Shown: positions 1 to 64,000 of the stretch, piece by piece
Position numbering within the stretch: position 1 is the first letter of the stretch
Layout: each line of letters starts with the position of its first letter
From: Nitrosococcus halophilus Nc 4
GTDB lineage: Bacteria; Pseudomonadota; Gammaproteobacteria; Nitrosococcales; Nitrosococcaceae
Reading direction: 5' to 3'
Assembly: GCF_000024725.1 (NCBI RefSeq)
Contig: NC_013960.1
Location: 2,032,001-2,096,000, forward strand
DNA length: 64,000 nucleotides
Made by a program: the position numbers and the translations under genes
Notes under the pieces: model-generated
Database searches by the model: none
What the model saw: the letters and a program-made list of their open reading frames with translations, nothing else
Told to the model about the DNA's origin: nothing

Positions 1-414
1 CACCAGGTATTGGATAGAGTCCCGATCGATATCCTCCAGTTCCACGGTGAGGAATCTCCTGAGGAGTGTAACCGTTATGGCAGGCCCTATGTGAAGGCCA
101 TCCGGATGGCGGAGGGAGTGGATCTTCTGGGGTTGGAGCAGGCCTATGGGAGTGCCTCAGCCTTGTTATTGGATACCTATCAGATAGGCGTGGCCGGAGG
201 GACGGGGCAGGTTTTTGATTGGAGCCGCGTTCCTGAGGGACTTTCCAAAGGGATTATCTTGGCCGGGGGCTTGACTCCCGAAAATGTCGCCCAAGCGGTG
301 ATGAAGGTACGGCCCTATGCTGTAGATGTCAGTGGCGGAGTCGAACAAAACAAAGGCGTGAAAGATGCCGCCAAGATGGCGGCCTTTATGCGAGGTGTAG
401 ACAGTGTCAATTGA
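1..414 (+). CDS. trpF: Phosphoribosylanthranilate isomerase, C-terminal part
   Basis: TrpF catalyses the Amadori rearrangement of N-(5-phosphoribosyl)anthranilate to CdRP in tryptophan synthesis. The frame is open from base 1, so the gene starts before the window; about 137 C-terminal residues are visible. Family features seen are DILQFHGEE near the start, the LLLDTY strand, and the phosphate-binding end [11 protein letters not shown] followed by VDVSGGVE. The stop overlaps the GTG start of trpB by 11 bases, which indicates translational coupling. The trpF-trpB-trpA-accD order downstream fits many gammaproteobacteria. Identity is secure; only the N-terminus is missing. Confidence 0.95.
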
Positions 415-1636
415 AGCCCAGGCTTTAGCAGCCGGCAAAAACTACGACCAGATGCCTGATGAAAGGGGGCATTTTGGTCCCTATGGTGGTCGTTTTGTGG
501 CAGAAACTTTGATGGGGCCCATTGAAGAGCTCCGTCAAGCCTATGAACGGTACCGTAATGATTCCGGCTTCCAGGCCGAACTGGAAGCTGATCTCGCCCA
601 TTATGTGGGCCGGCCGACGCCGCTGTATTTTGCCAAGCGTTGGAGTGAGCAGTTGGGAGGTGCCCGCATCTTTTTGAAGCGAGAGGACCTTAACCATACT
701 GGGGCCCACAAGATTAATAACACAGTGGGGCAGGCCCTGCTGGCTCGGCGGATGGGAAAGACCCGCTTGATTGCCGAAACGGGAGCAGGGCAACATGGGG
801 TCGCCACGGCCACGGTAGCCGCCCGTTTTGGGCTGGAATGCGTGATTTACATGGGGGCCGAGGATATGGAACGGCAAGCCCCCAATGTCTATCGAATGCG
901 CCTATTGGGAGCAGAGGTGGTGCCCGTGACCTCGGGTTCTCAGACTTTGAAGGATGCCCTCAATGAGGCCATGCGGGACTGGGTCACCCATGTGGATAAC
1001 ACCTTTTATGTCATCGGGACGGTGGCGGGTCCCCATCCCTACCCCGCCATGGTACGGGATTTTCAGACCATTATCGGGCGGGAGGCCCGGGCCCAGATTC
1101 TGGAGCAGACGGGGGCCCTTCCCCATGCTTTAGTGGCTTGCGTGGGGGGAGGTTCCAACGCGATTGGTTTATTCCATCCTTTTCTCAAAGATGAGCAAGT
1201 CGCCCTCTATGGGGTTGAGGCGGCAGGGTTAGGTTTGGAGACCGGCCAGCATGCCGCTCCCCTCTGCGCTGGTAAGCCGGGTGTTCTTCATGGCAATCGG
1301 ACTTATCTGATGGAAGATAAGCATGGCCAGATTTTAGATACCCATTCCCTGTCGGCCGGCCTTGATTACCCCGGGGTAGGTCCCGAACACGCCTGGTTAA
1401 GGGATGCGGGGCGGGCCACCTATGTGGCGGTCGGGGACGAGGAGGCTTTGGCGGCATTCCGTGCTCTGACCCGAATTGAAGGCATTATTCCCGCCTTGGA
1501 AAGCTGCCATGCCTTGGCCTACGCTATGCAACTGGCGCCGACTCTGGCCCAGGACCAGGGAATTATCGTGAATCTTTCAGGACGAGGAGATAAAGATATC
1601 AACACGGTCGCCCGGATTGAGGGGATCTCGTTGTGA
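404..1636 (+). CDS. trpB: Tryptophan synthase beta chain
   Basis: TrpB condenses indole with L-serine using pyridoxal phosphate and forms the alpha2-beta2 complex with TrpA. The 410-aa length is normal for the family. Visible motifs are [12 protein letters not shown] near the N-terminus, the PLP-lysine segment HTGAHKINN (about residue 100), the phosphate-binding loop [10 protein letters not shown], and SGRGDKD near the C-terminus. The GTG at 404 overlaps trpF by 11 bases. An internal ATG just before [11 protein letters not shown] would give a shorter protein lacking a poorly conserved leader, so the start is slightly uncertain. The stop overlaps the trpA start (GTGA). Confidence 0.97.
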
Positions 1637-2448
1637 GTCGGATTGCTGAGTGTTTTGCTGCGCTTCAGGAGCAAGGGAGAAAAGCACTGGTGCCTTATAT
1701 CACCGCCGGTGATCCCAACCCCCAGGTCACCGTCCCTTTAATGCATGCCATGGTGGCGGCTGGAGCCGATATTCTGGAGCTGGGAGTTCCTTTTTCCGAT
1801 CCGATGGCTGATGGTCCGGTTATTCAAAAGGCCTGCGAACGGGCACTGGCTGGGGGGACTTCCTTAGGGGATGTCTTAGCCATGGTGGCTGAGTTTCGTC
1901 AAAGGGATCAGAATACCCCGGTGGTGTTGATGGGCTACCTTAATCCCATTGAAATCATGGGCTATCAAACTTTTGCCCAGCAAGCGGCTGCCCAAGGCGT
2001 TGATGGGGTTCTGACGGTGGATATGCCACCGGAGGAGGCCGAACCGTTAGTGATGGCCTGTCAGGAGCAAGGACTGGACCGGATTTTTTTGTTGGCGCCC
2101 ACCAGCTCCCCGGAGCGCATGGAACAAATCTGTGCGTTGGGCAGTGGTTTTGTCTACTACGTCTCTTTAAAAGGGGTGACGGGGGCCCTTACCCTGGATG
2201 TGGATGATGTGGGTCAGCATGTGGCTATGATCCGGCGTCATACTCCTCTGCCGGTAGGAGTGGGGTTTGGCATTCGGGATGCCGAATCGGCCTCCAAAGT
2301 AGCAACTATCGCCGATGCCGTGGTGGTGGGCAGTGCCCTGGTCAAGCGCATTGAGCAATGCCAGGACAAGCCGGAGGCGATTCCAGAGGAAATTGGCGCC
2401 CTATTGCGGGCAATGCGTGAGGCCATTGATGCCACTGGGAGCGCTTGA
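1633..2448 (+). CDS. trpA: Tryptophan synthase alpha chain
   Basis: TrpA cleaves indole-3-glycerol phosphate to indole, which is channelled to TrpB. The 271-aa protein has the alpha-subunit signature [18 protein letters not shown] (about residues 49-66), which holds the catalytic Glu and Asp, and the phosphate-binding segments [11 protein letters not shown] and VVVGSALV. The GTG start overlaps the trpB stop by four bases, as expected for coupled subunits made in equal amounts. accD starts 9 bases after the stop. Confidence 0.97.
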
Positions 2449-2457
2449 TCGAAAACT

Positions 2458-3318
2458 ATGAGTTGGCTTGGTAAACTTCTTCCCTCCAAAATCCGCACCG
2501 AAGGACCCAAACGTAAATCGGTACCGGAGGGTTTGTGGACTAAGTGCAACGCTTGTGATGCCATCCTGTACCGCGTGGAATTGGAACGTAACATGGATGT
2601 GTGTCCTAAGTGTGGCGCCCATAAACGAATTAGCGCCCGCCGGCGCTTGGATGTTTTCCTTGACAAAGGGTATCGGAAAGAGATCGGTGCTAATTTGCAA
2701 CCGGTGGATGCCCTCAAATTTAAGGATAGCAAGAAGTATAAGGACCGATTGTCCCAAACCCAAAAGGCGGTTCAGGAAAACGATTCTCTGGTGGTCATGG
2801 AAGGACAGGTCAGGGAACTGCCGGTAGTGGCCGCCGCCTTTGAATTTAGTTTTATGGGGGGGTCCATGGGGTCCGTGGTGGGGGAACGCTTTGTGCGGGG
2901 GGTAGAGGCCGCCATTGAGCAACGGATACCGATGGTATGTTTTTCCGCCAGTGGGGGCGCACGGATGCAAGAAGGCTTATTCTCACTCATGCAAATGAGC
3001 AAGACGAGTGCTGCCCTTGCCCGTCTAAGCAAGCAAGGCCTTCCTTTTATTTCGGTGCTCACCGATCCGACGATGGGGGGAGTGAGTGCCAGTCTGGCCA
3101 TGTTGGGGGATATCAATATTGCCGAACCGGGTGCTTTGATTGGTTTTGCTGGCCCCCGCGTGATTGAGCAGACCGTGCGCCAAAAATTGCCCGAGGGCTT
3201 TCAACGGAGCGAGTTTTTGCTAGAACATGGTGCCATCGATATGATTGTCGATCGGCGTGACCTCCCGGACCGCATAGCTAGGATACTGGCTATATTGACC
3301 CACCGACCCTCCATCTGA
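2458..3318 (+). CDS. accD: Acetyl-CoA carboxylase carboxyltransferase subunit beta
   Basis: AccD is the zinc-binding beta subunit of the carboxyltransferase that moves CO2 from biotin to acetyl-CoA in the first step of fatty-acid synthesis. The 286-aa length is normal. The N-terminus has a four-cysteine zinc ribbon (CNAC, then CPKC about 15 residues later, around residues 28-50). The crotonase-like core shows [12 protein letters not shown] and [14 protein letters not shown], which form the oxyanion-hole region. It is probably co-transcribed with trpBA. The former short path to folC is now broken by a 195-bp MITE immediately downstream. Confidence 0.97.
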
Positions 3319-3326
3319 CGACCTAG

Positions 3327-3521
3327 GGCCTGTTAACACTAATTGAATCATGATTGCCGACGGCCATTTTTTCGGCCAGCAAGGCAGAAGGAGTGATGCG
3401 TAGTGAGTCTACATGAGCGGCTGATGACGCCGTTGGACGGAAAAATGATCCCGGCCCTGGGGGTTGCGACTAAAAAAGCGCCACTCGGCTTTGGTTGCCG
3501 CTCATTTAAGATTAACAGGCT
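3327..3521. repeat. MITE between accD and folC
   Basis: A 195-bp non-coding element with terminal inverted repeats (GGCCTGTTAA at the left, the complement of AGCCTGTTAA at the right), flanked on both sides by CTAG. The ends and a CTAG duplication resemble IS5-family elements that target YTAR. It separates accD from folC and supplies everything upstream of the folC start. No transposase is encoded. Confidence 0.75.
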
Positions 3522-3526
3522 CTAGA

Positions 3527-4834
3527 GTGGCCCGTTTCTCCCGACTTACAGACTGGCTGGCGTGGCAGGAAAGCGCCCACTGGCCCCGGATCGATCCCGG
3601 CTTAATACGGGCGAGTACCGTGCTCCAGCGCATGGCGCTCCACCAGTCGCCTTTCCCGGTGGTGACTGTGGCGGGTACCAATGGGAAAGGCTCTACGGTG
3701 GCGATGCTAGAAGCCGTCCTGTTAGCTGCCGGTTACCGGGTCGGTAGCTATACTTCCCCCCACCTCTTGCGCTATAACGAGCGGATTAAAGTGCAGGGAG
3801 AAGCGGTGGAGGATGATGCCATTTGCCAGTCCTTTGCCCGTATCGATACCGCTCGCCAAGAGATTTCCCTGACCTATTTTGAATTTGGCACCTTAGCGGC
3901 TATCGATATTTTTCATCAGGCGGAATTGGACATTGCCCTGCTAGAGGTCGGCTTGGGAGGACGCCTTGATGCAGTGAATGCCTTGGATGCGGATGTGGCC
4001 GCCATTACCACGGTGGATATGGATCATGTCCACCTACTGGGGCATAATCGCGAGGCTATCGGATTTGAGAAGGCTGGTATTTTCCGCTCCCATCGTCCCG
4101 CCGTTTGTGGTGATTTGGACCCTCCCGCAAGCGTGGCGGCCCATGCCGGGCGATTAGTAACGCCCCTTTATCAAATAGGCCGCGATTTCCATTATCAGAT
4201 GAACGATGGGAGGTGGTCCTGGCAAAGTGGCGCGACTCATTACGCGGATTTACCCTACCCAGCCCTTAAGGGGATTTACCAGCATCAGAATGCGGCCACT
4301 GCATTGATGGTGCTGAAGCTGATGGGGGAGCGGCTGCCCGTTTCGGAGGCCGCGATCCGAGACGGTTTGCACTCCGTCTGTTTGCCGGGGCGTTTCCAGT
4401 GTCTCCAAGGTCCGGTGGAGCGGATTTTTGATGTGGCCCATAATCCCCAGGGTGCCCGCTGGTTGGCCCAGTCCCTAGCCCAAAGGCCTTGTGGTGGGCG
4501 GACCTACGCGGTTTTAGGGATGTTGGCAGACAAGGATGTGGCAGGCGTGGTGGGCAGTCTGGAGAACGCTATCGATATTTGGTTCGTGGGCGGGCTTGAA
4601 GGTGAGCGGGGACTATCCGGCAAGGCTTTGGCCGAGCAAATGGGCAATGTGAACCCCTTTGCCATGCACATTTATCAAACTGTGGCTGAAGCTTATCGGG
4701 TTGCTATAGACGCCGCCCAACCCGGTGATCGGGTGCTTGCTTTGGGTTCCTTCCACACGGTGGAGGCCGTGATGCGGTTAGAGGGATTGGATTCTTCTCC
4801 TGACTCTGAGTTTTGCATCAATGCCTCGGCTTGA
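3527..4834 (+). CDS. folC: Dihydrofolate synthase / folylpolyglutamate synthase
   Basis: FolC joins glutamate to dihydropteroate and extends the polyglutamate tail of folates. It is a Mur-ligase-type enzyme: the P-loop is TVAGTNGKGSTVAML (about residues 46-60), and the magnesium and ATP segment is EVGLGGRLDAVNAL. The open frame extends back to 3464, but that stretch lies inside the MITE. Homology begins at the GTG at 3527 (VARFSRLTDWLAWQES), giving 435 aa, close to the usual length. The ribosome-binding region therefore comes from the end of the MITE. An spor-type downstream partner is absent; the next gene is convergent. Confidence 0.93.
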   Translation: MARFSRLTDWLAWQESAHWPRIDPGLIRASTVLQRMALHQSPFPVVTVAGTNGKGSTVAMLEAVLLAAGYRVGSYTSPHLLRYNERIKVQGEAVEDDAICQSFARIDTARQEISLTYFEFGTLAAIDIFHQAELDIALLEVGLGGRLDAVNALDADVAAITTVDMDHVHLLGHNREAIGFEKAGIFRSHRPAVCGDLDPPASVAAHAGRLVTPLYQIGRDFHYQMNDGRWSWQSGATHYADLPYPALKGIYQHQNAATALMVLKLMGERLPVSEAAIRDGLHSVCLPGRFQCLQGPVERIFDVAHNPQGARWLAQSLAQRPCGGRTYAVLGMLADKDVAGVVGSLENAIDIWFVGGLEGERGLSGKALAEQMGNVNPFAMHIYQTVAEAYRVAIDAAQPGDRVLALGSFHTVEAVMRLEGLDSSPDSEFCINASA

Positions 4835-4835
4835 C

Positions 4836-4890
4836 TAAGCGTTTAAATTTTGGTGGGTGCGGCACTAACACGCCTTAACCCCCCCTACTT
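4836..4890. repeat. Dispersed palindromic repeat, partial copy
   Basis: Contains TTTTGGTGGGTGCGGCACTA followed by a complementary GCCTTAACC arm. Close relatives occur at about 44320-44365 (same strand) and 60265-60310 (opposite strand). It lies between convergent folC and trmB and even supplies the trmB stop codon, so it may act as a bidirectional terminator. Confidence 0.6.
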
Positions 4891-5616
4891 ACAAAAAGAG
4901 TTTTCCAGCAGTTTCTTAAGCTTTAAGTCCCACACCTGGTATCCCCGCTGTTGGCCTCGGCGTTCAAACTTCGTCGAAGGTCTTTCGCCGGGGCCCTGGG
5001 CAAAGCGGCCTTCACCGGCTAGATTGCCAAAGCCAGGGTGTTGGCTCAACACTGCCATCATTTGAGCGGCATAATTTTGCCAGTCGGTAGCGAGATGGAC
5101 CCAGCCGTCGGGCTTGAGTTTATGCCATAGTAGATCCACAAATGGGGGTTGAATCAATCTTCGCTTGTGATGGCGCTTTTTGGGCCAGGGATCGGGAAAG
5201 AAGATTTGGACTCCCTGCAGGGATTGCTCTGGAAGGTGGTGTTGCAGGACTTTCCAGGCATCGTCACAAATGACCCGGATATTGTCCACTCCCTCTGCTT
5301 CAAGGCGTAGCAGCAGATGACCTACCCCCGGCCGATGGACCTCAATGCCTAGAAAGTCCTTCTCGGGAGCAGCGCGGGCCTGCTCGACGAGGGAGTCCCC
5401 ATTACCAAACCCGATTTCCAGGATTCGTTCCGCTTTCCGGTTGAAGATTGCCTCTAGATCCATGGGTTCAGCTCCCAGGCTTATGCCATAGCGAGGCCAT
5501 AGTTGCGCCAAGGCCTTTTTCTGAGCTGGGGTGATACGGCCTTCCCGGCGCACAAAGCTTGTGATTGAACGAAGTTGAGGAGGGTTCTCTGGCTGAGTTT
5601 TTGCTGAAGTGGGCAT
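4885..5616 (-). CDS. trmB: tRNA (guanine-N7-)-methyltransferase
   Basis: TrmB makes m7G46 in the variable loop of tRNAs using S-adenosylmethionine. Visible motifs are the SAM-binding ILEIGFGNGDSL, the IRVICDDA strand, and the TrmB-specific PDPWPKKRHHKRR; the substrate-binding TDW and FERRG segments lie near the C-terminus. The frame opens further upstream to a TTG at 5667 that overlaps the stop of the MarR gene (TTGA). The ATG at 5616 is preferred because it gives 243 aa, the family norm, and the extra 17 residues are not recognisable. The TTG start with coupling remains possible. Confidence 0.93.
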   Translation of the reverse strand: MPTSAKTQPENPPQLRSITSFVRREGRITPAQKKALAQLWPRYGISLGAEPMDLEAIFNRKAERILEIGFGNGDSLVEQARAAPEKDFLGIEVHRPGVGHLLLRLEAEGVDNIRVICDDAWKVLQHHLPEQSLQGVQIFFPDPWPKKRHHKRRLIQPPFVDLLWHKLKPDGWVHLATDWQNYAAQMMAVLSQHPGFGNLAGEGRFAQGPGERPSTKFERRGQQRGYQVWDLKLKKLLENSFCK

Positions 5617-5663
5617 GGAATTTAAAGGGAAAAGTGGGATTGTCCTTATCGGTGCCGGTAGGG

Positions 5664-6185
5664 TCAACCGGCGGCACGGGTTTTATAAGGTTCTTTGTTG
5701 GCCTCCACCTGTTGGAGATCGCCCAATTCACCGATTTCCAAATAGGGAGAGGCTTCTATATCGGTAGCGTTCATCATCTCGGCGACCCGCTGCAATGCCG
5801 AGATAATCATGTGTTGCTCCCAATCCTGCAAATTCTCGAATTGTTTGATAAAGCTGGCCTGGAGTGGCGCGGGGGACTTTCGGATCAACGCCTCACCAGT
5901 AGGTGTGAGTTGGGCGTATACCTTACGCTTGTCTGTTTCGCCCCGTTGGCGGTAGATCAGGTCCCGTTTTTCCAAACGATCCAAAATGGTGGTGACCGTG
6001 GCTTGGCTCAGACTGACCTCCTTGGCCAAGGTGCCAATCGCGACTTCTCCGATCCGCCGGATAGTTTGCATGATAAGAAGCTGAGGCGCCGTCAGTCCCG
6101 AAACCTTACTCAGTTTTTTGGAGTGGAGGTCCGTGGCTCGGATGATTCGCCGCAGTGCGATGAGGACTTCATTGGTATCTTTCAT
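5664..6185 (-). CDS. ectR: MarR-family regulator, probable ectoine-operon regulator
   Basis: A 173-aa winged-helix MarR-type protein: dimerisation helices at both ends, and a DNA-binding core LTAPQLLIMQTI...LAKEVSLSQATVTTILDRLEKRDLIYR (about residues 30-90) followed by the wing region. It is divergent from ectC across a 217-bp AT-rich gap. That is the arrangement of EctR1, the repressor of ectoine genes in halophilic methanotrophs. The regulatory role is inferred from position and family; the ligand is unknown. It is probably followed by trmB on the same transcript. Confidence 0.82.
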   Translation of the reverse strand: MKDTNEVLIALRRIIRATDLHSKKLSKVSGLTAPQLLIMQTIRRIGEVAIGTLAKEVSLSQATVTTILDRLEKRDLIYRQRGETDKRKVYAQLTPTGEALIRKSPAPLQASFIKQFENLQDWEQHMIISALQRVAEMMNATDIEASPYLEIGELGDLQQVEANKEPYKTRAAG

Positions 6186-6310
6186 TACGACTATTGCCGC
6201 AGTTGGGTTAAAAATTTCATCGTTTTAGAGAGACTTAATTACTTATAACACTAAAGCATTTAATACCTTTTTGTTAGTATAAATTATCCTTAATTAGAAA
6301 GTTAAGCTAT

Positions 6311-6339
6311 TTTACAAATAAAAATATATTTAGTACACT
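6311..6339 (+). promoter_or_regulatory. Candidate sigma-70 promoter of ectC
   Basis: TTTACA at 6311-6316 and TACACT at 6334-6339 are separated by 17 bases, an almost ideal housekeeping promoter. It lies 64 bases before the ectC start, inside an AT-rich intergenic region shared with the divergent MarR gene. That gene's product could bind over the -10 region, as reported for EctR1. Confidence 0.55.
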
Positions 6340-6402
6340 AAGCTTTATAAATCGAAAATAGGTCGACCTGAGCATCAACGAGAGATTTGAGAGGTTCAAT
6401 GA

Positions 6403-6804
6403 ATGATCGTCAGAGACTATAACAAAGCCAAAGAAACGGACCGGCGGGTAGTGTCGGCTCAGTGGGAGAGCGTACGGTTGTTGCTCAAGCACGATAACAT
6501 GGGCTTCTCCTTTCATATCACTACCATTTATGAAGGTGCTGAGATTCCCATGCACTATCAGCACCATTTGGAGTCGGTTTATTGTCTCTCTGGCGAAGGG
6601 GAAGTCGAGACCTTGGCTGATGGTAAAGTTTACCCCATCCGACCAGGGGTGATTTACATTCTCGACCAAAATGATAGGCATATTTTGCGCGCTAAAACCG
6701 AAATGCAGATGGCCTGCGTATTCAATCCGCCGCTGACTGGTAAAGAAGTACATGATTCTTCCGGCGCCTATCCCCTGGAAGCCGAGGCGATTACTGCCGA
6801 CTAG
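6403..6804 (+). CDS. ectC: L-ectoine synthase
   Basis: EctC cyclises N-gamma-acetyl-L-2,4-diaminobutyrate to the compatible solute ectoine; it is a cytosolic cupin. The 133-aa length fits. Recognisable segments are the N-terminal [16 protein letters not shown], the active-site [17 protein letters not shown], and the C-terminal [14 protein letters not shown]. Genes for the earlier steps (ectA acetyltransferase, ectB aminotransferase) would normally precede it but are absent here. The next gene is the aspartokinase usually found at the end of ect operons. Either ectAB lie elsewhere, or this EctC works on imported or other substrate. Confidence 0.95.
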
Positions 6805-6889
6805 GGGCTATAGAAAAAGGTTGGATGGCTCCCAAGGATTTCAGCAATATTTCCACAACACTGACCAGACAATGATTGATAATCGAGAC

Positions 6890-8332
6890 ATGAGTAGGCA
6901 TACAGTAGAAAAGATTGGCGGGACTTCCATGTCCCGTTTCCAAGAGGTGATGGATAATATCCTGGTTGGTCACCGTAAGGGGCAGGAACTCTATAACCGA
7001 ATTTTTGTGGTGTCCGCCTACGGCGGTGTCACCGATATGTTGCTAGAGCATAAAAAGTCCGGCTCTCCGGGGGTTTATGGACTTTACACCGGTGCCGAGA
7101 CGGACTGGGCTTGGGGCGACTTGCTGAATAAGGTTGGCGAGCGTATGTGCGAGATCAATACAGACATCTTCGAGGATGATCTTAACCGCCAAAAAGCCGA
7201 CCAGTTTGTCAGAGAGCGTATCGAAGGTGTCCGCTCTTGCTTGATTGATTTGCACCGGCTGTGCTCTTATGGCCATTTCCAGTTGGATGAGCATCTGATC
7301 ACGGTACGGGAGATGCTCGCCGCTATTGGTGAGGCCCATAGCGCTTTTAATACGGCGTTACGGTTGCAGCAGCAGGGTGTTAACGCTCACTTCATTGACC
7401 TTACCGGTTGGCGTGAACTAGACAATCTAACTTTAGATGAGCGTATCAAGCAGGCCTTCAGCTCCATTGACTTAGAGCGGGAATTGCCTATCGTCACGGG
7501 CTACCCTCGATGCAAGGAAGGCACTATGCAGACCTATGACCGGGGCTACTCGGAGATCACCTTCTCCAAAGTTGCGGTGCTGACTGAGGCCCGGGAGGCG
7601 ATTATCCATAAGGAATACCATCTCTCCAGCGCTGATCCCAAGGTCGTGGGCAGGGATAAGGTCGAGCCCATCGGCCGCACCAACTACGATGTGGCTGACC
7701 AGCTCTCCAATCTAGGCATGGAAGCGATTCACCCTCGGGCTGCCAAGGGCTTACGACAACGGGATATTCCGCTCAGAGTCAAAAATGCTTTTGAGCCGGA
7801 GCATGAGGGTACCCTCATTGACGGCAACTATAAGAGTGATACCCCTTGCGTGGAAATTATTGCCGGCCGCAAAGGCGTTTTTGCCATTGAATTTTTTGAG
7901 CAGGACATGGTGGGGAGCTACGGTTATGATGCCCAATTGCTCAACATCCTGGATAAATTTAAGCTTAAGATTCTGGCTAAGGACACCAATGCCAATACCA
8001 TCACCCATTTTGTGGCGGGTTCATTGAAATTAATCAAACGCACGACCCAGGCGATGGAAGAGCAATTTCCTTCGGCAACGGTTTCGGTGCGCAAGGTAGC
8101 CTTTATCTCGGCCATTGGTTCTAACATGGATGTGCCTGGATTGTTGTCTAATGCTGCCAGCGCTTTGGCCAAAGCGAGTATTAATATATTGGCGTTGCAC
8201 CAGTCCATGCGGCAGGTGGATATGCAGTTTGTGGTGGAGGAGAAGGACTACGAATCGGCGATCATTTATCTCCATGAGCATCTCATTGAGCGCCGTTCCC
8301 AACCTCTTCCTGTTTCCCTTGGGGTCGCTTAG
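6890..8332 (+). CDS. ask: Ectoine-type aspartate kinase
   Basis: It phosphorylates L-aspartate at the head of the aspartate family pathway, supplying the semialdehyde used for diaminobutyrate and ectoine. HTVEKIGGTSMSRF at the N-terminus is the Ask_ect version of the kinase signature. The C-terminal third carries ACT domains (VEIIAGRKGVFAIEFFEQ and later KVAFISAIGSNMDVPG). The open frame begins at 6752 inside ectC. The ATG at 6890 is chosen because homology starts there, giving 480 aa, close to the family length; an ATG at 6872 is an alternative. The stop overlaps the convergent kinase gene by four bases. Confidence 0.93.
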   Translation: MSRHTVEKIGGTSMSRFQEVMDNILVGHRKGQELYNRIFVVSAYGGVTDMLLEHKKSGSPGVYGLYTGAETDWAWGDLLNKVGERMCEINTDIFEDDLNRQKADQFVRERIEGVRSCLIDLHRLCSYGHFQLDEHLITVREMLAAIGEAHSAFNTALRLQQQGVNAHFIDLTGWRELDNLTLDERIKQAFSSIDLERELPIVTGYPRCKEGTMQTYDRGYSEITFSKVAVLTEAREAIIHKEYHLSSADPKVVGRDKVEPIGRTNYDVADQLSNLGMEAIHPRAAKGLRQRDIPLRVKNAFEPEHEGTLIDGNYKSDTPCVEIIAGRKGVFAIEFFEQDMVGSYGYDAQLLNILDKFKLKILAKDTNANTITHFVAGSLKLIKRTTQAMEEQFPSATVSVRKVAFISAIGSNMDVPGLLSNAASALAKASINILALHQSMRQVDMQFVVEEKDYESAIIYLHEHLIERRSQPLPVSLGVA

Positions 8333-10695
8333 GGAAGAGAGGAGTTAGAGGCTGTTTCGTCTGGGCTTGAAGTCGTCTTCGGGTGGCCGGCAAATGGCTG
8401 ATGGGCACCTAACACCTGGATTAAAGTCTGGAGTTCAACGGGTTTGACCAGGTGATTATCGAAGCCTGCTTCGCGGCTGCGTTGCCGATCAGCCTCTTGG
8501 CCCCAGCCGGTTAGGGCAATAAGTACCGGTCTTTCCCCCCTAGGTAATTGCTGCAGCCGCTTTGCCACTTCATAACCATTCATCCCCGGCATCCCCAGAT
8601 CCAGCAGAATGACGGTGGGTCCATATTCACGGACTGCCTCCAGGGCAGCCTCCCCATGATAAGCCGTGCGCACCTGATGGCCTAAAGTCCGCAGCACTTC
8701 TGCCATGGAATCGGCGGCATCCACATTGTCGTCTACCACCAAGATCCGGTGTGCTGGGGTTTCTTCTACCGCTTCCGTTTGCTGGTTTTCCAGGGGAGTC
8801 CTGGTAATTTCCTCTGAATCTAGGGGAAGCCGTATCGTAAAAGTACAGCCCTGATCGAGGCCCGGGCTAGCCGCTTCAGCCTGGCCGCCATGCAACTCTA
8901 CTAGGCCTTTTACCAGCGGTAGACCGATCCCCAAGCCACCTGGCGCATATCCTCCTGGGCGCTCAGCCTGGACAAACATGTCAAAAATTCGAGGAAGTAG
9001 TTCTTGGGCGATGCCAATGCCATCATCTTGCACGGCAATCACCACTTGTTGGTTTTCGCACCGGGCCGTAAGCTTAATGTGCCCCCCTGGCGGGGTGTAT
9101 TTGGCAGCATTGATAAGCAGGTTTGAAACTGCCTGCGCTAGTCGAGTCAAATCCGCCTGGAGTAATACTTGGGTTTCAGGCACCTCCACACACAGGGTAT
9201 GTTCGCCAGCTTTGATATGGGAGCGGCTGATCTCGAGGGCGCTTTTAATAATAGTGTCCAATGTCACCGGTTCTTTGCGGAGTTGGATCTTGCCCCGGGT
9301 GATGCGGGAGACATCTAGTAGATCCTCCACCAAATGCACCAAATGCTGGAGTTGTCGTTCGGAAATGGACACCGCTTTCTCGAGGGCCTCGGGATTATTG
9401 CCCACCTGCTTGAGGATTTGGAGGGAGTTGGCAATGGGGGCGAGGGGGTTGCGGAGTTCATGGGCTAGAGTAGCGAGAAATTCATCCTTGCGTCGGTCGG
9501 TTTCCGTAAGCAGTTCCGCCTGTCGGCGCAGTTGTTCTTGTTGGTGCTTGTATTCGGTGATGTCACGGGCGATCTTCGAGGCGCCGATGAGCCGGCCTTG
9601 GCTATCTTGGAGGGGGGAGATAGTGAGCGAGATGGTGACTTCACTGCCGTCCTTGTGTAGGCGCACCGTCTCGTAGGGAGCAACTCGCTCACCACGCTTG
9701 ATACGCTTCCGCATCTGAATCTCTTCTTTCTTGCGATGGGAGGGAATGAGGGGGGCGATTGGTTGGCCAATCATCTCCTCGGCCTTATAGCCGAATAGGT
9801 GCTCGGCACCTTGGTTCCAGCTCTGAATGATGCCGTTGAGATCCTGGCTGAGAATGGCATCGGTAGAGGATTCGACGATAGCCGATAGCTGTGCTGCGCG
9901 CTCGGAGAGTTTTCTAGATTCGGTGAGGTCAATAGTGATAGCGGAGAAACCCAGGACATGGCCGTCAGTAATATCCGGGATATATTGGACATGCACATAG
10001 CGGGGTCCGATTTCATCATAGGGAAGTTCCTTGTTATAGACCACCACTTCACCCTTTAAGGCTCGTTGCACATATTCTTCTACGGCAGCGAAGGCGTTTT
10101 TCCCGAGTATTTCCCACATATATCGGCCCTGGATGTCTTCCAAGGGCCGTTGAAATCGTTTTTCATAGCCGGAGCTGACGTATTGAAAGCGTAGCTTCCG
10201 ATCCAGGTAGGAGATCAGGACCGAGGCGGCGTCAGTAACCCGCTGTAACATTTCCTCGCTGCGACGGAGTGCTTCTTCAGCTTTCACTAGCTGGGTGATT
10301 TCTTGGCAGGTGCCAGCGACAAACCAGGGCGCGCCGCTCGGATGGTAAAAGGTCTTCCCCCGGGCTAGGAGCCAGTGGATGGAACCGTCCGGCCAACGGC
10401 AGCGGAACCGTATTTCCACCCTTTCCTTAGCTTGCTTTGCCGCTTGGGTGGTGGCCAGCACTTTGTCTTGATCTTGGGGATGAACAAATTTAAGGGCTTC
10501 TTCCAGGCGGTGAATGCGTTGTCCCTTTGGGATCCCGAAGAGCTGATAGAGGGTCTCATCCCACTCCATCCGATCACTTTGAAAATGCCAGCGAAAGACG
10601 CCTATTTCTGAGGCAGCAAAAGCAGTGCGATAGTCCTCCCCCTGAAAAAAGGATTGACTCCAATTCGGCGAGCCCGGTTTAGTAGTATTGGTCAT
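8329..10695 (-). CDS. Soluble hybrid histidine kinase with three PAS domains and a receiver
   Basis: A 788-aa cytoplasmic sensor with no membrane segment. In order it has three PAS/PAC domains (roughly residues 20-140, 150-265 and 275-395), a HisKA dimerisation domain with the phospho-accepting His in DEFLATLAHELRNPLAP (about residue 415), and an ATPase domain with VAVQDDGIGIA-type N box and GGLGIGLPLVKGLVELHGG. A C-terminal receiver (about 655-775) has phospho-acceptor Asp in LLDLGMPGMNG and the conserved Lys in HLVKPVE. The substrate signal and any output partner are not visible; no response regulator is adjacent. The kinase and receiver order suggests phosphotransfer within the protein or to an unlinked regulator. 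Confidence 0.88.
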   Translation of the reverse strand: MTNTTKPGSPNWSQSFFQGEDYRTAFAASEIGVFRWHFQSDRMEWDETLYQLFGIPKGQRIHRLEEALKFVHPQDQDKVLATTQAAKQAKERVEIRFRCRWPDGSIHWLLARGKTFYHPSGAPWFVAGTCQEITQLVKAEEALRRSEEMLQRVTDAASVLISYLDRKLRFQYVSSGYEKRFQRPLEDIQGRYMWEILGKNAFAAVEEYVQRALKGEVVVYNKELPYDEIGPRYVHVQYIPDITDGHVLGFSAITIDLTESRKLSERAAQLSAIVESSTDAILSQDLNGIIQSWNQGAEHLFGYKAEEMIGQPIAPLIPSHRKKEEIQMRKRIKRGERVAPYETVRLHKDGSEVTISLTISPLQDSQGRLIGASKIARDITEYKHQQEQLRRQAELLTETDRRKDEFLATLAHELRNPLAPIANSLQILKQVGNNPEALEKAVSISERQLQHLVHLVEDLLDVSRITRGKIQLRKEPVTLDTIIKSALEISRSHIKAGEHTLCVEVPETQVLLQADLTRLAQAVSNLLINAAKYTPPGGHIKLTARCENQQVVIAVQDDGIGIAQELLPRIFDMFVQAERPGGYAPGGLGIGLPLVKGLVELHGGQAEAASPGLDQGCTFTIRLPLDSEEITRTPLENQQTEAVEETPAHRILVVDDNVDAADSMAEVLRTLGHQVRTAYHGEAALEAVREYGPTVILLDLGMPGMNGYEVAKRLQQLPRGERPVLIALTGWGQEADRQRSREAGFDNHLVKPVELQTLIQVLGAHQPFAGHPKTTSSPDETASNSSLP

Positions 10696-10760
10696 AGTTA
10701 TGCCTTTTTGGGTACTGCCTCTGAGACCACTTCGAATTCTGATATTAACCTAAGGGGGAA

Positions 10761-12029
10761 ATGGGTTCAGCAATGCGCATTATGCACACTTCCGACTGGC
10801 ACTTAGGGCAATATTTTATGGGAAAGAGCCGAGAACGAGAACATCAGGCCTTTCTGGATTGGTTACTGGTGCAAATCAAAGAACAGGGGGTCGATGCCCT
10901 GATCGTGGCCGGAGATATTTTCGATACGGGCACGCCGCCCAGTTATGCTCGGGCCCTGTACAATAATTTTGTGGTCTCCTTGCAACCCACGGGCTGTCAG
11001 TTGGTGGTCATCGGCGGTAATCATGATTCCGTGGCTACCCTGCATGAATCCCGGCAGTTGTTGGCGTGCCTCAATACCTGGGTGGTCGGGGGGATAGAGG
11101 GGTCCTTGGCGCAGCAGGTGAAGGTCTTGAAGCGGCGTGATGGTCAGCCGGGAGCCGTGCTGTGCGCTGTTCCCTATCTCCGCCCACGGGAGGTGTTAAC
11201 CAGCCAGGCCGGGGAAAGTGGACAAGATAAGCGGCAAGTCCTGCAGAGCGCCATTCAGGCCCATTATGACCGTGTTTATCAATTGGCTTGCGAACAGCAA
11301 GATAACGTGGGGGAAAAGCTACCCATTATTGCCACCGGGCATCTCACCACGGTAGGAGGGGAAATATCGGAATCGGTGCGGGAGATTTATATCGGGACTT
11401 TGGAGGCCTTTCCCGCTAGCGCCTTTCCCCCGGCCGATTATATTGCCCTGGGACATTTGCACCAAGCCCAAAGGGTAGGGCGGCAGGATCATATCCGTTA
11501 TTCCGGCTCTCCCATTCCCCTCAGCTTTGACGAGGCAGCAAGCCCTAAACAGGTGCTTTTGGCAGACTTTGCCCAGGGGCGGCTGCAACAAGTGGAATCG
11601 CTGCCGGTGCCCCGCTTCCAGGGGCTGCAAACCCTGCAAGGGAGCTTGTCGGAGATTGAAGCGCAGGTTCATGAACTCATGACTTCGGTGCCCCCCCAGG
11701 AAATCCTGTGGCTGGAAGTGGAGGTGGCGGGGGATGATTACCTCAGTGATCTGCAAAATCGGGTTCAGGCTTTGTGCGAGGGCAAGCCCGTGGAGTTGCT
11801 CAGGGTGCGGCGTCAGCGCCGGGGGCGGCCGACGGCCCTGAGGCGAGAGGCCAGGGAGACTTTAACAGAGCTAACGGTCGAGGAGGTTTTTGAGCGGCGG
11901 TTATCCTTGGAAGATTTTCAGGATGAGGCCTTGGTCGCCAATTTGAAAACCGCGTTCCAACAGATCGCGGCGGAACTAAAACCCGGCCAAGCCGCTGAGG
12001 AAGACTCCCAGGAGTGGGGCCGCCCATGA
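10761..12029 (+). CDS. sbcD: Nuclease SbcCD subunit D
   Basis: SbcD (Mre11 homologue) is the Mn-dependent phosphodiesterase that, with the SbcC ATPase, opens hairpins and processes DNA ends. The phosphoesterase motifs are all visible: [24 protein letters not shown], and GHLTT with GHLHQAQ. The ATG at 10761 follows AGGGGG with little spacing. The ATG at 10773 ([10 protein letters not shown]), where homology begins, is equally possible. The stop overlaps the preferred sbcC start as ATGA, so the two subunits are translationally coupled. Confidence 0.96.
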
Positions 12030-15000
12030 AAATCCTGAGCCTGCGGTTGAAAAATATTAATTCTCTCAAAGGGGAATGGAAAATCGATTTCACGGTACCG
12101 GAATTTGCCGCCAACGGCCTCTTTGCTATTACCGGACCGACGGGGGCAGGGAAATCCAGCCTGTTGGATGCTATTTGCTTGGCCCTTTATCATCAAACCC
12201 CCCGCCTTAAGGTATCAGGAGAAAGTAATGAACTGATGACCCGCCATACGGGGGAAGCCCTCGCCGAAGTGGAATTTGAAGTCAAGGGGGAAGCCTATCG
12301 GGCTTTTTGGAGCCAGCGCCGGGCCCGCTATAAATCGGAAGGCAAATTGCAATCTCCCCAAGTGGAGTTGGCCAAAGCCGACGGGACCATTATTGCCGAT
12401 AAAATCGGGGAAAAGCTTCATCTCATCAGCGAGCTTACGGGATTGGATTTTGGCCGCTTCACCAAATCCATGTTGCTCGCCCAGGGGGGCTTTGCCGCCT
12501 TTCTCAACGCTGTTCCCAATGAGCGGGCGGAACTTTTGGAAGAACTTACCGGCACCGAGATCTATGGTGAAATTTCCCGCCGGGTTTATGAGCGTAAGCG
12601 TCAGGAGGAAGTGCGGTTTAATGTGCTAAAAGCCCGGGTCGAGGGGGTGGAACTACTAGAGGAGGAAACCTTAACTACCCTAAGGCGGGAGCAACACACC
12701 CTCGAGGAGAAGGAAAAAACACTGAAGCAAGATTTGCAGCAATTGACTCAGCAAAAACAATGGCTAGAGAAAATAGAAGAGGCAGAAACCCAACAGGCCC
12801 AAGCCCGGAGCCATTGGCAAAGGGTGCAGGAGAAGATCAAAGCCCAGCAAGGGGCATTGCAAAAGTTGGAGCAGGCACTGCCGGCCCTGAAGCTAAGACC
12901 TCACTACTTGGAAGTGCAAGCCAGCCAAAAAGCCTTGGCGGAAGCAGAGCATAACCGGGAAGTTGAACAACAACAGGCGGCAGAAAAGGACAGAGCACTG
13001 GCTGCAATTAAACAACACGTCCAGCAACAACAGACCTGGTTTGCACAACAGCGGGAGGCATGGGAAAAAACGGAAAACTTGCTCAATGAACAGGTGGTGC
13101 CCCTGGATAACCAGATTGCAGAGCTTCACCGGGAGAAGAATAAACTTTGCTCTAGAATAAAAGAAACCTCGGACCGGCAAGTAGCCCTGGATGAACAAGC
13201 CCAAAAACTCCAGCAACAACAGGCCCAAACCCAAAGGGCTTTAAAAACGGCGATAGAATATTTGCAAGCCCACGCCTCCCAGGAGAAATTGGGAGAACAG
13301 CTCCCCTTATGGTGGGAACAATTCGAGCGCCGGCAGCAGTTGTTTCAACAACAGCAACAACTTCAAGCCGCCCTTGAAACACAGCAAGAAGAAATTTTAA
13401 AAAGTGATGCCCGTATCCAACAACAGACCGAAGCGATAAAACAAGGAGAACAAGCCTTAAAAGCCCTAGAAGCTCAATACCAAAAAACCTTGGCGGATAA
13501 AAACAGGATCTTAAATCATACTCCCGAAACCCAGTGGCGGGAGCGTCAGCAACAATTGATGGAGGCCGCCCCCCAACGTTTCAAGCTCACCACCCTTCAC
13601 TCCCAATACCAGGAAAGACAAGAACGCCAAAGAGAGCAGGCAGCCGCCTTGGTTGAGAGTCAGCAGAAACTAAAGACTCAGCAAACGGCCTTGGAAGGAA
13701 CACAACGGTGTTATCGCCGGGAACAACAATGTCTCAATGATTTGCATCGCGTGCTGGAACTGGAACAACGCATTGTGAGCCTAGAGCAGCACCGGGACCA
13801 ATTACAAGAAGGGGAAGCCTGTCCCCTATGCGGCTCCAAAGAACATCCAGCAGTGGCGGCCTATCAGGAGATCGATCTTTCCGCTACTCAACAGCGCCAG
13901 CAGCAACAGGAACAACAATTGGAATCCCTGCGTGCCCAAGAGGAACAGCAAAAGGCCGCCGTTATACAGTGGGAAAATGAATGCCGCCATTTGGAACAGG
14001 CTTTAAAGGAAGGTCATCAGGTACTGGAAAATCTACACGGAGAATGGACGCAAACCACCGCCCCGTTGGGAGTCTCTCTGAGCCTCCACCATCCCCAGGA
14101 AATTGTCCGTTGGTTAGCACAGAGGGAGCAGGAAGCGGTGCAGATTAAGCAACTGATCGGCCAGCTCGATGATTTTGATCAGCAATTGAGGGAGCAAAAG
14201 GAGGCCCTTATCCAGGCCCGCCAATCCCTTTCCGATGTCCAACACCAGCAGGCTTTAGCCGAGCAACAAAAAACCGCTCAGATGAAATCTTGCCAAGAAC
14301 AGCAGCAGCATCTAGAGGAGAGACAAAAAGAATTCCAAGAACTGGAAAATAAACTGTCCGGCACTTTGGGAGAGCTGCCTGCCTTGGACACTCAAACCCA
14401 ATGGCTAGCGCGGCAGCAAGGGTTATGGCAGGCCTATCAGGGGATGGCGCAACAACGGCAGGAGCGGCAAACCGAGCTGACTCAATTTCAAATGGAACAA
14501 ACCCAACTGGAACGGGAGCAAAACCAGAATCAGAAAGAAAAAAATCAATTGTCGGAACAACTCAGTCAGATGGAGACCCAGCTTGCCCAATACACCAAGC
14601 AACGTCACCAATTATTGGGCAATCGCACCGTGACGGAAGAAAGAAGCCGAGGGCGTGAAGCCCTAGCAACTGCCGAACAAGCGCTGTCCCAGAGCAAGCA
14701 GCAGCAAGAAAGGGCACAGGCTGAGATGAATCAATTACAGGGAGCGCTTGAAACCCTCAAACACACTATTCAAACCCAACAGACCCACTACCAGAAAGCG
14801 CGGCAGGAATGGCAGGCGGCCTTGCAGGCAAGCCACTTTCCCGATCAGGAAAGTTTCGAGCAGGCCCTGTTGCCGCCGGAGGAATATGATCGACTCACAC
14901 AACTCAAAGAACAACTCAACCGGGAATCCAGCCAAGCTGAAGCCTTATATCAGAAAGCGGAAAAAACACTCCAGCTATTACGCCAAACGCCGCTTACCCC

Positions 15001-15685
15001 GCAACCGCTGGCTCAGGTCCGGGAAAATTTGGAGGAGCGCCAACAGCAGTTGCACCAATTGATGAAGCGCCAGGGGGAGATCAAACAAACCTTAACCGCT
15101 GATCGGGAACGACGGGAGGCGCAGAAAAAAAATTTCATGGAGATTGAGCGACAGCAAGAGACCTATGATCTCTGGACTCAGTTAAGCAGTTTGATTGGCT
15201 CCCAAAAAGGAGATAAATTCCGCCGCTTTGCCCAGGGATTGACCCTGGACCACTTGGTGTATCTGGCTAATCGCCAACTGGAACGGCTACATGGCCGCTA
15301 TTTGCTGAACCGTAAAGCGGGCGAAGAACTGGCCTTGGAGGTGGTGGATACTTGGCAAGCGGATGTGGTGCGGGACACCAAGACCTTATCCGGGGGGGAA
15401 AGCTTTCTGGTGAGTCTGGCCTTGGCCTTGGCTCTCTCGGATCTGGTCAGTCATAAAACCAGTATTGATTCTTTATTCCTGGACGAGGGTTTTGGCACCT
15501 TGGATGGGGAAACCCTGGAAACGGCCTTAGATGCTTTGGACCACCTGAACGCCAGTGGCAAGATGATTGGGGTGATCTCCCACATTGAGGCCCTTAAAGA
15601 GCGTATTCCCACCCAGATTAATGTGAAAAAAGGAAACGGCTTAGGCTATAGCACACTGGATAAACGTTTTGCTGTAATTGGGTGA
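12026..15685 (+). CDS. sbcC: Nuclease SbcCD subunit C
   Basis: SbcC is the Rad50-like ATPase of the SbcCD nuclease. The 1219-aa chain has an N-terminal Walker [14 protein letters not shown], a very long Gln- and Glu-rich coiled coil, the zinc-hook [10 protein letters not shown] near its middle (about residue 600), and the returning coil. The C-terminal ABC signature is [15 protein letters not shown], with Walker [13 protein letters not shown]. The ATG at 12026 overlaps the sbcD stop by four bases and is preferred to a GTG at 12014. The unusually Gln-rich coil reflects local CAA/CAG-rich sequence. Confidence 0.96.
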
Positions 15686-15751
15686 GGCCTTTTTTGGGCA
15701 AGAGAAAAAAACGCCGCAGAAAGAAATGATCTAACTGTGGGGGGAGGGATT

Positions 15752-16123
15752 ATGATGATCATGATTGTTTTGCTGATAGGGATACTCATCACCGGTATGG
15801 GGGTGGCTGTTTTGATCTCACCGGCCCGGCTGCGGTGGCTGCTGGATTGGTTTCTAGAGCGTAAAAATTTCTACTGGGTTGCCGCCATTCGTATTATCAC
15901 CGGCGGGGTCTTTATCCTTGCCGCCCCGGAAACTCGAATGCCGACCTTGATCCTCACTTTGGGCGTGCTGTTCATTGCGGCGGGAATAACGATCCTGTTC
16001 CTTGGAAAGGAGCGGATTGATCGGCTGGCGGCGTGGTGGCTTACCCAATCTAATAGCATCTTGAGACTATGGGCGCTTGCCGCCATGGCCTTTGGCGGGC
16101 TGATTATTTGGTGTGCGGTGTGA
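15752..16123 (+). CDS. Small integral membrane protein, unknown function
   Basis: A 123-aa hydrophobic protein with four predicted membrane segments: an N-terminal helix (MIVLLIGILITGMGVAVL), a pair around residues 45-90, and a C-terminal helix ending GLIIWCAV. The ATG at 15752 is preferred to the GTG at 15737 because a purine-rich GGGGGGAGGGA lies just before it. It follows sbcC by 66 bases and could be co-transcribed. No catalytic motif was recognised. Confidence 0.7.
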   Translation: MMIMIVLLIGILITGMGVAVLISPARLRWLLDWFLERKNFYWVAAIRIITGGVFILAAPETRMPTLILTLGVLFIAAGITILFLGKERIDRLAAWWLTQSNSILRLWALAAMAFGGLIIWCAV

Positions 16124-16189
16124 AAGGATCATTAACAACGCTAGTAAAATGATCCGGTTATAAAGTCCCAAGAAGAGTTTCTTTCCATT

Positions 16190-16213
16190 CCTTCTCCCCT
16201 GGCGGGAGAAGGG
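16190..16213. repeat. Palindromic repeat CTTCTCCC/GGGAGAAG, copy 1
   Basis: CCTTCTCCCCTGGCGGGAGAAGGG forms an 8-bp stem. The same palindrome recurs at the 3' side of the other peptide loci (27829, 33945, and the copy split by the IS4 element at 35455/36773). In the minus-strand direction it lies downstream of the two peptide genes and could end their transcript. Confidence 0.7.
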
Positions 16214-16321
16214 TAGGATGAGGGGGAATAGAGCTTATTGCTAAGCTTTTCCTCCTCTACTTGCCCTTTCAGAACAGTTGAAAACACCAGCCCCCAGAAG
16301 GGGGCTTAGTGGTAGAGAAGT

Positions 16322-16591
16322 TTAGGTAAATAAGTTTGCATCCAACCGGGCATTCTGGTTCAGCGTGGGACTGATGTTGGGAGCAAACAAGCCAAAGTTG
16401 GAAACATTATTAGCCGCGTTGATATTCAGGGATTGGAACTGATTAATCTCCTGATTTAGATCGATATCAACGGCCACATTGGCAAAACTCAAGCCGGGAA
16501 GCCCGAGGGCTTTACCGCCCCGCAGGGTGGTCATCTGCCGGGAGTCCAGGGTTTTACTTTCAGCTAAATCGGCAATGGTAATGGACGTCAT
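16322..16591 (-). CDS. Double-glycine-leader Asn-rich small protein, divergent copy 1a
   Basis: An 89-aa protein with the family leader SITIADLAESKTLD ending in LRGG at residue 26. Hydrophobic residues at -4 (Leu), -7 (Met) and -12 (Leu) before the cleavage point match double-glycine leaders cut by peptidase-containing ABC transporters. The remaining 63 residues lack cysteine and are rich in Asn, with a NNVSNFG motif shared with the other copies. A strong ribosome-binding site (AAAGGAGGAAAG) precedes the ATG. It is the most divergent member and lies 65 bases after copy 1b, probably as the second gene of one transcript. No transporter is in the window. A secreted bacteriocin-like or aggregating matrix protein is an inference. 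Confidence 0.75.
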   Translation of the reverse strand: MTSITIADLAESKTLDSRQMTTLRGGKALGLPGLSFANVAVDIDLNQEINQFQSLNINAANNVSNFGLFAPNISPTLNQNARLDANLFT

Positions 16592-16656
16592 GTTACTTTC
16601 CTCCTTTCAAGTGGGGGGGCCTTTGGCCCCCCTTGTTCATTTAGGCCAAATTGAGC

Positions 16657-16944
16657 TTAGAGAAGTCCTCCCACATTCACATTATTCTGGGCATGCTGGT
16701 TCTGAGTGTTGGTGTTGTGCACATCAAAGAAGCCGAAGTTAGCCACATTGTTGCCTACCGCATTATTAATGCCCTGGAACTGGTCAATGGACTGGACTGG
16801 GTTGACGGAAACGAAGCGGTCCCCCATAGGTCCCCAGTAAAGCTTCCGGCTCTCAAGGGCGCGCATACCGCCGCGGACGGAAGTCATGGCGTCATGGTCC
16901 AGGGTTTTGCTCTCGGCTAGGTCAGCGATAAAGAGTGTGCTCAT
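16657..16944 (-). CDS. Double-glycine-leader Asn/Gln-rich small protein, copy 1b
   Basis: A 95-aa protein. The leader STLFIADLAESKTLDHDAM ends in VRGG at residue 25, again with hydrophobic -4, -7 and -12 positions. The 70-residue remainder starts MRALESRKLYWGPMG and ends with an Asn/Gln-rich tail (NTNTQNQHAQNNVNVGG) with no cysteine. The frame is open to 17049, but the ATG at 16944 follows AAAGGAGA at proper spacing and starts the conserved leader. A sigma-54 promoter at 17033-17048 and a leader hairpin at 17000-17017 lie upstream. The product is probably exported; function unknown. Confidence 0.8.
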   Translation of the reverse strand: MSTLFIADLAESKTLDHDAMTSVRGGMRALESRKLYWGPMGDRFVSVNPVQSIDQFQGINNAVGNNVANFGFFDVHNTNTQNQHAQNNVNVGGLL

Positions 16945-16999
16945 GGTGTGTTCTCCTTTAAATTGAAAGTTAAGTCGTTCATTAAGCTTTAAATTTGGA

Positions 17000-17017
17000 A
17001 CCGAAAGTTTTTTCGGT
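17000..17017 (-). promoter_or_regulatory. 5'-leader hairpin of peptide copy 1b
   Basis: ACCGAAA and TTTCGGT are separated by four bases, just downstream of the sigma-54 promoter. The hairpin recurs at 28223-28239 and 34007-34023, where the base changes keep pairing. It would sit near the 5' end of the mRNA. Confidence 0.5.
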
Positions 17018-17032
17018 GCTTGCCCAACAGAT

Positions 17033-17048
17033 TGCAGATGCCGTGCCA
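17033..17048 (-). promoter_or_regulatory. Sigma-54 -24/-12 promoter of peptide locus 1
   Basis: On the minus strand the sequence is TGGCAC-GGCAT-CTGCA, against the consensus TGGCAC-N5-TTGCA: spacing is exact with one mismatch. The GG and GC dinucleotides are 12 bases apart as required. Transcription would begin about 75-80 bases before the copy 1b start. The same element is conserved at 28255-28270 and 34039-34054 with a different N5. Confidence 0.75.
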
Positions 17049-17386
17049 AGTGGGTAGTTGAGGGGGTGTGATATTATTAAGATTATGATTTAAAAGGTAT
17101 TATATTTTTACTCCGGGATATGCCTGACGACTCACTGGAAGAGGGATGTTTAGAAAGTTGGCTTGATGGCAACAATAAAGACGAGGTGTTTGTTGGCGAG
17201 TTGCTTTTGTGGATAAAGCATAAAGAAAAACGGAAAGGTGTTGTGGGTGGGGGATTAGGGGGAAGTAAGTACCCGCCTCTTGGAGGGGGGCTTACTTATC
17301 CATGACAATCCCCAAGAGATTGGTATAACTTGTTGTTGTTATTAGGTAATTAAGACCATATTGAGTAAAGTATCAACTTCTTATAG

Positions 17387-17484
17387 CTATAGCGTTTCCC
17401 AAAGAGGAGAGATACGGTTGGATTGAGAACTTAAGGCCCGACTAAGTCGATATTCGTATCTCATTTATTCGGGAAACGCTATAG
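17387..17484. repeat. 98-bp MITE inside upstream repeat, copy 1
   Basis: Terminal inverted repeats CTATAGCGTTTCCC and GGGAAACGCTATAG bound 98 bases; a TA within the ends would fit IS630-type targeting. An essentially identical copy lies at 28618-28715 in the same position of the second repeat unit, so it was present before that unit was duplicated. Confidence 0.75.
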
Positions 17485-17564
17485 AAAGTTTCTGTTATAA
17501 AGTAGATTTTTTATATCTATCCTATGCTTGGCAATCCCCCAAAACCAGAAAAGCAGATCAATCA

Positions 17565-19727
17565 TTGAACAGAGAACAACTGAAACAACTGGAAGACGAT
17601 CTTTGGTCAGCCGCCGATAATCTGCGCGCCAATTCTGACCTCAAAGCCTCTGAATACAGTACCCCGGTGCTGGGGCTGATTTTCCTCAAGTTTGCCGACA
17701 TTAATTACCGGCGACACGAGGCAGCTATTCTTAAGGAATACCAGAAGCTCAAAGGCGGCCGCCGGGAAAAATCGCTGAATGAAATCGCGGTGGCCAGGTG
17801 CGGCTTTTACCTGCCGGATCACGCCCGTTACAGCCACCTGCTGAACCTGCCCGAAAGCCAGGACATCGCCAAGGCCATTGAAAAGGCAATGGAAGCCATC
17901 GAGGAGTATAAGCCCGAGCTCCAGGGCAGCCTGCCCAAGGACGGGTATTACCGCCTCACCCGCACCGGCGAGACAGAACAGCTCCCGTTCGACTTGCTGC
18001 GTCAGTTTGACAACATCCCGGACGACGCCAGCGGCGATGTGTTCGGCCAGATCTACGAGTATTTTCTTGGCAAATTCGCCCTTGCCGAAGGCCAGGGCGG
18101 CGGGGAGTTCTTTACCCCGCGCTCGGTGGTGCGGCTGATGGTGGAGATCATCGAGCCCCACGGCGGCACGGTGTTCGATCCCGCCTGCGGTTCCGGCGGC
18201 ATGTTCGTGCAATCCGCGCAGTTTATCGAAAGACACCGTGAAGAGTTTGAAGCCCAGGGCGAAGACACCAGCGTATTCGTCTCCGGGCAGGAAAAAAGCT
18301 CGGAAACGGTCAAGCTGGCCCGCATGAACCTGGCCGTCAACGGCCTGCGCGGGCAGATCCTGCAGGGCATTTCCTACTACGACGATCACTTCGGCTCTTT
18401 CGGCAAGTTCGACTATGTGCTGGCCAATCCGCCGTTCAACGTGGATGAAGTGTCGCTCTCCGGGGTGGAAAAAGACCCGCGCTTCAACACCTACGGCATC
18501 CCGCGCAAAAAGACCAAGGCGAAGAAATCCGAACAGGGCAAGGAGACGGTGCCCAACGCCAACTACCTGTGGATCAACCTGTTCGCCACCTCGCTCCGGG
18601 AGCCCGACGACAAGCATCCCGGCGGGCGCGCCGCGTTGGTCATGGCCAACTCCGCCTCCGATGCGCGCCACTCCGAGGCCGACATCCGCCGGACCCTGAT
18701 CGAGAACAACCTCATCTACGGCATGCTCACCCTGCCGTCGAATATGTTCTACACCGTCACCCTGCCCGCCACATTGTGGTTCTTCGACAAGGGCAAGACG
18801 GACGAGCGCATTCTGTTTATCGACGCGCGCAATATCTTTACCCCCATCGACCGCGCCCACCGCGAATTCTCGGAAGAGCAGATCCAGAACATCGCCATCA
18901 TCAGCCGCCTGCACAAGGGTCGCCGCGATGAGTTCATCGCCCTGATCGACCGCTATTTCGAGCAGGGCATGGCACGTTTGGTGGAAAATCGCCGGCAGGT
19001 GGAGCCGGTGGCCGAACAACTGCTGGCGGTGCTGGATGATGAGGCCGGAAAAAAAGCCGTGGCCAGCCTGGTGGATACCTGGAAAGGCCTCGCGCCCCTG
19101 CAAAAAGCCTGGGCCAGGCACCGTGCGGTGCACCCTCACCCCGGCCCTCTCCCAGCGGGAGAGGGAGCATCAGAGCCCAAAGCAGAAATAATCGATCAGG
19201 TAAATGAAGCCCAGCAAACCCTGCGCGCCAGCTTTGATCCGTTTTTTACCGCCCTGCACGACAGCCTCAAACAGATCGACAAGGCCGTGCGCCGCCACGA
19301 AAAAACATTGGCGGAAGCCTCCAAACAGGCCGGCAAACGCCAGAGCGCCGACCGCGCCACCCGGCAACTGAAAGCCACGCTGGAAGAACTGCACAAAGAA
19401 GTGAAAAACGCCGAAAGCAGCTTCGGCCATATCCATTGGTTACAGGAACGCTTCCCCGAAGCGAAATACGAGGATGTCACCGGCCTGTGCAAACTGGCTG
19501 ATCTGGCCGAAGTGAAAGAGCAGGATTATTCGCTGAATCCGGGGCGTTATGTGGGCGTGGTGATTGAGGAGGATGGGAAGACGGAGGAGGAGTTTATGAA
19601 CGAGATAGCTGAGTTGCAGACTCAACTGCAAGGTATGAGTAACAAAGCACGAAGACTGGAAGATACTATCTCAAAAAACGTTGCACAGCTTGTTGCTGAT
19701 GATACTCTGGTGGAGCCCAAAAAGTGA
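17565..19727 (+). CDS. hsdM: Type I restriction-modification DNA methyltransferase subunit
   Basis: HsdM is the N6-adenine methyltransferase of a type I restriction-modification complex (HsdM2S). It has an N-terminal HsdM domain (NREQLKQLEDDLWSAADNLR), SAM-binding DPACGSGGMFV (about residue 205), the catalytic NPPF (VLANPPFNVDEV), and a C-terminal coiled coil. Length is 720 aa. The start is a TTG at 17565, chosen because the conserved N-terminus begins there; no good ribosome-binding site precedes it. An in-frame insertion HPHPGPLPAGEGASEP (about residues 523-538) is encoded by a palindromic repeat at 19133-19169. The stop overlaps hsdS by four bases. GC and codon use differ from the flanking peptide region, which suggests transfer. 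Confidence 0.95.
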   Translation: MNREQLKQLEDDLWSAADNLRANSDLKASEYSTPVLGLIFLKFADINYRRHEAAILKEYQKLKGGRREKSLNEIAVARCGFYLPDHARYSHLLNLPESQDIAKAIEKAMEAIEEYKPELQGSLPKDGYYRLTRTGETEQLPFDLLRQFDNIPDDASGDVFGQIYEYFLGKFALAEGQGGGEFFTPRSVVRLMVEIIEPHGGTVFDPACGSGGMFVQSAQFIERHREEFEAQGEDTSVFVSGQEKSSETVKLARMNLAVNGLRGQILQGISYYDDHFGSFGKFDYVLANPPFNVDEVSLSGVEKDPRFNTYGIPRKKTKAKKSEQGKETVPNANYLWINLFATSLREPDDKHPGGRAALVMANSASDARHSEADIRRTLIENNLIYGMLTLPSNMFYTVTLPATLWFFDKGKTDERILFIDARNIFTPIDRAHREFSEEQIQNIAIISRLHKGRRDEFIALIDRYFEQGMARLVENRRQVEPVAEQLLAVLDDEAGKKAVASLVDTWKGLAPLQKAWARHRAVHPHPGPLPAGEGASEPKAEIIDQVNEAQQTLRASFDPFFTALHDSLKQIDKAVRRHEKTLAEASKQAGKRQSADRATRQLKATLEELHKEVKNAESSFGHIHWLQERFPEAKYEDVTGLCKLADLAEVKEQDYSLNPGRYVGVVIEEDGKTEEEFMNEIAELQTQLQGMSNKARRLEDTISKNVAQLVADDTLVEPKK
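19133..19169 (+). repeat. In-frame GC-rich palindromic repeat within hsdM
   Basis: CCCTCACCCCGGCCCTCTCC followed by a complementary GGGAGAGGGAG arm. It encodes a Pro/Gly-rich stretch without breaking the frame. The same repeat type, in opposite orientations, brackets the DUF559 segment of hsdR at 23263-23298 and 23730-23765. Confidence 0.8.
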
Positions 19728-21079
19728 ATCAGGTATTGCCCCATGGGTGGAGATTCGTCTCAGTAGAGAAACTGAAATCTGCGGAAGCACGTTCACTTGC
19801 AGCTGGGCCATTCGGATCGAGCATAAGCTCCAGGTACTTTGTAAACGAAGGGGTGCCTGTAATACGGGGTGCTAATCTGAGCGAAGGGAAGCAACGCTTC
19901 ATTCCTAGCGGGTTTGCTTTTATTACCCGTGATAAGGCGAAAGAATTCAAAGGCGCTCACGTTAAAAGCGGAGATCTAGTATTTACCTGCTGGGGAACAT
20001 TAGGACAGGTTGGGCTGATTCCACGAGACGGCCCATACGATTCTTACGTAATATCTAATAAGCAATTAAAATTGAGACCCGACCCTGATATCGCCTCTTC
20101 CGAGTTCTTGTACTACTATTTCTCCTCCCCAACGCTGCGTAAACGTTTCAACGATGTAGCTATCGGGTCAGCTGTTCCAGGGATCAACTTAGGGATTTTG
20201 AGGCGCGAGCTAGTACCACTACCACCACTACGAATGCAGGAGAAAATCGCCGCCATCCTGACGGCCTACGACGATCTGATCGAAGTCAACAAGCGCCGCA
20301 TCGCGCTGCTGGAAAAAATGGCCGAGGAACTCTACCGCGAATGGTTTGTGCGCCTGCGCTTTCCCGGTTATCAGGACACCCGTTTTGTAAAAGGTGTGCC
20401 GGAGGGGTGGGATGTGGTTTCGTTAGAAAATTTCTGTGAAACTATTACTGACGGAACTCATGACACTCCCAAACCTGTTGATTCTGGGCATCTTTTAGTT
20501 ACCGGAAAAAATATAAAGAGCAATCAAATCGACTTTACTGGAGCATATTTTATTAGCGAACAAGACCACAGAGAAATTTCGAAACGTAGTGGCTTAAGAG
20601 AAGGGGACATTCTGTATTCAAACATTGGGACGATAGGCCAAACCGCTATTGTAGGAGCGAAACCCGACTATAGTGTGAAAAACGTAATTATTTTTAGACC
20701 ACGAAATGCTCATGATTCGTTATTTCTGTTTCATGTGCTTAAGAATCCTGCGATATCTGAGCATCTACTTGCAATGGCTTCTGGAGCTTCACAACAATTT
20801 ATCGGTCTCGGTACAGCAAGAAGCTTTAATATACTCAAACCAAACTCAATCATACTCGAGGAATTTGGAAAGACTGTATCCAAGTTTTTTGAACAAAGAA
20901 ATACCCTAATATCGATGAACCATATTTTATGTTCTTCAAGAGACCTCCTCCTCCCCCGGCTGATCTCCGGCAAGCTCTCAGTGGAAGACCTGGATATCCA
21001 GTTTCCGCCCAGCATGCAGGAAGACACGCCAGCCGCCCCGGCCGAACAGGAGGCCTTACCAGAGACCCGCTATGCCTGA
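19724..21079 (+). CDS. hsdS: Type I restriction-modification specificity subunit
   Basis: HsdS sets the DNA target of the complex. The 451-aa protein has two target-recognition domains, each followed by a conserved helical spacer. The first spacer (about residues 180-225) reads MQEKIAAILTAYDDLIEVNKR and continues ALLEKMAEELYREWFVRLRFPGY; the second half begins VPEGWDVVSLENFCETITDG. The GTG at 19724 overlaps the hsdM stop. The recognition domains are AT-richer than the spacers, consistent with domain exchange. The target sequence cannot be predicted from sequence alone. Confidence 0.93.
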   Translation: MNQVLPHGWRFVSVEKLKSAEARSLAAGPFGSSISSRYFVNEGVPVIRGANLSEGKQRFIPSGFAFITRDKAKEFKGAHVKSGDLVFTCWGTLGQVGLIPRDGPYDSYVISNKQLKLRPDPDIASSEFLYYYFSSPTLRKRFNDVAIGSAVPGINLGILRRELVPLPPLRMQEKIAAILTAYDDLIEVNKRRIALLEKMAEELYREWFVRLRFPGYQDTRFVKGVPEGWDVVSLENFCETITDGTHDTPKPVDSGHLLVTGKNIKSNQIDFTGAYFISEQDHREISKRSGLREGDILYSNIGTIGQTAIVGAKPDYSVKNVIIFRPRNAHDSLFLFHVLKNPAISEHLLAMASGASQQFIGLGTARSFNILKPNSIILEEFGKTVSKFFEQRNTLISMNHILCSSRDLLLPRLISGKLSVEDLDIQFPPSMQEDTPAAPAEQEALPETRYA

Positions 21080-21160
21080 AGCGCCAATAAACAATAGCCG
21101 GAACGCCGCCAGGTTCCCGGCGACTGTTCAAAACAGCGCAAATCTGAGAAGATGCCGGAT

Positions 21161-21194
21161 GACCTGCTCAAAAATCGCTATTTTTGAGCAGGTC
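21161..21194. terminator. Perfect 15-bp inverted repeat before fic
   Basis: GACCTGCTCAAAAAT and its exact complement are separated by four bases, in the 143-bp gap between hsdS and fic. It could act as a terminator or attenuator inside the operon, or be a small palindromic insertion. Confidence 0.6.
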
Positions 21195-21222
21195 CGCCCA
21201 TCAACCCGCAGGGACCTTTGCC

Positions 21223-22320
21223 ATGGTGCTGAAGATCCGGGAACACTTTCCTCCTCAGGGGCCACTGGAGACCCCGGCGGTGCTGCGGGCGCTGGTTGCC
21301 GCGCATCGTCATCTGGCCGAGCTGAAAGGCGTGGCGCGCAGCATCCCCAACGAGCGGTTGCTGGTGTCCACCCTGTCACTGCAGGAGGCGCAAAGCAGCT
21401 CGGAAATCGAGAACATCATCACCACCCAGGACGCGCTGTACCGCTATCAGGTCCAACCCGGCTCGGTGGACCCGGCTAGCAAGGAGGTGGCCTGGTATGC
21501 CCAGAGCCTGGAGGTCGGTTTTCAGGAAGTGCGCGCGTCCGGGCTGTTGCGCTTGAGCACCATTCTCAAGGTGCAGGCCACGTTGGAGGGCAACGACGCC
21601 GGCTTGCGTCGCACCCCCGGTACCGTGCTGAAGAACGAACGCAGCGGTGAGGTGGTGTATGAACCGCCTTCGCCGGAGCGGTTGCCCGCCCTGATGGACG
21701 AGCTGGTGAGCTGGATTCATGCCGATACCGATGCCGGAAAGGAGCTGGACCCGCTGGTGCGCATGGCCGTGATGCACCATCAATTCGAGACCATCCATCC
21801 TTTCTACGACGGCAATGGCCGCACCGGGCGCATTCTCAATATCCTGTTTCTGGTGCGCGCCGGGCTGCTGGACTCGCCCATCCTGTATCTGAGCCGCTAC
21901 ATCAGCCAGACCAAGGCGGATTATTACAACCAGTTGCAGAAGGTGCGCGACAGCGGCGAATGGGAAGACTGGCTGCTCTACCTGCTGCGCGGAGTCGCGG
22001 TGACTGCCCGCCACACCACCGCGCTGGTGGAGCACATCGCCCGTTTGCTGCAAAAGCAAAAGCATGACATTCGCGCCCATTATCGGTTTTACAGCCAGGA
22101 CCTGATCAACAATATTTTTTATCACCCCTATACCAAGGTGGCTTTTGTCGAGCACGATCTGGGCGTATCGCGCGCCACCGCCAGCCGTTATCTGGATGAG
22201 CTTGCCCGGGGCGGTATTCTCGACAAGCATCGACTGGGACGCGAAAACTACTATATCAACCGGGAGCTGGTGCAACTGCTGTTCAACCTGCCGCCCTTGG
22301 ACATGAACACAGAGCACTAG
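21223..22320 (+). CDS. Fic-family protein with N-terminal inhibitory motif and winged helix
   Basis: Fic proteins usually AMPylate target proteins. The catalytic loop HPFYDGNGRTGR (about residues 193-204) is complete. About residues 60-65 read SSEIEN, which fits the inhibitory (S/T)xxxE(G/N) helix of class II Fic enzymes. The C-terminal winged helix (LGVSRATASRYLDELARGGIL) is also standard for that class. The ATG at 21223 is preferred to a TTG at 21184, which lies inside the upstream inverted repeat; the protein is then 365 aa. The gene lies between hsdS and hsdR, four bases before hsdR, a position seen in other type I systems. Its target and its role in restriction are unknown. Confidence 0.92.
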   Translation: MVLKIREHFPPQGPLETPAVLRALVAAHRHLAELKGVARSIPNERLLVSTLSLQEAQSSSEIENIITTQDALYRYQVQPGSVDPASKEVAWYAQSLEVGFQEVRASGLLRLSTILKVQATLEGNDAGLRRTPGTVLKNERSGEVVYEPPSPERLPALMDELVSWIHADTDAGKELDPLVRMAVMHHQFETIHPFYDGNGRTGRILNILFLVRAGLLDSPILYLSRYISQTKADYYNQLQKVRDSGEWEDWLLYLLRGVAVTARHTTALVEHIARLLQKQKHDIRAHYRFYSQDLINNIFYHPYTKVAFVEHDLGVSRATASRYLDELARGGILDKHRLGRENYYINRELVQLLFNLPPLDMNTEH

Positions 22321-22323
22321 CCA

Positions 22324-25300
22324 ATGCCTAGCTTCCTGTCTGAAGACAACATCGAACAGGCCATGGTGCAGCGTTTGCAGCATCTGTATGGCTACGATGT
22401 GCTGGATTGCTACACCAGTGATGCGGCGGATCTGAATGACGGCTCACAGCGCGCGGACAAGCGCGAGGTGATTTTGCGTGATCGTCTGAAAGCCGCAGCG
22501 GTGCGCCTCAATCCGGAGATTCCCGAAGCCGCCATTGACGATGCGGTGGACCAGGTATGCGACCGACGCCAGGCCATGGCCACCATGGTGGCCAACCGCG
22601 AGCTGGACAGCCTGATCCGCGACGGAGTGCGGGTGGAGTTCAAGGATAAGCAGAATAACCATGGCCGCACCCGCAAGGAGCGGATAAAGCTGATTGACTT
22701 TGATACGCCTGAAAACAACCACTTTCTCGCCGCCACCCAGCTATGGATTCAAAGCACCGGCGCGGCGGCCAAGGCGGGCTATCGCCGACCGGATATTCTG
22801 CTCTATATCAACGGCCTGCCGCTGGTATTCATTGAGCTGAAGAATTCCAACGTCAAACTGCGCAGCGCCTACGACGACAACCTGACCCACTACAAAGCCG
22901 ACATTCCCCAGTTGTTCCTGACCAATGTGTTTTGTGTGTTCAGCAACGGTCTCGAAACGCGCCTGGGCAGCTTGAGCGCCGAGTGGGAGCACTTTTTCCA
23001 TTGGTTGCGCCCCGAGGACGAGAAGGAAAAGATACGCCGGGACCAGATTCGCGAGCAAGGCACCAGTGCCGAACGCTTCCTGCAGGGCCTGGCTGCCAAA
23101 GACAAGCTGCTGGATTATGTGGAAAACTTCGTCATCTACCACAAGGGTTCGCAGAAAATCATTGCCCAGAACCACCAGTTCCTTGGCGTTAATCGGGCTT
23201 TCAGGGTATTTGTTGAGCGGCGAGGGTGGCTTGAACAGCAGAAGGGTTTAGCAGACAAGGAACCCCTCACCCCGGCCCTCTCCCAGGGGGAGAGGGAGAA
23301 AACAGGCGCTCACTATCGGGCAGGGTATGACTTTTCGGGTCTGGTAACTCGTGCCCGGGAACTCCGTCAACAACAGACACCTGCTGAGGACGTTCTATGG
23401 CAGTTGCTGAGAAACCGGCAATTCCTCGGCCTGAAATTTCGCAGACAGCATCAGCTTGGAGATTTCATTGCCGATTTCTACTGCGATGAGCACAAGCTGG
23501 TTGTTGAAGTGGACGGCAGTATCCATGCAACGGTAGAAAAAACACAGCATGACAGAACTCGTCAATTGATACTCGAAGGGCAGGGTTTCCAGGTTATCCA
23601 ACTCTCCAACGAATTAATCCTCAATAATCCCGAAGCAGCACTTGAATCAATCGCCGCAAAGCTCCCCCTTCCTGATGAAAGCGCGGCCGACGAGCGCACG
23701 ACGCCGAACAAACCCCAACCGCAAAACCGCCCCTCTCCCTCTGGGAGAGGGGCTGGGGGTGAGGGTAAGACGCCGTTCAAGGCCAACAGGCTGGGCGTCT
23801 TTTGGCATACCCAGGGCTCGGGCAAGAGTTTTTCCATGATCTTTTATGCGCGCAAGATCATCCGCAAGGTGCCGGGCAATTACAGCTTTGTGGTGGTGAC
23901 CGACCGCGAAGATCTGGACGGGCAGATTTACCGCAACTTCCTCAATACCGAAACCGTCAAGAAAGCCGATGCCGCCCAGCCCAAAAACAGCGAGCAGATG
24001 CGCGCCTTTCTCGGCCAGAACAAGAAGCTGGTGTTTACCCTGATTCAGAAGTTCCGCTGGCCCAAGGGCAAGCGCTACCCGGTGCTGTCTGAGCGCGACG
24101 ACATTATTGTGATTGTGGATGAGGCCCACCGCACCCAGTACAAATCCCTGGCGGAAAACATGCGCGCGGGTCTGCCCCATGCCCAGTATCTGGCCTTCAC
24201 CGGCACGCCCCTGCTGGGGCGCGAGCGCAAGACCAACGAATGGTTTGGCGATTATGTATCGGAATACAACTTCAGCCAGTCCATGGACGACGGCGCCACC
24301 GTACCGCTGTTCTACAAAAAACGCGTGCCGGAGGTCTTGAACCAGAACGAGGAACTAAGCGACGAGTTTTACGAGATTCTGGAGGACGAAAACCTCGACG
24401 AAGCGCAGCAGGAAAAGCTGGAGCGTCGTTTTGCCACGGAACTGCAAGTGATCAAACGCGATGACCGGCTGGAGACCATCGCCCGGGATCTGGTCTACCA
24501 CTTCCCGCGCCGTGGTTATCTTGGCAAGGGCATGCTGATCGCCGTGGACAAGTTCACCGCCGTGAAGATGTACGACAAGGTACAACGGCTGTGGAAAGAG
24601 GACATCAAATCGCTGCGCGGGGAGATCAAGAAAAGCGTAGACGAGGTGCACAAGGCGCGCTTGCAGAGGCAGCTCGACTGGATGCGCAAGGTGGAAATGG
24701 CGGTGGTGGTCAGTGCCGAGAACGGCGAGGAAGAAAAATTCGACGCCCAGGGCCTGGACATCCGCCCGCATCGCAAACGCATGGATCAACTGGACGCCCA
24801 CGGCCACGATCTGGAATACAACTACAAAGACCCGGAGCACCCGCTGCAACTGGTGTTCGTGTGCGCCATGTGGTTGACCGGATTTGATGCGCCGACAGTC
24901 TCAACGCTCTACCTCGACAAGCCACAGAAAGATCATACTCTGATGCAAACCATTGCCCGTGCCAACCGGGTGAGCTCGCATCGCATCAACGGTGTGGAGA
25001 AGACCAACGGCGAAATCGTCGATTATTACGGCGTGATCGGCCGCCTCAGGAAAGCAATCAAGGATTACGGCCAGGGTGGTGACGGGCTAGATGAACCACC
25101 AGTCAAGGATAAGGACGAGCTGTTTTGCTTGCTGGCCGATGCCCTTGAGCAGGCGCGCCTCTTCTGTGCCGAGCGCGAGATTGTTATCGACACGGCGTTG
25201 GCAGCAGACGATGTGTTCAAGCAGGTCAGCCTGTTTGAAGAATGGGCAGACACCTTGCTCTCGAAAGATGAATGGCGGCAATCCTTCAAGGTGTTAGAGA

Positions 25301-26133
25301 ATACTATTACCGCGCTTTATGAAGCCTGCAAGCCGGAGATTCTGGGCGATCCGGTCGTGCGCAAGGTGGCTTTATTTCAATATCTACGCGGCGTGCTTGA
25401 CAGCATTATTCAGCAGCAGGACATTGATCTTGCTACCAAAAAAATTAACGAGTTGCTCGATGAAAGCCTGATTGTGGATGATCAGAAATTCAGCCAGGTC
25501 AAAGAGGAGTCGGGCGGATGGAAGATTGAACAGAAAGGCCAGACATGGGATCTGAGCAAAATCGACTTCGACAAACTGAAAGAAGACTTCAAACAGGCCA
25601 AGTACAAAAACATCGAAATTGCCGACTTGCGCGCCTTTCTGGAAAAGAAACTGCAGGACATGCTCAATAAAAACCGCACCCGACGAGATTTTGCCGAACG
25701 GCTACAGGAAATCATCGACAACTATAACGCGGGCAGTAATTCTGCGGACAGTGACTTTACCGAGCTGGTTAAATTCGCCGAATCACTCAAGCAAGAAGAA
25801 GATCGACATATCCGTGAAGGTTTGAGCGAGGACGAGCTGGAAATCTACGATTTGTTATGTAAGGAAAACATGACCAAGGCGGAGGAAAAGAAAGTGCGTT
25901 TGGCAGCCAGAGCCTTATTGAAACGCTTGACCGAAGAAAAGCCAAAAGTGTTGGTGCAGGACTGGTACAAAGACAGCCAGACACGGCTTGCTGTGCGCGA
26001 TGAAGTGGGTGCGGTACTGGATGAGTACCTTCCCGAAGACAGCTATGACAAAGAGCTGTTCTTACTCAAGCGTGACAGGGTGTTTGAGCTGACGCTTGAT
26101 CTGGCGATCAACCACCAGCGCTGGGCGGCATAG
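22324..26133 (+). CDS. hsdR: Type I restriction endonuclease subunit with inserted DUF559 domain
   Basis: HsdR is the ATP-dependent translocase and nuclease of the type I complex. The N-terminal nuclease domain has PDILLYINGLPLVFIELKN (PD-(D/E)xK type, about residues 155-175). The motor has Walker A HTQGSGKSFSM, the VDEAHRTQ box and later SF2 motifs (IARANRVSSHRINGVEK). A C-terminal helical domain binds HsdM. At 1269 aa it is about 170-200 aa longer than usual. The excess is a DUF559 Vsr-like nuclease domain (about residues 335-445) placed between nuclease and motor and bracketed by inverted palindromic repeats. The frame is intact, so the subunit may be functional. Confidence 0.94.
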   Translation: MPSFLSEDNIEQAMVQRLQHLYGYDVLDCYTSDAADLNDGSQRADKREVILRDRLKAAAVRLNPEIPEAAIDDAVDQVCDRRQAMATMVANRELDSLIRDGVRVEFKDKQNNHGRTRKERIKLIDFDTPENNHFLAATQLWIQSTGAAAKAGYRRPDILLYINGLPLVFIELKNSNVKLRSAYDDNLTHYKADIPQLFLTNVFCVFSNGLETRLGSLSAEWEHFFHWLRPEDEKEKIRRDQIREQGTSAERFLQGLAAKDKLLDYVENFVIYHKGSQKIIAQNHQFLGVNRAFRVFVERRGWLEQQKGLADKEPLTPALSQGEREKTGAHYRAGYDFSGLVTRARELRQQQTPAEDVLWQLLRNRQFLGLKFRRQHQLGDFIADFYCDEHKLVVEVDGSIHATVEKTQHDRTRQLILEGQGFQVIQLSNELILNNPEAALESIAAKLPLPDESAADERTTPNKPQPQNRPSPSGRGAGGEGKTPFKANRLGVFWHTQGSGKSFSMIFYARKIIRKVPGNYSFVVVTDREDLDGQIYRNFLNTETVKKADAAQPKNSEQMRAFLGQNKKLVFTLIQKFRWPKGKRYPVLSERDDIIVIVDEAHRTQYKSLAENMRAGLPHAQYLAFTGTPLLGRERKTNEWFGDYVSEYNFSQSMDDGATVPLFYKKRVPEVLNQNEELSDEFYEILEDENLDEAQQEKLERRFATELQVIKRDDRLETIARDLVYHFPRRGYLGKGMLIAVDKFTAVKMYDKVQRLWKEDIKSLRGEIKKSVDEVHKARLQRQLDWMRKVEMAVVVSAENGEEEKFDAQGLDIRPHRKRMDQLDAHGHDLEYNYKDPEHPLQLVFVCAMWLTGFDAPTVSTLYLDKPQKDHTLMQTIARANRVSSHRINGVEKTNGEIVDYYGVIGRLRKAIKDYGQGGDGLDEPPVKDKDELFCLLADALEQARLFCAEREIVIDTALAADDVFKQVSLFEEWADTLLSKDEWRQSFKVLENTITALYEACKPEILGDPVVRKVALFQYLRGVLDSIIQQQDIDLATKKINELLDESLIVDDQKFSQVKEESGGWKIEQKGQTWDLSKIDFDKLKEDFKQAKYKNIEIADLRAFLEKKLQDMLNKNRTRRDFAERLQEIIDNYNAGSNSADSDFTELVKFAESLKQEEDRHIREGLSEDELEIYDLLCKENMTKAEEKKVRLAARALLKRLTEEKPKVLVQDWYKDSQTRLAVRDEVGAVLDEYLPEDSYDKELFLLKRDRVFELTLDLAINHQRWAA
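23263..23298 (+). repeat. Left palindromic repeat of the DUF559 insert
   Basis: CCCCTCACCCCGGCCCTCTCC followed by a GGGGGAGAGGGAG arm, read in frame as a Pro/Gly-type linker (LTPALSQGEREK). It is in inverted orientation relative to the copy at 23730-23765. Confidence 0.8.
23327..23660 (+). other. DUF559 endonuclease-like domain inserted in HsdR
   Basis: The stretch begins at YDFSGLVTRARELRQQQTPAE and contains LWQLLRNRQFLGLKFRRQ, then FIADFYCDEHKLVVEVDG. This is the DUF559 fold, related to Vsr nucleases, with Asp and ExD catalytic candidates. Typical HsdR proteins have no such domain at this point. It occurs elsewhere as a free-standing small protein, so this is best read as an inserted coding cassette. 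Confidence 0.85.
23730..23765 (-). repeat. Right palindromic repeat of the DUF559 insert
   Basis: Its reverse complement, CCCTCACCCCCAGCCCCTCT and onward, matches the left copy at 23263 closely. The DUF559 segment therefore lies between two inverted copies. It is translated in frame as RPSPSGRGAGGEG. Confidence 0.8.
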
Positions 26134-26199
26134 CGCTCACAATGCCTGTATAAGGGTCTACCCTCGGATTTTGCAGGTAGCGGGCGAGCTTTAAAAAGG

Positions 26200-27720
26200 T
26201 TAGCCTAGGTTTAGGATGGGGATGTGGCTCTTGGGGTCAGTGGCTGTGATGGCAGTTCACTAGACTTGAAATGCCGTTCCCGTCCTCCTGCGTCATCCGG
26301 TGGGTCGTTCGGGATGGTGCCGATTTTAGATTGTGGCTCTGTAGGTAGACGAGACCGACGGATGATTTTTTTCGGTTTAATCTGACCTTATGGAGAGCAC
26401 AATTTTATGACGGTAGCGGCGCAGATCCGTGTGAGTGTAGATATCGGTTGCCCTCAGCACAGCATTGCGATTGGTTTAGCTGGCGGCGAGGTGCTGGAAG
26501 AATTTGATATTCTCCACCGCCCGGAAGGGTTCAAACAGTTTTTTGAACGCATCGAGCCTCATTGCCAACGCCATGGCGGGGAGGTGGCGGTGGCGATGGA
26601 GGGATACAACGGTTTTGCCAGACCTTTGGATAGCTTGATAAGGGTTCGAGGCTATCCACTTTACCACATCAATAATCTAAAGCTGGCCCGGTTCAAGGAG
26701 ATCTTTCCCGCGGCGGCCAAAAGCGATCGTATCGATGCCCGTAAGGGCTTAGAGCTGTTTCAGCTGCGAGATCACCTGGCGGTGGCCAAGGACGTGCTCC
26801 AAGAGGTCATGCCCACGCCGCAGGAGAACGATAAGCTCAAACGTCTTAGCCGCCGGCGCCGCGCCTTGGTGGAGGAGAAAACCCGCGTGTTGAGCCGCCT
26901 GCAAAGTGATCTGCAGGCCGTTTGCCCAGGCCTTCTGGCCATCACTCAGGAGGCCGAAAACCTCTGGTTTTTGCGCTTTCTCACCTGCTCAACAGAGCTG
27001 ACCAAACTCTCACGCCTGCGTCCCTCCACCCTGATGAAGATCCCCGGCGTGGGACGCCAATACGCTTCGATTATCCAACAATGGCAGAAAAATGCCTCAT
27101 TTAGCCATGAAGTGGACTGGGTGGGCGAGATGATCATTGAAGATGCCCGACGCATTTTGGATCTCAGGGACAAAATCAAAGCGCTAGAAGCACGCTGTAA
27201 GGCGGTGATGAATCACTCCACGATCGCCCCCTTGACCGACTCCATTCCAGGGTTTGCTCTCGTTTGTTCCTCGGAGCTGGCCGGCGAAATTGGCACCATT
27301 GACCGCTTTGCTAGCGAGCGTAGCCTAGCCCTTTATCTGGGCATGGCCAATCTCGATCATAGCTCTGGAAAATTCCACGGTTCAAAGGCGCCCAAGCACG
27401 TCAATAAACGGGCTAAAGGCGCCATGATGACCGGGGTGGATAGGCATCGCAAGTGTGTGCCCGAATCACAACGTTACTATGAAAAAAAACGGGCAGAAGG
27501 CAAATCTCATAACCAGGCCATCCGCGCACTTGGACGACAACTCTGCCGTATTATATTCAAAATGCTCAAACAGAATCGAGCTTATGAAATTCGATCATCA
27601 ACGGACGTATAGGCTTGAAAATTCCAGCGGGATGTTCAGGTCTTGTATAATGCTTTAGTGGGTAGGTTTAATTTGGCGTATTGTCCTTGAGCTATCACTT
27701 AAAATGCCGACGTTTGGGAC
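26200..27720 (+). mobile_element. IS110-family insertion sequence, boundaries approximate
   Basis: A single IS110-type transposase gene with a long non-coding leader (about 270 bases between hsdR and the start). IS110 elements have no terminal inverted repeats, so the ends cannot be placed from sequence alone. The leader is the expected location of the structured bridge RNA in the IS110 subgroup. Confidence 0.6.
26407..27612 (+). CDS. IS110-family transposase
   Basis: A 401-aa DEDD-type recombinase. The N-terminal RuvC-like domain has VSVDIGCPQHSIAIG, a central Glu region (AMEGYNG) and SDRIDARKGLELF. The C-terminal Tnp domain has IPGFALVCSSELAGEIG with the candidate catalytic serine, then FASERSLALYLGMANL. 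Such proteins recombine DNA under guidance of an element-encoded bridge RNA. Length and motifs are complete, so the element may be active. It lies just after the restriction operon and separates it from the second peptide locus. Confidence 0.93.
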   Translation: MTVAAQIRVSVDIGCPQHSIAIGLAGGEVLEEFDILHRPEGFKQFFERIEPHCQRHGGEVAVAMEGYNGFARPLDSLIRVRGYPLYHINNLKLARFKEIFPAAAKSDRIDARKGLELFQLRDHLAVAKDVLQEVMPTPQENDKLKRLSRRRRALVEEKTRVLSRLQSDLQAVCPGLLAITQEAENLWFLRFLTCSTELTKLSRLRPSTLMKIPGVGRQYASIIQQWQKNASFSHEVDWVGEMIIEDARRILDLRDKIKALEARCKAVMNHSTIAPLTDSIPGFALVCSSELAGEIGTIDRFASERSLALYLGMANLDHSSGKFHGSKAPKHVNKRAKGAMMTGVDRHRKCVPESQRYYEKKRAEGKSHNQAIRALGRQLCRIIFKMLKQNRAYEIRSSTDV

Positions 27721-27828
27721 AGATTTTCGCCTTATCATTGCTCTTTTGGGATTAAGAAATTATTCCCCAAAGTGGATATTGGTGAGGTGGTAGAGGTTAC
27801 TGTATCAGGTTTTTCCCCCTCATCCTCG

Positions 27829-27852
27829 CCTTCTCCCGCCAGGGGAGAAGGG
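27829..27852. repeat. Palindromic repeat CTTCTCCC/GGGAGAAG, copy 2
   Basis: CCTTCTCCCGCCAGGGGAGAAGGG lies 24 bases beyond the 3' end of peptide copy 2. It is followed by GGAGGGAAGGGAACACTGAA, which is also kept at copies 3 and 4. Confidence 0.75.
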
Positions 27853-27875
27853 AGGGAAGGGAACACTGAAAGGGA

Positions 27876-28166
27876 TTAGACGATAAACCCACCTACATTG
27901 ACATTGTTCTGAGCATGTTGGTTCTGGGTGTTGGTGTTGTGCACATTAGCAACCCCGAAGTTGGCGACGTTATTGCCCACGGCATTTTCAAGGCCCTGGA
28001 ACTGAGAAATCGCCTGAGTGGGATTTACCTGGGTGAACCGATCTCCCATGGGTCCCCAGTAAAGACTCCGGCTCTCAAAGGCACGCATACCGCCGCATAT
28101 GGAAGTCATAGCAGTAGAGTCGAGGGTTTTGCTCTCGGCCAAGTCAGCGATAACGAGTTTGCTCAT
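27876..28166 (-). CDS. Double-glycine-leader Asn/Gln-rich small protein, copy 2
   Basis: A 96-aa protein with leader SKLVIADLAESKTLDSTAM and cleavage motif ICGG instead of VRGG. The 70-residue remainder (from MRAFESRSLYWGPMG) has about 12 Asn and 7 Gln and no cysteine, and ends NVNVGGFIV. The frame extends to 28205, but AAAGGAGA ahead of the ATG at 28166 and the conserved leader decide the start. It is nearly identical at DNA level to copy 4, a recent duplicate. A sigma-54 promoter lies at 28255-28270. Export by a peptidase-containing ABC transporter is inferred from the leader; none is in the window. Confidence 0.8.
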   Translation of the reverse strand: MSKLVIADLAESKTLDSTAMTSICGGMRAFESRSLYWGPMGDRFTQVNPTQAISQFQGLENAVGNNVANFGVANVHNTNTQNQHAQNNVNVGGFIV

Positions 28167-28222
28167 GGGTGTGTTCTCCTTTGAATTGAATGTTGGGTTG
28201 TTCATTAAACTTCAAATTTGGA

Positions 28223-28239
28223 ACCGAAAATTTTTCGGT
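28223..28239 (-). promoter_or_regulatory. 5'-leader hairpin of peptide copy 2
   Basis: ACCGAAAA-A-TTTTCGGT, the counterpart of the hairpin at 17000-17017. The differences from copy 1 keep the stem paired. Confidence 0.5.
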
Positions 28240-28254
28240 GCTTGCCCAACAGAT

Positions 28255-28270
28255 TGCAGCTCCCGTGCCA
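28255..28270 (-). promoter_or_regulatory. Sigma-54 -24/-12 promoter of peptide copy 2
   Basis: The minus strand reads TGGCAC-GGGAG-CTGCA, with the same spacing and single mismatch as copy 1 and a changed N5 spacer. Conservation of the two contact boxes but not the spacer supports function. Confidence 0.75.
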
Positions 28271-28617
28271 AGTAGGGGGTTGACGGGGGGTGTGATGTTT
28301 TAAGGTTATAATTTGAAAGATATTATATTTTCTCTACAGGGCATTCCTGACGACTTAAAGGGAGAGGGATGTTTAAAAAGTTGGTTTAATAGCAACAATA
28401 AAAACAGGGTGTTTGTTGGAAGGTTGCTCTTGGGGTAAAAGGTAAAGAAAAATGGAAAGGGGTTATGGGTGTGGGATTACAAGGAGGTAAGTGCCCGCCT
28501 CTTGGAGGGGGGCTTACTTATCCATGACAATCCCCAAGAAATTGGGGTTTTATCTATAACTTGTTGTTGTTACTGGATAACTAAGACCATATTGAATAAA
28601 GTATCAACTTCTTATAG

Positions 28618-28715
28618 CTATAGCGTTTCCCAAAGAGGAGAGATACGGTTGGATTGAGAACTTAAGGCCCGACTAAGTCGATATTCGTATCTCATTTATT
28701 CGGGAAACGCTATAG
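28618..28715. repeat. 98-bp MITE inside upstream repeat, copy 2
   Basis: Same ends (CTATAGCGTTTCCC ... GGGAAACGCTATAG), length and interior as the copy at 17387-17484. It was copied along with the surrounding unit. Confidence 0.75.
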
Positions 28716-28767
28716 AAAGTTTCTGTTATAAAGTAGAATTTTTATATCTACCCGATGTTAGCTGAAT

Positions 28768-29763
28768 ATGAAATCGAGATCACGAAACTTAGCTGATAAA
28801 TCGATTGATGCCATGCTGGCAGCAATTGAGATATATAATAAGCCAAGCTTTGCATACCGTGAGGAGTCATTTTCCATTCTTGCCATAAACGCATGGGAAT
28901 TATTGCTGAAGGCCAGAATATTGCAGCTATCTAACAACAAGGTAAGCTCAATACTTAAGTATGAAAAACGCCAAAAAGCTGGCGGAAGCCTTTCCGAGAA
29001 AAAGTACCGGGTAAAGAACAGATCGGGGACTAATCTGTCCATTGGTTTGTTTCGCGCGATAGATATGTTAGAGGCAGAGTATGGAGACAAAGTGGGGGCT
29101 CAAGTTAGGAAGAATATCGAACTGCTATGTGAGGTAAGAGATAGTGCTGTTCACTTTGTTAACAAAGGCTTCGATTTAACCCTGTTAGTACAACAACTTG
29201 GTACCGCATGCCTGCGTAACTACATAATCGTTATTCGCCGATGGTTCGCAATTGATTTATCTAAGTACAACTTTTTCCTAATGCCTCTAGCCTTTTTCGG
29301 CCTAGAGGCGAACGTGCAGGGAGTCTCGCTTAATTCAGAGGAAAAACGCCTCTCAGAATATTTAAAGCAAGAAACTAATGTTAGTAATGGCGGAGATCCT
29401 GATGAGTTCAATGTCGCATTAACAGTGAATGTTCGGTTTACCAAATCTAAATCCGAGGATGCTGAACTAGTTTGTGTTTCAAATGACCCAGATGCAACCC
29501 CAATAAAACTAACAGAAGAAGATATTAGGGAAAAATACCCGTGGGATTACAAAATCCTTACCACAAGGCTTCGCAAACGCTACAGCGATTTTAAGGAAAA
29601 CAAAAAATACCATGACTTGCGGAAGCCTTTAGAGTCGGAGCCGAAATATTGTAACAAGCGTTTTCTCGACCCAGCTCAAAAAAATGGTATTGGGAAGTGT
29701 TTTTACAACCCAAATATCGTAAAAGAATTCGATGCTCACTATACAAAAGCAGCTAGCAAGTAG
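28768..29763 (+). CDS. DUF3644 HEPN-like protein in an integron cassette
   Basis: A 331-aa protein whose first half matches DUF3644: SFSILAINAWELLLKARIL (about residues 31-49), then CEVRDSAVHF (about 122-131). RDSAVH fits the R-x4-H motif of HEPN ribonucleases. The C-terminal part (YPWDYKILTTRLRKRYSDF, then KYHDLRKPLES) resembles the helix-turn-helix-like tail common in these proteins. The ATG lies 5 bases after a GTTAGCT core site, and the stop lies within the attC site, so the gene is a cassette. A nucleic-acid-targeting defence or toxin role is inferred from HEPN relatives; no antitoxin partner is adjacent. Confidence 0.82.
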   Translation: MKSRSRNLADKSIDAMLAAIEIYNKPSFAYREESFSILAINAWELLLKARILQLSNNKVSSILKYEKRQKAGGSLSEKKYRVKNRSGTNLSIGLFRAIDMLEAEYGDKVGAQVRKNIELLCEVRDSAVHFVNKGFDLTLLVQQLGTACLRNYIIVIRRWFAIDLSKYNFFLMPLAFFGLEANVQGVSLNSEEKRLSEYLKQETNVSNGGDPDEFNVALTVNVRFTKSKSEDAELVCVSNDPDATPIKLTEEDIREKYPWDYKILTTRLRKRYSDFKENKKYHDLRKPLESEPKYCNKRFLDPAQKNGIGKCFYNPNIVKEFDAHYTKAASK

Positions 29764-29833
29764 CTCAGGGCCAGCAAAAAGCGCTGTTCGTTCCTTGCTC
29801 TGCTTTTTGCTGCCCCTGAGCATGACGTTAGAT
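29751..29833 (+). other. attC recombination site of cassette 1
   Basis: R'' box AGCTAGC (29751-29757) and R' core GTTAGAT (29827-29833) bracket an imperfect palindrome. Its arms GCTCAGGGCCAGCAAAAAGC and GCTTTTTGCTGCCCCTGAGC pair at 19 of 20 positions. The R'' box differs by one base from the complement of GTTAGCT at the left end of the cassette (28757-28763). This is the architecture of integron attC sites. Confidence 0.85.
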
Positions 29834-29850
29834 TTTTTGAGAGCTATCAA

Positions 29851-30303
29851 ATGACATCTTTTGCAGTTAAACATATAGAAGAAAAACATGGTGCTTTGTC
29901 TTCAGTATTAAAAAATGCAAAAAAGCAACCTTACTCCTTAACAAGTAAAGAGTATGAAGCGCATGAGGCAGCAAAAGGGCGTTTTGTGTATGTTATTGAA
30001 GTACTGCGAGTAAAAGGAGATACAATCTATCTACTAGGATATAAATACAAAGCACGCACAGTATTGGCAGCGCCAGGAGTCGCTTTGTGGCGAGGTAAGT
30101 TTAAGTATAAAAATTCTGTAGAGTACGGAATTCCCTCGGAAGGGTTGTATTTTGATAAACCTGTATTAATAACAGATACCGGATTTATTGACTGGTTTAA
30201 AGGAGAAACTTTTGGTATGGCTGCAATTCCGGTGGCTCACGTGAAGACTCTAGAAACATTATTCAAAGATCCATCAAATTATGCAAAAAAGTTCAAAATC
30301 TAA
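29851..30303 (+). CDS. Unknown 150-aa protein in an integron cassette
   Basis: A mostly soluble, Lys-rich protein (SSVLKNAKKQPYSLTSKEYEA, then RFVYVIEVLRVKGDTIYLLG, later LITDTGFIDWFKGE). No family was recognised and no transmembrane or signal segment is seen. It starts 18 bases after a GTTAGAT core site, and its TAA stop lies inside the matching ATCTAAC box of the next attC, a perfect 7-base complement. The cassette context is therefore clear although the function is not. Low GC compared with core genes fits transfer. Confidence 0.75.
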   Translation: MTSFAVKHIEEKHGALSSVLKNAKKQPYSLTSKEYEAHEAAKGRFVYVIEVLRVKGDTIYLLGYKYKARTVLAAPGVALWRGKFKYKNSVEYGIPSEGLYFDKPVLITDTGFIDWFKGETFGMAAIPVAHVKTLETLFKDPSNYAKKFKI

Positions 30304-30357
30304 CCATGGGCATCCAGTTGATGCTCGCTATCGCTCGCACAACTGAGCCCAGACGTT
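30298..30357 (+). other. attC recombination site of cassette 2, core split by a MITE
   Basis: The site starts ATCTAAC (30298-30304) and has arms GGGCATCCAGTTG and CAACTGAGCCC around a short loop. It reaches GTT at 30355-30357. There a 109-bp MITE interrupts the core; beyond it GTTAGGT (30467-30473) completes a consensus GTTRRRY core. ATCTAAC is the exact complement of the GTTAGAT at the left end of the cassette. Confidence 0.85.
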
Positions 30358-30466
30358 GAGGTTGTAGAAAAAGCCCCTGAGGCATGAGATCATGCATTCT
30401 AACCCATTGATTTCTCATTTGTGAAATCACTAAAAATGGAACATTTTAGGGTTTTTCTACAGCCTC
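30358..30466. repeat. MITE inserted in the attC2 core
   Basis: 109 bp with terminal inverted repeats GAGGTTGTAGAAAAAGCCC and the complement of GAGGCTGTAGAAAAACCCT, flanked by GTT on both sides. Removing it and one GTT restores CAGACGTTAGGTGC, a perfect attC core. Confidence 0.75.
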
Positions 30467-30525
30467 GTTAGGTGCAGCAGTAGGGCCGAGATACATTTAA
30501 TAAGTTGACTATGCGAGGTTTTGCC

Positions 30526-30756
30526 ATGAAGTCCGAGATTGAAGAAATTGCCGAAAAAGCTCTTAATCTCCCATTACCTGCTAGAGCGTCTTTAGCGGAA
30601 CTACTGCTAGAAAGTCTGGATTATGAAGAGGATTTTCTGATTTCAGATGAGTGGATGAACGAAATTCAGAAACGCTGCCGTGAAATAGATGAAGGAAAGG
30701 TAAAACTCATATCAGCAGAAGACGCCTTGGCCCAGCTTCAGAAAAAATATTCATGA
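30526..30756 (+). CDS. Addiction-module antitoxin, TIGR02574-like
   Basis: A 76-aa acidic helical protein (KSEIEEIAEKALNLPLPARA, then LAELLLESLD and ISDEWMNEIQKRCREIDEGK). The pattern is that of antitoxins annotated as putative addiction-module components paired with RelE/ParE toxins. The frame extends to a TTG at 30505, but the ATG at 30526 follows GAGG at good spacing. The stop overlaps the toxin start (ATGA). The gene sits at the start of cassette 3, after GTTAGGT. Since the toxin is interrupted, the antitoxin is now probably an orphan. Confidence 0.8.
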   Translation: MKSEIEEIAEKALNLPLPARASLAELLLESLDYEEDFLISDEWMNEIQKRCREIDEGKVKLISAEDALAQLQKKYS

Positions 30757-30969
30757 AACCCTGCTGGTTTCATCCGGAAGCGCTCGCAGAGGCCGATGAG
30801 GCGGTTGCGTTCTATAAAGAGCAACAGCCTGCTCTTGAGGTACGCTTTCTGGAAGCGTTGAACGACACGATTTCCCGAATAAGGAGAAACCCATAAATTA
30901 CACCGCGCGGGGAGTGCCGACTTTAGGCGGCAGAGGAAGCGCGGCCCTCCGTTTGGTTGTTGCTAGTAT

Positions 30970-31392
30970 ATGTCTGCCGGTCGTATAATTAATGGCATGT
31001 CTCGTTACGCCAAGAATTCTGGGGCGGTTTTCGCTCTCAAATATCACTTGGTCTGGTGCCCCAAATACCGTCGCAGCGTGTTGGTTGATGGCGTCGCTAA
31101 ACGTCTTGATCAGTTGATACGCGAAGTCGCAAACGAATTTGAAATGACAGTGCATGCGATGGAGATCATGCCGGACCACGTACACCTGTTCGTCGAATCC
31201 GACCCTCGCTGGTGCGTTGCCGAGATAGTCAATCGCTTTAAAGGTCGAAGCAGTCGTATCTTGCGTTCCGAATTTCCAGTTTTGCGTAGCCGTTTGCCGA
31301 CCCTCTGGAGTCGCAGTTACTACGCTGGCACGGTGGGCCACGTATCCGAAGAGAGCGTTCGCCGCTACATTGAAAACCAAACGGGAAAGTAG
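30970..31392 (+). CDS. tnpA: IS200/IS605 transposase TnpA (Y1 HUH)
   Basis: A 140-aa HUH single-strand transposase. The metal-binding histidines are in MPDHVHLFVES and the nucleophilic tyrosine is in the C-terminal RRYIENQ. The core VFALKYHLVWCPKYRRSVL is typical. It excises and inserts the element as a circular single strand at hairpin ends. The frame opens at 30970; an internal ATG (MSRYAKNSG) may be the true start. tnpB begins directly after its stop. Confidence 0.92.
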   Translation: MSAGRIINGMSRYAKNSGAVFALKYHLVWCPKYRRSVLVDGVAKRLDQLIREVANEFEMTVHAMEIMPDHVHLFVESDPRWCVAEIVNRFKGRSSRILRSEFPVLRSRLPTLWSRSYYAGTVGHVSEESVRRYIENQTGK

Positions 31393-32514
31393 TTGATTAA
31401 AGCATTCAAATACCGACTGTATCCGAACACCGCCCAGGTGCGTGAGCTTGAGATCATGCTTGAAACGCACCGACGCCTGTATAACGAGTGTCTTGCTCAA
31501 CGAAAAGAGCGCTACGAAACAGCTCAAGAAAGCGTGAAGTACACGCAGCAATCGGCTTGGTTTAAATCCGCCCGCGGCGCGAACGACTGGTACGCTAGGC
31601 TCAATTTCTCCTCTGCCCAGGCAACGATGCGGCGCCTCGACAAGGCGTTTCAGGCATTTTTTCGGCGCATTAAGACAGGCGATAAACCCGGTTATCCGCG
31701 CTTCAAGGCGCGTGGTCGCTTCGATAGCTGGACATACCCGGCGCACGGCGACGGCGCGCGGTTGCTCGATGGCAAACTGCGCCTTCAGCACATTGGCGTG
31801 GTTAGGGTACGCCAACATCGCCCTGCGCAAGGCACGATCAAAACCGTACAGATCAAGATTGAAGCCGGAAAGTGGTTCGTCATCGCCAGTTGCGAAATCG
31901 GTGATGCGCCACCGCCTCGGACTGAAGATACGGCTGTCGGTATTGATATTGGATTGGAGCATTTCCTGTCCACCGATCAAGGCGAGCAGGTCGATAATCC
32001 GCGCTACCAAAAAGAAGCATTGCGCCGGCTGCGCGTTGTTGGGCGCGCTGTTTCGCGTAAGAAAAAAGGCAGCCGAAACCGAGGTAAAGCGGTTTCCAAG
32101 CTGCGCTCGATACACGCCCGAGTGTCCAACAAAAGACGGGACCACCACCACAAGGTGGCCCGCGATTTCGTGAGTCGATACGCTTTCATCGCGGCGGAAA
32201 GCCTGACCGTAAAAAACATGGTCAGGAACCGCCGATTGAGTCGGTCGATTTCGGATGCTGGCTGGAGCCAGTTTCTGAACATACTCCGTGCCAAGGCTGA
32301 AAGCGCCGGGTCGGTGTTTGTCGAAGTTCCTCCGCAAGGCACATCGCAAGCGTGCTCCGGCTGCGGAGCAGTCGTGCGAAAGGCGCTCTCCGTGCGCCAG
32401 CACAGATGCCCCGAATGCGGTTTGTCTCTGCAAAGAGATGTCAACGCGGCCAGAAATATCTTGGCGCGTGGCCAGGCTCGGATGGAGCCTGTGTGGCTTA
32501 ACGTGGCGCATTAG
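31393..32514 (+). CDS. tnpB: RNA-guided nuclease TnpB
   Basis: A 373-aa TnpB, the ancestor-type nuclease of Cas12. RuvC residues are visible as GIDIGLEHF (Asp), FIAAESLTVKNM (Glu) and LQRDVNAARNI (Asp). The zinc ribbon CSGCG...CPECG lies between the last two. The start is a TTG immediately after the tnpA stop (MIKAFKYRLYPN). All key residues are present, so it may be active. Its guide RNA would come from the 3' end of the gene and the right end of the element, with the guide reading into the interrupted parE gene. Confidence 0.92.
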   Translation: MIKAFKYRLYPNTAQVRELEIMLETHRRLYNECLAQRKERYETAQESVKYTQQSAWFKSARGANDWYARLNFSSAQATMRRLDKAFQAFFRRIKTGDKPGYPRFKARGRFDSWTYPAHGDGARLLDGKLRLQHIGVVRVRQHRPAQGTIKTVQIKIEAGKWFVIASCEIGDAPPPRTEDTAVGIDIGLEHFLSTDQGEQVDNPRYQKEALRRLRVVGRAVSRKKKGSRNRGKAVSKLRSIHARVSNKRRDHHHKVARDFVSRYAFIAAESLTVKNMVRNRRLSRSISDAGWSQFLNILRAKAESAGSVFVEVPPQGTSQACSGCGAVVRKALSVRQHRCPECGLSLQRDVNAARNILARGQARMEPVWLNVAH

Positions 32515-32671
32515 CGCGAGCGTGCCGCAAGAAGCCGTCTGCTTTTGCTGACGGTTCATCACTGATCTATCGTCGCATCGAAGGGGAAGTAAGGAAATGT
32601 CGGATACTGCGCTTTCCCTATGGCGTCATATACCGCGTCAGCAATGATCGCATAGAAGTCATACCATTTCT

Positions 32672-33232
32672 TTAAATATTTGCATGCTTTAAAGCGGAGA
32701 GGATAAAGGGGTAACCGGTTAAAGAACGAATCGTTTGTGGAATGAGGTCCTGGAGGATTTCCCCGACAGTCTGTCGAAGGGAGTCCAGTGTGCTAAAGAG
32801 AACCCAACTGAGCTGATCTTTCATGTGTTGCCAAAGTCGCTCGATAGGGTTGAGCTCGGGGCTATAGGGAGGCTGGAACATCAGCACGATATTCTCAGGC
32901 AACTCCAGCTTCTTGGCCCAATGAGAGCTGGCATTATCAAGTTGAACGATATGCAGAGCGTGGGGATAGCGTTGAGCGAGGTGATCCAAATAAATCTGAA
33001 AACAGTCGCTATCGTGATGAGAGAACTCCAAAAAGAAGCTTTCCCCGCTCAGCGGCTCCACTGCCCCATAGAGATAGAAGGCTTTAAATTGCCATTGCAC
33101 CGGCGCTAGGGGCTTGGTGCCGGTCAACGTAATCAGTCGCCGAGGGATGGTTTTAAGCCCAAAGCGCGTCTCATCGTAACACCAATACCGCACCGGTAAA
33201 GCGGGGTCTTCCGCCCCGTAGAGGACCGGCAA
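32672..33232 (-). CDS. IS630-family transposase, C-terminal DDE part
   Basis: A DDE domain with YDETRFGLKTIPRR (first Asp), HIVQLDNASSH (second Asp) and the family signature PPYSPELNPIERLWQHMK (Glu). It has no good start of its own (TTG). Upstream of it the same frame reads TLKKLPRRLEVLPVLYG through an A7 run, continuing the protein begun by the 33171-33773 gene. It is therefore the second half of one transposase made by frameshifting, or disabled by a one-base change. Confidence 0.88.
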   Translation of the reverse strand: MPVLYGAEDPALPVRYWCYDETRFGLKTIPRRLITLTGTKPLAPVQWQFKAFYLYGAVEPLSGESFFLEFSHHDSDCFQIYLDHLAQRYPHALHIVQLDNASSHWAKKLELPENIVLMFQPPYSPELNPIERLWQHMKDQLSWVLFSTLDSLRQTVGEILQDLIPQTIRSLTGYPFILSALKHANI

Positions 33233-33773
33233 AACTTCTAGGCGCCGCGGGAGTTTTTTTAAAGTCCACCCCCGCCGCTTCCTCTCGATGAAGGTGGCTC
33301 GGGCGCGCCACTTTGAGCTTGGCTTTGAGCCGGTAACGTACTGTCTGATGTACCGTTTTGTACTTAATCTGCAACCCGTATTCTTCCCTCAGCCACTGTT
33401 GAATCGCCCCATAGCTCTTAAAACCCGGCGGTTCTTTCAAACGCTGCTTTAAGGCCTGCTCCACCGCCGGCGGTATAGCTCGGGCACGCCCATTATGCGC
33501 CGTCCCAAGCTCAAGCAAGCCTACTAACCCGCGGGCCCGATACCCCTCAAACCAGCGATAAAGGGTGGAGGGATTGCGCCCTAGCACTTTCCCCAAAGCT
33601 TTGAGTTCGGTGACCTGCTCGCTCTTGAGCAAATATAACGCCTGAACTCGTTCTTTGAGTTTCACCTCGCTCTGCTGGTGAAGCAGCGCTTTTAATTCCT
33701 CGGCACTCTCCGTGATTTCTAGCTCTAGGCGGCGACTCATCAACCTCGCTCCTCCCCATAAACTCGCTTTCAA
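33171..33773 (-). CDS. IS630-family transposase, N-terminal DNA-binding part
   Basis: A 200-aa protein whose first 140 residues are two helix-turn-helix units of IS630 transposases (LKALGKVLGRNPSTLYRWFEG, then GAIQQWLREEYGLQIKYKTV). The frame passes TTTAAAAAAACT near 33255 and then runs on in the wrong frame (KTPAAPRSFAGPLRG) to a stop. A one-base slip at the A7 run would join it to the DDE half. The start is probably an internal ATG at MSRRLELEITES. Confidence 0.85.
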   Translation of the reverse strand: MKASLWGGARLMSRRLELEITESAEELKALLHQQSEVKLKERVQALYLLKSEQVTELKALGKVLGRNPSTLYRWFEGYRARGLVGLLELGTAHNGRARAIPPAVEQALKQRLKEPPGFKSYGAIQQWLREEYGLQIKYKTVHQTVRYRLKAKLKVARPSHLHREEAAGVDFKKTPAAPRSFAGPLRGGRPRFTGAVLVLR

Positions 33774-33863
33774 ACCTCCTCATTATAACATGCGGGGTCA
33801 GTACGAATTGGTATCATTGCGGTCATGCATCTTAGGCAGCGGCCGGGTTATTGGAAATCACGC

Positions 33864-33915
33864 ACCTAACTCGGCGCTCAATTCGGATGCCTCCTTCGTC
33901 GGCGCTGGTAGTGAT
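33864..33915 (+). other. attC recombination site of cassette 3, right half lost
   Basis: ACCTAAC (33864-33870) is the exact complement of GTTAGGT at the left end of cassette 3 (30467-30473). It is followed by TCGGCGCTCAATTCGGATGCC, a typical L'' arm, and a partly complementary GGCGC. No GTTRRRY core follows before the peptide-locus repeat begins at about 33935, so the right half appears deleted. Confidence 0.65.
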
Positions 33916-33944
33916 AGATCCTTCCATCATTCCCCCTTATCCTC

Positions 33945-33968
33945 CCTTCTCCCGCCAGGGGAGAAGGG
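33945..33968. repeat. Palindromic repeat CTTCTCCC/GGGAGAAG, copy 3
   Basis: Identical to the copy at 27829-27852, and followed by the same sequence up to the peptide stop codon (GATTAGACGAT). Confidence 0.75.
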
Positions 33969-33991
33969 AGGGAAGGGAACACTGAAAGGGA

Positions 33992-34215
33992 TTAGACGAT
34001 TTTGGAACCGAAAATTTTTCGGTGCTTGCCCAACAGGTTGCAGCTCCCGTGCCAAGTAGGTGATCGAGAAGGGGGTGGGTTGGTTAAGTTATGATTTAAT
34101 AAAGATTATATCTTATTTCAAGATATTTCTTCCTCACTTAATGGAAGAGGGATGTTTAGAAAGTTGGTTTGATGGCAACAATAAAGGCGGGATGTTTGTT
34201 GAGTGGTAGCTTTTT
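33992..34215 (-). pseudogene. Deletion scar of a peptide gene with flanks retained
   Basis: The 3' end of the peptide gene (ATTAGACGAT, ending at 34000) is joined directly to TTTGGAACCG, which in copies 1 and 2 lies upstream of the start codon. About 330 bases, including the whole coding region and its ribosome-binding site, are missing. The leader hairpin (34007-34023), the sigma-54 promoter (34039-34054) and about 160 bases of the upstream repeat remain. It is a fifth locus of the family that has lost its gene cleanly. Confidence 0.8.
34039..34054 (-). promoter_or_regulatory. Sigma-54 -24/-12 promoter retained at the deletion scar
   Basis: The minus strand reads TGGCAC-GGGAG-CTGCA, as at copy 2. 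With the peptide gene deleted it would drive transcription towards attC3 and the parE remnants. Confidence 0.65.
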
Positions 34216-34262
34216 AATGGGAGTGAATTTCATCGTTATACAGCAGGTCGACTAGACAAATC

Positions 34263-34700
34263 ATGAAGAAACAAACACGGGAATTTCTCTTGAAGGAATA
34301 CTCGCACTTACGGGGTGAGGTCTTGGAAACCTTGAAAGAGATACCCGCTAACGAGAAGTGGGCCTTAGTGACTAGCGGTGTGTTTTGGGCTTGGTTGGCG
34401 GCGTTTCCGGATCGCGGAAGCTTTATCCCTGCCGCCGCGTGGGTTCCTGTTGTGCTGACTTTTTTGCTGTTCCTTCGCTGGCGTGCCATAGAGAGAAAAT
34501 TTGAAACATACAGGACATATCTATTACGGCTAGAAACTGCGTTCGAGTTAGAAGGGTTTGGCTGGGAGTACCATATCCAAAGTGCAGGAAAACATGAGTT
34601 TCGATATTACGGCTGGGGATTTTGGTGCCTTCTATTTGCTGGAAATGTCTTTCTCGCTATTTGGGCAAGCTGTCATGTCGAGGAGGCAGGTTTTGCCTAG
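34263..34700 (+). CDS. Small membrane protein, unknown function
   Basis: A 145-aa protein with a basic N-terminus (KKQTREFLLKEYSHLRGEVL), a first membrane hairpin about residues 35-75 (WALVTSGVFWAWLAAF and AAWVPVVLTFLLFLRW), and a last membrane helix near FWCLLFAGNVFLAIWASC. No family was recognised. A GTTATAC-like site at 34233 precedes it, but no matching box follows, so it is not called a cassette. It lies between the deletion scar and a broken acetyltransferase gene. Confidence 0.65.
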   Translation: MKKQTREFLLKEYSHLRGEVLETLKEIPANEKWALVTSGVFWAWLAAFPDRGSFIPAAAWVPVVLTFLLFLRWRAIERKFETYRTYLLRLETAFELEGFGWEYHIQSAGKHEFRYYGWGFWCLLFAGNVFLAIWASCHVEEAGFA

Positions 34701-34751
34701 TAGTATGCTCTAAGGCTGCTGTGGAGTTTTATCGTTGGTCTCGAAAACCAT

Positions 34752-35085
34752 GAACATCATTTACGCTCACGACCTGAAGCTAGGGGCCTGGGTGTAGGGC
34801 ACCTCTAAAAATCCAAAAACTCGGAGACTTTTTTCTCATAAGTAGTTGATTTAATGAGCACCAGAATTTTAAAAAAGCAATTTTTAGAGGTGCCCTGTAG
34901 GCAAACAGCTCGCTATGCGGCTTGTTGAAGAAGGGGTATGCCTAGGCTATTCTGCTATGTTGCTTGACACACTAGAAAGACTGAAAGCGGCTATAGTCCT
35001 CTATGAGTCGATTGGATTTGTCCCAACGAAGCCATACTACCAGAATCCACTTCCGGGTGTGCTGTATTGGAAGCTAGAGCTGTGA
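34752..35085 (+). pseudogene. GNAT acetyltransferase remnant interrupted by a MITE
   Basis: Acetyl-CoA-binding motif A is visible as RPEARGLGVG before 34796 and KQLAMRLVEEG after 34900. Then come MLLDTLERLKAAIVLYESIG and the typical end NPLPGVLYWKLEL. A 99-bp MITE lies inside motif A, and the N-terminal half of the gene is not recognisable upstream. The protein cannot be made. Its stop overlaps the SelW-like gene start (GTGA), so the two were once coupled. Confidence 0.78.
34797..34895. repeat. MITE inside the GNAT remnant
   Basis: 99 bp with terminal inverted repeats GGGCACCTCTAAAAAT and ATTTTTAGAGGTGCCC, flanked by TGTA on both sides (34793-34796 and 34896-34899). Removing it and one TGTA restores the acetyltransferase frame. 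Confidence 0.8.
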
Positions 35086-35378
35086 GGAAAAATAATAAAG
35101 TCGAAATTCGCTACTGCACTCAATGCCGTTGGCTGCTGCGGGCCGCTTGGATGGCCCAGGAGCTATTAACCACTTTCGATCAAGAAATTTCAGAACTAAC
35201 GTTACGGCCCGTAACGGGTGGCGTTTTCGAGATACTGGCAAACGGCAAGCTCATTTGGTCACGGAAAGAAGCGGGGCGTTTTCCTGAAATTACCGAGCTC
35301 AAGCAACTGGTTCGAGACCAAATCGCTCCCGATAAGGATCTCGGCCATGCAGATAGGAAAGGTTCGCAATCCCATTGA
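35082..35378 (+). CDS. SelT/SelW/SelH-family (Rdx) protein
   Basis: A 98-aa thioredoxin-like protein with the CxxC redox motif in IRYCTQCRWLLRAAWMAQEL near the N-terminus and the family end GRFPEITELKQLVRDQIAPD. In eukaryotic relatives one cysteine is selenocysteine; here both are ordinary Cys codons. The GTG at 35082 overlaps the stop of the broken acetyltransferase gene. Earlier in-frame codons belong to that gene's end. It may act in thiol redox control; substrates are unknown. Confidence 0.85.
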   Translation: MRKNNKVEIRYCTQCRWLLRAAWMAQELLTTFDQEISELTLRPVTGGVFEILANGKLIWSRKEAGRFPEITELKQLVRDQIAPDKDLGHADRKGSQSH

Positions 35379-35463
35379 GCTAGGGTTCGTGTGCTGCCCC
35401 TACATTACACGCTCCTACCCTTACATCAGATTTTCCCCTCATCTTCCCTTCTCCCGCTAGGGG

Positions 35464-36772
35464 CTGAGGTATAGACGGATAAAAGGGAATTGTTTAATTA
35501 AGAAACAAGTGGTTGCAAGAATAGAAGGAGTAGACAGGCACGGAGACATCTGATCTCATACGGGTCACGATTAAAAACCGAAGAGAGGTTGTTCCCGTGC
35601 CTGTGAAAAAGATCTTACACCGGATGTTGTCGGAGATCATGCATTTAAAACGCTTGTGGACGTTGGTGTTGTTGGTGGAGACGGTCTTGGAGACGAAGCG
35701 GTTATCGGTAACCCAACTGGGTCGGTCATTGAAGTTACCGATTCAAGAGCGCAGTGGGATACGGCGGTCGGACCGATTTATGGGGAATAAGTACGTCCAA
35801 GCCCAAAGCAAAGCGGTGTATGAGGCGTTAGTCAAGCAGCTGGTGGGAAACAAACGGCGGCCGTGGATACTGGTAGATTGGAGTCATCTACCGAACACAG
35901 ACTTGTATGTATTGCGGGCAGCATTAGTGGCGCCGGGACGGGCGTTGACCCTGTATGAGACGGTCCATGCGCAATCGCAGCAGGGGAATGAGCGCGTGCA
36001 GCGAGCTTTTTTAAAGACGCTCAAGGCGTTGTTACCGGCGGCGAGTCGGCCCGTGATTATCACGGACGCCGGATTTCATAACCCCTGGTTTAAGCAAATT
36101 GTGAGTTATGGCTGGGATTACGTAGGCCGGATCCGGGGGCGAAAATCCTACCGACCGGTGGGGGAGCGGGAATGGCGGCCCTGCCGAGAATTATGGGCGC
36201 AAGCCAGTGGCCGAGCGAAGGCACTCGGAGCGGTAGAGATGTGTCGTAAGAACCCGTTAAAGAGTAGGTTCTATTTGTTCAAAGGAAAAGCCCGGGGTCG
36301 GCATGGCAAGTCGATAGCCGAATACCGTCTGGCGGCGAAGGAGCCGTGGTTGTTGGCCAGCTCCTTGTGCGGTCGTCAATCGGCCAAGCGCGTGGTGAAA
36401 CTCTATCGTACGCGGATGCAGATTGAAGAAGGGTTCCGGGATTTGAAAAGTCCAGCCTATGGCTTCAGTTTTAATCTGGCCTATAGTCGTGACCCGCACC
36501 GCATTGAGGTGTTGCTGTTGATTGCGGCTTTGGCAGGCATGGTGGCCTGGGCCGTGGGTTGGCTGACAGAGCGGCAACAATTACATTATCAGTTTCAGGC
36601 CAATTCGATAAAACATCGGCGCGTGCTCTCTCTATTCTATCTAGGCTGCCAAGTAATTCGACGAAAAGTAGGGGTAATCGTAAGTGAACAAAGTCTCCGT
36701 GAGGTTTTCGATGCTATCGAAAATGAAGGATGCCCCCCATGAAACAGGGCTGTTTATGCGTCTATCCTACAG
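35464..36772 (+). mobile_element. IS4-family insertion sequence with 9-bp target duplication
   Basis: 1309 bp. Ends are CTGAGGTATAGACGGATAAA at the left and the complement of CTGTAGGATAGACGCATAAA at the right. CGCTAGGGG is duplicated at 35455-35463 and 36773-36781. The target is the CTTCTCCC palindrome downstream of peptide copy 4, which is now split in two. Confidence 0.9.
35597..36742 (+). CDS. IS4-family transposase
   Basis: A 381-aa DDE transposase. Visible are WILVDWSHLPN (first Asp), VIITDAGFHNPWF (second Asp), and YRTRMQIEEGFRDLK, the Y-(2)-R-(3)-E-(6)-K signature of the IS4 family. The gene is complete and the element has intact ends with a clean duplication, so it was probably acquired recently and may still be active. 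Confidence 0.93.
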   Translation: MPVKKILHRMLSEIMHLKRLWTLVLLVETVLETKRLSVTQLGRSLKLPIQERSGIRRSDRFMGNKYVQAQSKAVYEALVKQLVGNKRRPWILVDWSHLPNTDLYVLRAALVAPGRALTLYETVHAQSQQGNERVQRAFLKTLKALLPAASRPVIITDAGFHNPWFKQIVSYGWDYVGRIRGRKSYRPVGEREWRPCRELWAQASGRAKALGAVEMCRKNPLKSRFYLFKGKARGRHGKSIAEYRLAAKEPWLLASSLCGRQSAKRVVKLYRTRMQIEEGFRDLKSPAYGFSFNLAYSRDPHRIEVLLLIAALAGMVAWAVGWLTERQQLHYQFQANSIKHRRVLSLFYLGCQVIRRKVGVIVSEQSLREVFDAIENEGCPP

Positions 36773-36811
36773 CGCTAGGGGAGAAGGGAGGGAAGGGAAC
36801 ACTGAAGGGGA

Positions 36812-37102
36812 TTAGACGATAAACCCGCCTACATTTACATTGTTCTGAGCATGTTGGTTCTGGGTGTTGGTGTTGTGCACATTAGCGACCCCGAAGTTAG
36901 CCACGTTATTGCCCACGGCATTTTCAAGGCCCTGGAACTGAGAAATCGCCTGAGTGGGATTTACCTGGGTGAACCAATCCCCCATGGGTCCCCAGTAAAG
37001 GCTCCGGCTCTCAAAGGCCCGCATACCGCCGCGGACGGAAGTCATAGCAGTAGGGTCGAGGGTTTTGCTCTCGGCCAAGTCAGCGATAACGAGTTTGCTC
37101 AT
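36812..37102 (-). CDS. Double-glycine-leader Asn/Gln-rich small protein, copy 4
   Basis: A 96-aa protein nearly identical to copy 2; it has VRGG at the cleavage site and a Trp in place of Arg in the GDRF segment. The frame extends to 37141, but AAAGGAGA and the conserved leader place the start at 37102. Upstream homology stops at about 37152, before the leader hairpin and sigma-54 promoter. This copy has therefore lost the family promoter. Its downstream palindrome is split by the IS4 element. It may be silent or use another promoter. Confidence 0.78.
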   Translation of the reverse strand: MSKLVIADLAESKTLDPTAMTSVRGGMRAFESRSLYWGPMGDWFTQVNPTQAISQFQGLENAVGNNVANFGVANVHNTNTQNQHAQNNVNVGGFIV

Positions 37103-37224
37103 GGGTGTGTTCTCCTTTAAATTGAAAGTTGGGTTGTTCATTAAGCTTTAAATAAAGATGGCATTTTTTCAGTATTCAGTAAAAATCTATAAAAATCATA
37201 GTTCGGTTAAAGGGGGATCAGGTA

Positions 37225-37521
37225 ATGGCATTTAGTGAAGCGTTGGTTCAAGCAGTGTGGGAACAGAAAAGTCGAGTCGTTTCCGATCAGGACCCCAATC
37301 TGTGGCGAAAGGATGAATGTGGCGCCTGGGTACGGCGCGACCACTATGGAAATCGCGATTCAGAATTTGGCTGGGAGATTGATTACATCACTCCGGGGGG
37401 GCCCGAGGAGCCCGCTAACCTCCGGGTGTTGCAATGGGAAAACTATGTCGCCGGTGGGGTCGGCCATGTGGTGTGTAAAATTACTGCCGATAGGGGTGGG
37501 ATAAAAAATAGGCCGGCTTAA
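37225..37521 (+). CDS. HNH-like small protein with degenerate catalytic site
   Basis: A 98-aa protein with the layout of small HNH-type proteins: DPNLWRKDECGAWVRRDHYG, GNRDSEFGWEIDYITPGG, and NLRVLQWENYVAGG. In functional HNH nucleases the segment after WEID normally has His (WEIDHI); here it is Tyr, and the final N/H position is also altered. It may be inactive or serve only for binding. GGGGGATCAGGTA ahead of the ATG provides a ribosome-binding site. It is divergent from peptide copy 4. Confidence 0.65.
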   Translation: MAFSEALVQAVWEQKSRVVSDQDPNLWRKDECGAWVRRDHYGNRDSEFGWEIDYITPGGPEEPANLRVLQWENYVAGGVGHVVCKITADRGGIKNRPA

Positions 37522-37540
37522 ACGGGTACCGTTTTGGAAG

Positions 37541-38686
37541 CTAGGGTTTTAACCCGGATCCCAAGGCCACCCCGATAAAGGTGGCAGTGGCATAGCCCAG
37601 GGTGCCGCAAAGGATCGCTGGAATGACCAAAGGGTCCCAACGGCGGGCTGCCGCCATTGCAACGGCGGTTGTCGGGCCTCCCATGTTGGCATTGGAGGCG
37701 ACCACCATTTCCGGCAGGCTGAGTTTGAAGAGTTTGCCGCCAATCAAAAGGGTCATCAGGTGGATGGCAAGAATCAGTCCTGCAAACCCAAATAACACCG
37801 GCCCCACCGTTAAAACGACGGTGATGTTGGCACTGGCGCCAATGGCGGCAAAGAAAACCTGCATGAGTATAAGGCCCAGTTCATGGGCACCTTCCAATTT
37901 TGCCATCTGGCGGGGAAGCAAGGTCGCCAGCGTAACGGTGAGGGCGGTCAGGATGAGGATGCCGCTACCCGACCCACCCAGTTCTGCTTCCAAGGTAAAG
38001 CTAATGGCGCAGATTAGGCTGCTAAGAGCAAGCCCAGTGATGAGGGAGGAGAGATGCAGGCGGGGGGGCGGGGGAGGCTCCAAAGTCAATGCACCCTCTA
38101 GGGAGGAGGTGTCCCTGAGGAGAGGGGTCGGATACCATGTCTGGAGCCAACGAAGCGAGGGCAACGTAAATAGCAGCAGGAAATAGAGAGTCATCATCAG
38201 ATTGTCGGCTGCGATACCGGCGGTGAGCAAGTCACCGGTACGTAATCCTACCGCCTCGGCGGCTCCCATGTAGTTCATTGAGCCGCCAATATAAGTGGCG
38301 CTGAAAATAGCCGCCAGTTGCCAACCCTGTTCCCCTAAGGGAATCAAATGAAAGGCGGCGATGGTGCCCATCACTGTGCCTAAGGCGCCCAGGGCAAAGG
38401 CTATTAGGGTCGCCCCGGATTCATGGACGATACGGCGTAGATCGGCGGAAAACAGCAGCAAGGGAATAGCAAGTGGCACCAGGTAGGTCCAGACGGTGTC
38501 GTAAACGGGGGCAGCCGCCGGGATGACCCTTAAATTGGATAGGGCAAAGGTCGTGAGCAAGGTAATGACCGCCCCGGAGAACCGGGCTCCGAGAGCCGTG
38601 CGTTCTCCCCAGGTGCCCAGGGCAGCGGCAGTGAGCAGGATAGCCCAAAGGGCCCAGGTATTATCCGCTGTGATTAGGGCATCCAT
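37541..38686 (-). CDS. DUF819-family membrane protein
   Basis: A 381-aa protein with about 10-11 membrane helices. Family features are the early ALGTWGERTALGARFSGAVI, the ATYIGGSMNYMGAAEA segment, and the matching second-half SNANMGGPTTAVAMAAA. The duplicated halves with GGxxN/GGP motifs suggest a carrier-like fold. Such proteins are annotated as YjcL-like or DUF819 and the substrate is not established. It marks the return to core genes after the island. Confidence 0.83.
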   Translation of the reverse strand: MDALITADNTWALWAILLTAAALGTWGERTALGARFSGAVITLLTTFALSNLRVIPAAAPVYDTVWTYLVPLAIPLLLFSADLRRIVHESGATLIAFALGALGTVMGTIAAFHLIPLGEQGWQLAAIFSATYIGGSMNYMGAAEAVGLRTGDLLTAGIAADNLMMTLYFLLLFTLPSLRWLQTWYPTPLLRDTSSLEGALTLEPPPPPRLHLSSLITGLALSSLICAISFTLEAELGGSGSGILILTALTVTLATLLPRQMAKLEGAHELGLILMQVFFAAIGASANITVVLTVGPVLFGFAGLILAIHLMTLLIGGKLFKLSLPEMVVASNANMGGPTTAVAMAAARRWDPLVIPAILCGTLGYATATFIGVALGSGLKP

Positions 38687-38783
38687 CCAGTGACTGTTCT
38701 AAGCTTGTCTAACGAAATCATTTTTGTAACTACTGTAAAGAAATTCTCTTGATGCTACAAACCGATCTTGACGCCTACATGCC

Positions 38784-40214
38784 ATGCTGGAGTTGATTGC
38801 AAAGCGATTTAAAAGCGTTCCCTCTCCGGTTGATTTTTGGTCCCTGCGCCTAGTGGAGGATCGGCATCAGCGGTTGGGGGTGCGGCAGGACGTGTTGCAG
38901 CCCATCACTCACCGCCATGGCCTAGGCGCTTGTATTACCGTCATGGACCAAGGGGGCCTGGGTTATGCCGCGACCAGCGATCTCAGCGCCACCGGGTTAG
39001 CGGAAGCCTTTCGGCGCGCCACGGCCTGGGCAAAACGCACGGCTAACACCCGTCTTTTATCTCCTGAGCATATCATTTGGCCCCCTCAATCCGGGCAGTA
39101 CCGCACGCCGGTAGAGCAATCCTGGGAATCCTTGAACTTGGGTGCCAAAATCGAGTTGTTGCAGGACACCTGCCGGCGTTTGAAAATCACGGATGCTATC
39201 GTGGATTGGTCGGCCGCCCTCAGTTACCGAGCCAGTGAAGTATTGTTCCTCACCAGTGCCGGGGCTGAAATCACCCAGTCTTTTTATTACCTGATGCCTG
39301 AGCTTAGAGCGGTAGCCAATGCGGGCAGTGAGACCCAGATTCGAAGTTATGGCGATGACCATGCCCGCCAGGGAGGATTGGAACATCTTGACCGCTTAGG
39401 GTTTTTTAACGCCCCCAAGCGGGTGGCGGAAGAGGCGTTGCAATTACTCCTGGCGCCGAACTGCCCCTCTGGCCGGATGGAGCTACTGCTGTTGCCCGAG
39501 CAGATGATGCTGCAGATCCATGAGAGTATCGGGCATCCGCTGGAGCTGGATCGGATTCTTGGGGATGAGCGCAACTATGCCGGAAGCAGTTTTGTGACCC
39601 TGGATATGTTTGGAACCTATCCCTATGGCTCAGCACTGTTGAATGTGACCTTCGACCCTCGCTGCGCCACCCAGTTGGCAAGCTACCGGTTCGATGACGA
39701 GGGAAGCCTGGCCGAACGTGCCTATGTGATTAAGAAGGGTATTTTGAAGCGCCCCCTAGGGGGGTTGATATCCCAGAACCGTGCTAACCTGTCAGGGGTG
39801 GCGAATGCCCGGGCTTGTGATTGGAATCGGCCGCCCATCGACCGCATGGCCAATCTCAATCTAGAACCGGGTGACAGCACCCTGGAGCAGCTGATTAGCC
39901 AGGTCGAGTATGGGGTACTTATGGACACGAACCGTTCCTGGTCCATTGATGATAGCCGTAATAAGTTCCAGTTTGGCTGTGAATATGGTCGTTTGATCCG
40001 TAATGGTGAACTTGGAGAAGTGGTCAAGAACCCTAATTATCGTGGCATTTCCGCCACCTTTTGGCGCGCTCTCTCGGGGGTGGGGGATGTCGGTACCGTT
40101 GAGCTGATGGGAACACTCAATTGTGGCAAGGGGGAACCTAACCAGGCCATCTACGTGGGCCATGCCTCTCCCGCCTGCCTATTCACTGCTGTGGATGTCT
40201 TTGGGGGAGTCTGA
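38784..40214 (+). CDS. tldD: TldD-like metalloprotease subunit
   Basis: TldD and TldE form a heterodimeric zinc protease that degrades unfolded or leader peptides; in Escherichia coli it matures microcin B17 and the CcdA antitoxin. The 476-aa protein has the zinc motif HESIGHPLELD (HExxxH, about residue 250) and a C-terminal Cys-containing segment (LMGTLNCGKGEPNQ). It is followed directly by its partner at 40215. It may be a second, divergent TldD pair rather than the main one. It lies about 1.7 kb from peptide copy 4; any link to the peptides is only a hypothesis. Confidence 0.87.
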   Translation: MLELIAKRFKSVPSPVDFWSLRLVEDRHQRLGVRQDVLQPITHRHGLGACITVMDQGGLGYAATSDLSATGLAEAFRRATAWAKRTANTRLLSPEHIIWPPQSGQYRTPVEQSWESLNLGAKIELLQDTCRRLKITDAIVDWSAALSYRASEVLFLTSAGAEITQSFYYLMPELRAVANAGSETQIRSYGDDHARQGGLEHLDRLGFFNAPKRVAEEALQLLLAPNCPSGRMELLLLPEQMMLQIHESIGHPLELDRILGDERNYAGSSFVTLDMFGTYPYGSALLNVTFDPRCATQLASYRFDDEGSLAERAYVIKKGILKRPLGGLISQNRANLSGVANARACDWNRPPIDRMANLNLEPGDSTLEQLISQVEYGVLMDTNRSWSIDDSRNKFQFGCEYGRLIRNGELGEVVKNPNYRGISATFWRALSGVGDVGTVELMGTLNCGKGEPNQAIYVGHASPACLFTAVDVFGGV

Positions 40215-41537
40215 ATGCCTCTGCGGGAGTTTTTTTACACTCTGGCCGATACCTTGACGGCTAGTCTGCATTCGGGGGAGGTGTTGACGCTTTACTTCGA
40301 GGCAGAAGACTCTGATTTTATTCGTTTTAACCGGAACCAGGTACGCCAAGCGGGCAGTGCTCAGCAATTAGAACTCTCCTTGGATCTAATCGCGGGCTAT
40401 CGTCATGCCACCGGACGTTGTCATTTGGTGGGAGATTTGAAGCATGATCTGCCGCCCATTCAATCCCTCCTTTCGGTTTTGCGTGAGCAGCGCCCCTTTA
40501 TCCCTGAAGATCCTTATCTCTTTTATGCTACCGGAGGGTACAATACCGAGACCATGGAGGAAAATGACCTTCCCCTGATGGAGGTGGTCCTCAAGGATGT
40601 TGCGACTGCCGCCGCCGGCTTGGATCTGGTGGGGCTCTGGGCCGGCGGTCGATTGTATCGAGGGTTTGCCAATTCGCTGGGTCAACGCAACTGGTATTCC
40701 ACGAGTAATTTCAATTTCGATTGGAGCTGTTACCATTGTGGCGATAGGGCTGTCAAATCCCAGTATGCCGGAACCGAATGGGACTCCGCCCATTTAGAGC
40801 AGAAAATGCAAGGAGTGCGTGAGCAGTTGGATCTACTCCACCGTCCGGCTAAGGTGCTCACTCCAGGACGGTATCGGGTGTATCTTGCCCCCACGGCGTT
40901 GATGGAAATTTTCTCCTTACTGGGTTGGAGCGGGTTCGGCTTAAAAAACCATCGAACCCAACAAACTCCGCTCCTGAAAATGGCCCAGGGCAAAAGGCTG
41001 CTCCATCCTCTGGTAAACTTGAGCGAGTACCCTCGGGGCGGTGTTGTCCCTTGCTTTACAGAAGCGGGCTTTCAGAAGCCGGAGCAGGTTCGACTCATTA
41101 CCCAGGGTGCATACCAGGATTGCCTGGTCTCACCCCGTAGCAGCAAGGAATATGGTATTCCGGTGAATGCCGGCAGCGAAATCCCCCAGTCCTTGGATTT
41201 AGCTCCCGGCAGATTAAGGATGGATGAAGTCTGCGAGAACTTAGAGAAGGGTATCTATATCAATAATCTATGGTATAGCAATTTTTCTGATCTTAACGAG
41301 GCCCGAATTACGGGCATGACCCGTTATGCTTGTTTTTGGGTGGAGGGGGACCAACCCCAAGCACCTATCAACGTTATGCGCTTCGATGAAAGTTGGTATC
41401 AAATGTTTGGTGAGAATCTGTTGGGGCTTACCGCAGAGCGGGAATTTCTCCTGGATCCGAATACCTACGAGCGCCGTTCCTTATCGAGTTTTCGGCTTCC
41501 TGGGGCACTAGTTGATCAATTTACATTGACCCTCTAG
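40215..41537 (+). CDS. TldE/PmbA-like protease subunit
   Basis: A 440-aa member of the TldD/PmbA family lacking the HExxxH motif, so it should be the non-catalytic partner of the upstream TldD. The N-terminal domain (YFEAEDSDFIRFNRNQVRQAG) and the C-terminal beta domain (LINQ-like IYINNLWYSNFSDLNEARIT) fit the family. The ATG follows the tldD stop directly, so the subunits are co-translated. Confidence 0.85.
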   Translation: MPLREFFYTLADTLTASLHSGEVLTLYFEAEDSDFIRFNRNQVRQAGSAQQLELSLDLIAGYRHATGRCHLVGDLKHDLPPIQSLLSVLREQRPFIPEDPYLFYATGGYNTETMEENDLPLMEVVLKDVATAAAGLDLVGLWAGGRLYRGFANSLGQRNWYSTSNFNFDWSCYHCGDRAVKSQYAGTEWDSAHLEQKMQGVREQLDLLHRPAKVLTPGRYRVYLAPTALMEIFSLLGWSGFGLKNHRTQQTPLLKMAQGKRLLHPLVNLSEYPRGGVVPCFTEAGFQKPEQVRLITQGAYQDCLVSPRSSKEYGIPVNAGSEIPQSLDLAPGRLRMDEVCENLEKGIYINNLWYSNFSDLNEARITGMTRYACFWVEGDQPQAPINVMRFDESWYQMFGENLLGLTAEREFLLDPNTYERRSLSSFRLPGALVDQFTLTL

Positions 41538-41611
41538 GTGGAGGGCGAACAAAACTTTTGTGGTGTCATTTTTTGATGCTAGGTTTAAAGGATATTAAAG
41601 GCCTTAAAACG

Positions 41612-42931
41612 ATGTTATTTCCCCCTTTTTCCTTACCTTCAAAGGCAATTTTTTTAGCGATGTCGCTATTTTTGGCAATAAAACCAGCTTTTGCAGGTGC
41701 ACTTGAAGATTATGTGAACCAGCCCGATCCCCATTACAATTGGAAACTGACGGAAAAGAAGCAAGACTCTTGGGGAACACTGGCCCACCTGGAATTGGTT
41801 TCTCAACATTGGCGTAATCAGTTCTGGAGCCATCATCTGATGGTGGCGCGGCCTAATGAAGTCCGAAATCCTGAAATTGGTCTTCTCCTGATTGCCGGTG
41901 AGGGTGATGGTGAGAGATACCTAGAGCGGTTGAAAATGATGGCTCAACAGGCTGGCGCGGTGGCTGCCGTCATCACCCAAGTTCCTAACCAACCCCTTTA
42001 TAATGGACTCAAAGAAGACGCCTTAATTGCCTTTACCCTGGTTCAATTTTTAAAAACCGGCGATAAAACTTGGCCTTTACTATTTCCCATGGTAAAGAGC
42101 GCCGTCCGGGGTATGGATACCGTGCAGTCTTTTGTCCAACAGGCATTTCAGCAGCAGATTGAAGGATTTGTGGTGGCGGGCGCCTCCAAGCGGGGATGGA
42201 CTACTTGGTTGACGGGCGCGCTAGATCCGCGGATAAAAGGGATGGCCCCCATGGTCATTGATATGCTGAATATGGAGCAGCAATTGCGTTGGAGTGCAAA
42301 AGTCTACGGTAGGCAAAGCGAAGAAATTAGCGATTATACCGAGCTCAATCTCCACCAAAATCAAGATGATCCAGCCATGGTAAAACTGCGCAGTTGGATC
42401 GATCCCTATGAATACCGGTTGCGTTACACTATGCCTAAGCTCTTGTTGCTTGGCACCAATGACCCCTATTGGGTGGTGGACTCGTTACGGCACTATTGGA
42501 ATGAGTTGCCGGCACCCAAATTGGTTTTTCAAACCCCCAATGCGGGACATCACTTAGGGGGGGGAGAAGAAGCCATGCAGACCCTGGCTGCTTTTTTCCA
42601 AATGATTGCGGATGGCGAGGAGTTGCCGAAGATGGAATGGAAACTACAACCGGGGGCTGCTGGAGAGGCGAGTGTTAAAGTGTCTGGCGATCAAACCGCT
42701 CGGGCGATCCGGCTTTGGACAGCCACTTCAGCGGATCGGGATTTTCGTGATGAGCGTTGGTCAAGCCGAAATCTAAAAATCCTGCCTGGTAGCAGCTATG
42801 CGGCAGCCCAGGTGGATATTCCAAAGCAGGGGTATCGCGCCTACCTGTTTGAAGTAGAGATGACCACCTCGGCAGGACATCGGTATAAACTTTCTACAGA
42901 AGCCCGAGTCCTACCAGATGATATTAAATAA
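41612..42931 (+). CDS. PhoPQ-activated pathogenicity-related (PqaA-type) protein
   Basis: An exported alpha/beta-hydrolase-like protein of the PhoPQ-related family. The signal peptide is LPSKAIFLAMSLFLAIKPAFA. Then follow YNWKLTEKKQDSWGTLAHLEL, the nucleophile region GFVVAGASKRGWTTWLTG, the PKLLLLGTNDPYWVVDSL acid region, and a His in PNAGHHLGGG. The frame extends to 41558, but the ATG at 41612 places the signal peptide at the N-terminus (439 aa). The substrate is not known in most bacteria. It runs in the same direction as the next gene, 28 bases later. Confidence 0.85.
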   Translation: MLFPPFSLPSKAIFLAMSLFLAIKPAFAGALEDYVNQPDPHYNWKLTEKKQDSWGTLAHLELVSQHWRNQFWSHHLMVARPNEVRNPEIGLLLIAGEGDGERYLERLKMMAQQAGAVAAVITQVPNQPLYNGLKEDALIAFTLVQFLKTGDKTWPLLFPMVKSAVRGMDTVQSFVQQAFQQQIEGFVVAGASKRGWTTWLTGALDPRIKGMAPMVIDMLNMEQQLRWSAKVYGRQSEEISDYTELNLHQNQDDPAMVKLRSWIDPYEYRLRYTMPKLLLLGTNDPYWVVDSLRHYWNELPAPKLVFQTPNAGHHLGGGEEAMQTLAAFFQMIADGEELPKMEWKLQPGAAGEASVKVSGDQTARAIRLWTATSADRDFRDERWSSRNLKILPGSSYAAAQVDIPKQGYRAYLFEVEMTTSAGHRYKLSTEARVLPDDIK

Positions 42932-42959
42932 ACGATTCTATTAAGGTGGATTTCCATAG

Positions 42960-44147
42960 ATGCAAAATCAAGTAACTACCCCTATTTTCTTGCTGCTGTT
43001 GTTCATTGTCTTATTCCCTCCACTGGTGCAATCTTCGCCTAGGGAAGGTGTCGTAGAGGGGGAAGTCAAAGAGAGGGAAGTTCCAGAAACCACTAAAATT
43101 GAGCCCTCCACCAAGGCGGTAAATTTGGGGCAGTTGCTGGATTTGGACGGTCTTATCCCCGAGTTGTCACGTTATCAGGTTGTCTTTGTGGGGGAGCAAC
43201 ATCCCCGTTTTGATCACCACTTGAATCAGCTTGCCATCATTCGTGGCCTTCACGCCATACATCCAGAATTGGTGATTGGGGTTGAGTTTTTTCAGCAACC
43301 GTTTCAGCCTTATCTGGATCAATACATTGCGGGTGAATTAGGTGTAGGGGAGTTTTTAGATAAAACCGAATATTATGATCGTTGGATCTATGATTTCCGC
43401 TTGTATGCCCCGATTCTTGAGTTTGCCCAAGAGAATAACATTCCAATACTGGCCCTCAATGTTCCCACGGAGCTCATTCAAAAGGTGGGCCGGGAAGGCC
43501 TAGAGGGGCTTTCTAAAGAGGAAAGGGCGCAGCTTCCCGCCGATATTGACCGCTCCAATGCAGACTACCGTGAGCGCCTGAAAAAAGTGTTCGAAAATCA
43601 TCCCCAGCATTTTGGGACTTTCGATACTTTTTATGAAGCTCAATTGGTGTGGGATGAGTCCATGGCGGAGGGGGCGACCCACTATTTAAAGGACCATCCT
43701 GATACTCACATGGTGATCCTTGCAGGCAATGGCCATTTAGCCTATGGCGTGGGTATCCCCCAGCGCTTCAGTCGGCGCCTCGACACGGTGAGTGTGGCTA
43801 TCGTGCTGAATGATTGGGAGGGCCTTATTGAACCGGAAATTGCGGATTATTTATTGCTCTCCGAGAAAAAAGAACTACCAAATGCGGGCTTTTTGGGGGT
43901 GATGCTTAAGGAATCCGACGGAAAACTTAAAATCCAGACTTTTTCTGAGACTAGCGCAGCTAAGGCGGCTGGAATTAAAGAGAAAGATGAACTCCTTGCT
44001 TTGAACGGTCATCCTGTTGCCGATATGTCTGATGTAAAGGAAATCATGTGGGACAAAAAACCCGGCGATGAGGTGATTGTCAAGGTGCGCCGTAGCGCTT
44101 TTTTCGGTGAGGATAAGGAACTAGAGGTTAAAGTAGAGCTACGGTAA
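42960..44147 (+). CDS. ChaN-family protein with C-terminal PDZ domain
   Basis: A 395-aa exported protein. An N-terminal hydrophobic signal (IFLLLLFIVLFPPLVQS) is followed by a ChaN/haem-binding-uptake domain (VVFVGEQHPRFDHHLNQLAI, about residues 73-92; VILAGNGHLAYGVGIPQR). A PDZ domain covers about residues 305-395 (GFLGVML, ETSAAKAAGIKEKDELLALN). ChaN relatives bind haem and are iron-linked; the PDZ fusion suggests binding to a periplasmic peptide or protease partner. Function here is not established. Confidence 0.83.
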   Translation: MQNQVTTPIFLLLLFIVLFPPLVQSSPREGVVEGEVKEREVPETTKIEPSTKAVNLGQLLDLDGLIPELSRYQVVFVGEQHPRFDHHLNQLAIIRGLHAIHPELVIGVEFFQQPFQPYLDQYIAGELGVGEFLDKTEYYDRWIYDFRLYAPILEFAQENNIPILALNVPTELIQKVGREGLEGLSKEERAQLPADIDRSNADYRERLKKVFENHPQHFGTFDTFYEAQLVWDESMAEGATHYLKDHPDTHMVILAGNGHLAYGVGIPQRFSRRLDTVSVAIVLNDWEGLIEPEIADYLLLSEKKELPNAGFLGVMLKESDGKLKIQTFSETSAAKAAGIKEKDELLALNGHPVADMSDVKEIMWDKKPGDEVIVKVRRSAFFGEDKELEVKVELR

Positions 44148-44239
44148 TTGCTCTGTTAAGAATTTTTTTAGGAATGACCAGAGAGAAGAACTGGGAAATC
44201 GGAGCCAAATATCCGATTTTCCTAAGGTCCGATTTTATG

Positions 44240-44365
44240 GTTAAGAGGTTGTTAAAAAACCTTGCTTCCAGCGAAGAGTGGATCAGGGCCGAAGGATGGT
44301 CTCACCCTCAAGCCCTTAAAATTTGGTGGGTACGGCGCTAATGCGCCTTAACCCACCCTACTTAA
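44240..44365 (+). repeat. Dispersed repeat with palindromic end
   Basis: A roughly 120-bp sequence ending GGTGGGTACGGCGCTAATGC with a complementary GCCTTAACCCACC arm. The whole unit recurs on the opposite strand at about 60262-60400, and its palindromic end at 4836-4890. It fills most of the gap between the ChaN-PDZ gene and the small frame at 44374. Confidence 0.65.
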
Positions 44366-44373
44366 CCGGTGTC

Positions 44374-44466
44374 TTACTTTAACAGATGCATAATGGCCGG
44401 CGATAGAAAGATCAGGAGGCTAAGGAGGGCCACCACCGTCGCGAGAAGAATCCATTTATTGTTCAT
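44374..44466 (-). CDS. Possible 30-aa single-helix membrane protein
   Basis: A short frame: NNKWILLATVVALLSLLIFL followed by SPAIMHLLK. It is almost entirely one transmembrane helix with a short basic end. There is no convincing ribosome-binding site. The composition looks like a genuine small membrane protein rather than chance, but no homologue was recognised. Confidence 0.4.
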   Translation of the reverse strand: MNNKWILLATVVALLSLLIFLSPAIMHLLK

Positions 44467-44685
44467 ACAAAAGAAGATAATTTCGACGTACTGTTGTTAC
44501 TTAATAAAATTTGGCCTAGTAGATTTGACGGGTTCTTGTTCATCACAGTCCGTTAACCATATCTGCAGAGAGTGTGATTTAGAAGACCGTATCCCAAAAA
44601 ATAGCTTATTTTTTTCGGGATCGCAAGGGTGATCGTTCCTTCCTTCGATAGAAGCCGCTGTCCAAGAAACTCGTCTAGCTATTTT

Positions 44686-45276
44686 TTAGTTTTTTTCCAG
44701 AGAGAGGCGGATAGACTTTATTATTTTATTAACCTCATCTAGGTATTTGGAAAAGTAATGCTGGCGTGTGCCAATGTAAAGTATTAAATATAATTTATTT
44801 TCAATAATGGTGCCGGTGACAAGGCCTTGCCCCTCAAGGCCATCTTGATAAAGAAAATCAAAATCAAAGCGAAATCCCTTTAGGGAACCAAATATCTCTG
44901 GTCTGAGATGGTGGGGTTGCAGTTGTGTATATCCTGTACGCGCTAAGCTATCAATGATCAATTCCATAATCTCATTGGCCGTCATATCGGGGTCGAACTT
45001 TGGCCATTTTTCCTCTTCATTGGTGGCCACTAATGTCTCGTCAGGATCGATTCCCTTAACAAAATAAATGGCTTCCAGAGAGGGTCCGTCAACTGTCCAA
45101 ATCTCAATGTTCCTTCGATAAAATCGGCTCCATTTTATTTGGGGATCGACGGTATAAATTTCTCCAACCTGGGTTCTATCGGGCCCGGCGATAGGGGAGG
45201 TAGTTCCACACCCCATAATAAAAAAAATAAAAAAAGCAAGAGTGACAGCAAGATAAGCCATGGCAACTTTACTCAA
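44686..45276 (-). CDS. Lipoprotein of unknown function
   Basis: A 196-aa protein with a signal peptide and lipobox FFIMGCG (Cys about residue 23). The mature part (EIYTVDPQIKWSRFYRRNIE, then FDPDMTANEIMELIIDSLAR) is a single domain ending in helices. It overlaps the preceding M48 protease gene by 8 bases and is surely in the same operon. Envelope location is inferred; no family name was recognised. Confidence 0.78.
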   Translation of the reverse strand: MSKVAMAYLAVTLAFFIFFIMGCGTTSPIAGPDRTQVGEIYTVDPQIKWSRFYRRNIEIWTVDGPSLEAIYFVKGIDPDETLVATNEEEKWPKFDPDMTANEIMELIIDSLARTGYTQLQPHHLRPEIFGSLKGFRFDFDFLYQDGLEGQGLVTGTIIENKLYLILYIGTRQHYFSKYLDEVNKIIKSIRLSLEKN

Positions 45277-46426
45277 GTTCCTGAAGATAGGCGCGGATCA
45301 TCTCCCGGTCTTCGGCCTCTGGTTTCATTTCAAGATACTGTTGCAGGTAAATTCGCGCTTGTTGGTTTTCATCTCTTTTCAAAGACAATAACCCCAGTTC
45401 CCGATAGGTCTCTACAGGGGTATCGGGGTAATTTAAGGCTTTGGCGTAAGCTTGTTCGGCTTTTTCTTCATCTCCCTCTTTATCCCGAAGGCGGTAAAGT
45501 TCACCTTGAAAATAATAGAGTTCTCCCTGCCTATGTTTTGTTTCTAATAGATGATTGAGTACAATTTGGGTACGCGCAAAACGGCGTTGTTGTAGTTCAT
45601 CGTCGAGGAGAGTTTCCAGCCAGGGGTCAATAGCGGCACGATAAGGTTTCTCACCAATGATTCCAGGATCTGCCTTTCTCCCTAAGCGTTCAAGATTTTT
45701 AATCCGTTCTTCAGTGGGCGGGTGAGTAGAAAAGAAGACCCAAGGTGTTGGTTCGTCGGCGGCGTCTCGTTCTTCGAGCAATATCCTCCAGAGCTTGGCG
45801 GCCTCTCGGGGTTCATAACCGGCCTTCGTTGTCAATTCAAACCCCAGTTGGTCGGCTTCCCATTCGGCATCGCGGGAAAATTCAAACAGGCTGCCTAGGG
45901 TAGCTAGCTGTGCTACGTTATAGGCATAGCCCGGAATACCAATAATGGCGCTCAATAGATTGAAATAGGCGAATAAGGAGGATTTGCGTCGTGTATCTTG
46001 CCATATTTGCAGTGAATGCCGGCGGAGAAAATGGCCTATTTCATGCCCTAGTACATAGGCAACCTGCGCTTCATTGGTGGCCCGTAGCAGCAACCCGGTC
46101 CAGACTTGCATCATGCCGTTGGGGGCCATGGAGGCATTAAATTCCGGGATACGGAGGATATAGACCCGGATATCACCACAATGGGGCCCGGCAATTTTAC
46201 ACACAGTATCTTTAATATATTCATTTAATGCGGGATCCCTGACTCGTAAGCCAGAAGTCTTGAGGTTTTGCTCAAATTTTTCCATTTGCATCCATAATCC
46301 CGCTTCGGCAGTCTCCACGGGAGGTTCATGCCCAGGGCGGAGGTCGGGAAGCTCTTCACGAGGGGCGGGTGAGGTGCAGGCAACGCACCCGACAAGCAAA
46401 AGCAGAAGGATAGGCATTTTGGGCAT
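45269..46426 (-). CDS. M48-family metalloprotease lipoprotein with TPR-like tail
   Basis: A 385-aa periplasmic, lipid-anchored protease. The lipobox is near residue 15 (VGCVAC). The zinc site is HEIGH in YVLGHEIGHFLRRH, with the third ligand in EWEADQLGFEL. The C-terminal third (about residues 270-385) has helical repeats (ELYYFQGELYRLRDKEGDEE). It resembles BepA/LoiP-type enzymes that control outer-membrane protein quality. The gene is followed by an overlapping lipoprotein gene. Confidence 0.87.
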   Translation of the reverse strand: MPKMPILLLLLVGCVACTSPAPREELPDLRPGHEPPVETAEAGLWMQMEKFEQNLKTSGLRVRDPALNEYIKDTVCKIAGPHCGDIRVYILRIPEFNASMAPNGMMQVWTGLLLRATNEAQVAYVLGHEIGHFLRRHSLQIWQDTRRKSSLFAYFNLLSAIIGIPGYAYNVAQLATLGSLFEFSRDAEWEADQLGFELTTKAGYEPREAAKLWRILLEERDAADEPTPWVFFSTHPPTEERIKNLERLGRKADPGIIGEKPYRAAIDPWLETLLDDELQQRRFARTQIVLNHLLETKHRQGELYYFQGELYRLRDKEGDEEKAEQAYAKALNYPDTPVETYRELGLLSLKRDENQQARIYLQQYLEMKPEAEDREMIRAYLQELE

Positions 46427-46462
46427 AGTTTGATAGCGCTTCTCCCCAGGAAGTCCCCCACT

Positions 46463-47269
46463 TCAATTGGGGGTGGTTGACAGGGGTAGATCGGTGAGTA
46501 AGTGGTGAATAACGGTTTGAGCGTCTCCGGCATTGCGGAGATCTCCCGTATAGCTCACGAAGCGGTTGAACCATTCAATATCGCCGTCGTTGAGATCAAC
46601 TAATGAGGCAATGCCTTGCTGGACGCTGCCAGGATGAATGGGAAAAAGAAATAGTACGGAAAACAGGAAGCTAATCACATTGCGCTCAGCACTGGTATAA
46701 GTATCGTGGATAAAAATAAAAAGTGCATAATCGGCATCAAAATCTTCTCCTAGTGCTTTAACTCCTTCCCCTAGAGTCCAATCAAATTTTCCCTCTTTGG
46801 TAGGAAGATTGGACTGTTTATTATATTTATAGTTAAGAATGGTCTTAGTGATCGCCTGGTGAAGCTTTATTAATTGATGGTGATGGTGCGCCTTTTGGGG
46901 AGAGTGTGCAGGAGGATTATAGGGCACCAGTATGGCATTCTTGGCAGATAAAAATGCTTTTAATGCCAAAGTAAGGTGTTGTTGCGCGGCTTGAGTCCAA
47001 TCTGCTCGGGGTTCTACCAGACCGCCGACGGTTAATTCCCCCAGTTCAACCTCCAGAGGCATGAGGAGCACCCGGATGGGTTCGGTCGGTTGTTCCAAAA
47101 CCTCATTTTTCCGCAGCACTTGGGTTTGGGTGCAGCCTCCCAAGACAATAAACCCAAGAAAAAAAAGAGATATCCAATTAAAGCGGTTCGTTGCCTGCGG
47201 GACGGCATCCGCACCTTGAGAGGGCCAAATTAAAAAGGGAGGCAGTAATGATCTACAGTATATCGACAT
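46463..47269 (-). CDS. Putative lipoprotein of unknown function
   Basis: A hydrophobic segment WISLFFLGFIVLGGC ends in a lipobox, followed by a soluble domain (IRVLLMPLEVELGELTVGG; LGEGVKALGEDFDADYALFI). The ATG at 47269 puts the lipobox unusually far in (about residue 45), so the true start may be an unrecognised codon further down; a TTG at 47287 is also open. It is encoded 36 bases ahead of the M48 gene and is probably co-transcribed. No family was recognised. Confidence 0.65.
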   Translation of the reverse strand: MSIYCRSLLPPFLIWPSQGADAVPQATNRFNWISLFFLGFIVLGGCTQTQVLRKNEVLEQPTEPIRVLLMPLEVELGELTVGGLVEPRADWTQAAQQHLTLALKAFLSAKNAILVPYNPPAHSPQKAHHHHQLIKLHQAITKTILNYKYNKQSNLPTKEGKFDWTLGEGVKALGEDFDADYALFIFIHDTYTSAERNVISFLFSVLFLFPIHPGSVQQGIASLVDLNDGDIEWFNRFVSYTGDLRNAGDAQTVIHHLLTDLPLSTTPN

Positions 47270-47450
47270 GAAATACCCTAGAAGCAAAAAATATGCCTTT
47301 AAGAAAGGCTAAATTAGCAGGTTATCCCTCTCCGGTGAGCATCACCTCAGGCTAGCGGATACTATGAATAGTCGATGGTTCTTGTTTATCATAGTCACCC
47401 ATTAGCTCGGTAGCCAACAAGGATAGGGACAAACCTTACGGGAAAATACG

Positions 47451-47894
47451 ATGATTGAGCCTGAATTCTGGAAATATAAGACTTTGCAAGCCATGTCCGC
47501 GGAGGAATGGGAGGCATTGTGTGATGGTTGCGGTAAATGTTGTCTGTATAAGTTAGAAGATGCAGAGACTGGAGAGATCTTCTATACGGATGTGGCTTGT
47601 CGACTCTTGGATCTGCATAGTTGCCGCTGCACGGATTACCAGCATCGTGCTCAGAAGGTATCAGATTGTCTAAGCTTGCGGGAGGAGTTAACAGAGGCGT
47701 TGAAGTGGCTGCCTTCCACCTGCGCTTATCGTCTGATAGGCGAGGGCAAAGAACTATTTGATTGGCATCCCTTGATTTCCGGTGATCCGGAAACCGTACA
47801 CCAGGCTGGTATGTCAGCACGGGGGCGGACAGTTCTAGAATTCCAAGTTCGGGACTTGGAGGATCATGTGGTGGATTGGCCTGCTAAGGATTAA
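47451..47894 (+). CDS. YcgN-family cysteine cluster protein
   Basis: A 147-aa member of the UPF0260/YcgN family, with CDGCGKCCLYKLED and a second cysteine group (DVACRLLDLHSCRCTDY) plus DWHPLISGDPETVH. The clustered cysteines probably bind metal, perhaps zinc or an iron-sulfur centre; the biological role is not known. Confidence 0.88.
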   Translation: MIEPEFWKYKTLQAMSAEEWEALCDGCGKCCLYKLEDAETGEIFYTDVACRLLDLHSCRCTDYQHRAQKVSDCLSLREELTEALKWLPSTCAYRLIGEGKELFDWHPLISGDPETVHQAGMSARGRTVLEFQVRDLEDHVVDWPAKD

Positions 47895-47962
47895 AAACTT
47901 TTGGAAAACTCCTTTTGAGCTATTTCTGGGGGAAAGGGTAAAGAGTCCCTCCCGCCATGTCC

Positions 47963-50635
47963 CTATAGCCGGCGATAGACCCGCATGAGCGCAGGATCTT
48001 CAGGATGGGGTGCGATAGTGAAATGCAATGATCGGCATAAGCTTAGCATACGGTAGTTATTCTCTAAGACATCCCCTTCCATGATTTCTAGACCCCGCTC
48101 TCGCGCTACATCCATGAGCGCTTCCATCAATCTATGGGCAATCCCTTTATGTTGCCAAGCATCGGCGACGACGAGGGCAAATTCACAACTCGTTCCATTA
48201 GGGTGGGTAATATAACGGGCCACGGCCACTTCTTCTTCTTGTTCGGTCACCACGATCAAGGCCATTTCACGGTCATAATCAATTTGCGTAAAACGGGCCA
48301 GCAAGGCGGGGGGAAGTTCCTTTAAAGCCTGCATAAATCGAAACATTCGTGCCTCCGCGGAGAGCCCACGGACAAAACGCTGTTCTATTTCCGCATCCTC
48401 GGGGCGAATGGGGCGGATCATGATTTCTGTGCCGTCGGGTAATTGCCAGCGCTGGACAAGATGATGGGGGTAGGGGTGGATCGCCATATGGGCGTAAGGA
48501 GTCATGGCCGGCGGCGGATAATCGAAGGTTATCCGGGCATCTACAGCCACCGCATCACATTCATCCACAATGAGGGGATTAATGTCCATTTCCTTAAGCC
48601 AGGGAAGCTCACAGACCATTTCAGAAACGCGTAGCAGAATTTGCTCAATGGCTTCCATGTTGGTCGCGGGTAAATTACGGAAGGGACCTAGCAGACGGGA
48701 GATACGGGTGCCGGCAATCATACTTTGCACCAAACTTCGGTTGAGCGGAGGAAGGGCCACAACCCGATCGCTGAGTATTTCCACCGTAGTGCCGCCGGCG
48801 CCAAAAGTAATTGCAGGGCCAAAGATGGGATCCCGAATAATGCCGATCATCAATTCCCGTCCATTGGGCTTGATACACATGGGCTCAATAGTGACCCCTT
48901 CAATAGGGGCGTCGGGTCTATGATTTTTGACGCTATTGATAAGGTCTTGATAGGCGCGCCGCACCGCTTGCCCATTATCCAGGTGAAGCCGAACCCCATC
49001 CACGTCACTTTTATGGGTGATCTGGGCAGAGGCGATTTTCATGGCCACGGGATAACCAATTTCTTGCGCCAAAACCAATGCTTCATTGGGAGAGCGGGCC
49101 ATCATGCAAGTGGCAACGGGAATACGGAAGGCCCGTAACACAGCTCTTGCCTCCATGGTGCTGAGTTCTTTTCGATGCTCAGCAAGGGCATTTTCGATGA
49201 TAAGCTGCGCTCCGCTGGCATCTGGGAGTTCACGACGGGATAAGGGCCCCGGTGTTTGCAGTAATTGCAGTTGATTGCGATGATATTCGGCGAGAAAAGC
49301 AAAGGCTTCTACGGCAGCTTCTGGGGTTTGAAACCATGGAATCTGGGCTTTACTAAAGGCCTCGCGAGCGTAAGCCACCTGAGTTTCCCCCATCCAACAA
49401 GCGAGAATGGGTTTGCTTCTATCCTCTGAAGCGAGCTTAATGAGGGTTTCGGCGACCTCTTGGGGATGGGTCATGGCTTGGGGGGTCAAAATGACTAAAA
49501 GGGTATCCACATGATCATCCTGCAAACACAGGGTAATGGCTTCTCGGTAGCGTTCCGCTGAAGCATCCCCGATGACATCCACGGGATTGGCGTGAGACCA
49601 CGTAGGGGGGAGGGCTTTATTTAACTTTTCTGTGGTTGAAGGGGTTAAACGTGCCAGTGGTATGCCCAGGTCCTCAGCCCGATCGGCGGCTAACACCCCA
49701 GGGCCTCCGCCGTTGGTGATGATAGCGAGTTGGTTGCCTCGGGTGCGGTAACCTGAGGCCAAAGTCCTGGCAATAGAAAATAATTGCACCACGGTGGTGG
49801 CCCGTACTACACCTGCGCGCCGTAAGGCGGCGTCAAAGACATCATCGGCTCCTACCAGTGCTCCAGTGTGAGAAGCTGCGGCTTGGGAGCCTCCTGCGTG
49901 CCGACCCACTTTTACCGCAATAACGGGTTTTACCCGGGCAGCGGCGCGGAGCGCGCTCATGAACCCCCGGGCATGATGAATCCCTTCTATATAAAGAAGA
50001 ATGCTTTCGGTGTGATGATCCAAGACTAAATAATCCAAGATTTCACCGAAATCTAAGTCGGCAGAAATACCTGTAGAGATCACCGAGGAGAAGCCGATTT
50101 TGTTATAAGTCGCCCAGTCTAAAATTGCCGTGCATAGAGCTCCGGATTGGGATACCAGGGCTAACTTGCCGGGAAGCGCCATACCTTTATTGAAAGTGGC
50201 ATTGAGGCCAAGAGGGGGGCGCATAATACCGAGACAATTAGGACCCAACAGTCGAACTCCATAATTCTGCGCTTGGAATAGGAGTTTTTCCTCCAGCTCC
50301 CTACCCATAGGACCCATTTCCCGAAAACCTGCGGAAATGATAATGGCCGCCCCCACGCCATGTTTGCCACAGGCTTCAATAATGTCAGGAACTGTGGTTG
50401 CGGGGGTGGTGATAACTGCAAGGTCAATGGGTTTTCCTAAGGCTTCCAATGAGGGGTAAGCGGGTTTTCCTTGGACTGTTTCCCGCTTGGGGTTAATGGC
50501 GTGGATTTCACCCTGGAACCCGGCCTCCAGCATGTTTTTAAATACTGTCATACCCACGGAGTTAGGGCGATCACTGGCGCCGAAGACCGCAACGGATTGG
50601 GGTTCAAATAATGAATGTAAAAAATGGGTGGTCAT
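47963..50635 (-). CDS. PatZ/YfiQ-like protein: acyl-CoA-synthetase-like domains with C-terminal GNAT
   Basis: Order of domains: CoA-binding Rossmann (FEPQSVAVFGASDRPNSVG), ligase-CoA domains (ASHTGALVGADDVFDAALRR), ATP-grasp (about residues 490-715; VAMKIASAQITHKSDVDGVR), and a GNAT acetyltransferase (about 735-890; VVADAWQHKGIAHRLMEALM). This matches protein lysine acetyltransferases that control acetyl-CoA synthetase, and the length (890 aa) fits. The frame extends to a TTG at 50659; the ATG at 50635 is preferred. Whether the synthetase half is active is not clear from sequence. Confidence 0.87.
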   Translation of the reverse strand: MTTHFLHSLFEPQSVAVFGASDRPNSVGMTVFKNMLEAGFQGEIHAINPKRETVQGKPAYPSLEALGKPIDLAVITTPATTVPDIIEACGKHGVGAAIIISAGFREMGPMGRELEEKLLFQAQNYGVRLLGPNCLGIMRPPLGLNATFNKGMALPGKLALVSQSGALCTAILDWATYNKIGFSSVISTGISADLDFGEILDYLVLDHHTESILLYIEGIHHARGFMSALRAAARVKPVIAVKVGRHAGGSQAAASHTGALVGADDVFDAALRRAGVVRATTVVQLFSIARTLASGYRTRGNQLAIITNGGGPGVLAADRAEDLGIPLARLTPSTTEKLNKALPPTWSHANPVDVIGDASAERYREAITLCLQDDHVDTLLVILTPQAMTHPQEVAETLIKLASEDRSKPILACWMGETQVAYAREAFSKAQIPWFQTPEAAVEAFAFLAEYHRNQLQLLQTPGPLSRRELPDASGAQLIIENALAEHRKELSTMEARAVLRAFRIPVATCMMARSPNEALVLAQEIGYPVAMKIASAQITHKSDVDGVRLHLDNGQAVRRAYQDLINSVKNHRPDAPIEGVTIEPMCIKPNGRELMIGIIRDPIFGPAITFGAGGTTVEILSDRVVALPPLNRSLVQSMIAGTRISRLLGPFRNLPATNMEAIEQILLRVSEMVCELPWLKEMDINPLIVDECDAVAVDARITFDYPPPAMTPYAHMAIHPYPHHLVQRWQLPDGTEIMIRPIRPEDAEIEQRFVRGLSAEARMFRFMQALKELPPALLARFTQIDYDREMALIVVTEQEEEVAVARYITHPNGTSCEFALVVADAWQHKGIAHRLMEALMDVARERGLEIMEGDVLENNYRMLSLCRSLHFTIAPHPEDPALMRVYRRL

Positions 50636-50796
50636 GGTTCTTCTGAGCTTTGCCGACAATGAGGACCCTGATTGATTTTATAGGTGTTGATGGGTGGGTG
50701 TGCAAGGAAACCTTTTCTTGGCAACTTTTAACGCTTCTGTGAGGGAGGGGTAGGTCAAATTGATAAGTATCTCAGTAAAAGTTTTGAAGTATTCCT

Positions 50797-50882
50797 GGAG
50801 CGAGCCAGGGGACAGGGAAGTCCCCGCAAACCCTTTTTTCAGGGAGGAAAAACGGGTTTGCGGAACACCACCAGCTCGCTCC
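50797..50882. repeat. Long nested palindrome in the gap before the PatZ-like gene
   Basis: Outer arms GGAGCGAGC (50797-50805) and GCTCGCTCC (50874-50882), inner arms CCGCAAACCC (50824-50833) and GGGTTTGCGG (50854-50863). It sits in the 426-bp gene-free stretch 50636-51061. Next to it, ATAAGTATCTCAGTAAAAG at 50764 resembles the ends of the dispersed element at 51664 and 56447. Nothing else was seen in the stretch apart from the terminator at 51004. Confidence 0.6.
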
Positions 50883-51003
50883 TAAAACACCTCATATTTT
50901 ATTCATAGGTGCTTATGGATGGATAGGGTGTTTGGATGACTGCACTTGGTAAGTGTAGTCTTTAGAATTTTTGTGAGGGATAGGTGAGATTAACAAAGTG
51001 GAG

Positions 51004-51035
51004 CGGCTACGCGTGTGGGGGTTGAAACGTAGCCG
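51004..51035 (-). terminator. Possible terminator of the HU-like gene
   Basis: CGGCTACG and CGTAGCCG form an 8-bp stem 26 bases beyond the stop of the HU-like gene. There is no long T run, so factor-independent termination is uncertain. Confidence 0.4.
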
Positions 51036-51061
51036 TCCATTAAGGGCTTTGGCCTAGAAAA

Positions 51062-51505
51062 CTAGGCAACCATATCCTTTAATTTTTTCAACGGCCGTAC
51101 TTTGACGACGGTTCTGGCGGGTTTGGCAGCGACGTCCATGGTCTCCCCAGGTTTAAAGGGATTAGGGACGTTTTTTTGCGCCTTTCGTGCAGGTTTTTTT
51201 ACTGTAGTGATCTTTAATAGTCCCGGTAGGGTAAATACCCCTGCACTACGTTTTTTAATATGGCGGTTAATGAGCGTATTGAGTTCATCAAACACAGCGA
51301 CAACGTCTTTTTTGGAAAGATTGGTATTTTCTGCAATGGTGGCATAGAGCTGGGTCTTCGTCATTGGTTCACGCAGCCCAGTGAGTTTGCGCTCGGTGTT
51401 ATTGAGTGTTTTAGTGGTTGCCCGTGTGGTTGTGCGTGAAGCTGCTGGTGTTGCTTTGCTGCGAACTGTCGTTGTTTTTTTAGCGGTGCTTGGTTTCCTA
51501 GCCAT
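51062..51505 (-). CDS. HU-family DNA-binding protein with basic N-terminal tail
   Basis: The C-terminal 95 residues have the HU fold (MTKTQLYATIAENTNLSKKD; then FTLPGLLKITTVKKPARKAQ and the NPFKPGETMDVAAKPARTVV arm). About 45 Lys/Thr/Ala-rich residues precede it, as in histone-like tails. Length is 147 aa against about 90 for HU. The frame begins at 51517, but GGAG ahead of the ATG at 51505 supports the later start. It probably acts in nucleoid compaction. Confidence 0.87.
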   Translation of the reverse strand: MARKPSTAKKTTTVRSKATPAASRTTTRATTKTLNNTERKLTGLREPMTKTQLYATIAENTNLSKKDVVAVFDELNTLINRHIKKRSAGVFTLPGLLKITTVKKPARKAQKNVPNPFKPGETMDVAAKPARTVVKVRPLKKLKDMVA

Positions 51506-51663
51506 ATTATTCTCCACTGGGTATAGCCGTCAAAATATTTACGACAAATACAATAGGCCTAAAATATTAGGGCCAATAATTTTAGTTTAAATAAAAAAGA
51601 GAGGTTAAAACAACGCGAGATAATATCACAGAGTAACGGAGAGGGGAGAAAGATTGAGGTGAT

Positions 51664-51809
51664 CTAAGTATTTCGGCAAAAATTTTGGGAGGAATGTGGT
51701 CGTTTTCACCCCCCCTACAAGCCGACAAGTAGCATGCGCTGTGCGCACGAAGAGGAGGGATGAGAGGCCAGGAAAACAAAACCCTCAAAACTTTCGCTAG
51801 GGTACTTAG
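51664..51809. repeat. Dispersed 146-bp element, copy A
   Basis: Begins CTAAGTATTTCGGCAAAAAT and ends in a near complement (GGTACTTAG). The interior (ACAAGTAGC, GCGCACGAAGAGGAGGGAT) matches the element at 56447-56601. It resembles a MITE family. The stretch 51810-52200 beyond it has no accepted gene. Confidence 0.65.
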
Positions 51810-52086
51810 GAGTTAAACCCTATAGGTTTAGCGATTTCCTCCCATAAAAATAGTCCCTGGTGTTTGATGCCACCGGGAGGATAATTTTTTCAAATGTTTC
51901 CCTTGCACGGGTCACATCAGAGTAGGGTGCATAGCCGATGGGCATCATCGAAATGGAAATCCGCAAACTGGGGGAGACGCGTCTTCCCTGGCGCATCTCC
52001 TGCGTGCATTCTTTGAACGTCCCCATTTGCGCCTGGAGAATTGGGGAATTTATCCCAGGCTATCCTTGACCCGCACCCTGCGGACA

Positions 52087-52131
52087 TGCAGCGCACGACC
52101 CGATTCGCTTCTGGCGAAATCGGTCGCTGCA
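52087..52131. other. Hairpin-forming sequence in a gene-free stretch
   Basis: TGCAGCG and CGCTGCA bound further complementary blocks (CGATT with AAATCGG). It lies in 51810-52200, where only short frames without recognisable features occur. It could be a repeat or an RNA structure. Confidence 0.35.
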
Positions 52132-52200
52132 TTCAATTTCCTCTAGCTATAAAGGGATTATCCAATAACTTCTGGAGATAACAACCAAGACTTGGGCCAA

Positions 52201-52677
52201 TCAATCCGTGGGGGGAATCCCGTGAAAAGGCGTGTGCTTATTGACGGGTGTGCGGGAGGAACCCTCTTGCATTGAAGTTTCAGAGGTCTCTGGATGTTGG
52301 TTTGATCCTGATCCTACAGCAGACATTCGGCACCCTAGGCAGCGTACGAATGTTTGTCGAGCAGGGCCAACCACCAGGGTATCTGCAGCTTCCTTCACAT
52401 TACCGCCTAGGAGACTAAAAGGGAGGCTGGCCAGGAAAATACCCGTGCCTAGCCCAGTGGCCACTAACAGCAAGGGGCGACCGATAAGGAGATCTCCGAT
52501 CATCCGGAAGTAACGGGGTTCGTCTTCAGTTTCGGCATAGGATGACCCAGTACGGGATCGGTCATAGCTTTGCATAGAGGTGTCGGCCGCATTAGCGAGG
52601 AGAGGAAAGCTGGTTGCGCTACTGAAAAATGCTAGACAGAGTAGATATGCTAGGAATTTTTGCTTGAATTTTGCCAT
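52201..52677 (-). CDS. Exported protein of unknown function with CxxC motif
   Basis: A 158-aa protein with an N-terminal signal (FLAYLLCLAFFSSATSFPLL, then ANA), a hydrophobic hairpin (RPLLLVATGLGTGIFLASLP), and a motif FVRCLGCR, after which the tail is Ser/Pro-rich and probably disordered. The GGNVKEAADTLVVGPA segment is recognisable from conserved hypothetical proteins of proteobacteria. A membrane or envelope location is inferred; no function is known. Confidence 0.72.
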   Translation of the reverse strand: MAKFKQKFLAYLLCLAFFSSATSFPLLANAADTSMQSYDRSRTGSSYAETEDEPRYFRMIGDLLIGRPLLLVATGLGTGIFLASLPFSLLGGNVKEAADTLVVGPARQTFVRCLGCRMSAVGSGSNQHPETSETSMQEGSSRTPVNKHTPFHGIPPTD

Positions 52678-52842
52678 AATATTTCCCTCGGAACAGGAGT
52701 GCTTATAAGATTTTTTGACTCTACGAACGGTAATCGCAAGCTTTTAGAACTTATCGGCCGATCGATAATTCACTAAAATTACTCTCTCTGTAGAGCTTGG
52801 ATTGGTAACGATAGAAGCCGTTTTTGCAGGGGGGGCTAAAAT

Positions 52843-53166
52843 TCAATGTTTCAGATCGCTTAGATTAATTCCAATTACACCCAACATGATAAGTGCAATG
52901 CTTGCAAGCTTTAGCGACGTGATTTGTTCCTTGAAGTAAACGAAGCCGATAATCGCAATAAGGCCTGTTCCGATACCTGACCACAACGCATAGGCAATAC
53001 TGAGATCGATCTTTTTGAGGCTATAGGTCAAGGCGGTAAAAGATAGGCCATAAAAGACAAAGATCAAAATCGAGGGGGTCAAGCGCGAAAACCCCATAGA
53101 TAGTTTCATGCAGGTAGTTCCTGCCACCTCTAATAAAATAGCGAGCATTAGCCAACTATGATGCAT
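52843..53166 (-). CDS. Small multidrug resistance (SMR) family transporter
   Basis: A 107-aa protein with four membrane helices. The essential Glu is at position 13 in ILLEVAGTTCMK, and the family motif YALWSGIGTGLIAIIGF is present. SMR dimers export cationic drugs, guanidinium or polyamine-like compounds by proton exchange. The subgroup (Qac or Gdx type) cannot be set with certainty. Confidence 0.9.
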   Translation of the reverse strand: MHHSWLMLAILLEVAGTTCMKLSMGFSRLTPSILIFVFYGLSFTALTYSLKKIDLSIAYALWSGIGTGLIAIIGFVYFKEQITSLKLASIALIMLGVIGINLSDLKH

Positions 53167-53384
53167 GCCCCTACCTCTCGTAAGTGATTATAGCCTTCCT
53201 GGGTAAGATGGGATTGTAGTCAACATAGGGCAATATGGGAATAGGGCCAATCGTTAGCCATTCTCAAGTATACTCCCCGTTTAAAATAAGCTTACCGAGG
53301 CAAGGGAAATGTTCCCGTTGGCACCGGGTTAATTGCGCTATTAGAATAACACAAAAATGAGTTGGCGCGGGTGCCCAAGAAAAT

Positions 53385-54557
53385 TTAATCTTCTTCTTCC
53401 ACCAGGCTAAAAGAGAGCCCCCCTGGTGCTTTCTTCTCCGTTTTTTGTTCTGAGGAGGTGTTTTCCGCGGAGGCGGGTTGGGCGGTAGTCCCAGGCCCTT
53501 TCTGGGATAAGTTGATTTTGAGGCGGAGGTTGTTAGGGGAATCGGCATTACGCAGTGCTTCTTCAACACTGATACGGCTTGTCGCGTATAATTTATAGAG
53601 GGCACTGTCAAAGGTTTGCATGCCGAGATTTTCTGACTTTTCCATTACCTCTTTAATGGCATGGATATCACCGCGGTGGATGAGGTCACGAACGAGGGGC
53701 GTACCTAGTAGAATTTCAATAGCGGCGGTACGCTTGCCATCGATGGTGGGAACGAGACGTTGAGAAACAAAAGCCCGTAGGTTCAAGGAGAGGTCCAATA
53801 GAAGTTGCGAACGCCGGTCTTCGGGGAAAAAGTTAATGATCCGGTCAAGGGCTTGGTTGGCATTGTTAGCATGCAGGGTTGAGAGGCACAGGTGGCCTGT
53901 TTCCGCAAAGGCAATCGCATGTTCCATCGTGTTCCGGTCACGGATCTCTCCAATTAGAATCACATCGGGAGCTTGGCGAAGGGTATTTTTAAGCGCATCT
54001 TCATAGCACTCCGTGTCAACGCCGACTTCCCGTTGATTGACGATAGATTTTTTATGATGATGGATATACTCGATAGGGTCTTCAATCGTGATGATGTGCC
54101 CCGCGCTGTTATTATTGCGGTGGTCGATGAGGGCGGCAAGGGAAGTGGATTTACCGGAGCCCGTTGCCCCTACAAACAGAATAAGGCCATGCTTGGAGAT
54201 GACGACTTCTTTTAATATGGGGGGCAGGCCGAGGTTATCCACATTGGGGATGGTGGTCTTGATATTTCGGATGACCATCGAAACCGCACTGCGTTGCTTG
54301 AAAATATTGACCCGAAAGCGTCCGATGCCAGATTCGGAAATGGCTAAATTCATCTCCGGTTTTTGCTCAAACTCGGCCGTTTGCTCTTCATTCATAATGC
54401 TGTAGGCTATTTCCTTGATGTCGTTAGAAGTTAACGCTTTTTTTTCAAGGGGTTTCAGTAAACCGTGAAACTTGGCACAAGGGGGGGCTCCGGCGCTGAG
54501 ATAAACATCTGAGCCATCGTGGGCCACTAATATTTTCAGGTAGTCCTTGAATTCCAT
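53385..54557 (-). CDS. pilU: Twitching motility ATPase PilU
   Basis: PilU is the accessory retraction ATPase of type IV pili. The 390-aa protein has Walker A GATGSGKSTSLAAL (about residue 128), the Asp box ITIEDPIEYIHH, Walker B VILIGEIRD and the His box LCLSTLHANN. The C-terminal tail is Ser/Lys-rich. Its usual partner pilT is not adjacent, so it stands alone here. The N-terminal SDVYLSAGAPPCAKFHG is PilU-like. Confidence 0.92.
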   Translation of the reverse strand: MEFKDYLKILVAHDGSDVYLSAGAPPCAKFHGLLKPLEKKALTSNDIKEIAYSIMNEEQTAEFEQKPEMNLAISESGIGRFRVNIFKQRSAVSMVIRNIKTTIPNVDNLGLPPILKEVVISKHGLILFVGATGSGKSTSLAALIDHRNNNSAGHIITIEDPIEYIHHHKKSIVNQREVGVDTECYEDALKNTLRQAPDVILIGEIRDRNTMEHAIAFAETGHLCLSTLHANNANQALDRIINFFPEDRRSQLLLDLSLNLRAFVSQRLVPTIDGKRTAAIEILLGTPLVRDLIHRGDIHAIKEVMEKSENLGMQTFDSALYKLYATSRISVEEALRNADSPNNLRLKINLSQKGPGTTAQPASAENTSSEQKTEKKAPGGLSFSLVEEED

Positions 54558-54682
54558 GGTGGAGCCTCCAAAAGCAGGTCGATTTATTTATGCATTATTC
54601 CGACATTATTTCGACACTCCAGCTAGGGGCTTAAGGGATCGGGGTCACAATTCGATAACTAAAATCCATGACACAGTGATCC

Positions 54683-55597
54683 ATGATTGAAGTTCTGCTT
54701 CAAATGGCGGCGTTCATTGTCTGTGGTGTTGCCTGGCGCCGTTTTTCTCAACGACGCCTCAGCCCCAAAGACAAGCGCGAAGTCTTAACGGAGTTGGTTT
54801 ACTATTTATTTCTCCCTGCTTTGGTGTTAGATGTCCTATGGTCAGCGAGTTTAGGAAGGGCTACCGCGGACATTGCCATGGTGGCTGCGAGCGGGGTGTT
54901 AATGGGACTCGCCTTGGCTTGGGTCGCTTATCATTTGGCGGGCACTCCTCGTCCTATCCGTGGCGCGTTAATTCTTGCGGCCGGTTTTCCCAATGCTACT
55001 TATTTAGGACTCCCGGTGTTGCAAAGCACCTTAGGGGATTGGGCAAGAGCAGTGGCTATCCAGTATGATCTATTTGCCTGTACACCGCTGGTGCTTACCC
55101 TGGGAATCCACATTGCCCGGATTCATGGTGTCGGCGCAAAACCTGCTAATTCCTTGATTGAGTTGCTCAAGGTGCCTCCCTTGTGGGCGGCTGCCATGGG
55201 GGTGAGTCTTAATCTTGGCGGCGTGGCAGAGCCTGCCTGGTTCCATGGCCTTTTAGATATGATGGCTTCGAGTGTGGTGCCTTTAATGCTCCTTTCACTG
55301 GGTATGGGTTTAGAATGGCCCCGTGGCCAGTGGCGGAATTTACCGTTACTGTTCCCCGTACTTGTTATCCAGCTAGGATTGATGCCCGTTTGGGCCTGGT
55401 TCATTAGCGATTTTTCCAGCGTCGATTCCTCTCAGCGGGGTGCGGTGATCTTGGAGGCGGCCATGCCGAGTATGGTGTTGGGGGTGGTACTGTGCGATCG
55501 CTTTCAACTGAATACCTCCATTTATGCGGCGGCGGTGACTCTTTCTACGGCTCTCAGTCTAGTGACGTTGCCCTTTTGGTATGGCTGTCTTAGCTAA
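54683..55597 (+). CDS. AEC-family permease
   Basis: A 304-aa membrane protein with about ten helices in the auxin-efflux-carrier family. Family features are the YYLFLPALVLDVLW segment, NATYLGLPVLQSTLG near the middle of the first half, and EAAMPSMVLGVVLCDRF in the second half. Relatives export or import organic acids such as malate; the substrate here is unknown. It is convergent with the following CinA-like gene. Confidence 0.85.
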   Translation: MIEVLLQMAAFIVCGVAWRRFSQRRLSPKDKREVLTELVYYLFLPALVLDVLWSASLGRATADIAMVAASGVLMGLALAWVAYHLAGTPRPIRGALILAAGFPNATYLGLPVLQSTLGDWARAVAIQYDLFACTPLVLTLGIHIARIHGVGAKPANSLIELLKVPPLWAAAMGVSLNLGGVAEPAWFHGLLDMMASSVVPLMLLSLGMGLEWPRGQWRNLPLLFPVLVIQLGLMPVWAWFISDFSSVDSSQRGAVILEAAMPSMVLGVVLCDRFQLNTSIYAAAVTLSTALSLVTLPFWYGCLS

Positions 55598-55609
55598 AGC
55601 AGCACCCAA

Positions 55610-56356
55610 TCAAATAAAATGCCAGCGTACATTACTCCTATCTAAACTATCCTTAAGTTCATTCATGGCCTCCATGACTGCTGGAGTATTTCCCCGTAAT
55701 CCCAGTTCAAGCATAGGCTGGTTACCGCCGAGGTGGGGAAGACAGGAGAGACGCAGATTGGGGTAGCGGGAGACTATTCTTTCCATTATCGGAAGCAGAT
55801 CACTTTCGCCAACCCCTGTCACCCGAATAATTTGCTCTATTTTAGGCGTTAGCTCCTGTAAATCTGAATAATAAGTGTCCAGTACCCATTCCATCATCGG
55901 CCAGGCCATTTCCGGGAAACCTGGCAAGAAGTGATGGGAATGAAGGGAAAAACCAGGGACTCGATTAAAGGGGTTGGGAATAATTTGGCTTCCTTGGGGC
56001 AGGTGAGCCATTCGAATGCGGTAAGGATAGGCTCGCTCTCCATATTGAGCCTCAATCTCCCCCATGGCGTCGGGATGGGGAAAGAGGGAGACGCCGGCCG
56101 CTTCTGCGGCACACTGCCGGGTACGATCATCCGGGGTGGCGCCGATTCCGCCGAAGCAGAAAACAATATCTTCAGATTGGAGGGTATGGCCTAGGGTCCG
56201 GGTAATTATCCTGGCATCATCGCCAATAAAGCTACACCAGCTTAATTCTAATCCCCGCTGGTTCAAGGTTTCGATAAGATGGGGAAAGTGCTTGTCGCGC
56301 CGTTTCCCAGTAAGCAGTTCATCGCCAATAATAATGGCGCCTAAGGGTCGCTTCAT
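55610..56356 (-). CDS. CinA/MoaB-like molybdopterin-binding-domain protein
   Basis: A 248-aa protein with the MoCF fold. LGAIIIGDELLTGKRRDKH and VFCFGGIGATPDDRTRQ are the two signature loops, and LPGFPEMAWPMMEWVLDTYY follows. It corresponds to the N-terminal half of CinA without the amidase part. Such proteins may hydrolyse ADP-ribose- or NAD-related compounds; this is not established here. Confidence 0.87.
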   Translation of the reverse strand: MKRPLGAIIIGDELLTGKRRDKHFPHLIETLNQRGLELSWCSFIGDDARIITRTLGHTLQSEDIVFCFGGIGATPDDRTRQCAAEAAGVSLFPHPDAMGEIEAQYGERAYPYRIRMAHLPQGSQIIPNPFNRVPGFSLHSHHFLPGFPEMAWPMMEWVLDTYYSDLQELTPKIEQIIRVTGVGESDLLPIMERIVSRYPNLRLSCLPHLGGNQPMLELGLRGNTPAVMEAMNELKDSLDRSNVRWHFI

Positions 56357-56446
56357 GGTTTAGGTCAGTGAGTTGTCCATACTGTGTCTTAGCTGCAATC
56401 TATAGTGTACATTGGATAGAGAGGTTTGCGAGATAGGCACAAGACA

Positions 56447-56601
56447 TAAGTGTTTCGGTAAAAATTTTGGGAGGAATGGGGTCGTTTTCGCGCTGTTCAA
56501 CCGCTCCTACAAGCTGACAAGTAGCGTGCGCTGCGCGCACGAAGAGGAGGGATTAGAAGCCAGGAAAACCCACCCCTCAAAGCTTTATACTGAGATACTT
56601 A
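56447..56601. repeat. Dispersed 155-bp element, copy B
   Basis: Begins TAAGTGTTTCGGTAAAAATT and ends ACTGAGATACTTA. It is homologous along its length to 51664-51809. It lies directly upstream of the helicase start at 56649 and is translated in the open frame before that start, which is misleading. Confidence 0.7.
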
Positions 56602-56648
56602 GGCCTCAACTTAAGGGGAATTGGCCATTGGCTTTCAACAACGCACCC

Positions 56649-58571
56649 ATGGAATATGCTTTATTTTCTATGGCCGAGCTTCTTGGTGAAGACGGCCCAT
56701 TAGCCCGTCAAATTGAGGGTTTTGCCCCCCGCCATCAACAACAGGAGATGGCTGAAGCGGTTGCCAAGGCTTTAGAGGAGGGACAGACCCTAGTGACCGA
56801 AGCCGGTACCGGAACCGGTAAAACCTTTGCTTATCTGGTGCCAGCTCTGTTGTCGGAGATGAAGGTCATTATTTCCACGGGTACCAAGCATCTCCAGGAC
56901 CAACTCTACCACCGAGATTTACCCTTAGTGAAAAATGCCCTGGGCGTTTCCGCCCGGTTGGCGTTGCTTAAAGGACGGGCCAATTATCTGTGCCTGCACC
57001 GTTTACATTTATTTGCACAGGAAGGAAAAACAGGGCATAGCCGTTTGGCGGCGGATTTGGTTAAGGTGCAACAGTGGGCGAGACAGACTGCCACTGGAGA
57101 TACCAGTGAGTTAAGCGTAATCCCTGAGGATTCGCCCTTGTGGCCCCGGGTCACTTCGACGGCGGATAATTGTTTTGGGCAAGATTGTCCGTCATTTTCA
57201 GAATGTCACCTGATGGCGGCCCGGCGACAGGCTCAGGAAGCGGACATTCTGGTGATTAATCATCATTTACTGCTATCGGATATGGCCTTACGGGAAGAGG
57301 GCCATGGCGATCTGTTGCCGACGGCCGGGGCCTATATCTTGGATGAGGCCCATCAACTCCCTGAAATCGCCTCCCGCTTTTTTGGACAGCGGGTGAGCAG
57401 TCGCCAATTGGTAGAGTTGGCCCGTGACAGCGTCGCAGAACAGCTCAACGATGCCCCCGATATGCCTGGTATTCGTGAAACTTGTCAGCGGCTGGAGAAG
57501 GCCACTGCCGATTTCCGCCTGGCCTTGGGGCTTGGGGAACGTCGCTTGGCGTGGGGGGAGGTTGCCAATACCCCCTCGGTGATTAAAGCTTTGGAAAAAT
57601 TAAGTCAGGCATTAGGAGATCTGGAAGCCGAACTGGAACTGGCGGCAGTACGGGGTAAGGGCTTGGAAAACTGCTTTAAGCGCTGCGGAAGCTTACAGGA
57701 ACAGATTGCGGTCTTTTCTGAAGAGGCCAGTGAGGATTTTGTGTATTGGTTCGAGGCCCGCAGCCGCTCTTTTATTTTAAGTGCAAGTCCTCTGGAAATC
57801 AGTGAAAATTTTCAGGCTTACATGGGGCGTCAACAGAGCGCATGGATATTTACCTCGGCCACAATGGCGGTAGGGGATCGCTTTGATCACTTCAATCGGC
57901 AATTGGGTTTGGACACCGCCATTACTCACCGCTGGGAAAGTCCCTTTGATTTTGGGCGGCAGGCCTTGTTGTATCAGCCCACTGGACTGCCCGATCCCCA
58001 CCATCCGGATTACACTCGTGAAGTCATCAAAGCCGCTCTGCCGGTGCTTGCTGCAAGCTGCGGCCGTGCTTTTTTGTTGTTTACCAGCCATCGGGCACTG
58101 AAGGAAGCCCATAGTTTGCTCCAGGAGCAAATTACTTTTCCTCTGTTGGTTCAGGGCAGCGCCCCGCGCAGTGAGCTATTGAGCCGTTTTCGCACCCTCG
58201 GTAATGCAGTGCTATTAGGTACCAGCAGCTTTTGGGAAGGAGTGGATGTCCGGGGTGAGGCCTTATCCTGTGTGATTATCGATAAATTGCCTTTTGCTGC
58301 ACCCGATGAACCCTTGTTGCAGGCTAGGATCGAGGCTATCCGCCGCCGGGGCGGTAATCCTTTTATGGACTACCAGCTTCCCAGTGCCATCATTCAGCTT
58401 AAGCAAGGGGTGGGGCGGCTGATTCGCGATACCCATGACCGGGGGGTATTAATGCTGTGCGATCCCCGCCTTCGCAGTAAATCCTATGGTCGCCTCTTTT
58501 TGAGGAGCTTGCCGAGGATCGCCCAGAGTCGGGATATCAAAGAGGTGGAAGCCTTCTTTCGAATAGGGTGA
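56649..58571 (+). CDS. yoaA: ATP-dependent DNA helicase YoaA/DinG family
   Basis: An XPD-like 5'-3' helicase acting in DNA repair. Walker A is EAGTGTGKTFAYLVPAL (about residue 55). Cysteines of the iron-sulfur cluster lie in YLCLHRL, STADNCFGQDCPSFSECH. The DEAH-type box is ILDEAHQLPE, and the late motifs are LGTSSFWEGVDVRG and QGVGRLIRD. The frame is open to 56412, but that extension comes from the dispersed element; the ATG at 56649 gives 640 aa, the YoaA length. The 3' end overlaps the convergent symporter gene by 88 bases. Confidence 0.92.
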   Translation: MEYALFSMAELLGEDGPLARQIEGFAPRHQQQEMAEAVAKALEEGQTLVTEAGTGTGKTFAYLVPALLSEMKVIISTGTKHLQDQLYHRDLPLVKNALGVSARLALLKGRANYLCLHRLHLFAQEGKTGHSRLAADLVKVQQWARQTATGDTSELSVIPEDSPLWPRVTSTADNCFGQDCPSFSECHLMAARRQAQEADILVINHHLLLSDMALREEGHGDLLPTAGAYILDEAHQLPEIASRFFGQRVSSRQLVELARDSVAEQLNDAPDMPGIRETCQRLEKATADFRLALGLGERRLAWGEVANTPSVIKALEKLSQALGDLEAELELAAVRGKGLENCFKRCGSLQEQIAVFSEEASEDFVYWFEARSRSFILSASPLEISENFQAYMGRQQSAWIFTSATMAVGDRFDHFNRQLGLDTAITHRWESPFDFGRQALLYQPTGLPDPHHPDYTREVIKAALPVLAASCGRAFLLFTSHRALKEAHSLLQEQITFPLLVQGSAPRSELLSRFRTLGNAVLLGTSSFWEGVDVRGEALSCVIIDKLPFAAPDEPLLQARIEAIRRRGGNPFMDYQLPSAIIQLKQGVGRLIRDTHDRGVLMLCDPRLRSKSYGRLFLRSLPRIAQSRDIKEVEAFFRIG

Positions 58572-59497
58572 TTTTCGGCTTTTAATGACCCCCTGGGACG
58601 GCGCGACCAATAGTAGGCAAGGAGGGAACCCGAGAGGTTGTGCCAGATGCTGAAGAGGGCCCCGGGCAGGGCCGCTTGAGGGGTAAAATATTTTAAGGCG
58701 AGGGCGACCGCTAGACCGGAATTCTGCATGCCTACCTCAATGGCCACGGCACGGGCTTGACGTGGATTAAAGCCGAGCAGCTGGGTTAATCCGTAGCCAC
58801 TCGCCAGGCCCAGCCCATTATGTAACAGGATGCTAAGGGTGATGGCAGGGGCGATGAGGGTCAGCTTATCCCGGTTAATGGCCACAATGATGGCGATGAT
58901 AAGCACAATGGCAAAGACTGAGAGAATGGGAAAAATGTCAGTGAGCTTGCCCAGCCGTTGGCCAAAAAACGTATTAATCATCAGTCCCAAGGTGACGGGC
59001 AGCAGCACAATGGTCAAAATACTTTGCAGCATGTCAGTCACCGGCACCGGGATTTGTTCCCCCACGTAAAGCCAGGTGAGAAAAGGGGTGGCGAAGACCG
59101 AGAGGAGGGTGGAAGTGGCCGTTAGGGTGATGGAAAGGGCCACATCGCCCCGGGCTAAATAACAAACCACATTGGAGGCGGTGCCCCCTGGACTACATCC
59201 CAGCAAGATCATTCCGGCGGCAAGATAGGGCGGTAAGCCAAAAAGGGCGCTGATGATCCAGGCGATGAAAGGCATCAATAAAAACTGGAGGAGGACGCCC
59301 GTCGCCACGACCTGGGGTTGTTTGAAAATGAGCATAAAGTCATGGGCTTTAAGGGTCATGCCCATGCCAAACATAATTAAGCCGAGTAGTGGTACGATGG
59401 CCGGCTTGAGGGAGACCCAAGGCTCAGGATATTGGTAGGCCAGTCCAGCCCCCATCAGCGCCAGCAGTGGAAATAGGGTGGTGATTCGGTTAATCAT
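58484..59497 (-). CDS. Bile acid:sodium symporter family (BASS/SBF) permease
   Basis: A 337-aa protein with about ten helices: LLGLIMFGMGMTLKAHDF near the N-terminus, the discontinuous-helix motif LLGCSPGGTASNVVCYLARG, and EVGMQNSGLAVALALKYF in the second half. Such carriers move organic anions with sodium; the substrate is unknown. The last 30 residues (SLKAENHPIRKKASTSLISR and onward) are basic and lie in the 88-base overlap with the helicase gene, so the tail may be a recent extension. Confidence 0.87.
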   Translation of the reverse strand: MINRITTLFPLLALMGAGLAYQYPEPWVSLKPAIVPLLGLIMFGMGMTLKAHDFMLIFKQPQVVATGVLLQFLLMPFIAWIISALFGLPPYLAAGMILLGCSPGGTASNVVCYLARGDVALSITLTATSTLLSVFATPFLTWLYVGEQIPVPVTDMLQSILTIVLLPVTLGLMINTFFGQRLGKLTDIFPILSVFAIVLIIAIIVAINRDKLTLIAPAITLSILLHNGLGLASGYGLTQLLGFNPRQARAVAIEVGMQNSGLAVALALKYFTPQAALPGALFSIWHNLSGSLLAYYWSRRPRGSLKAENHPIRKKASTSLISRLWAILGKLLKKRRP

Positions 59498-59614
59498 TTT
59501 TTAACGACAGTCGCCAAGGCCTTCTTTAATCAGCACGAAGCCTATCCAAACGGAATGTTTGGGAGCCAGGTGCAGATTCTAAAGCGATAATCCGGGGAAG
59601 GGGCAATAGACGAT

Positions 59615-59643
59615 ATCGTACGATGTTGGTATTATTGCGTACG
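59615..59643. promoter_or_regulatory. Possible operator of the Phd/VapC pair
   Basis: Two palindromes, ATCGTACGAT (59615-59624) and CGTACG (59638-59643), share the core CGTACG and are spaced about two helix turns apart, shortly before the antitoxin start. Repeated palindromes of this kind are typical autoregulatory sites of toxin-antitoxin promoters. Confidence 0.45.
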
Positions 59644-59666
59644 TTTTTATGCTGGAGAGTAATCAG

Positions 59667-59894
59667 ATGATTAAACATCTTTCTCCATCCCGGCTCCGGG
59701 CTAATCTCTATCGGATTCTCGATCATGTCCTTGAGTCGGGGGAGCCGGTTGAGATTGAACGCAAGGGACGGCGGCTGCGCATTGTGGTCGAGCAGGGAGG
59801 AAAGCTTGATTTGCTTAAACCGCATTCCGAGTACCTTCAGGTCCCCCCCGAAGAGATCGTGCACCTGGATTGGTCCCAGGAATGGCATCCCTGA
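59667..59894 (+). CDS. Phd/YefM-family antitoxin
   Basis: A 75-aa protein. LSPSRLRANLYRILDHVLES is the DNA-binding Phd fold and GEPVEIERKGRRLRIVVEQG the dimer strand; the acidic, Trp-containing C-terminus would wrap the toxin. The ATG at 59667 follows GGAGAG at proper spacing and is preferred to the ATG at 59649. It overlaps the toxin gene by 13 bases. Confidence 0.85.
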   Translation: MIKHLSPSRLRANLYRILDHVLESGEPVEIERKGRRLRIVVEQGGKLDLLKPHSEYLQVPPEEIVHLDWSQEWHP

Positions 59895-60271
59895 TTTATC
59901 TTGATACACATGTTGCAGCTTGGCTGTATGCCCAGGGACGAGATGCGGTACCGCATCAAGTGGCTCACCTAATCGAAGAGACTGATGACATCCGTATTTC
60001 GCCAATGGTACGGCTGGAGCTTCAGTATCTTTTTGAGATTGGGCGGGTGAAGCAACCACCACTTCCAGTACTTGATGCCTTGGAGTCGACTCTCGGACTT
60101 GTGGTTTGCAAAGCTGCTTTTCCAGCGATTGTGCGTGAGGCTGAATCGCAAATCTGGACAAGGGATCCTTTCGACCGGCTCATTGTAGCTCAGGCTACTT
60201 TATTTGGTGCACCCCTGGTAACGAAGGACGCAACAATCCACGCCAACTATACACGAGCAATATGGGATTAG
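59882..60271 (+). CDS. PIN-domain toxin, VapC family
   Basis: A 129-aa ribonuclease toxin. Acidic residues of the PIN site are in LIYLDTHVAAW, MVRLELQYL, and RDPFDRLIVAQA followed by LVTKDATI. VapC toxins usually cut tRNA or rRNA. The ATG at 59882 gives the conserved ASLIYLDTH start; 59870 is also open. It overlaps its antitoxin gene, so the pair looks complete and functional. Confidence 0.88.
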   Translation: MASLIYLDTHVAAWLYAQGRDAVPHQVAHLIEETDDIRISPMVRLELQYLFEIGRVKQPPLPVLDALESTLGLVVCKAAFPAIVREAESQIWTRDPFDRLIVAQATLFGAPLVTKDATIHANYTRAIWD

Positions 60272-60400
60272 CTTGGATTAAGGCGTGTTAGCGCCGTACC
60301 CACTAAAATTTAAGCGCTTAATGGGGGACCCTCTTTCGGCCTTGATCCACCCTTCGATGAGAGCAAGGGTTTCCAATCACCTCTAACGACAGAAACACCG
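60262..60400 (-). repeat. Dispersed repeat with palindromic end, inverted copy
   Basis: The reverse complement matches 44240-44365, including the palindrome around GTGGGTACGGCGCTAACACG. It follows the toxin stop and may terminate that transcript. Confidence 0.6.
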
Positions 60401-60453
60401 CCGAAATGCTAATCTATTAAATTAATTGTTAGGACGACTATTTCCAAGCTCTG

Positions 60454-63400
60454 ATGCATATTCTCCACGGTACCTGGTGGCCCGGCGATGGGGCTCATTT
60501 TGAAAATGAAGGCTGTTTTCTATTCTGGGTGGAGAGCGATACCCCCTTGCGGGGGCGTCGGAAGTCCGCTGTTCATCCTCATCATCTCAGTCAACCCGCC
60601 CTTAGGGGCTTTTTCACTGAAGTATTGCCCCTTGCTAAGCCCCTGCTTACCCCTCTTAAAGTCAGCCAGGCGCCTACCTGGCTGACCTTGCCGAGCGGGG
60701 ATAAGACTCCCTTGCCTTCCCTGGAGAAAGCCTATTACCAGGGCATTGAATTGCCTGAGTCCTTTACTTGGCAACCCTGGCAAGTGGATACCCTGGAAGT
60801 GGTTAATCCCCTACCGCTGTTAAAAGAGATCCATTTTCAAATCCAGCACTATCCGGATCGGGTTGTGCTAGGCAATGACCTGCTGTTTTGGTACCGTTAT
60901 GGATGTGCTTTCCGTGAGTTGATCAATCGGCACGAGTACATCCCCGCGTTACTGCCTCGCTCCCCTAAAACCCCTTCCGGTCGTCGTCAAAAACGGACTT
61001 CCACCTTCAGCTTTGAACCCACTTGGCGGATCCTCTCGCCCCGTTATGGCGAGCTCCTCAGCAGCTATGCTGCCACTATGCCGATGGTCTGCCGGGCCGC
61101 CTCTCGAGGCCCAAACCAGGGTAAGGCAAAACCGGAACTGTATGCTTCCCAAGACCTACTGCGGCACTTTTCCGAACAGACCCTCAATAAGCTGGTGAGC
61201 GAGACCCCTTTTACCCAGAAGATTTATAAGGAAGTCGCAGGGACTTTTATTGGGAGCAGCCTGGGGCAGCGAGAGGGTCACGCTTCCATGGAAACTTGGA
61301 AGCAGTGGTGTGATTGGCGCCGCCGTTTGGAAAGCCTCCATGAAGAAGGCGGTTTTATTTTAGGATTTCGGCTTCATGAGGCCTTGCCTAAACGGCCCGA
61401 TGATTGGTACTTGGAATGGTTGGTGACCTCGCGCCAAGATCCTTCCTTGCAGCTTTCCTTGAAGGAATATTGGGAATTGAAGGGAAACCAGCGCGCCACC
61501 TTCCAGCGCCGTTTTGGCAAGGGCTTTGAGCAGCGCCTGTTATTACAACTCGCCCATGGGGCGCGTATGTACCCTAAACTGTGGGAAGGGCTGAAGACCG
61601 ATCGACCCGTCGGAATCCCTTTGAATCGGCCTCAAGCCCTGGACTTTCTCAAGGAAAGTGCCTGGGTGTTGGAGGATGGGGGCTATAAAGTAATCGTCCC
61701 CGCCTGGTGGACTCCCGAAGGCCGGCAACGGGCCCGGCTCCGTCTTCGCACTTCGGCTCCGACCTCCTCCCAGGGAGCCGCCGGCGGCTATTTCAACCTC
61801 CCCTCCTTGTTGCAATATCGCTACGAACTGGCCATTGGCGACCAACCGGTGAGTGAGCAGGAGTGGCAGCTATTGGTGGAAAGCAAGGCCTCATTGGTCC
61901 ACTTCCGGGGCCAGTGGATAGAACTGGACCAGGACAAAATGGCCAGGATGTTGGAGTTCTGGCAAAAGCAACCCGCCACTCCCCAAGAGATGTCATTGAC
62001 CGAAATGTTGCAGCGGGCTGCGGCCAGCGAGGAGGATGAGGAGATGGAGCTGGTCTGCGACGAAGCCCTGGCGGAGATGCTCTCGCGCCTTCGGAATAAA
62101 GAATCCTTCATCCCCCTGGAAACGCCGCCAGGACTGCAGGGGGAGCTGCGCGGCTATCAACAGCGAGGGCTCTCCTGGTTGCGCTATCTGGAACATTTGG
62201 GTTTAGGACCCTGTCTTGCCGATGATATGGGGCTTGGGAAAACCATCCAGGTCATCGCCTTGTTGCTCCAGGAACGCAGTGAGGCGCAAGCCGTTGGACC
62301 CACCCTGCTCATTGCCCCTACCTCGGTCCTCGGTAATTGGCAAAAAGAGTTAGAGCGCTTTGCTCCCCAGCTCAAAGTCGCCATCCATCATGGTTCCCAG
62401 CGGCCACAGGAGCCTAAGGCCTTCCAGGCCGCCTGCCGGGAGCAGGATGTGGTCATCACCTCCTTTACCCTGGCCCGTAAGGATGCCAAACTTTTGGCAG
62501 CCCTTCCCTGGCGTCGTTTGGTGGTGGATGAAGCCCAAAATATCAAAAACCCCAATGCGGCCCAAACCAAGGCGGTTTTAAAATTAGAGGCCCAGCACCG
62601 AATCGCCCTGACCGGCACTCCCATTGAAAATCGATTGCTGGATCTTTGGTCCATCTTCCGTTTTCTTAATCCGGGTTATCTGGGAACCGCCACCCAATTT
62701 AGAAAACGCTTCGAGATTCCCATCCGCAAAGAGGAAGATGCGGCCTGTTCCGCCACCCTGAAACGGCTGGTGGAACCGTTCATTTTGCGTCGGATGAAAA
62801 CCGATAAAACCATCATTGCCGAGCTGCCCGATAAGCTCGAACAAAAAATCTACTGCAATCTTAGCCAGGAACAGGCTTCCCTTTATGAGGCCGTGATCCA
62901 GAAAGTCAAGGATTCCTTGGCAGAAACAGAGGGTATCCAGCGCAAGGGATTGATCCTCTCCACGTTGATGCGTCTTAAGCAGATTTGTAATCACCCGGCT
63001 CAATTCCTCCAGGATGGCAGCGAATTTTCCGAGGGCCGTTCCCACAAATTGGAGCGGGTGGCCCAGATGGTCGAGGAGGTGATGGCGGAGGGGGAAGGCT
63101 TGCTCCTGTTTACCCAGTTTACGGAGATCGGTCAGGCCTTAGAAAAACGCTTTCAACACCACTATCATTACCCGACCTATTATCTCCATGGGGGCACTGC
63201 CCGTCGCCGTCGCGAGCGGATGATTGCCGAGTTCCAGGACCCGGATACTGGACCTGCGGTGTTTATCCTTTCCCTGAAGGCTGGTGGGGTGGGCATTAAC
63301 CTGACCCGGGCCAACCATGTGTTCCATTTTGATCGCTGGTGGAATCCGGCGGTAGAAAATCAGGCCACTGACCGGGCCTACCGGATTGGTCAGACTAAGC

Positions 63401-63582
63401 AGGTCTTTGTCCACAAGATGGTGACCCTCGGTACCCTGGAAGAGCGGATTGATCAAATGTTGGAAGAAAAACAGCGTCTAGCGGGAAGCATTGTCGGCAC
63501 CGATGAAAGCTGGCTAACGGAGCTGGATAATGACGCCTTCCAGGCCCTGATTGAACTTAACCGCAGCGCCGTATTGGAGTAA
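60454..63582 (+). CDS. SNF2-family DEAD-like helicase
   Basis: A 1042-aa Swi2/Snf2 protein. The N-terminal half (about residues 1-540) is the SNF2-associated domain found in bacterial members. The motor starts with GYQQRGLSWLRYLEHLG and Walker A DDMGLGKTIQ; the box is VVDEAQNIKNP. Motif III is ALTGTPIENRLLDLWSIF, and motifs V-VI are LSLKAGGVGINLTRANHVF and QATDRAYRIGQ. It is followed 3 bases later by a SWIM zinc-finger gene, its usual partner. The role is probably in DNA or RNA polymerase remodelling and is not established. Confidence 0.92.
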   Translation: MHILHGTWWPGDGAHFENEGCFLFWVESDTPLRGRRKSAVHPHHLSQPALRGFFTEVLPLAKPLLTPLKVSQAPTWLTLPSGDKTPLPSLEKAYYQGIELPESFTWQPWQVDTLEVVNPLPLLKEIHFQIQHYPDRVVLGNDLLFWYRYGCAFRELINRHEYIPALLPRSPKTPSGRRQKRTSTFSFEPTWRILSPRYGELLSSYAATMPMVCRAASRGPNQGKAKPELYASQDLLRHFSEQTLNKLVSETPFTQKIYKEVAGTFIGSSLGQREGHASMETWKQWCDWRRRLESLHEEGGFILGFRLHEALPKRPDDWYLEWLVTSRQDPSLQLSLKEYWELKGNQRATFQRRFGKGFEQRLLLQLAHGARMYPKLWEGLKTDRPVGIPLNRPQALDFLKESAWVLEDGGYKVIVPAWWTPEGRQRARLRLRTSAPTSSQGAAGGYFNLPSLLQYRYELAIGDQPVSEQEWQLLVESKASLVHFRGQWIELDQDKMARMLEFWQKQPATPQEMSLTEMLQRAAASEEDEEMELVCDEALAEMLSRLRNKESFIPLETPPGLQGELRGYQQRGLSWLRYLEHLGLGPCLADDMGLGKTIQVIALLLQERSEAQAVGPTLLIAPTSVLGNWQKELERFAPQLKVAIHHGSQRPQEPKAFQAACREQDVVITSFTLARKDAKLLAALPWRRLVVDEAQNIKNPNAAQTKAVLKLEAQHRIALTGTPIENRLLDLWSIFRFLNPGYLGTATQFRKRFEIPIRKEEDAACSATLKRLVEPFILRRMKTDKTIIAELPDKLEQKIYCNLSQEQASLYEAVIQKVKDSLAETEGIQRKGLILSTLMRLKQICNHPAQFLQDGSEFSEGRSHKLERVAQMVEEVMAEGEGLLLFTQFTEIGQALEKRFQHHYHYPTYYLHGGTARRRRERMIAEFQDPDTGPAVFILSLKAGGVGINLTRANHVFHFDRWWNPAVENQATDRAYRIGQTKQVFVHKMVTLGTLEERIDQMLEEKQRLAGSIVGTDESWLTELDNDAFQALIELNRSAVLE

Positions 63583-63585
63583 TTT

Positions 63586-64000
63586 GTGGCAAAAATAAGC
63601 CGTACTTGGTGGGGACAACGCTTCCTTGAAGCTTTGGAGCAGTGCACTGATCCGGGGAGATTAAGCCGTGGCCGTGGCTACTCAAGCCCTCGTCGCCTCT
63701 TGTCATTTTCCCTAGAAGGCGCCACCATTAAGGCCAAAATCCGGGGCAATGTTAATCCCTATTTCGGAGTCTACAAGGAGCCCCGCTATCAGGTGGAAAT
63801 CCAGCTCAAAAGTATTCCCAGCAAAGCCTGGACGGGCATTATTCAGCGTTTGGGGAGCAATGCGGGCTGGTTGTCCCGCTTATTGTTGAATGAAATGCCC
63901 GATGACATTGAAGAAGCCTTTGCCGAAAGCAAACAGACCCTCCTGCCGAGTTCTGAAAAAGACTTAAAAACCGACTGTACCTGCCCGGATTGGGCCAATC
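63586..64000 (+). CDS. SWIM zinc-finger protein, N-terminal part
   Basis: The GTG at 63586 starts an open frame that runs off the window. It encodes AKISRTWWGQRFLEALEQC and later IKAKIRGNVNPYFGVYKEPR, ending at DCTCPDWAN, the start of the SWIM zinc motif CxCx(n)CxH. Bacterial SWIM proteins of this kind accompany SNF2 helicases, as here. It is truncated only by the window edge. Confidence 0.9.
   Translation, partial: MAKISRTWWGQRFLEALEQCTDPGRLSRGRGYSSPRRLLSFSLEGATIKAKIRGNVNPYFGVYKEPRYQVEIQLKSIPSKAWTGIIQRLGSNAGWLSRLLLNEMPDDIEEAFAESKQTLLPSSEKDLKTDCTCPDWAN

Follow-up and report, generated by a model that had tools for sequence, protein, structure and literature searches.

Peptides with a double-glycine leader form a class exported by ABC transporters that carry a C39 peptidase, and sigma-54 promoters—marked by GG at −24 and GC at −12 with a fixed spacing—form another when they work with distant, enhancer-type activator sites. 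A third well-known pattern is the loss of a gene by illegitimate deletion after duplication. The locus described here, at 34.0 kb of a window of 64,000 nucleotides (contig C2, positions 2032001–2096000) in the two-contig, 4.15-Mb genome of Nitrosococcus halophilus Nc 4, can be compared with each of them. As in the first class, the leader of the peptide family concerned is of the GG type, and a C39 peptidase occurs in both congeners that bear the family; these peptides differ in having no confident domain match and an asparagine/glutamine-rich C-terminal half, and their export is a prediction. As in the second class, a TTGGCAC-N6-TGC element is preceded by a dyad, a candidate activator site, some 145 nt upstream. 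The resemblance to the third pattern lies in the near-identical flanks of a second copy, a blunt joint, a remnant of the gene end, mobile elements and a separate loss in the sister species; here, in contrast, the promoter, the activator site and the leader hairpin were left intact. We consider the locus to be, probably, a decayed and redundant member of a peptide-gene family with sigma-54 type promoters. In the sister species this gene was lost by another route, and the event therefore looks like routine decay of a redundant copy and not like a novel mechanism.

Distribution and features of the peptide family

The genome of N. halophilus (G000) encodes seven full members of the family—three in the window, at 16.66, 27.88 and 36.81 kb (loci 0, 1 and 2), and four elsewhere—together with diverged second genes. 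The congener G003, which we take to be N. wardiae and which is available as a single contig, has six full members plus a further one, at 1516 kb, that is cut down to 68 codons; comparisons were made with one assembly per species. The congeners G001 and G002 gave no family match, which leaves the family in two of the four congeners searched (G000 and G003). A search of 20 genomes returned three matches, namely the genome itself, G003 and a weak one in G018 (E = 0.007), and a contig scan, which may omit the window's own or near genomes, confirmed no relative outside the genus. A profile search of 369 genomes of the class matched G000 and G213, the latter through four weak matches that mostly cover the leader, with one extending over positions 4–66; G003 is not among the genomes shown for that search.

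The 13 full members that were aligned, a set that leaves out the truncated G003 peptide and the diverged second genes, are 94–96 amino acids long, and 47 of the 97 alignment columns are invariant. They share a leader-like segment of the double-glycine type, MSKLxIADLAESKTLDxxAMTSVRGG, and a conserved, asparagine/glutamine-rich C-terminal half. The GG motif follows the conserved leader in 11 of the 13 members; GE or GD replaces it in two G003 peptides, L087 (1057 kb) and L091 (2767 kb), and the locus 1 peptide reads SICGG, whereas R precedes the glycine in the other 12. The two members scanned gave no confident Pfam or NCBIfam match. C39 peptidase domains were found twice in G000 and three times in G003 (two of these being adjacent pieces), with none in G001 or G002, and also in 8 of 14 control genomes; the co-occurrence across the four congeners thus hints faintly that the products may be exported as leader peptides. 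Additionally, a second, diverged peptide with a GG-leader-like start (16334–16591) follows the first gene of locus 0, with similar diverged second genes in G003 as well as at 160 and 812 kb, and other short proteins in the two genomes (L011, L013 and L060) combine a similar leader, IKDL...LDxKAM...GG, with different tails. A literature search limited to titles and the openings of abstracts found nothing on the family, which is uncharacterised.

The deletion joint at 34.0 kb

The deletion is defined by the following features:

33945–34000, minus strand: D1, the downstream repeat together with the final 11 nt of the locus of the lost gene; it occupies the corresponding place in G003, the sister genome
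33992–34000, minus strand: remnant of the lost gene, comprising its final two sense codons and the stop codon (ATC GTC TAA in sense orientation), from the sequence and comparison with intact copies
34000–34001, no strand: blunt joint of the deletion, where 332 bases are absent when counted against the 27.8-kb copy, from a cut-placement test
27876–28166, minus strand: intact peptide gene of locus 1, whose flanks come closest to those of the lost gene, with its promoter at 28256–28271 (open reading frame, family and promoter pattern)
28555–28757, no strand: far-upstream DNA of locus 1, also present in the locus 0 flank 17324–17526 (96% over 203 nt), with an inverted-repeat element

At 34000/34001, the end of a peptide gene (its nine last coding bases plus the downstream repeat) abuts the upstream block of that same gene. 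Compared with the intact 27.8-kb gene, the left side is identical at 56/56 positions (33945–34000 against 27829–27884, the 3′ end and downstream repeat) and the right side at 59/60 (34001–34060 against 28217–28276, the upstream block), which bears out the original prediction that a gene end had been fused to its own upstream region. In a genome-wide DNA search, the two halves matched the 27.8-kb locus as separate pieces (E = 4.5e-27 for the left and 9.8e-46 for the right); both flanks of the missing gene are therefore present and colinear with the intact copy, as in a deletion remnant. Measured on that copy, 332 bases are absent, in line with the ~330 first estimated. Only one of the 13 cut placements tried (−6 to +6) reproduces the joint, which is thus blunt and without microhomology. 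This agrees with the earlier remark that no long direct repeat is seen here: we found no direct-repeat microhomology at the joint, a feature that deletion remnants often show but need not have, and the longest word common to the breakpoint regions (±25 nt) measures 6 nt and lies off the cut.

The deletion is gene-sized, yet neither end coincides with a functional boundary. The ribosome-binding site and the start codon are gone, as had been proposed, but the description of a loss restricted to coding region and ribosome-binding site holds only in part, since two codons and the stop were kept and the right cut lies inside the 5′ leader, at the foot of the leader hairpin and ~50 nt before the start codon.

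The orphan promoter block and its possible transcript

Upstream of the joint, three predicted elements were left behind, and transposase genes lie downstream:

34007–34023, minus strand: 5′ hairpin of the predicted transcript, from folding, with +1 near 34028 as placed from the −12 element
34040–34055, minus strand: sigma-54 type −24/−12 element TTGGCACGGGAGCTGC, from the promoter pattern
34176–34201, minus strand: predicted upstream activator site, a CAACA...TGTTG dyad 147 nt before the −24 element, from the dyad pattern; intact in the sister remnant too
32672–33773, minus strand: transposase open reading frames with HTH_32 and DDE_3 domains, downstream of the orphan promoter and on the same strand, from a domain search; presumably of the IS630 type

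In sense order, the block thus runs from the predicted dyad CAACAAACATCCCGCCTTTATTGTTG to TTGGCACGGGAGCTGC and on to the hairpin near the predicted 5′ end. The element has GG and GC at −24 and −12 at the fixed spacing. As far as the letters go, hairpin and promoter were indeed left intact as first proposed. A search pattern joining the promoter to the leader start matched seven times in N. halophilus, eight times in G003 and never in G001 or G002, with no match in any of the four genomes when the pattern was read backwards. All seven matches in N. halophilus are family promoters by position, and six of them have a gene; the orphan is the only one without. In G003, seven of the eight precede a family gene (one of these truncated), and the eighth, at 1877513, has no family match nearby. 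A leader hairpin was predicted at all 14 family promoters folded, being weak (−2.1 kcal/mol) at the 1057-kb promoter of G003. As a raw count without a chance control, the strict dyad pattern detects the upstream site in 10 of the 14, including the orphan, and misses it in four.

A short sigma-54 RNA from the orphan promoter is possible. The predicted transcript from 34028 to 33775 holds short frames only, the longest ATG-start frame having 32 codons behind a purine-rich stretch and no marks of a gene. Its predicted fold is strong (−53.2 kcal/mol, z = −4.98); this strength comes mainly from a dispersed palindromic repeat and is hence not an RNA-specific signal. A small-RNA gene would be recognized by a promoter and a terminator conserved in relatives, and here no terminator-like site occurs within 33700–34300, while the sister remnant lacks the −24/−12 element, so that such an RNA would not be conserved. 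A known RNA at this place was rejected, as no Rfam match reached the gathering score within 27700–37400. The suggestion that the locus now makes nothing but a short sigma-54 RNA may hold in view of the complete promoter sequence, and finds no backing in the terminator, conservation and Rfam comparisons.

The palindromic repeat in question, CCTTCTCCC-GCC-AGGGGAGAAGG, occupies 33930–34000 and occurs elsewhere in the genome (more than 20 of 33 matches in a genome-wide search), directly after family peptide genes at several loci. A further repeat of ~100 bp at 34796–34895, with terminal inverted repeats discerned by eye, has matches at 458, 1017 and 3359 kb.

The same locus in the sister genome

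Alignment of the window with G003 (2874001–2916000) revealed a colinear stretch, with gaps, from 2965 to 26147; the gene on the colinear side contains domains of a type I restriction R subunit (HsdR), and the gene beside the locus has an Rdx (SelT/SelW-type) domain. In G003, the repeat (2892687–2892601) is followed by ~15 nt more of gene 3′ end, reaching 2892586, then by a block matching 34105–34213 and directly thereafter by the Rdx gene region matching 34973–35398. The sister species is therefore also without a gene at this locus, having kept ~15 extra bases of the gene end as well as the activator site, and having lost the −24/−12 element and the leader. Since G003 retains gene 3′ end, repeat and distal upstream block between the same neighbours, HsdR and Rdx, a gene must have been present here in the ancestor. 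Positional identity is further supported by the word GCTACCAC beside the dyad, which the orphan block and the G003 remnant share and which is found in none of the other 13 family blocks. The two deletions differ in their ends and cannot represent one event without later repair.

These observations leave the loss of a gene at 34.0 kb well supported, with a different remnant in the same place in G003. The further idea that so precise a deletion signals selection for loss finds no support: a single blunt deletion is uninformative in this respect, its cuts lie off functional boundaries, and the sister deletion, with other ends, takes the promoter away.

The intact copy at 27.8 kb and probable redundancy

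Locus 1 matches the orphan through the repeat, the gene-end remnant, the leader start and the promoter. Its far-upstream part, by contrast, is shared with locus 0. Within that part, an inverted-repeat element of ~98 bp, MITE-like in appearance, is the same at 17324–17526 and 28555–28757 and absent from the matching place of the G003 locus 0; because of this distribution, part of the locus 1 flank must have been duplicated after the species split. Locus 1 may thus best be read as a chimera formed after that split. Since both sides of the joint are nearly identical to an intact copy 6 kb away, and since part of the flank of that copy was duplicated after the split, the lost copy was probably redundant; the simplest assumption would be that it was almost identical to the 27.8-kb gene and dispensable. 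Against a simple decay reading, the activator block of locus 1 is unlike the orphan type and not closest to locus 0 (69% identity to the orphan, 79% to locus 0 and 83% to the 812-kb copy). As this block fits neither parent well, the history must have been more tangled than one crossover. Moreover, a simple tandem duplication would need a further loss, because nothing resembling a second HsdR copy turned up from 28.6 to 33.4 kb in the window alignment with G003.

A promoterless family gene at 36.8 kb

A third copy in the window bears on how the gene was lost:

36812–37102, minus strand: peptide gene of locus 2, intact but lacking a family promoter; the homology upstream of it stops at 37153
37153–37154, no strand: joint of the locus 2 gene with DNA that lies elsewhere in the sister (Y; contig C1 of G003, 2444407), from genome comparison
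35464–36772, plus strand: IS4-family element of 1309 bp, with CGCTAGGGG as its 9-bp target repeat, lying within the downstream repeat of locus 2, from the sequence and transposase NF033591

The locus 2 gene keeps its reading frame intact, with 13 differences from the locus 1 gene over 291 positions. Pattern searches yielded no family promoter for it, and the 398 nt before its start contain no loose TGG-N9-11-GC match. Its downstream repeat (D2), which the IS4-family element has split, differs from D1 at 2 of 48 positions and, further left, at 4 of 32; given the 56/56 identity, D1 shares more recent ancestry with locus 1 than with locus 2. From ~37176 rightward, the DNA matches G003 from 2444407 onward (91%), and part of the G003 DNA to the right of the Rdx gene sits at 3.24 Mb in N. 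halophilus. Because right-hand DNA thus lies elsewhere in each genome relative to the other, a rearrangement joint must fall between the Rdx gene and 37176, with the locus 2 gene and its downstream repeat caught in between. In terms of the ancestral unit, the cut at locus 2 and the orphan cut share one base, AAA|TTT. Within 26.4–36.8 kb there are four transposase loci (IS110, IS200/IS605, DDE_3 type and IS4), and the IS4-family element has six further copies, ~99% identical, in the genome.

Proposed evolutionary scenario and alternative explanations

Under the decay reading, the ancestor of both species would have carried, between the HsdR and the Rdx genes, a unit ordered as repeat, peptide gene, sigma-54 promoter and activator site. 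A recent duplication in N. halophilus, through recombination of neighbouring family loci, would have given rise to the second, near-identical copy at 27.8 kb; the original copy would then have suffered an illegitimate deletion of 332 bases, one that needed no homology and reached from close to the stop codon as far as the base of the leader hairpin. The order of these events, redundancy as the reason why the loss was tolerated and a promoter that may still fire are what we infer. Should it fire, it would produce a leader-hairpin RNA running through the palindromic repeat and possibly into the downstream transposase gene. Decay is favoured by the truncated 68-codon member of G003, which is another damaged family locus, and by the transposase loci nearby. 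This reading leaves the coincidence of the cut shared with 37153 unexplained; one guess is that the adjacent hairpin marks a breakage-prone site.

That same coincidence is an argument for an unlikely alternative in which the gene was displaced rather than lost, the promoterless copy at 36812–37102 being the missing gene itself, split off from its promoter when a rearrangement fused the Rdx side with Y and took up the repeat-gene piece as filler. The homology upstream of locus 2 ends in AAA(T) exactly where the orphan block begins with TTT, and the 35.4–37.2 kb segment does span a rearrangement joint, with Y elsewhere in G003 and DNA right of the G003 Rdx gene partly at 3.24 Mb in N. halophilus. 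However, the locus 2 piece brings its own downstream repeat, which is unlike D1 at the positions counted above, whereas D1 stayed in place and is identical to that of locus 1; a one-step move of the gene to 36.8 kb loses weight accordingly, and the joint to Y may be due to a short TTAAAT-like word. An assembly error, or an independent insertion of the promoter-proximal repeat, is the least credible of the explanations considered, with very little probability left to it: the family is repetitive and has near-identical copies within 10 kb, but locus-specific features are found on the joined halves, and in the single-contig sister genome the same locus is likewise gene-less and retains the distal upstream block. 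Insertion of the promoter block in particular appears unlikely and was rejected, as the block, the repeat and the gene end stand in the same place in G003.

It is also quite improbable that the gene-less locus was kept for regulation, either as an activator decoy or to give rise to a short, stable hairpin RNA. Upstream of the transcription start, the predicted elements are complete, and across the activator dyad and its neighbouring motif the orphan and the G003 remnant agree at 29 of 29 positions, against 53 of 88 outside, where the last few alignment columns pass the joint of the remnant itself and slightly inflate the mismatches. Nevertheless, the motif positions were picked after the alignment and its conservation had been viewed, the conservation may predate the losses, and a functional ortholog pair is similar inside the motif (28/29, with 72/89 outside); the RNA is neither conserved in the promoterless sister remnant nor matched in Rfam.

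Implications for the family

With decay of a spare copy as the preferred reading, the single event is ordinary. A bolder proposal, to which we assign a very low probability, is that gene-less family loci would serve as activator decoys that tune the supply of activator to the remaining peptide promoters, with the orphan also emitting a stable hairpin leader RNA; it draws on the separate deletion of the gene in two species and on the enhancer dyad left intact in both. The value of the locus lies instead in a natural experiment in which promoter, leader and coding region stand apart on a single chromosome—a gene-less sigma-54 type promoter, complete with predicted activator site and leader hairpin, near an intact copy with near-identical flanks, together with a promoterless gene of the same family.
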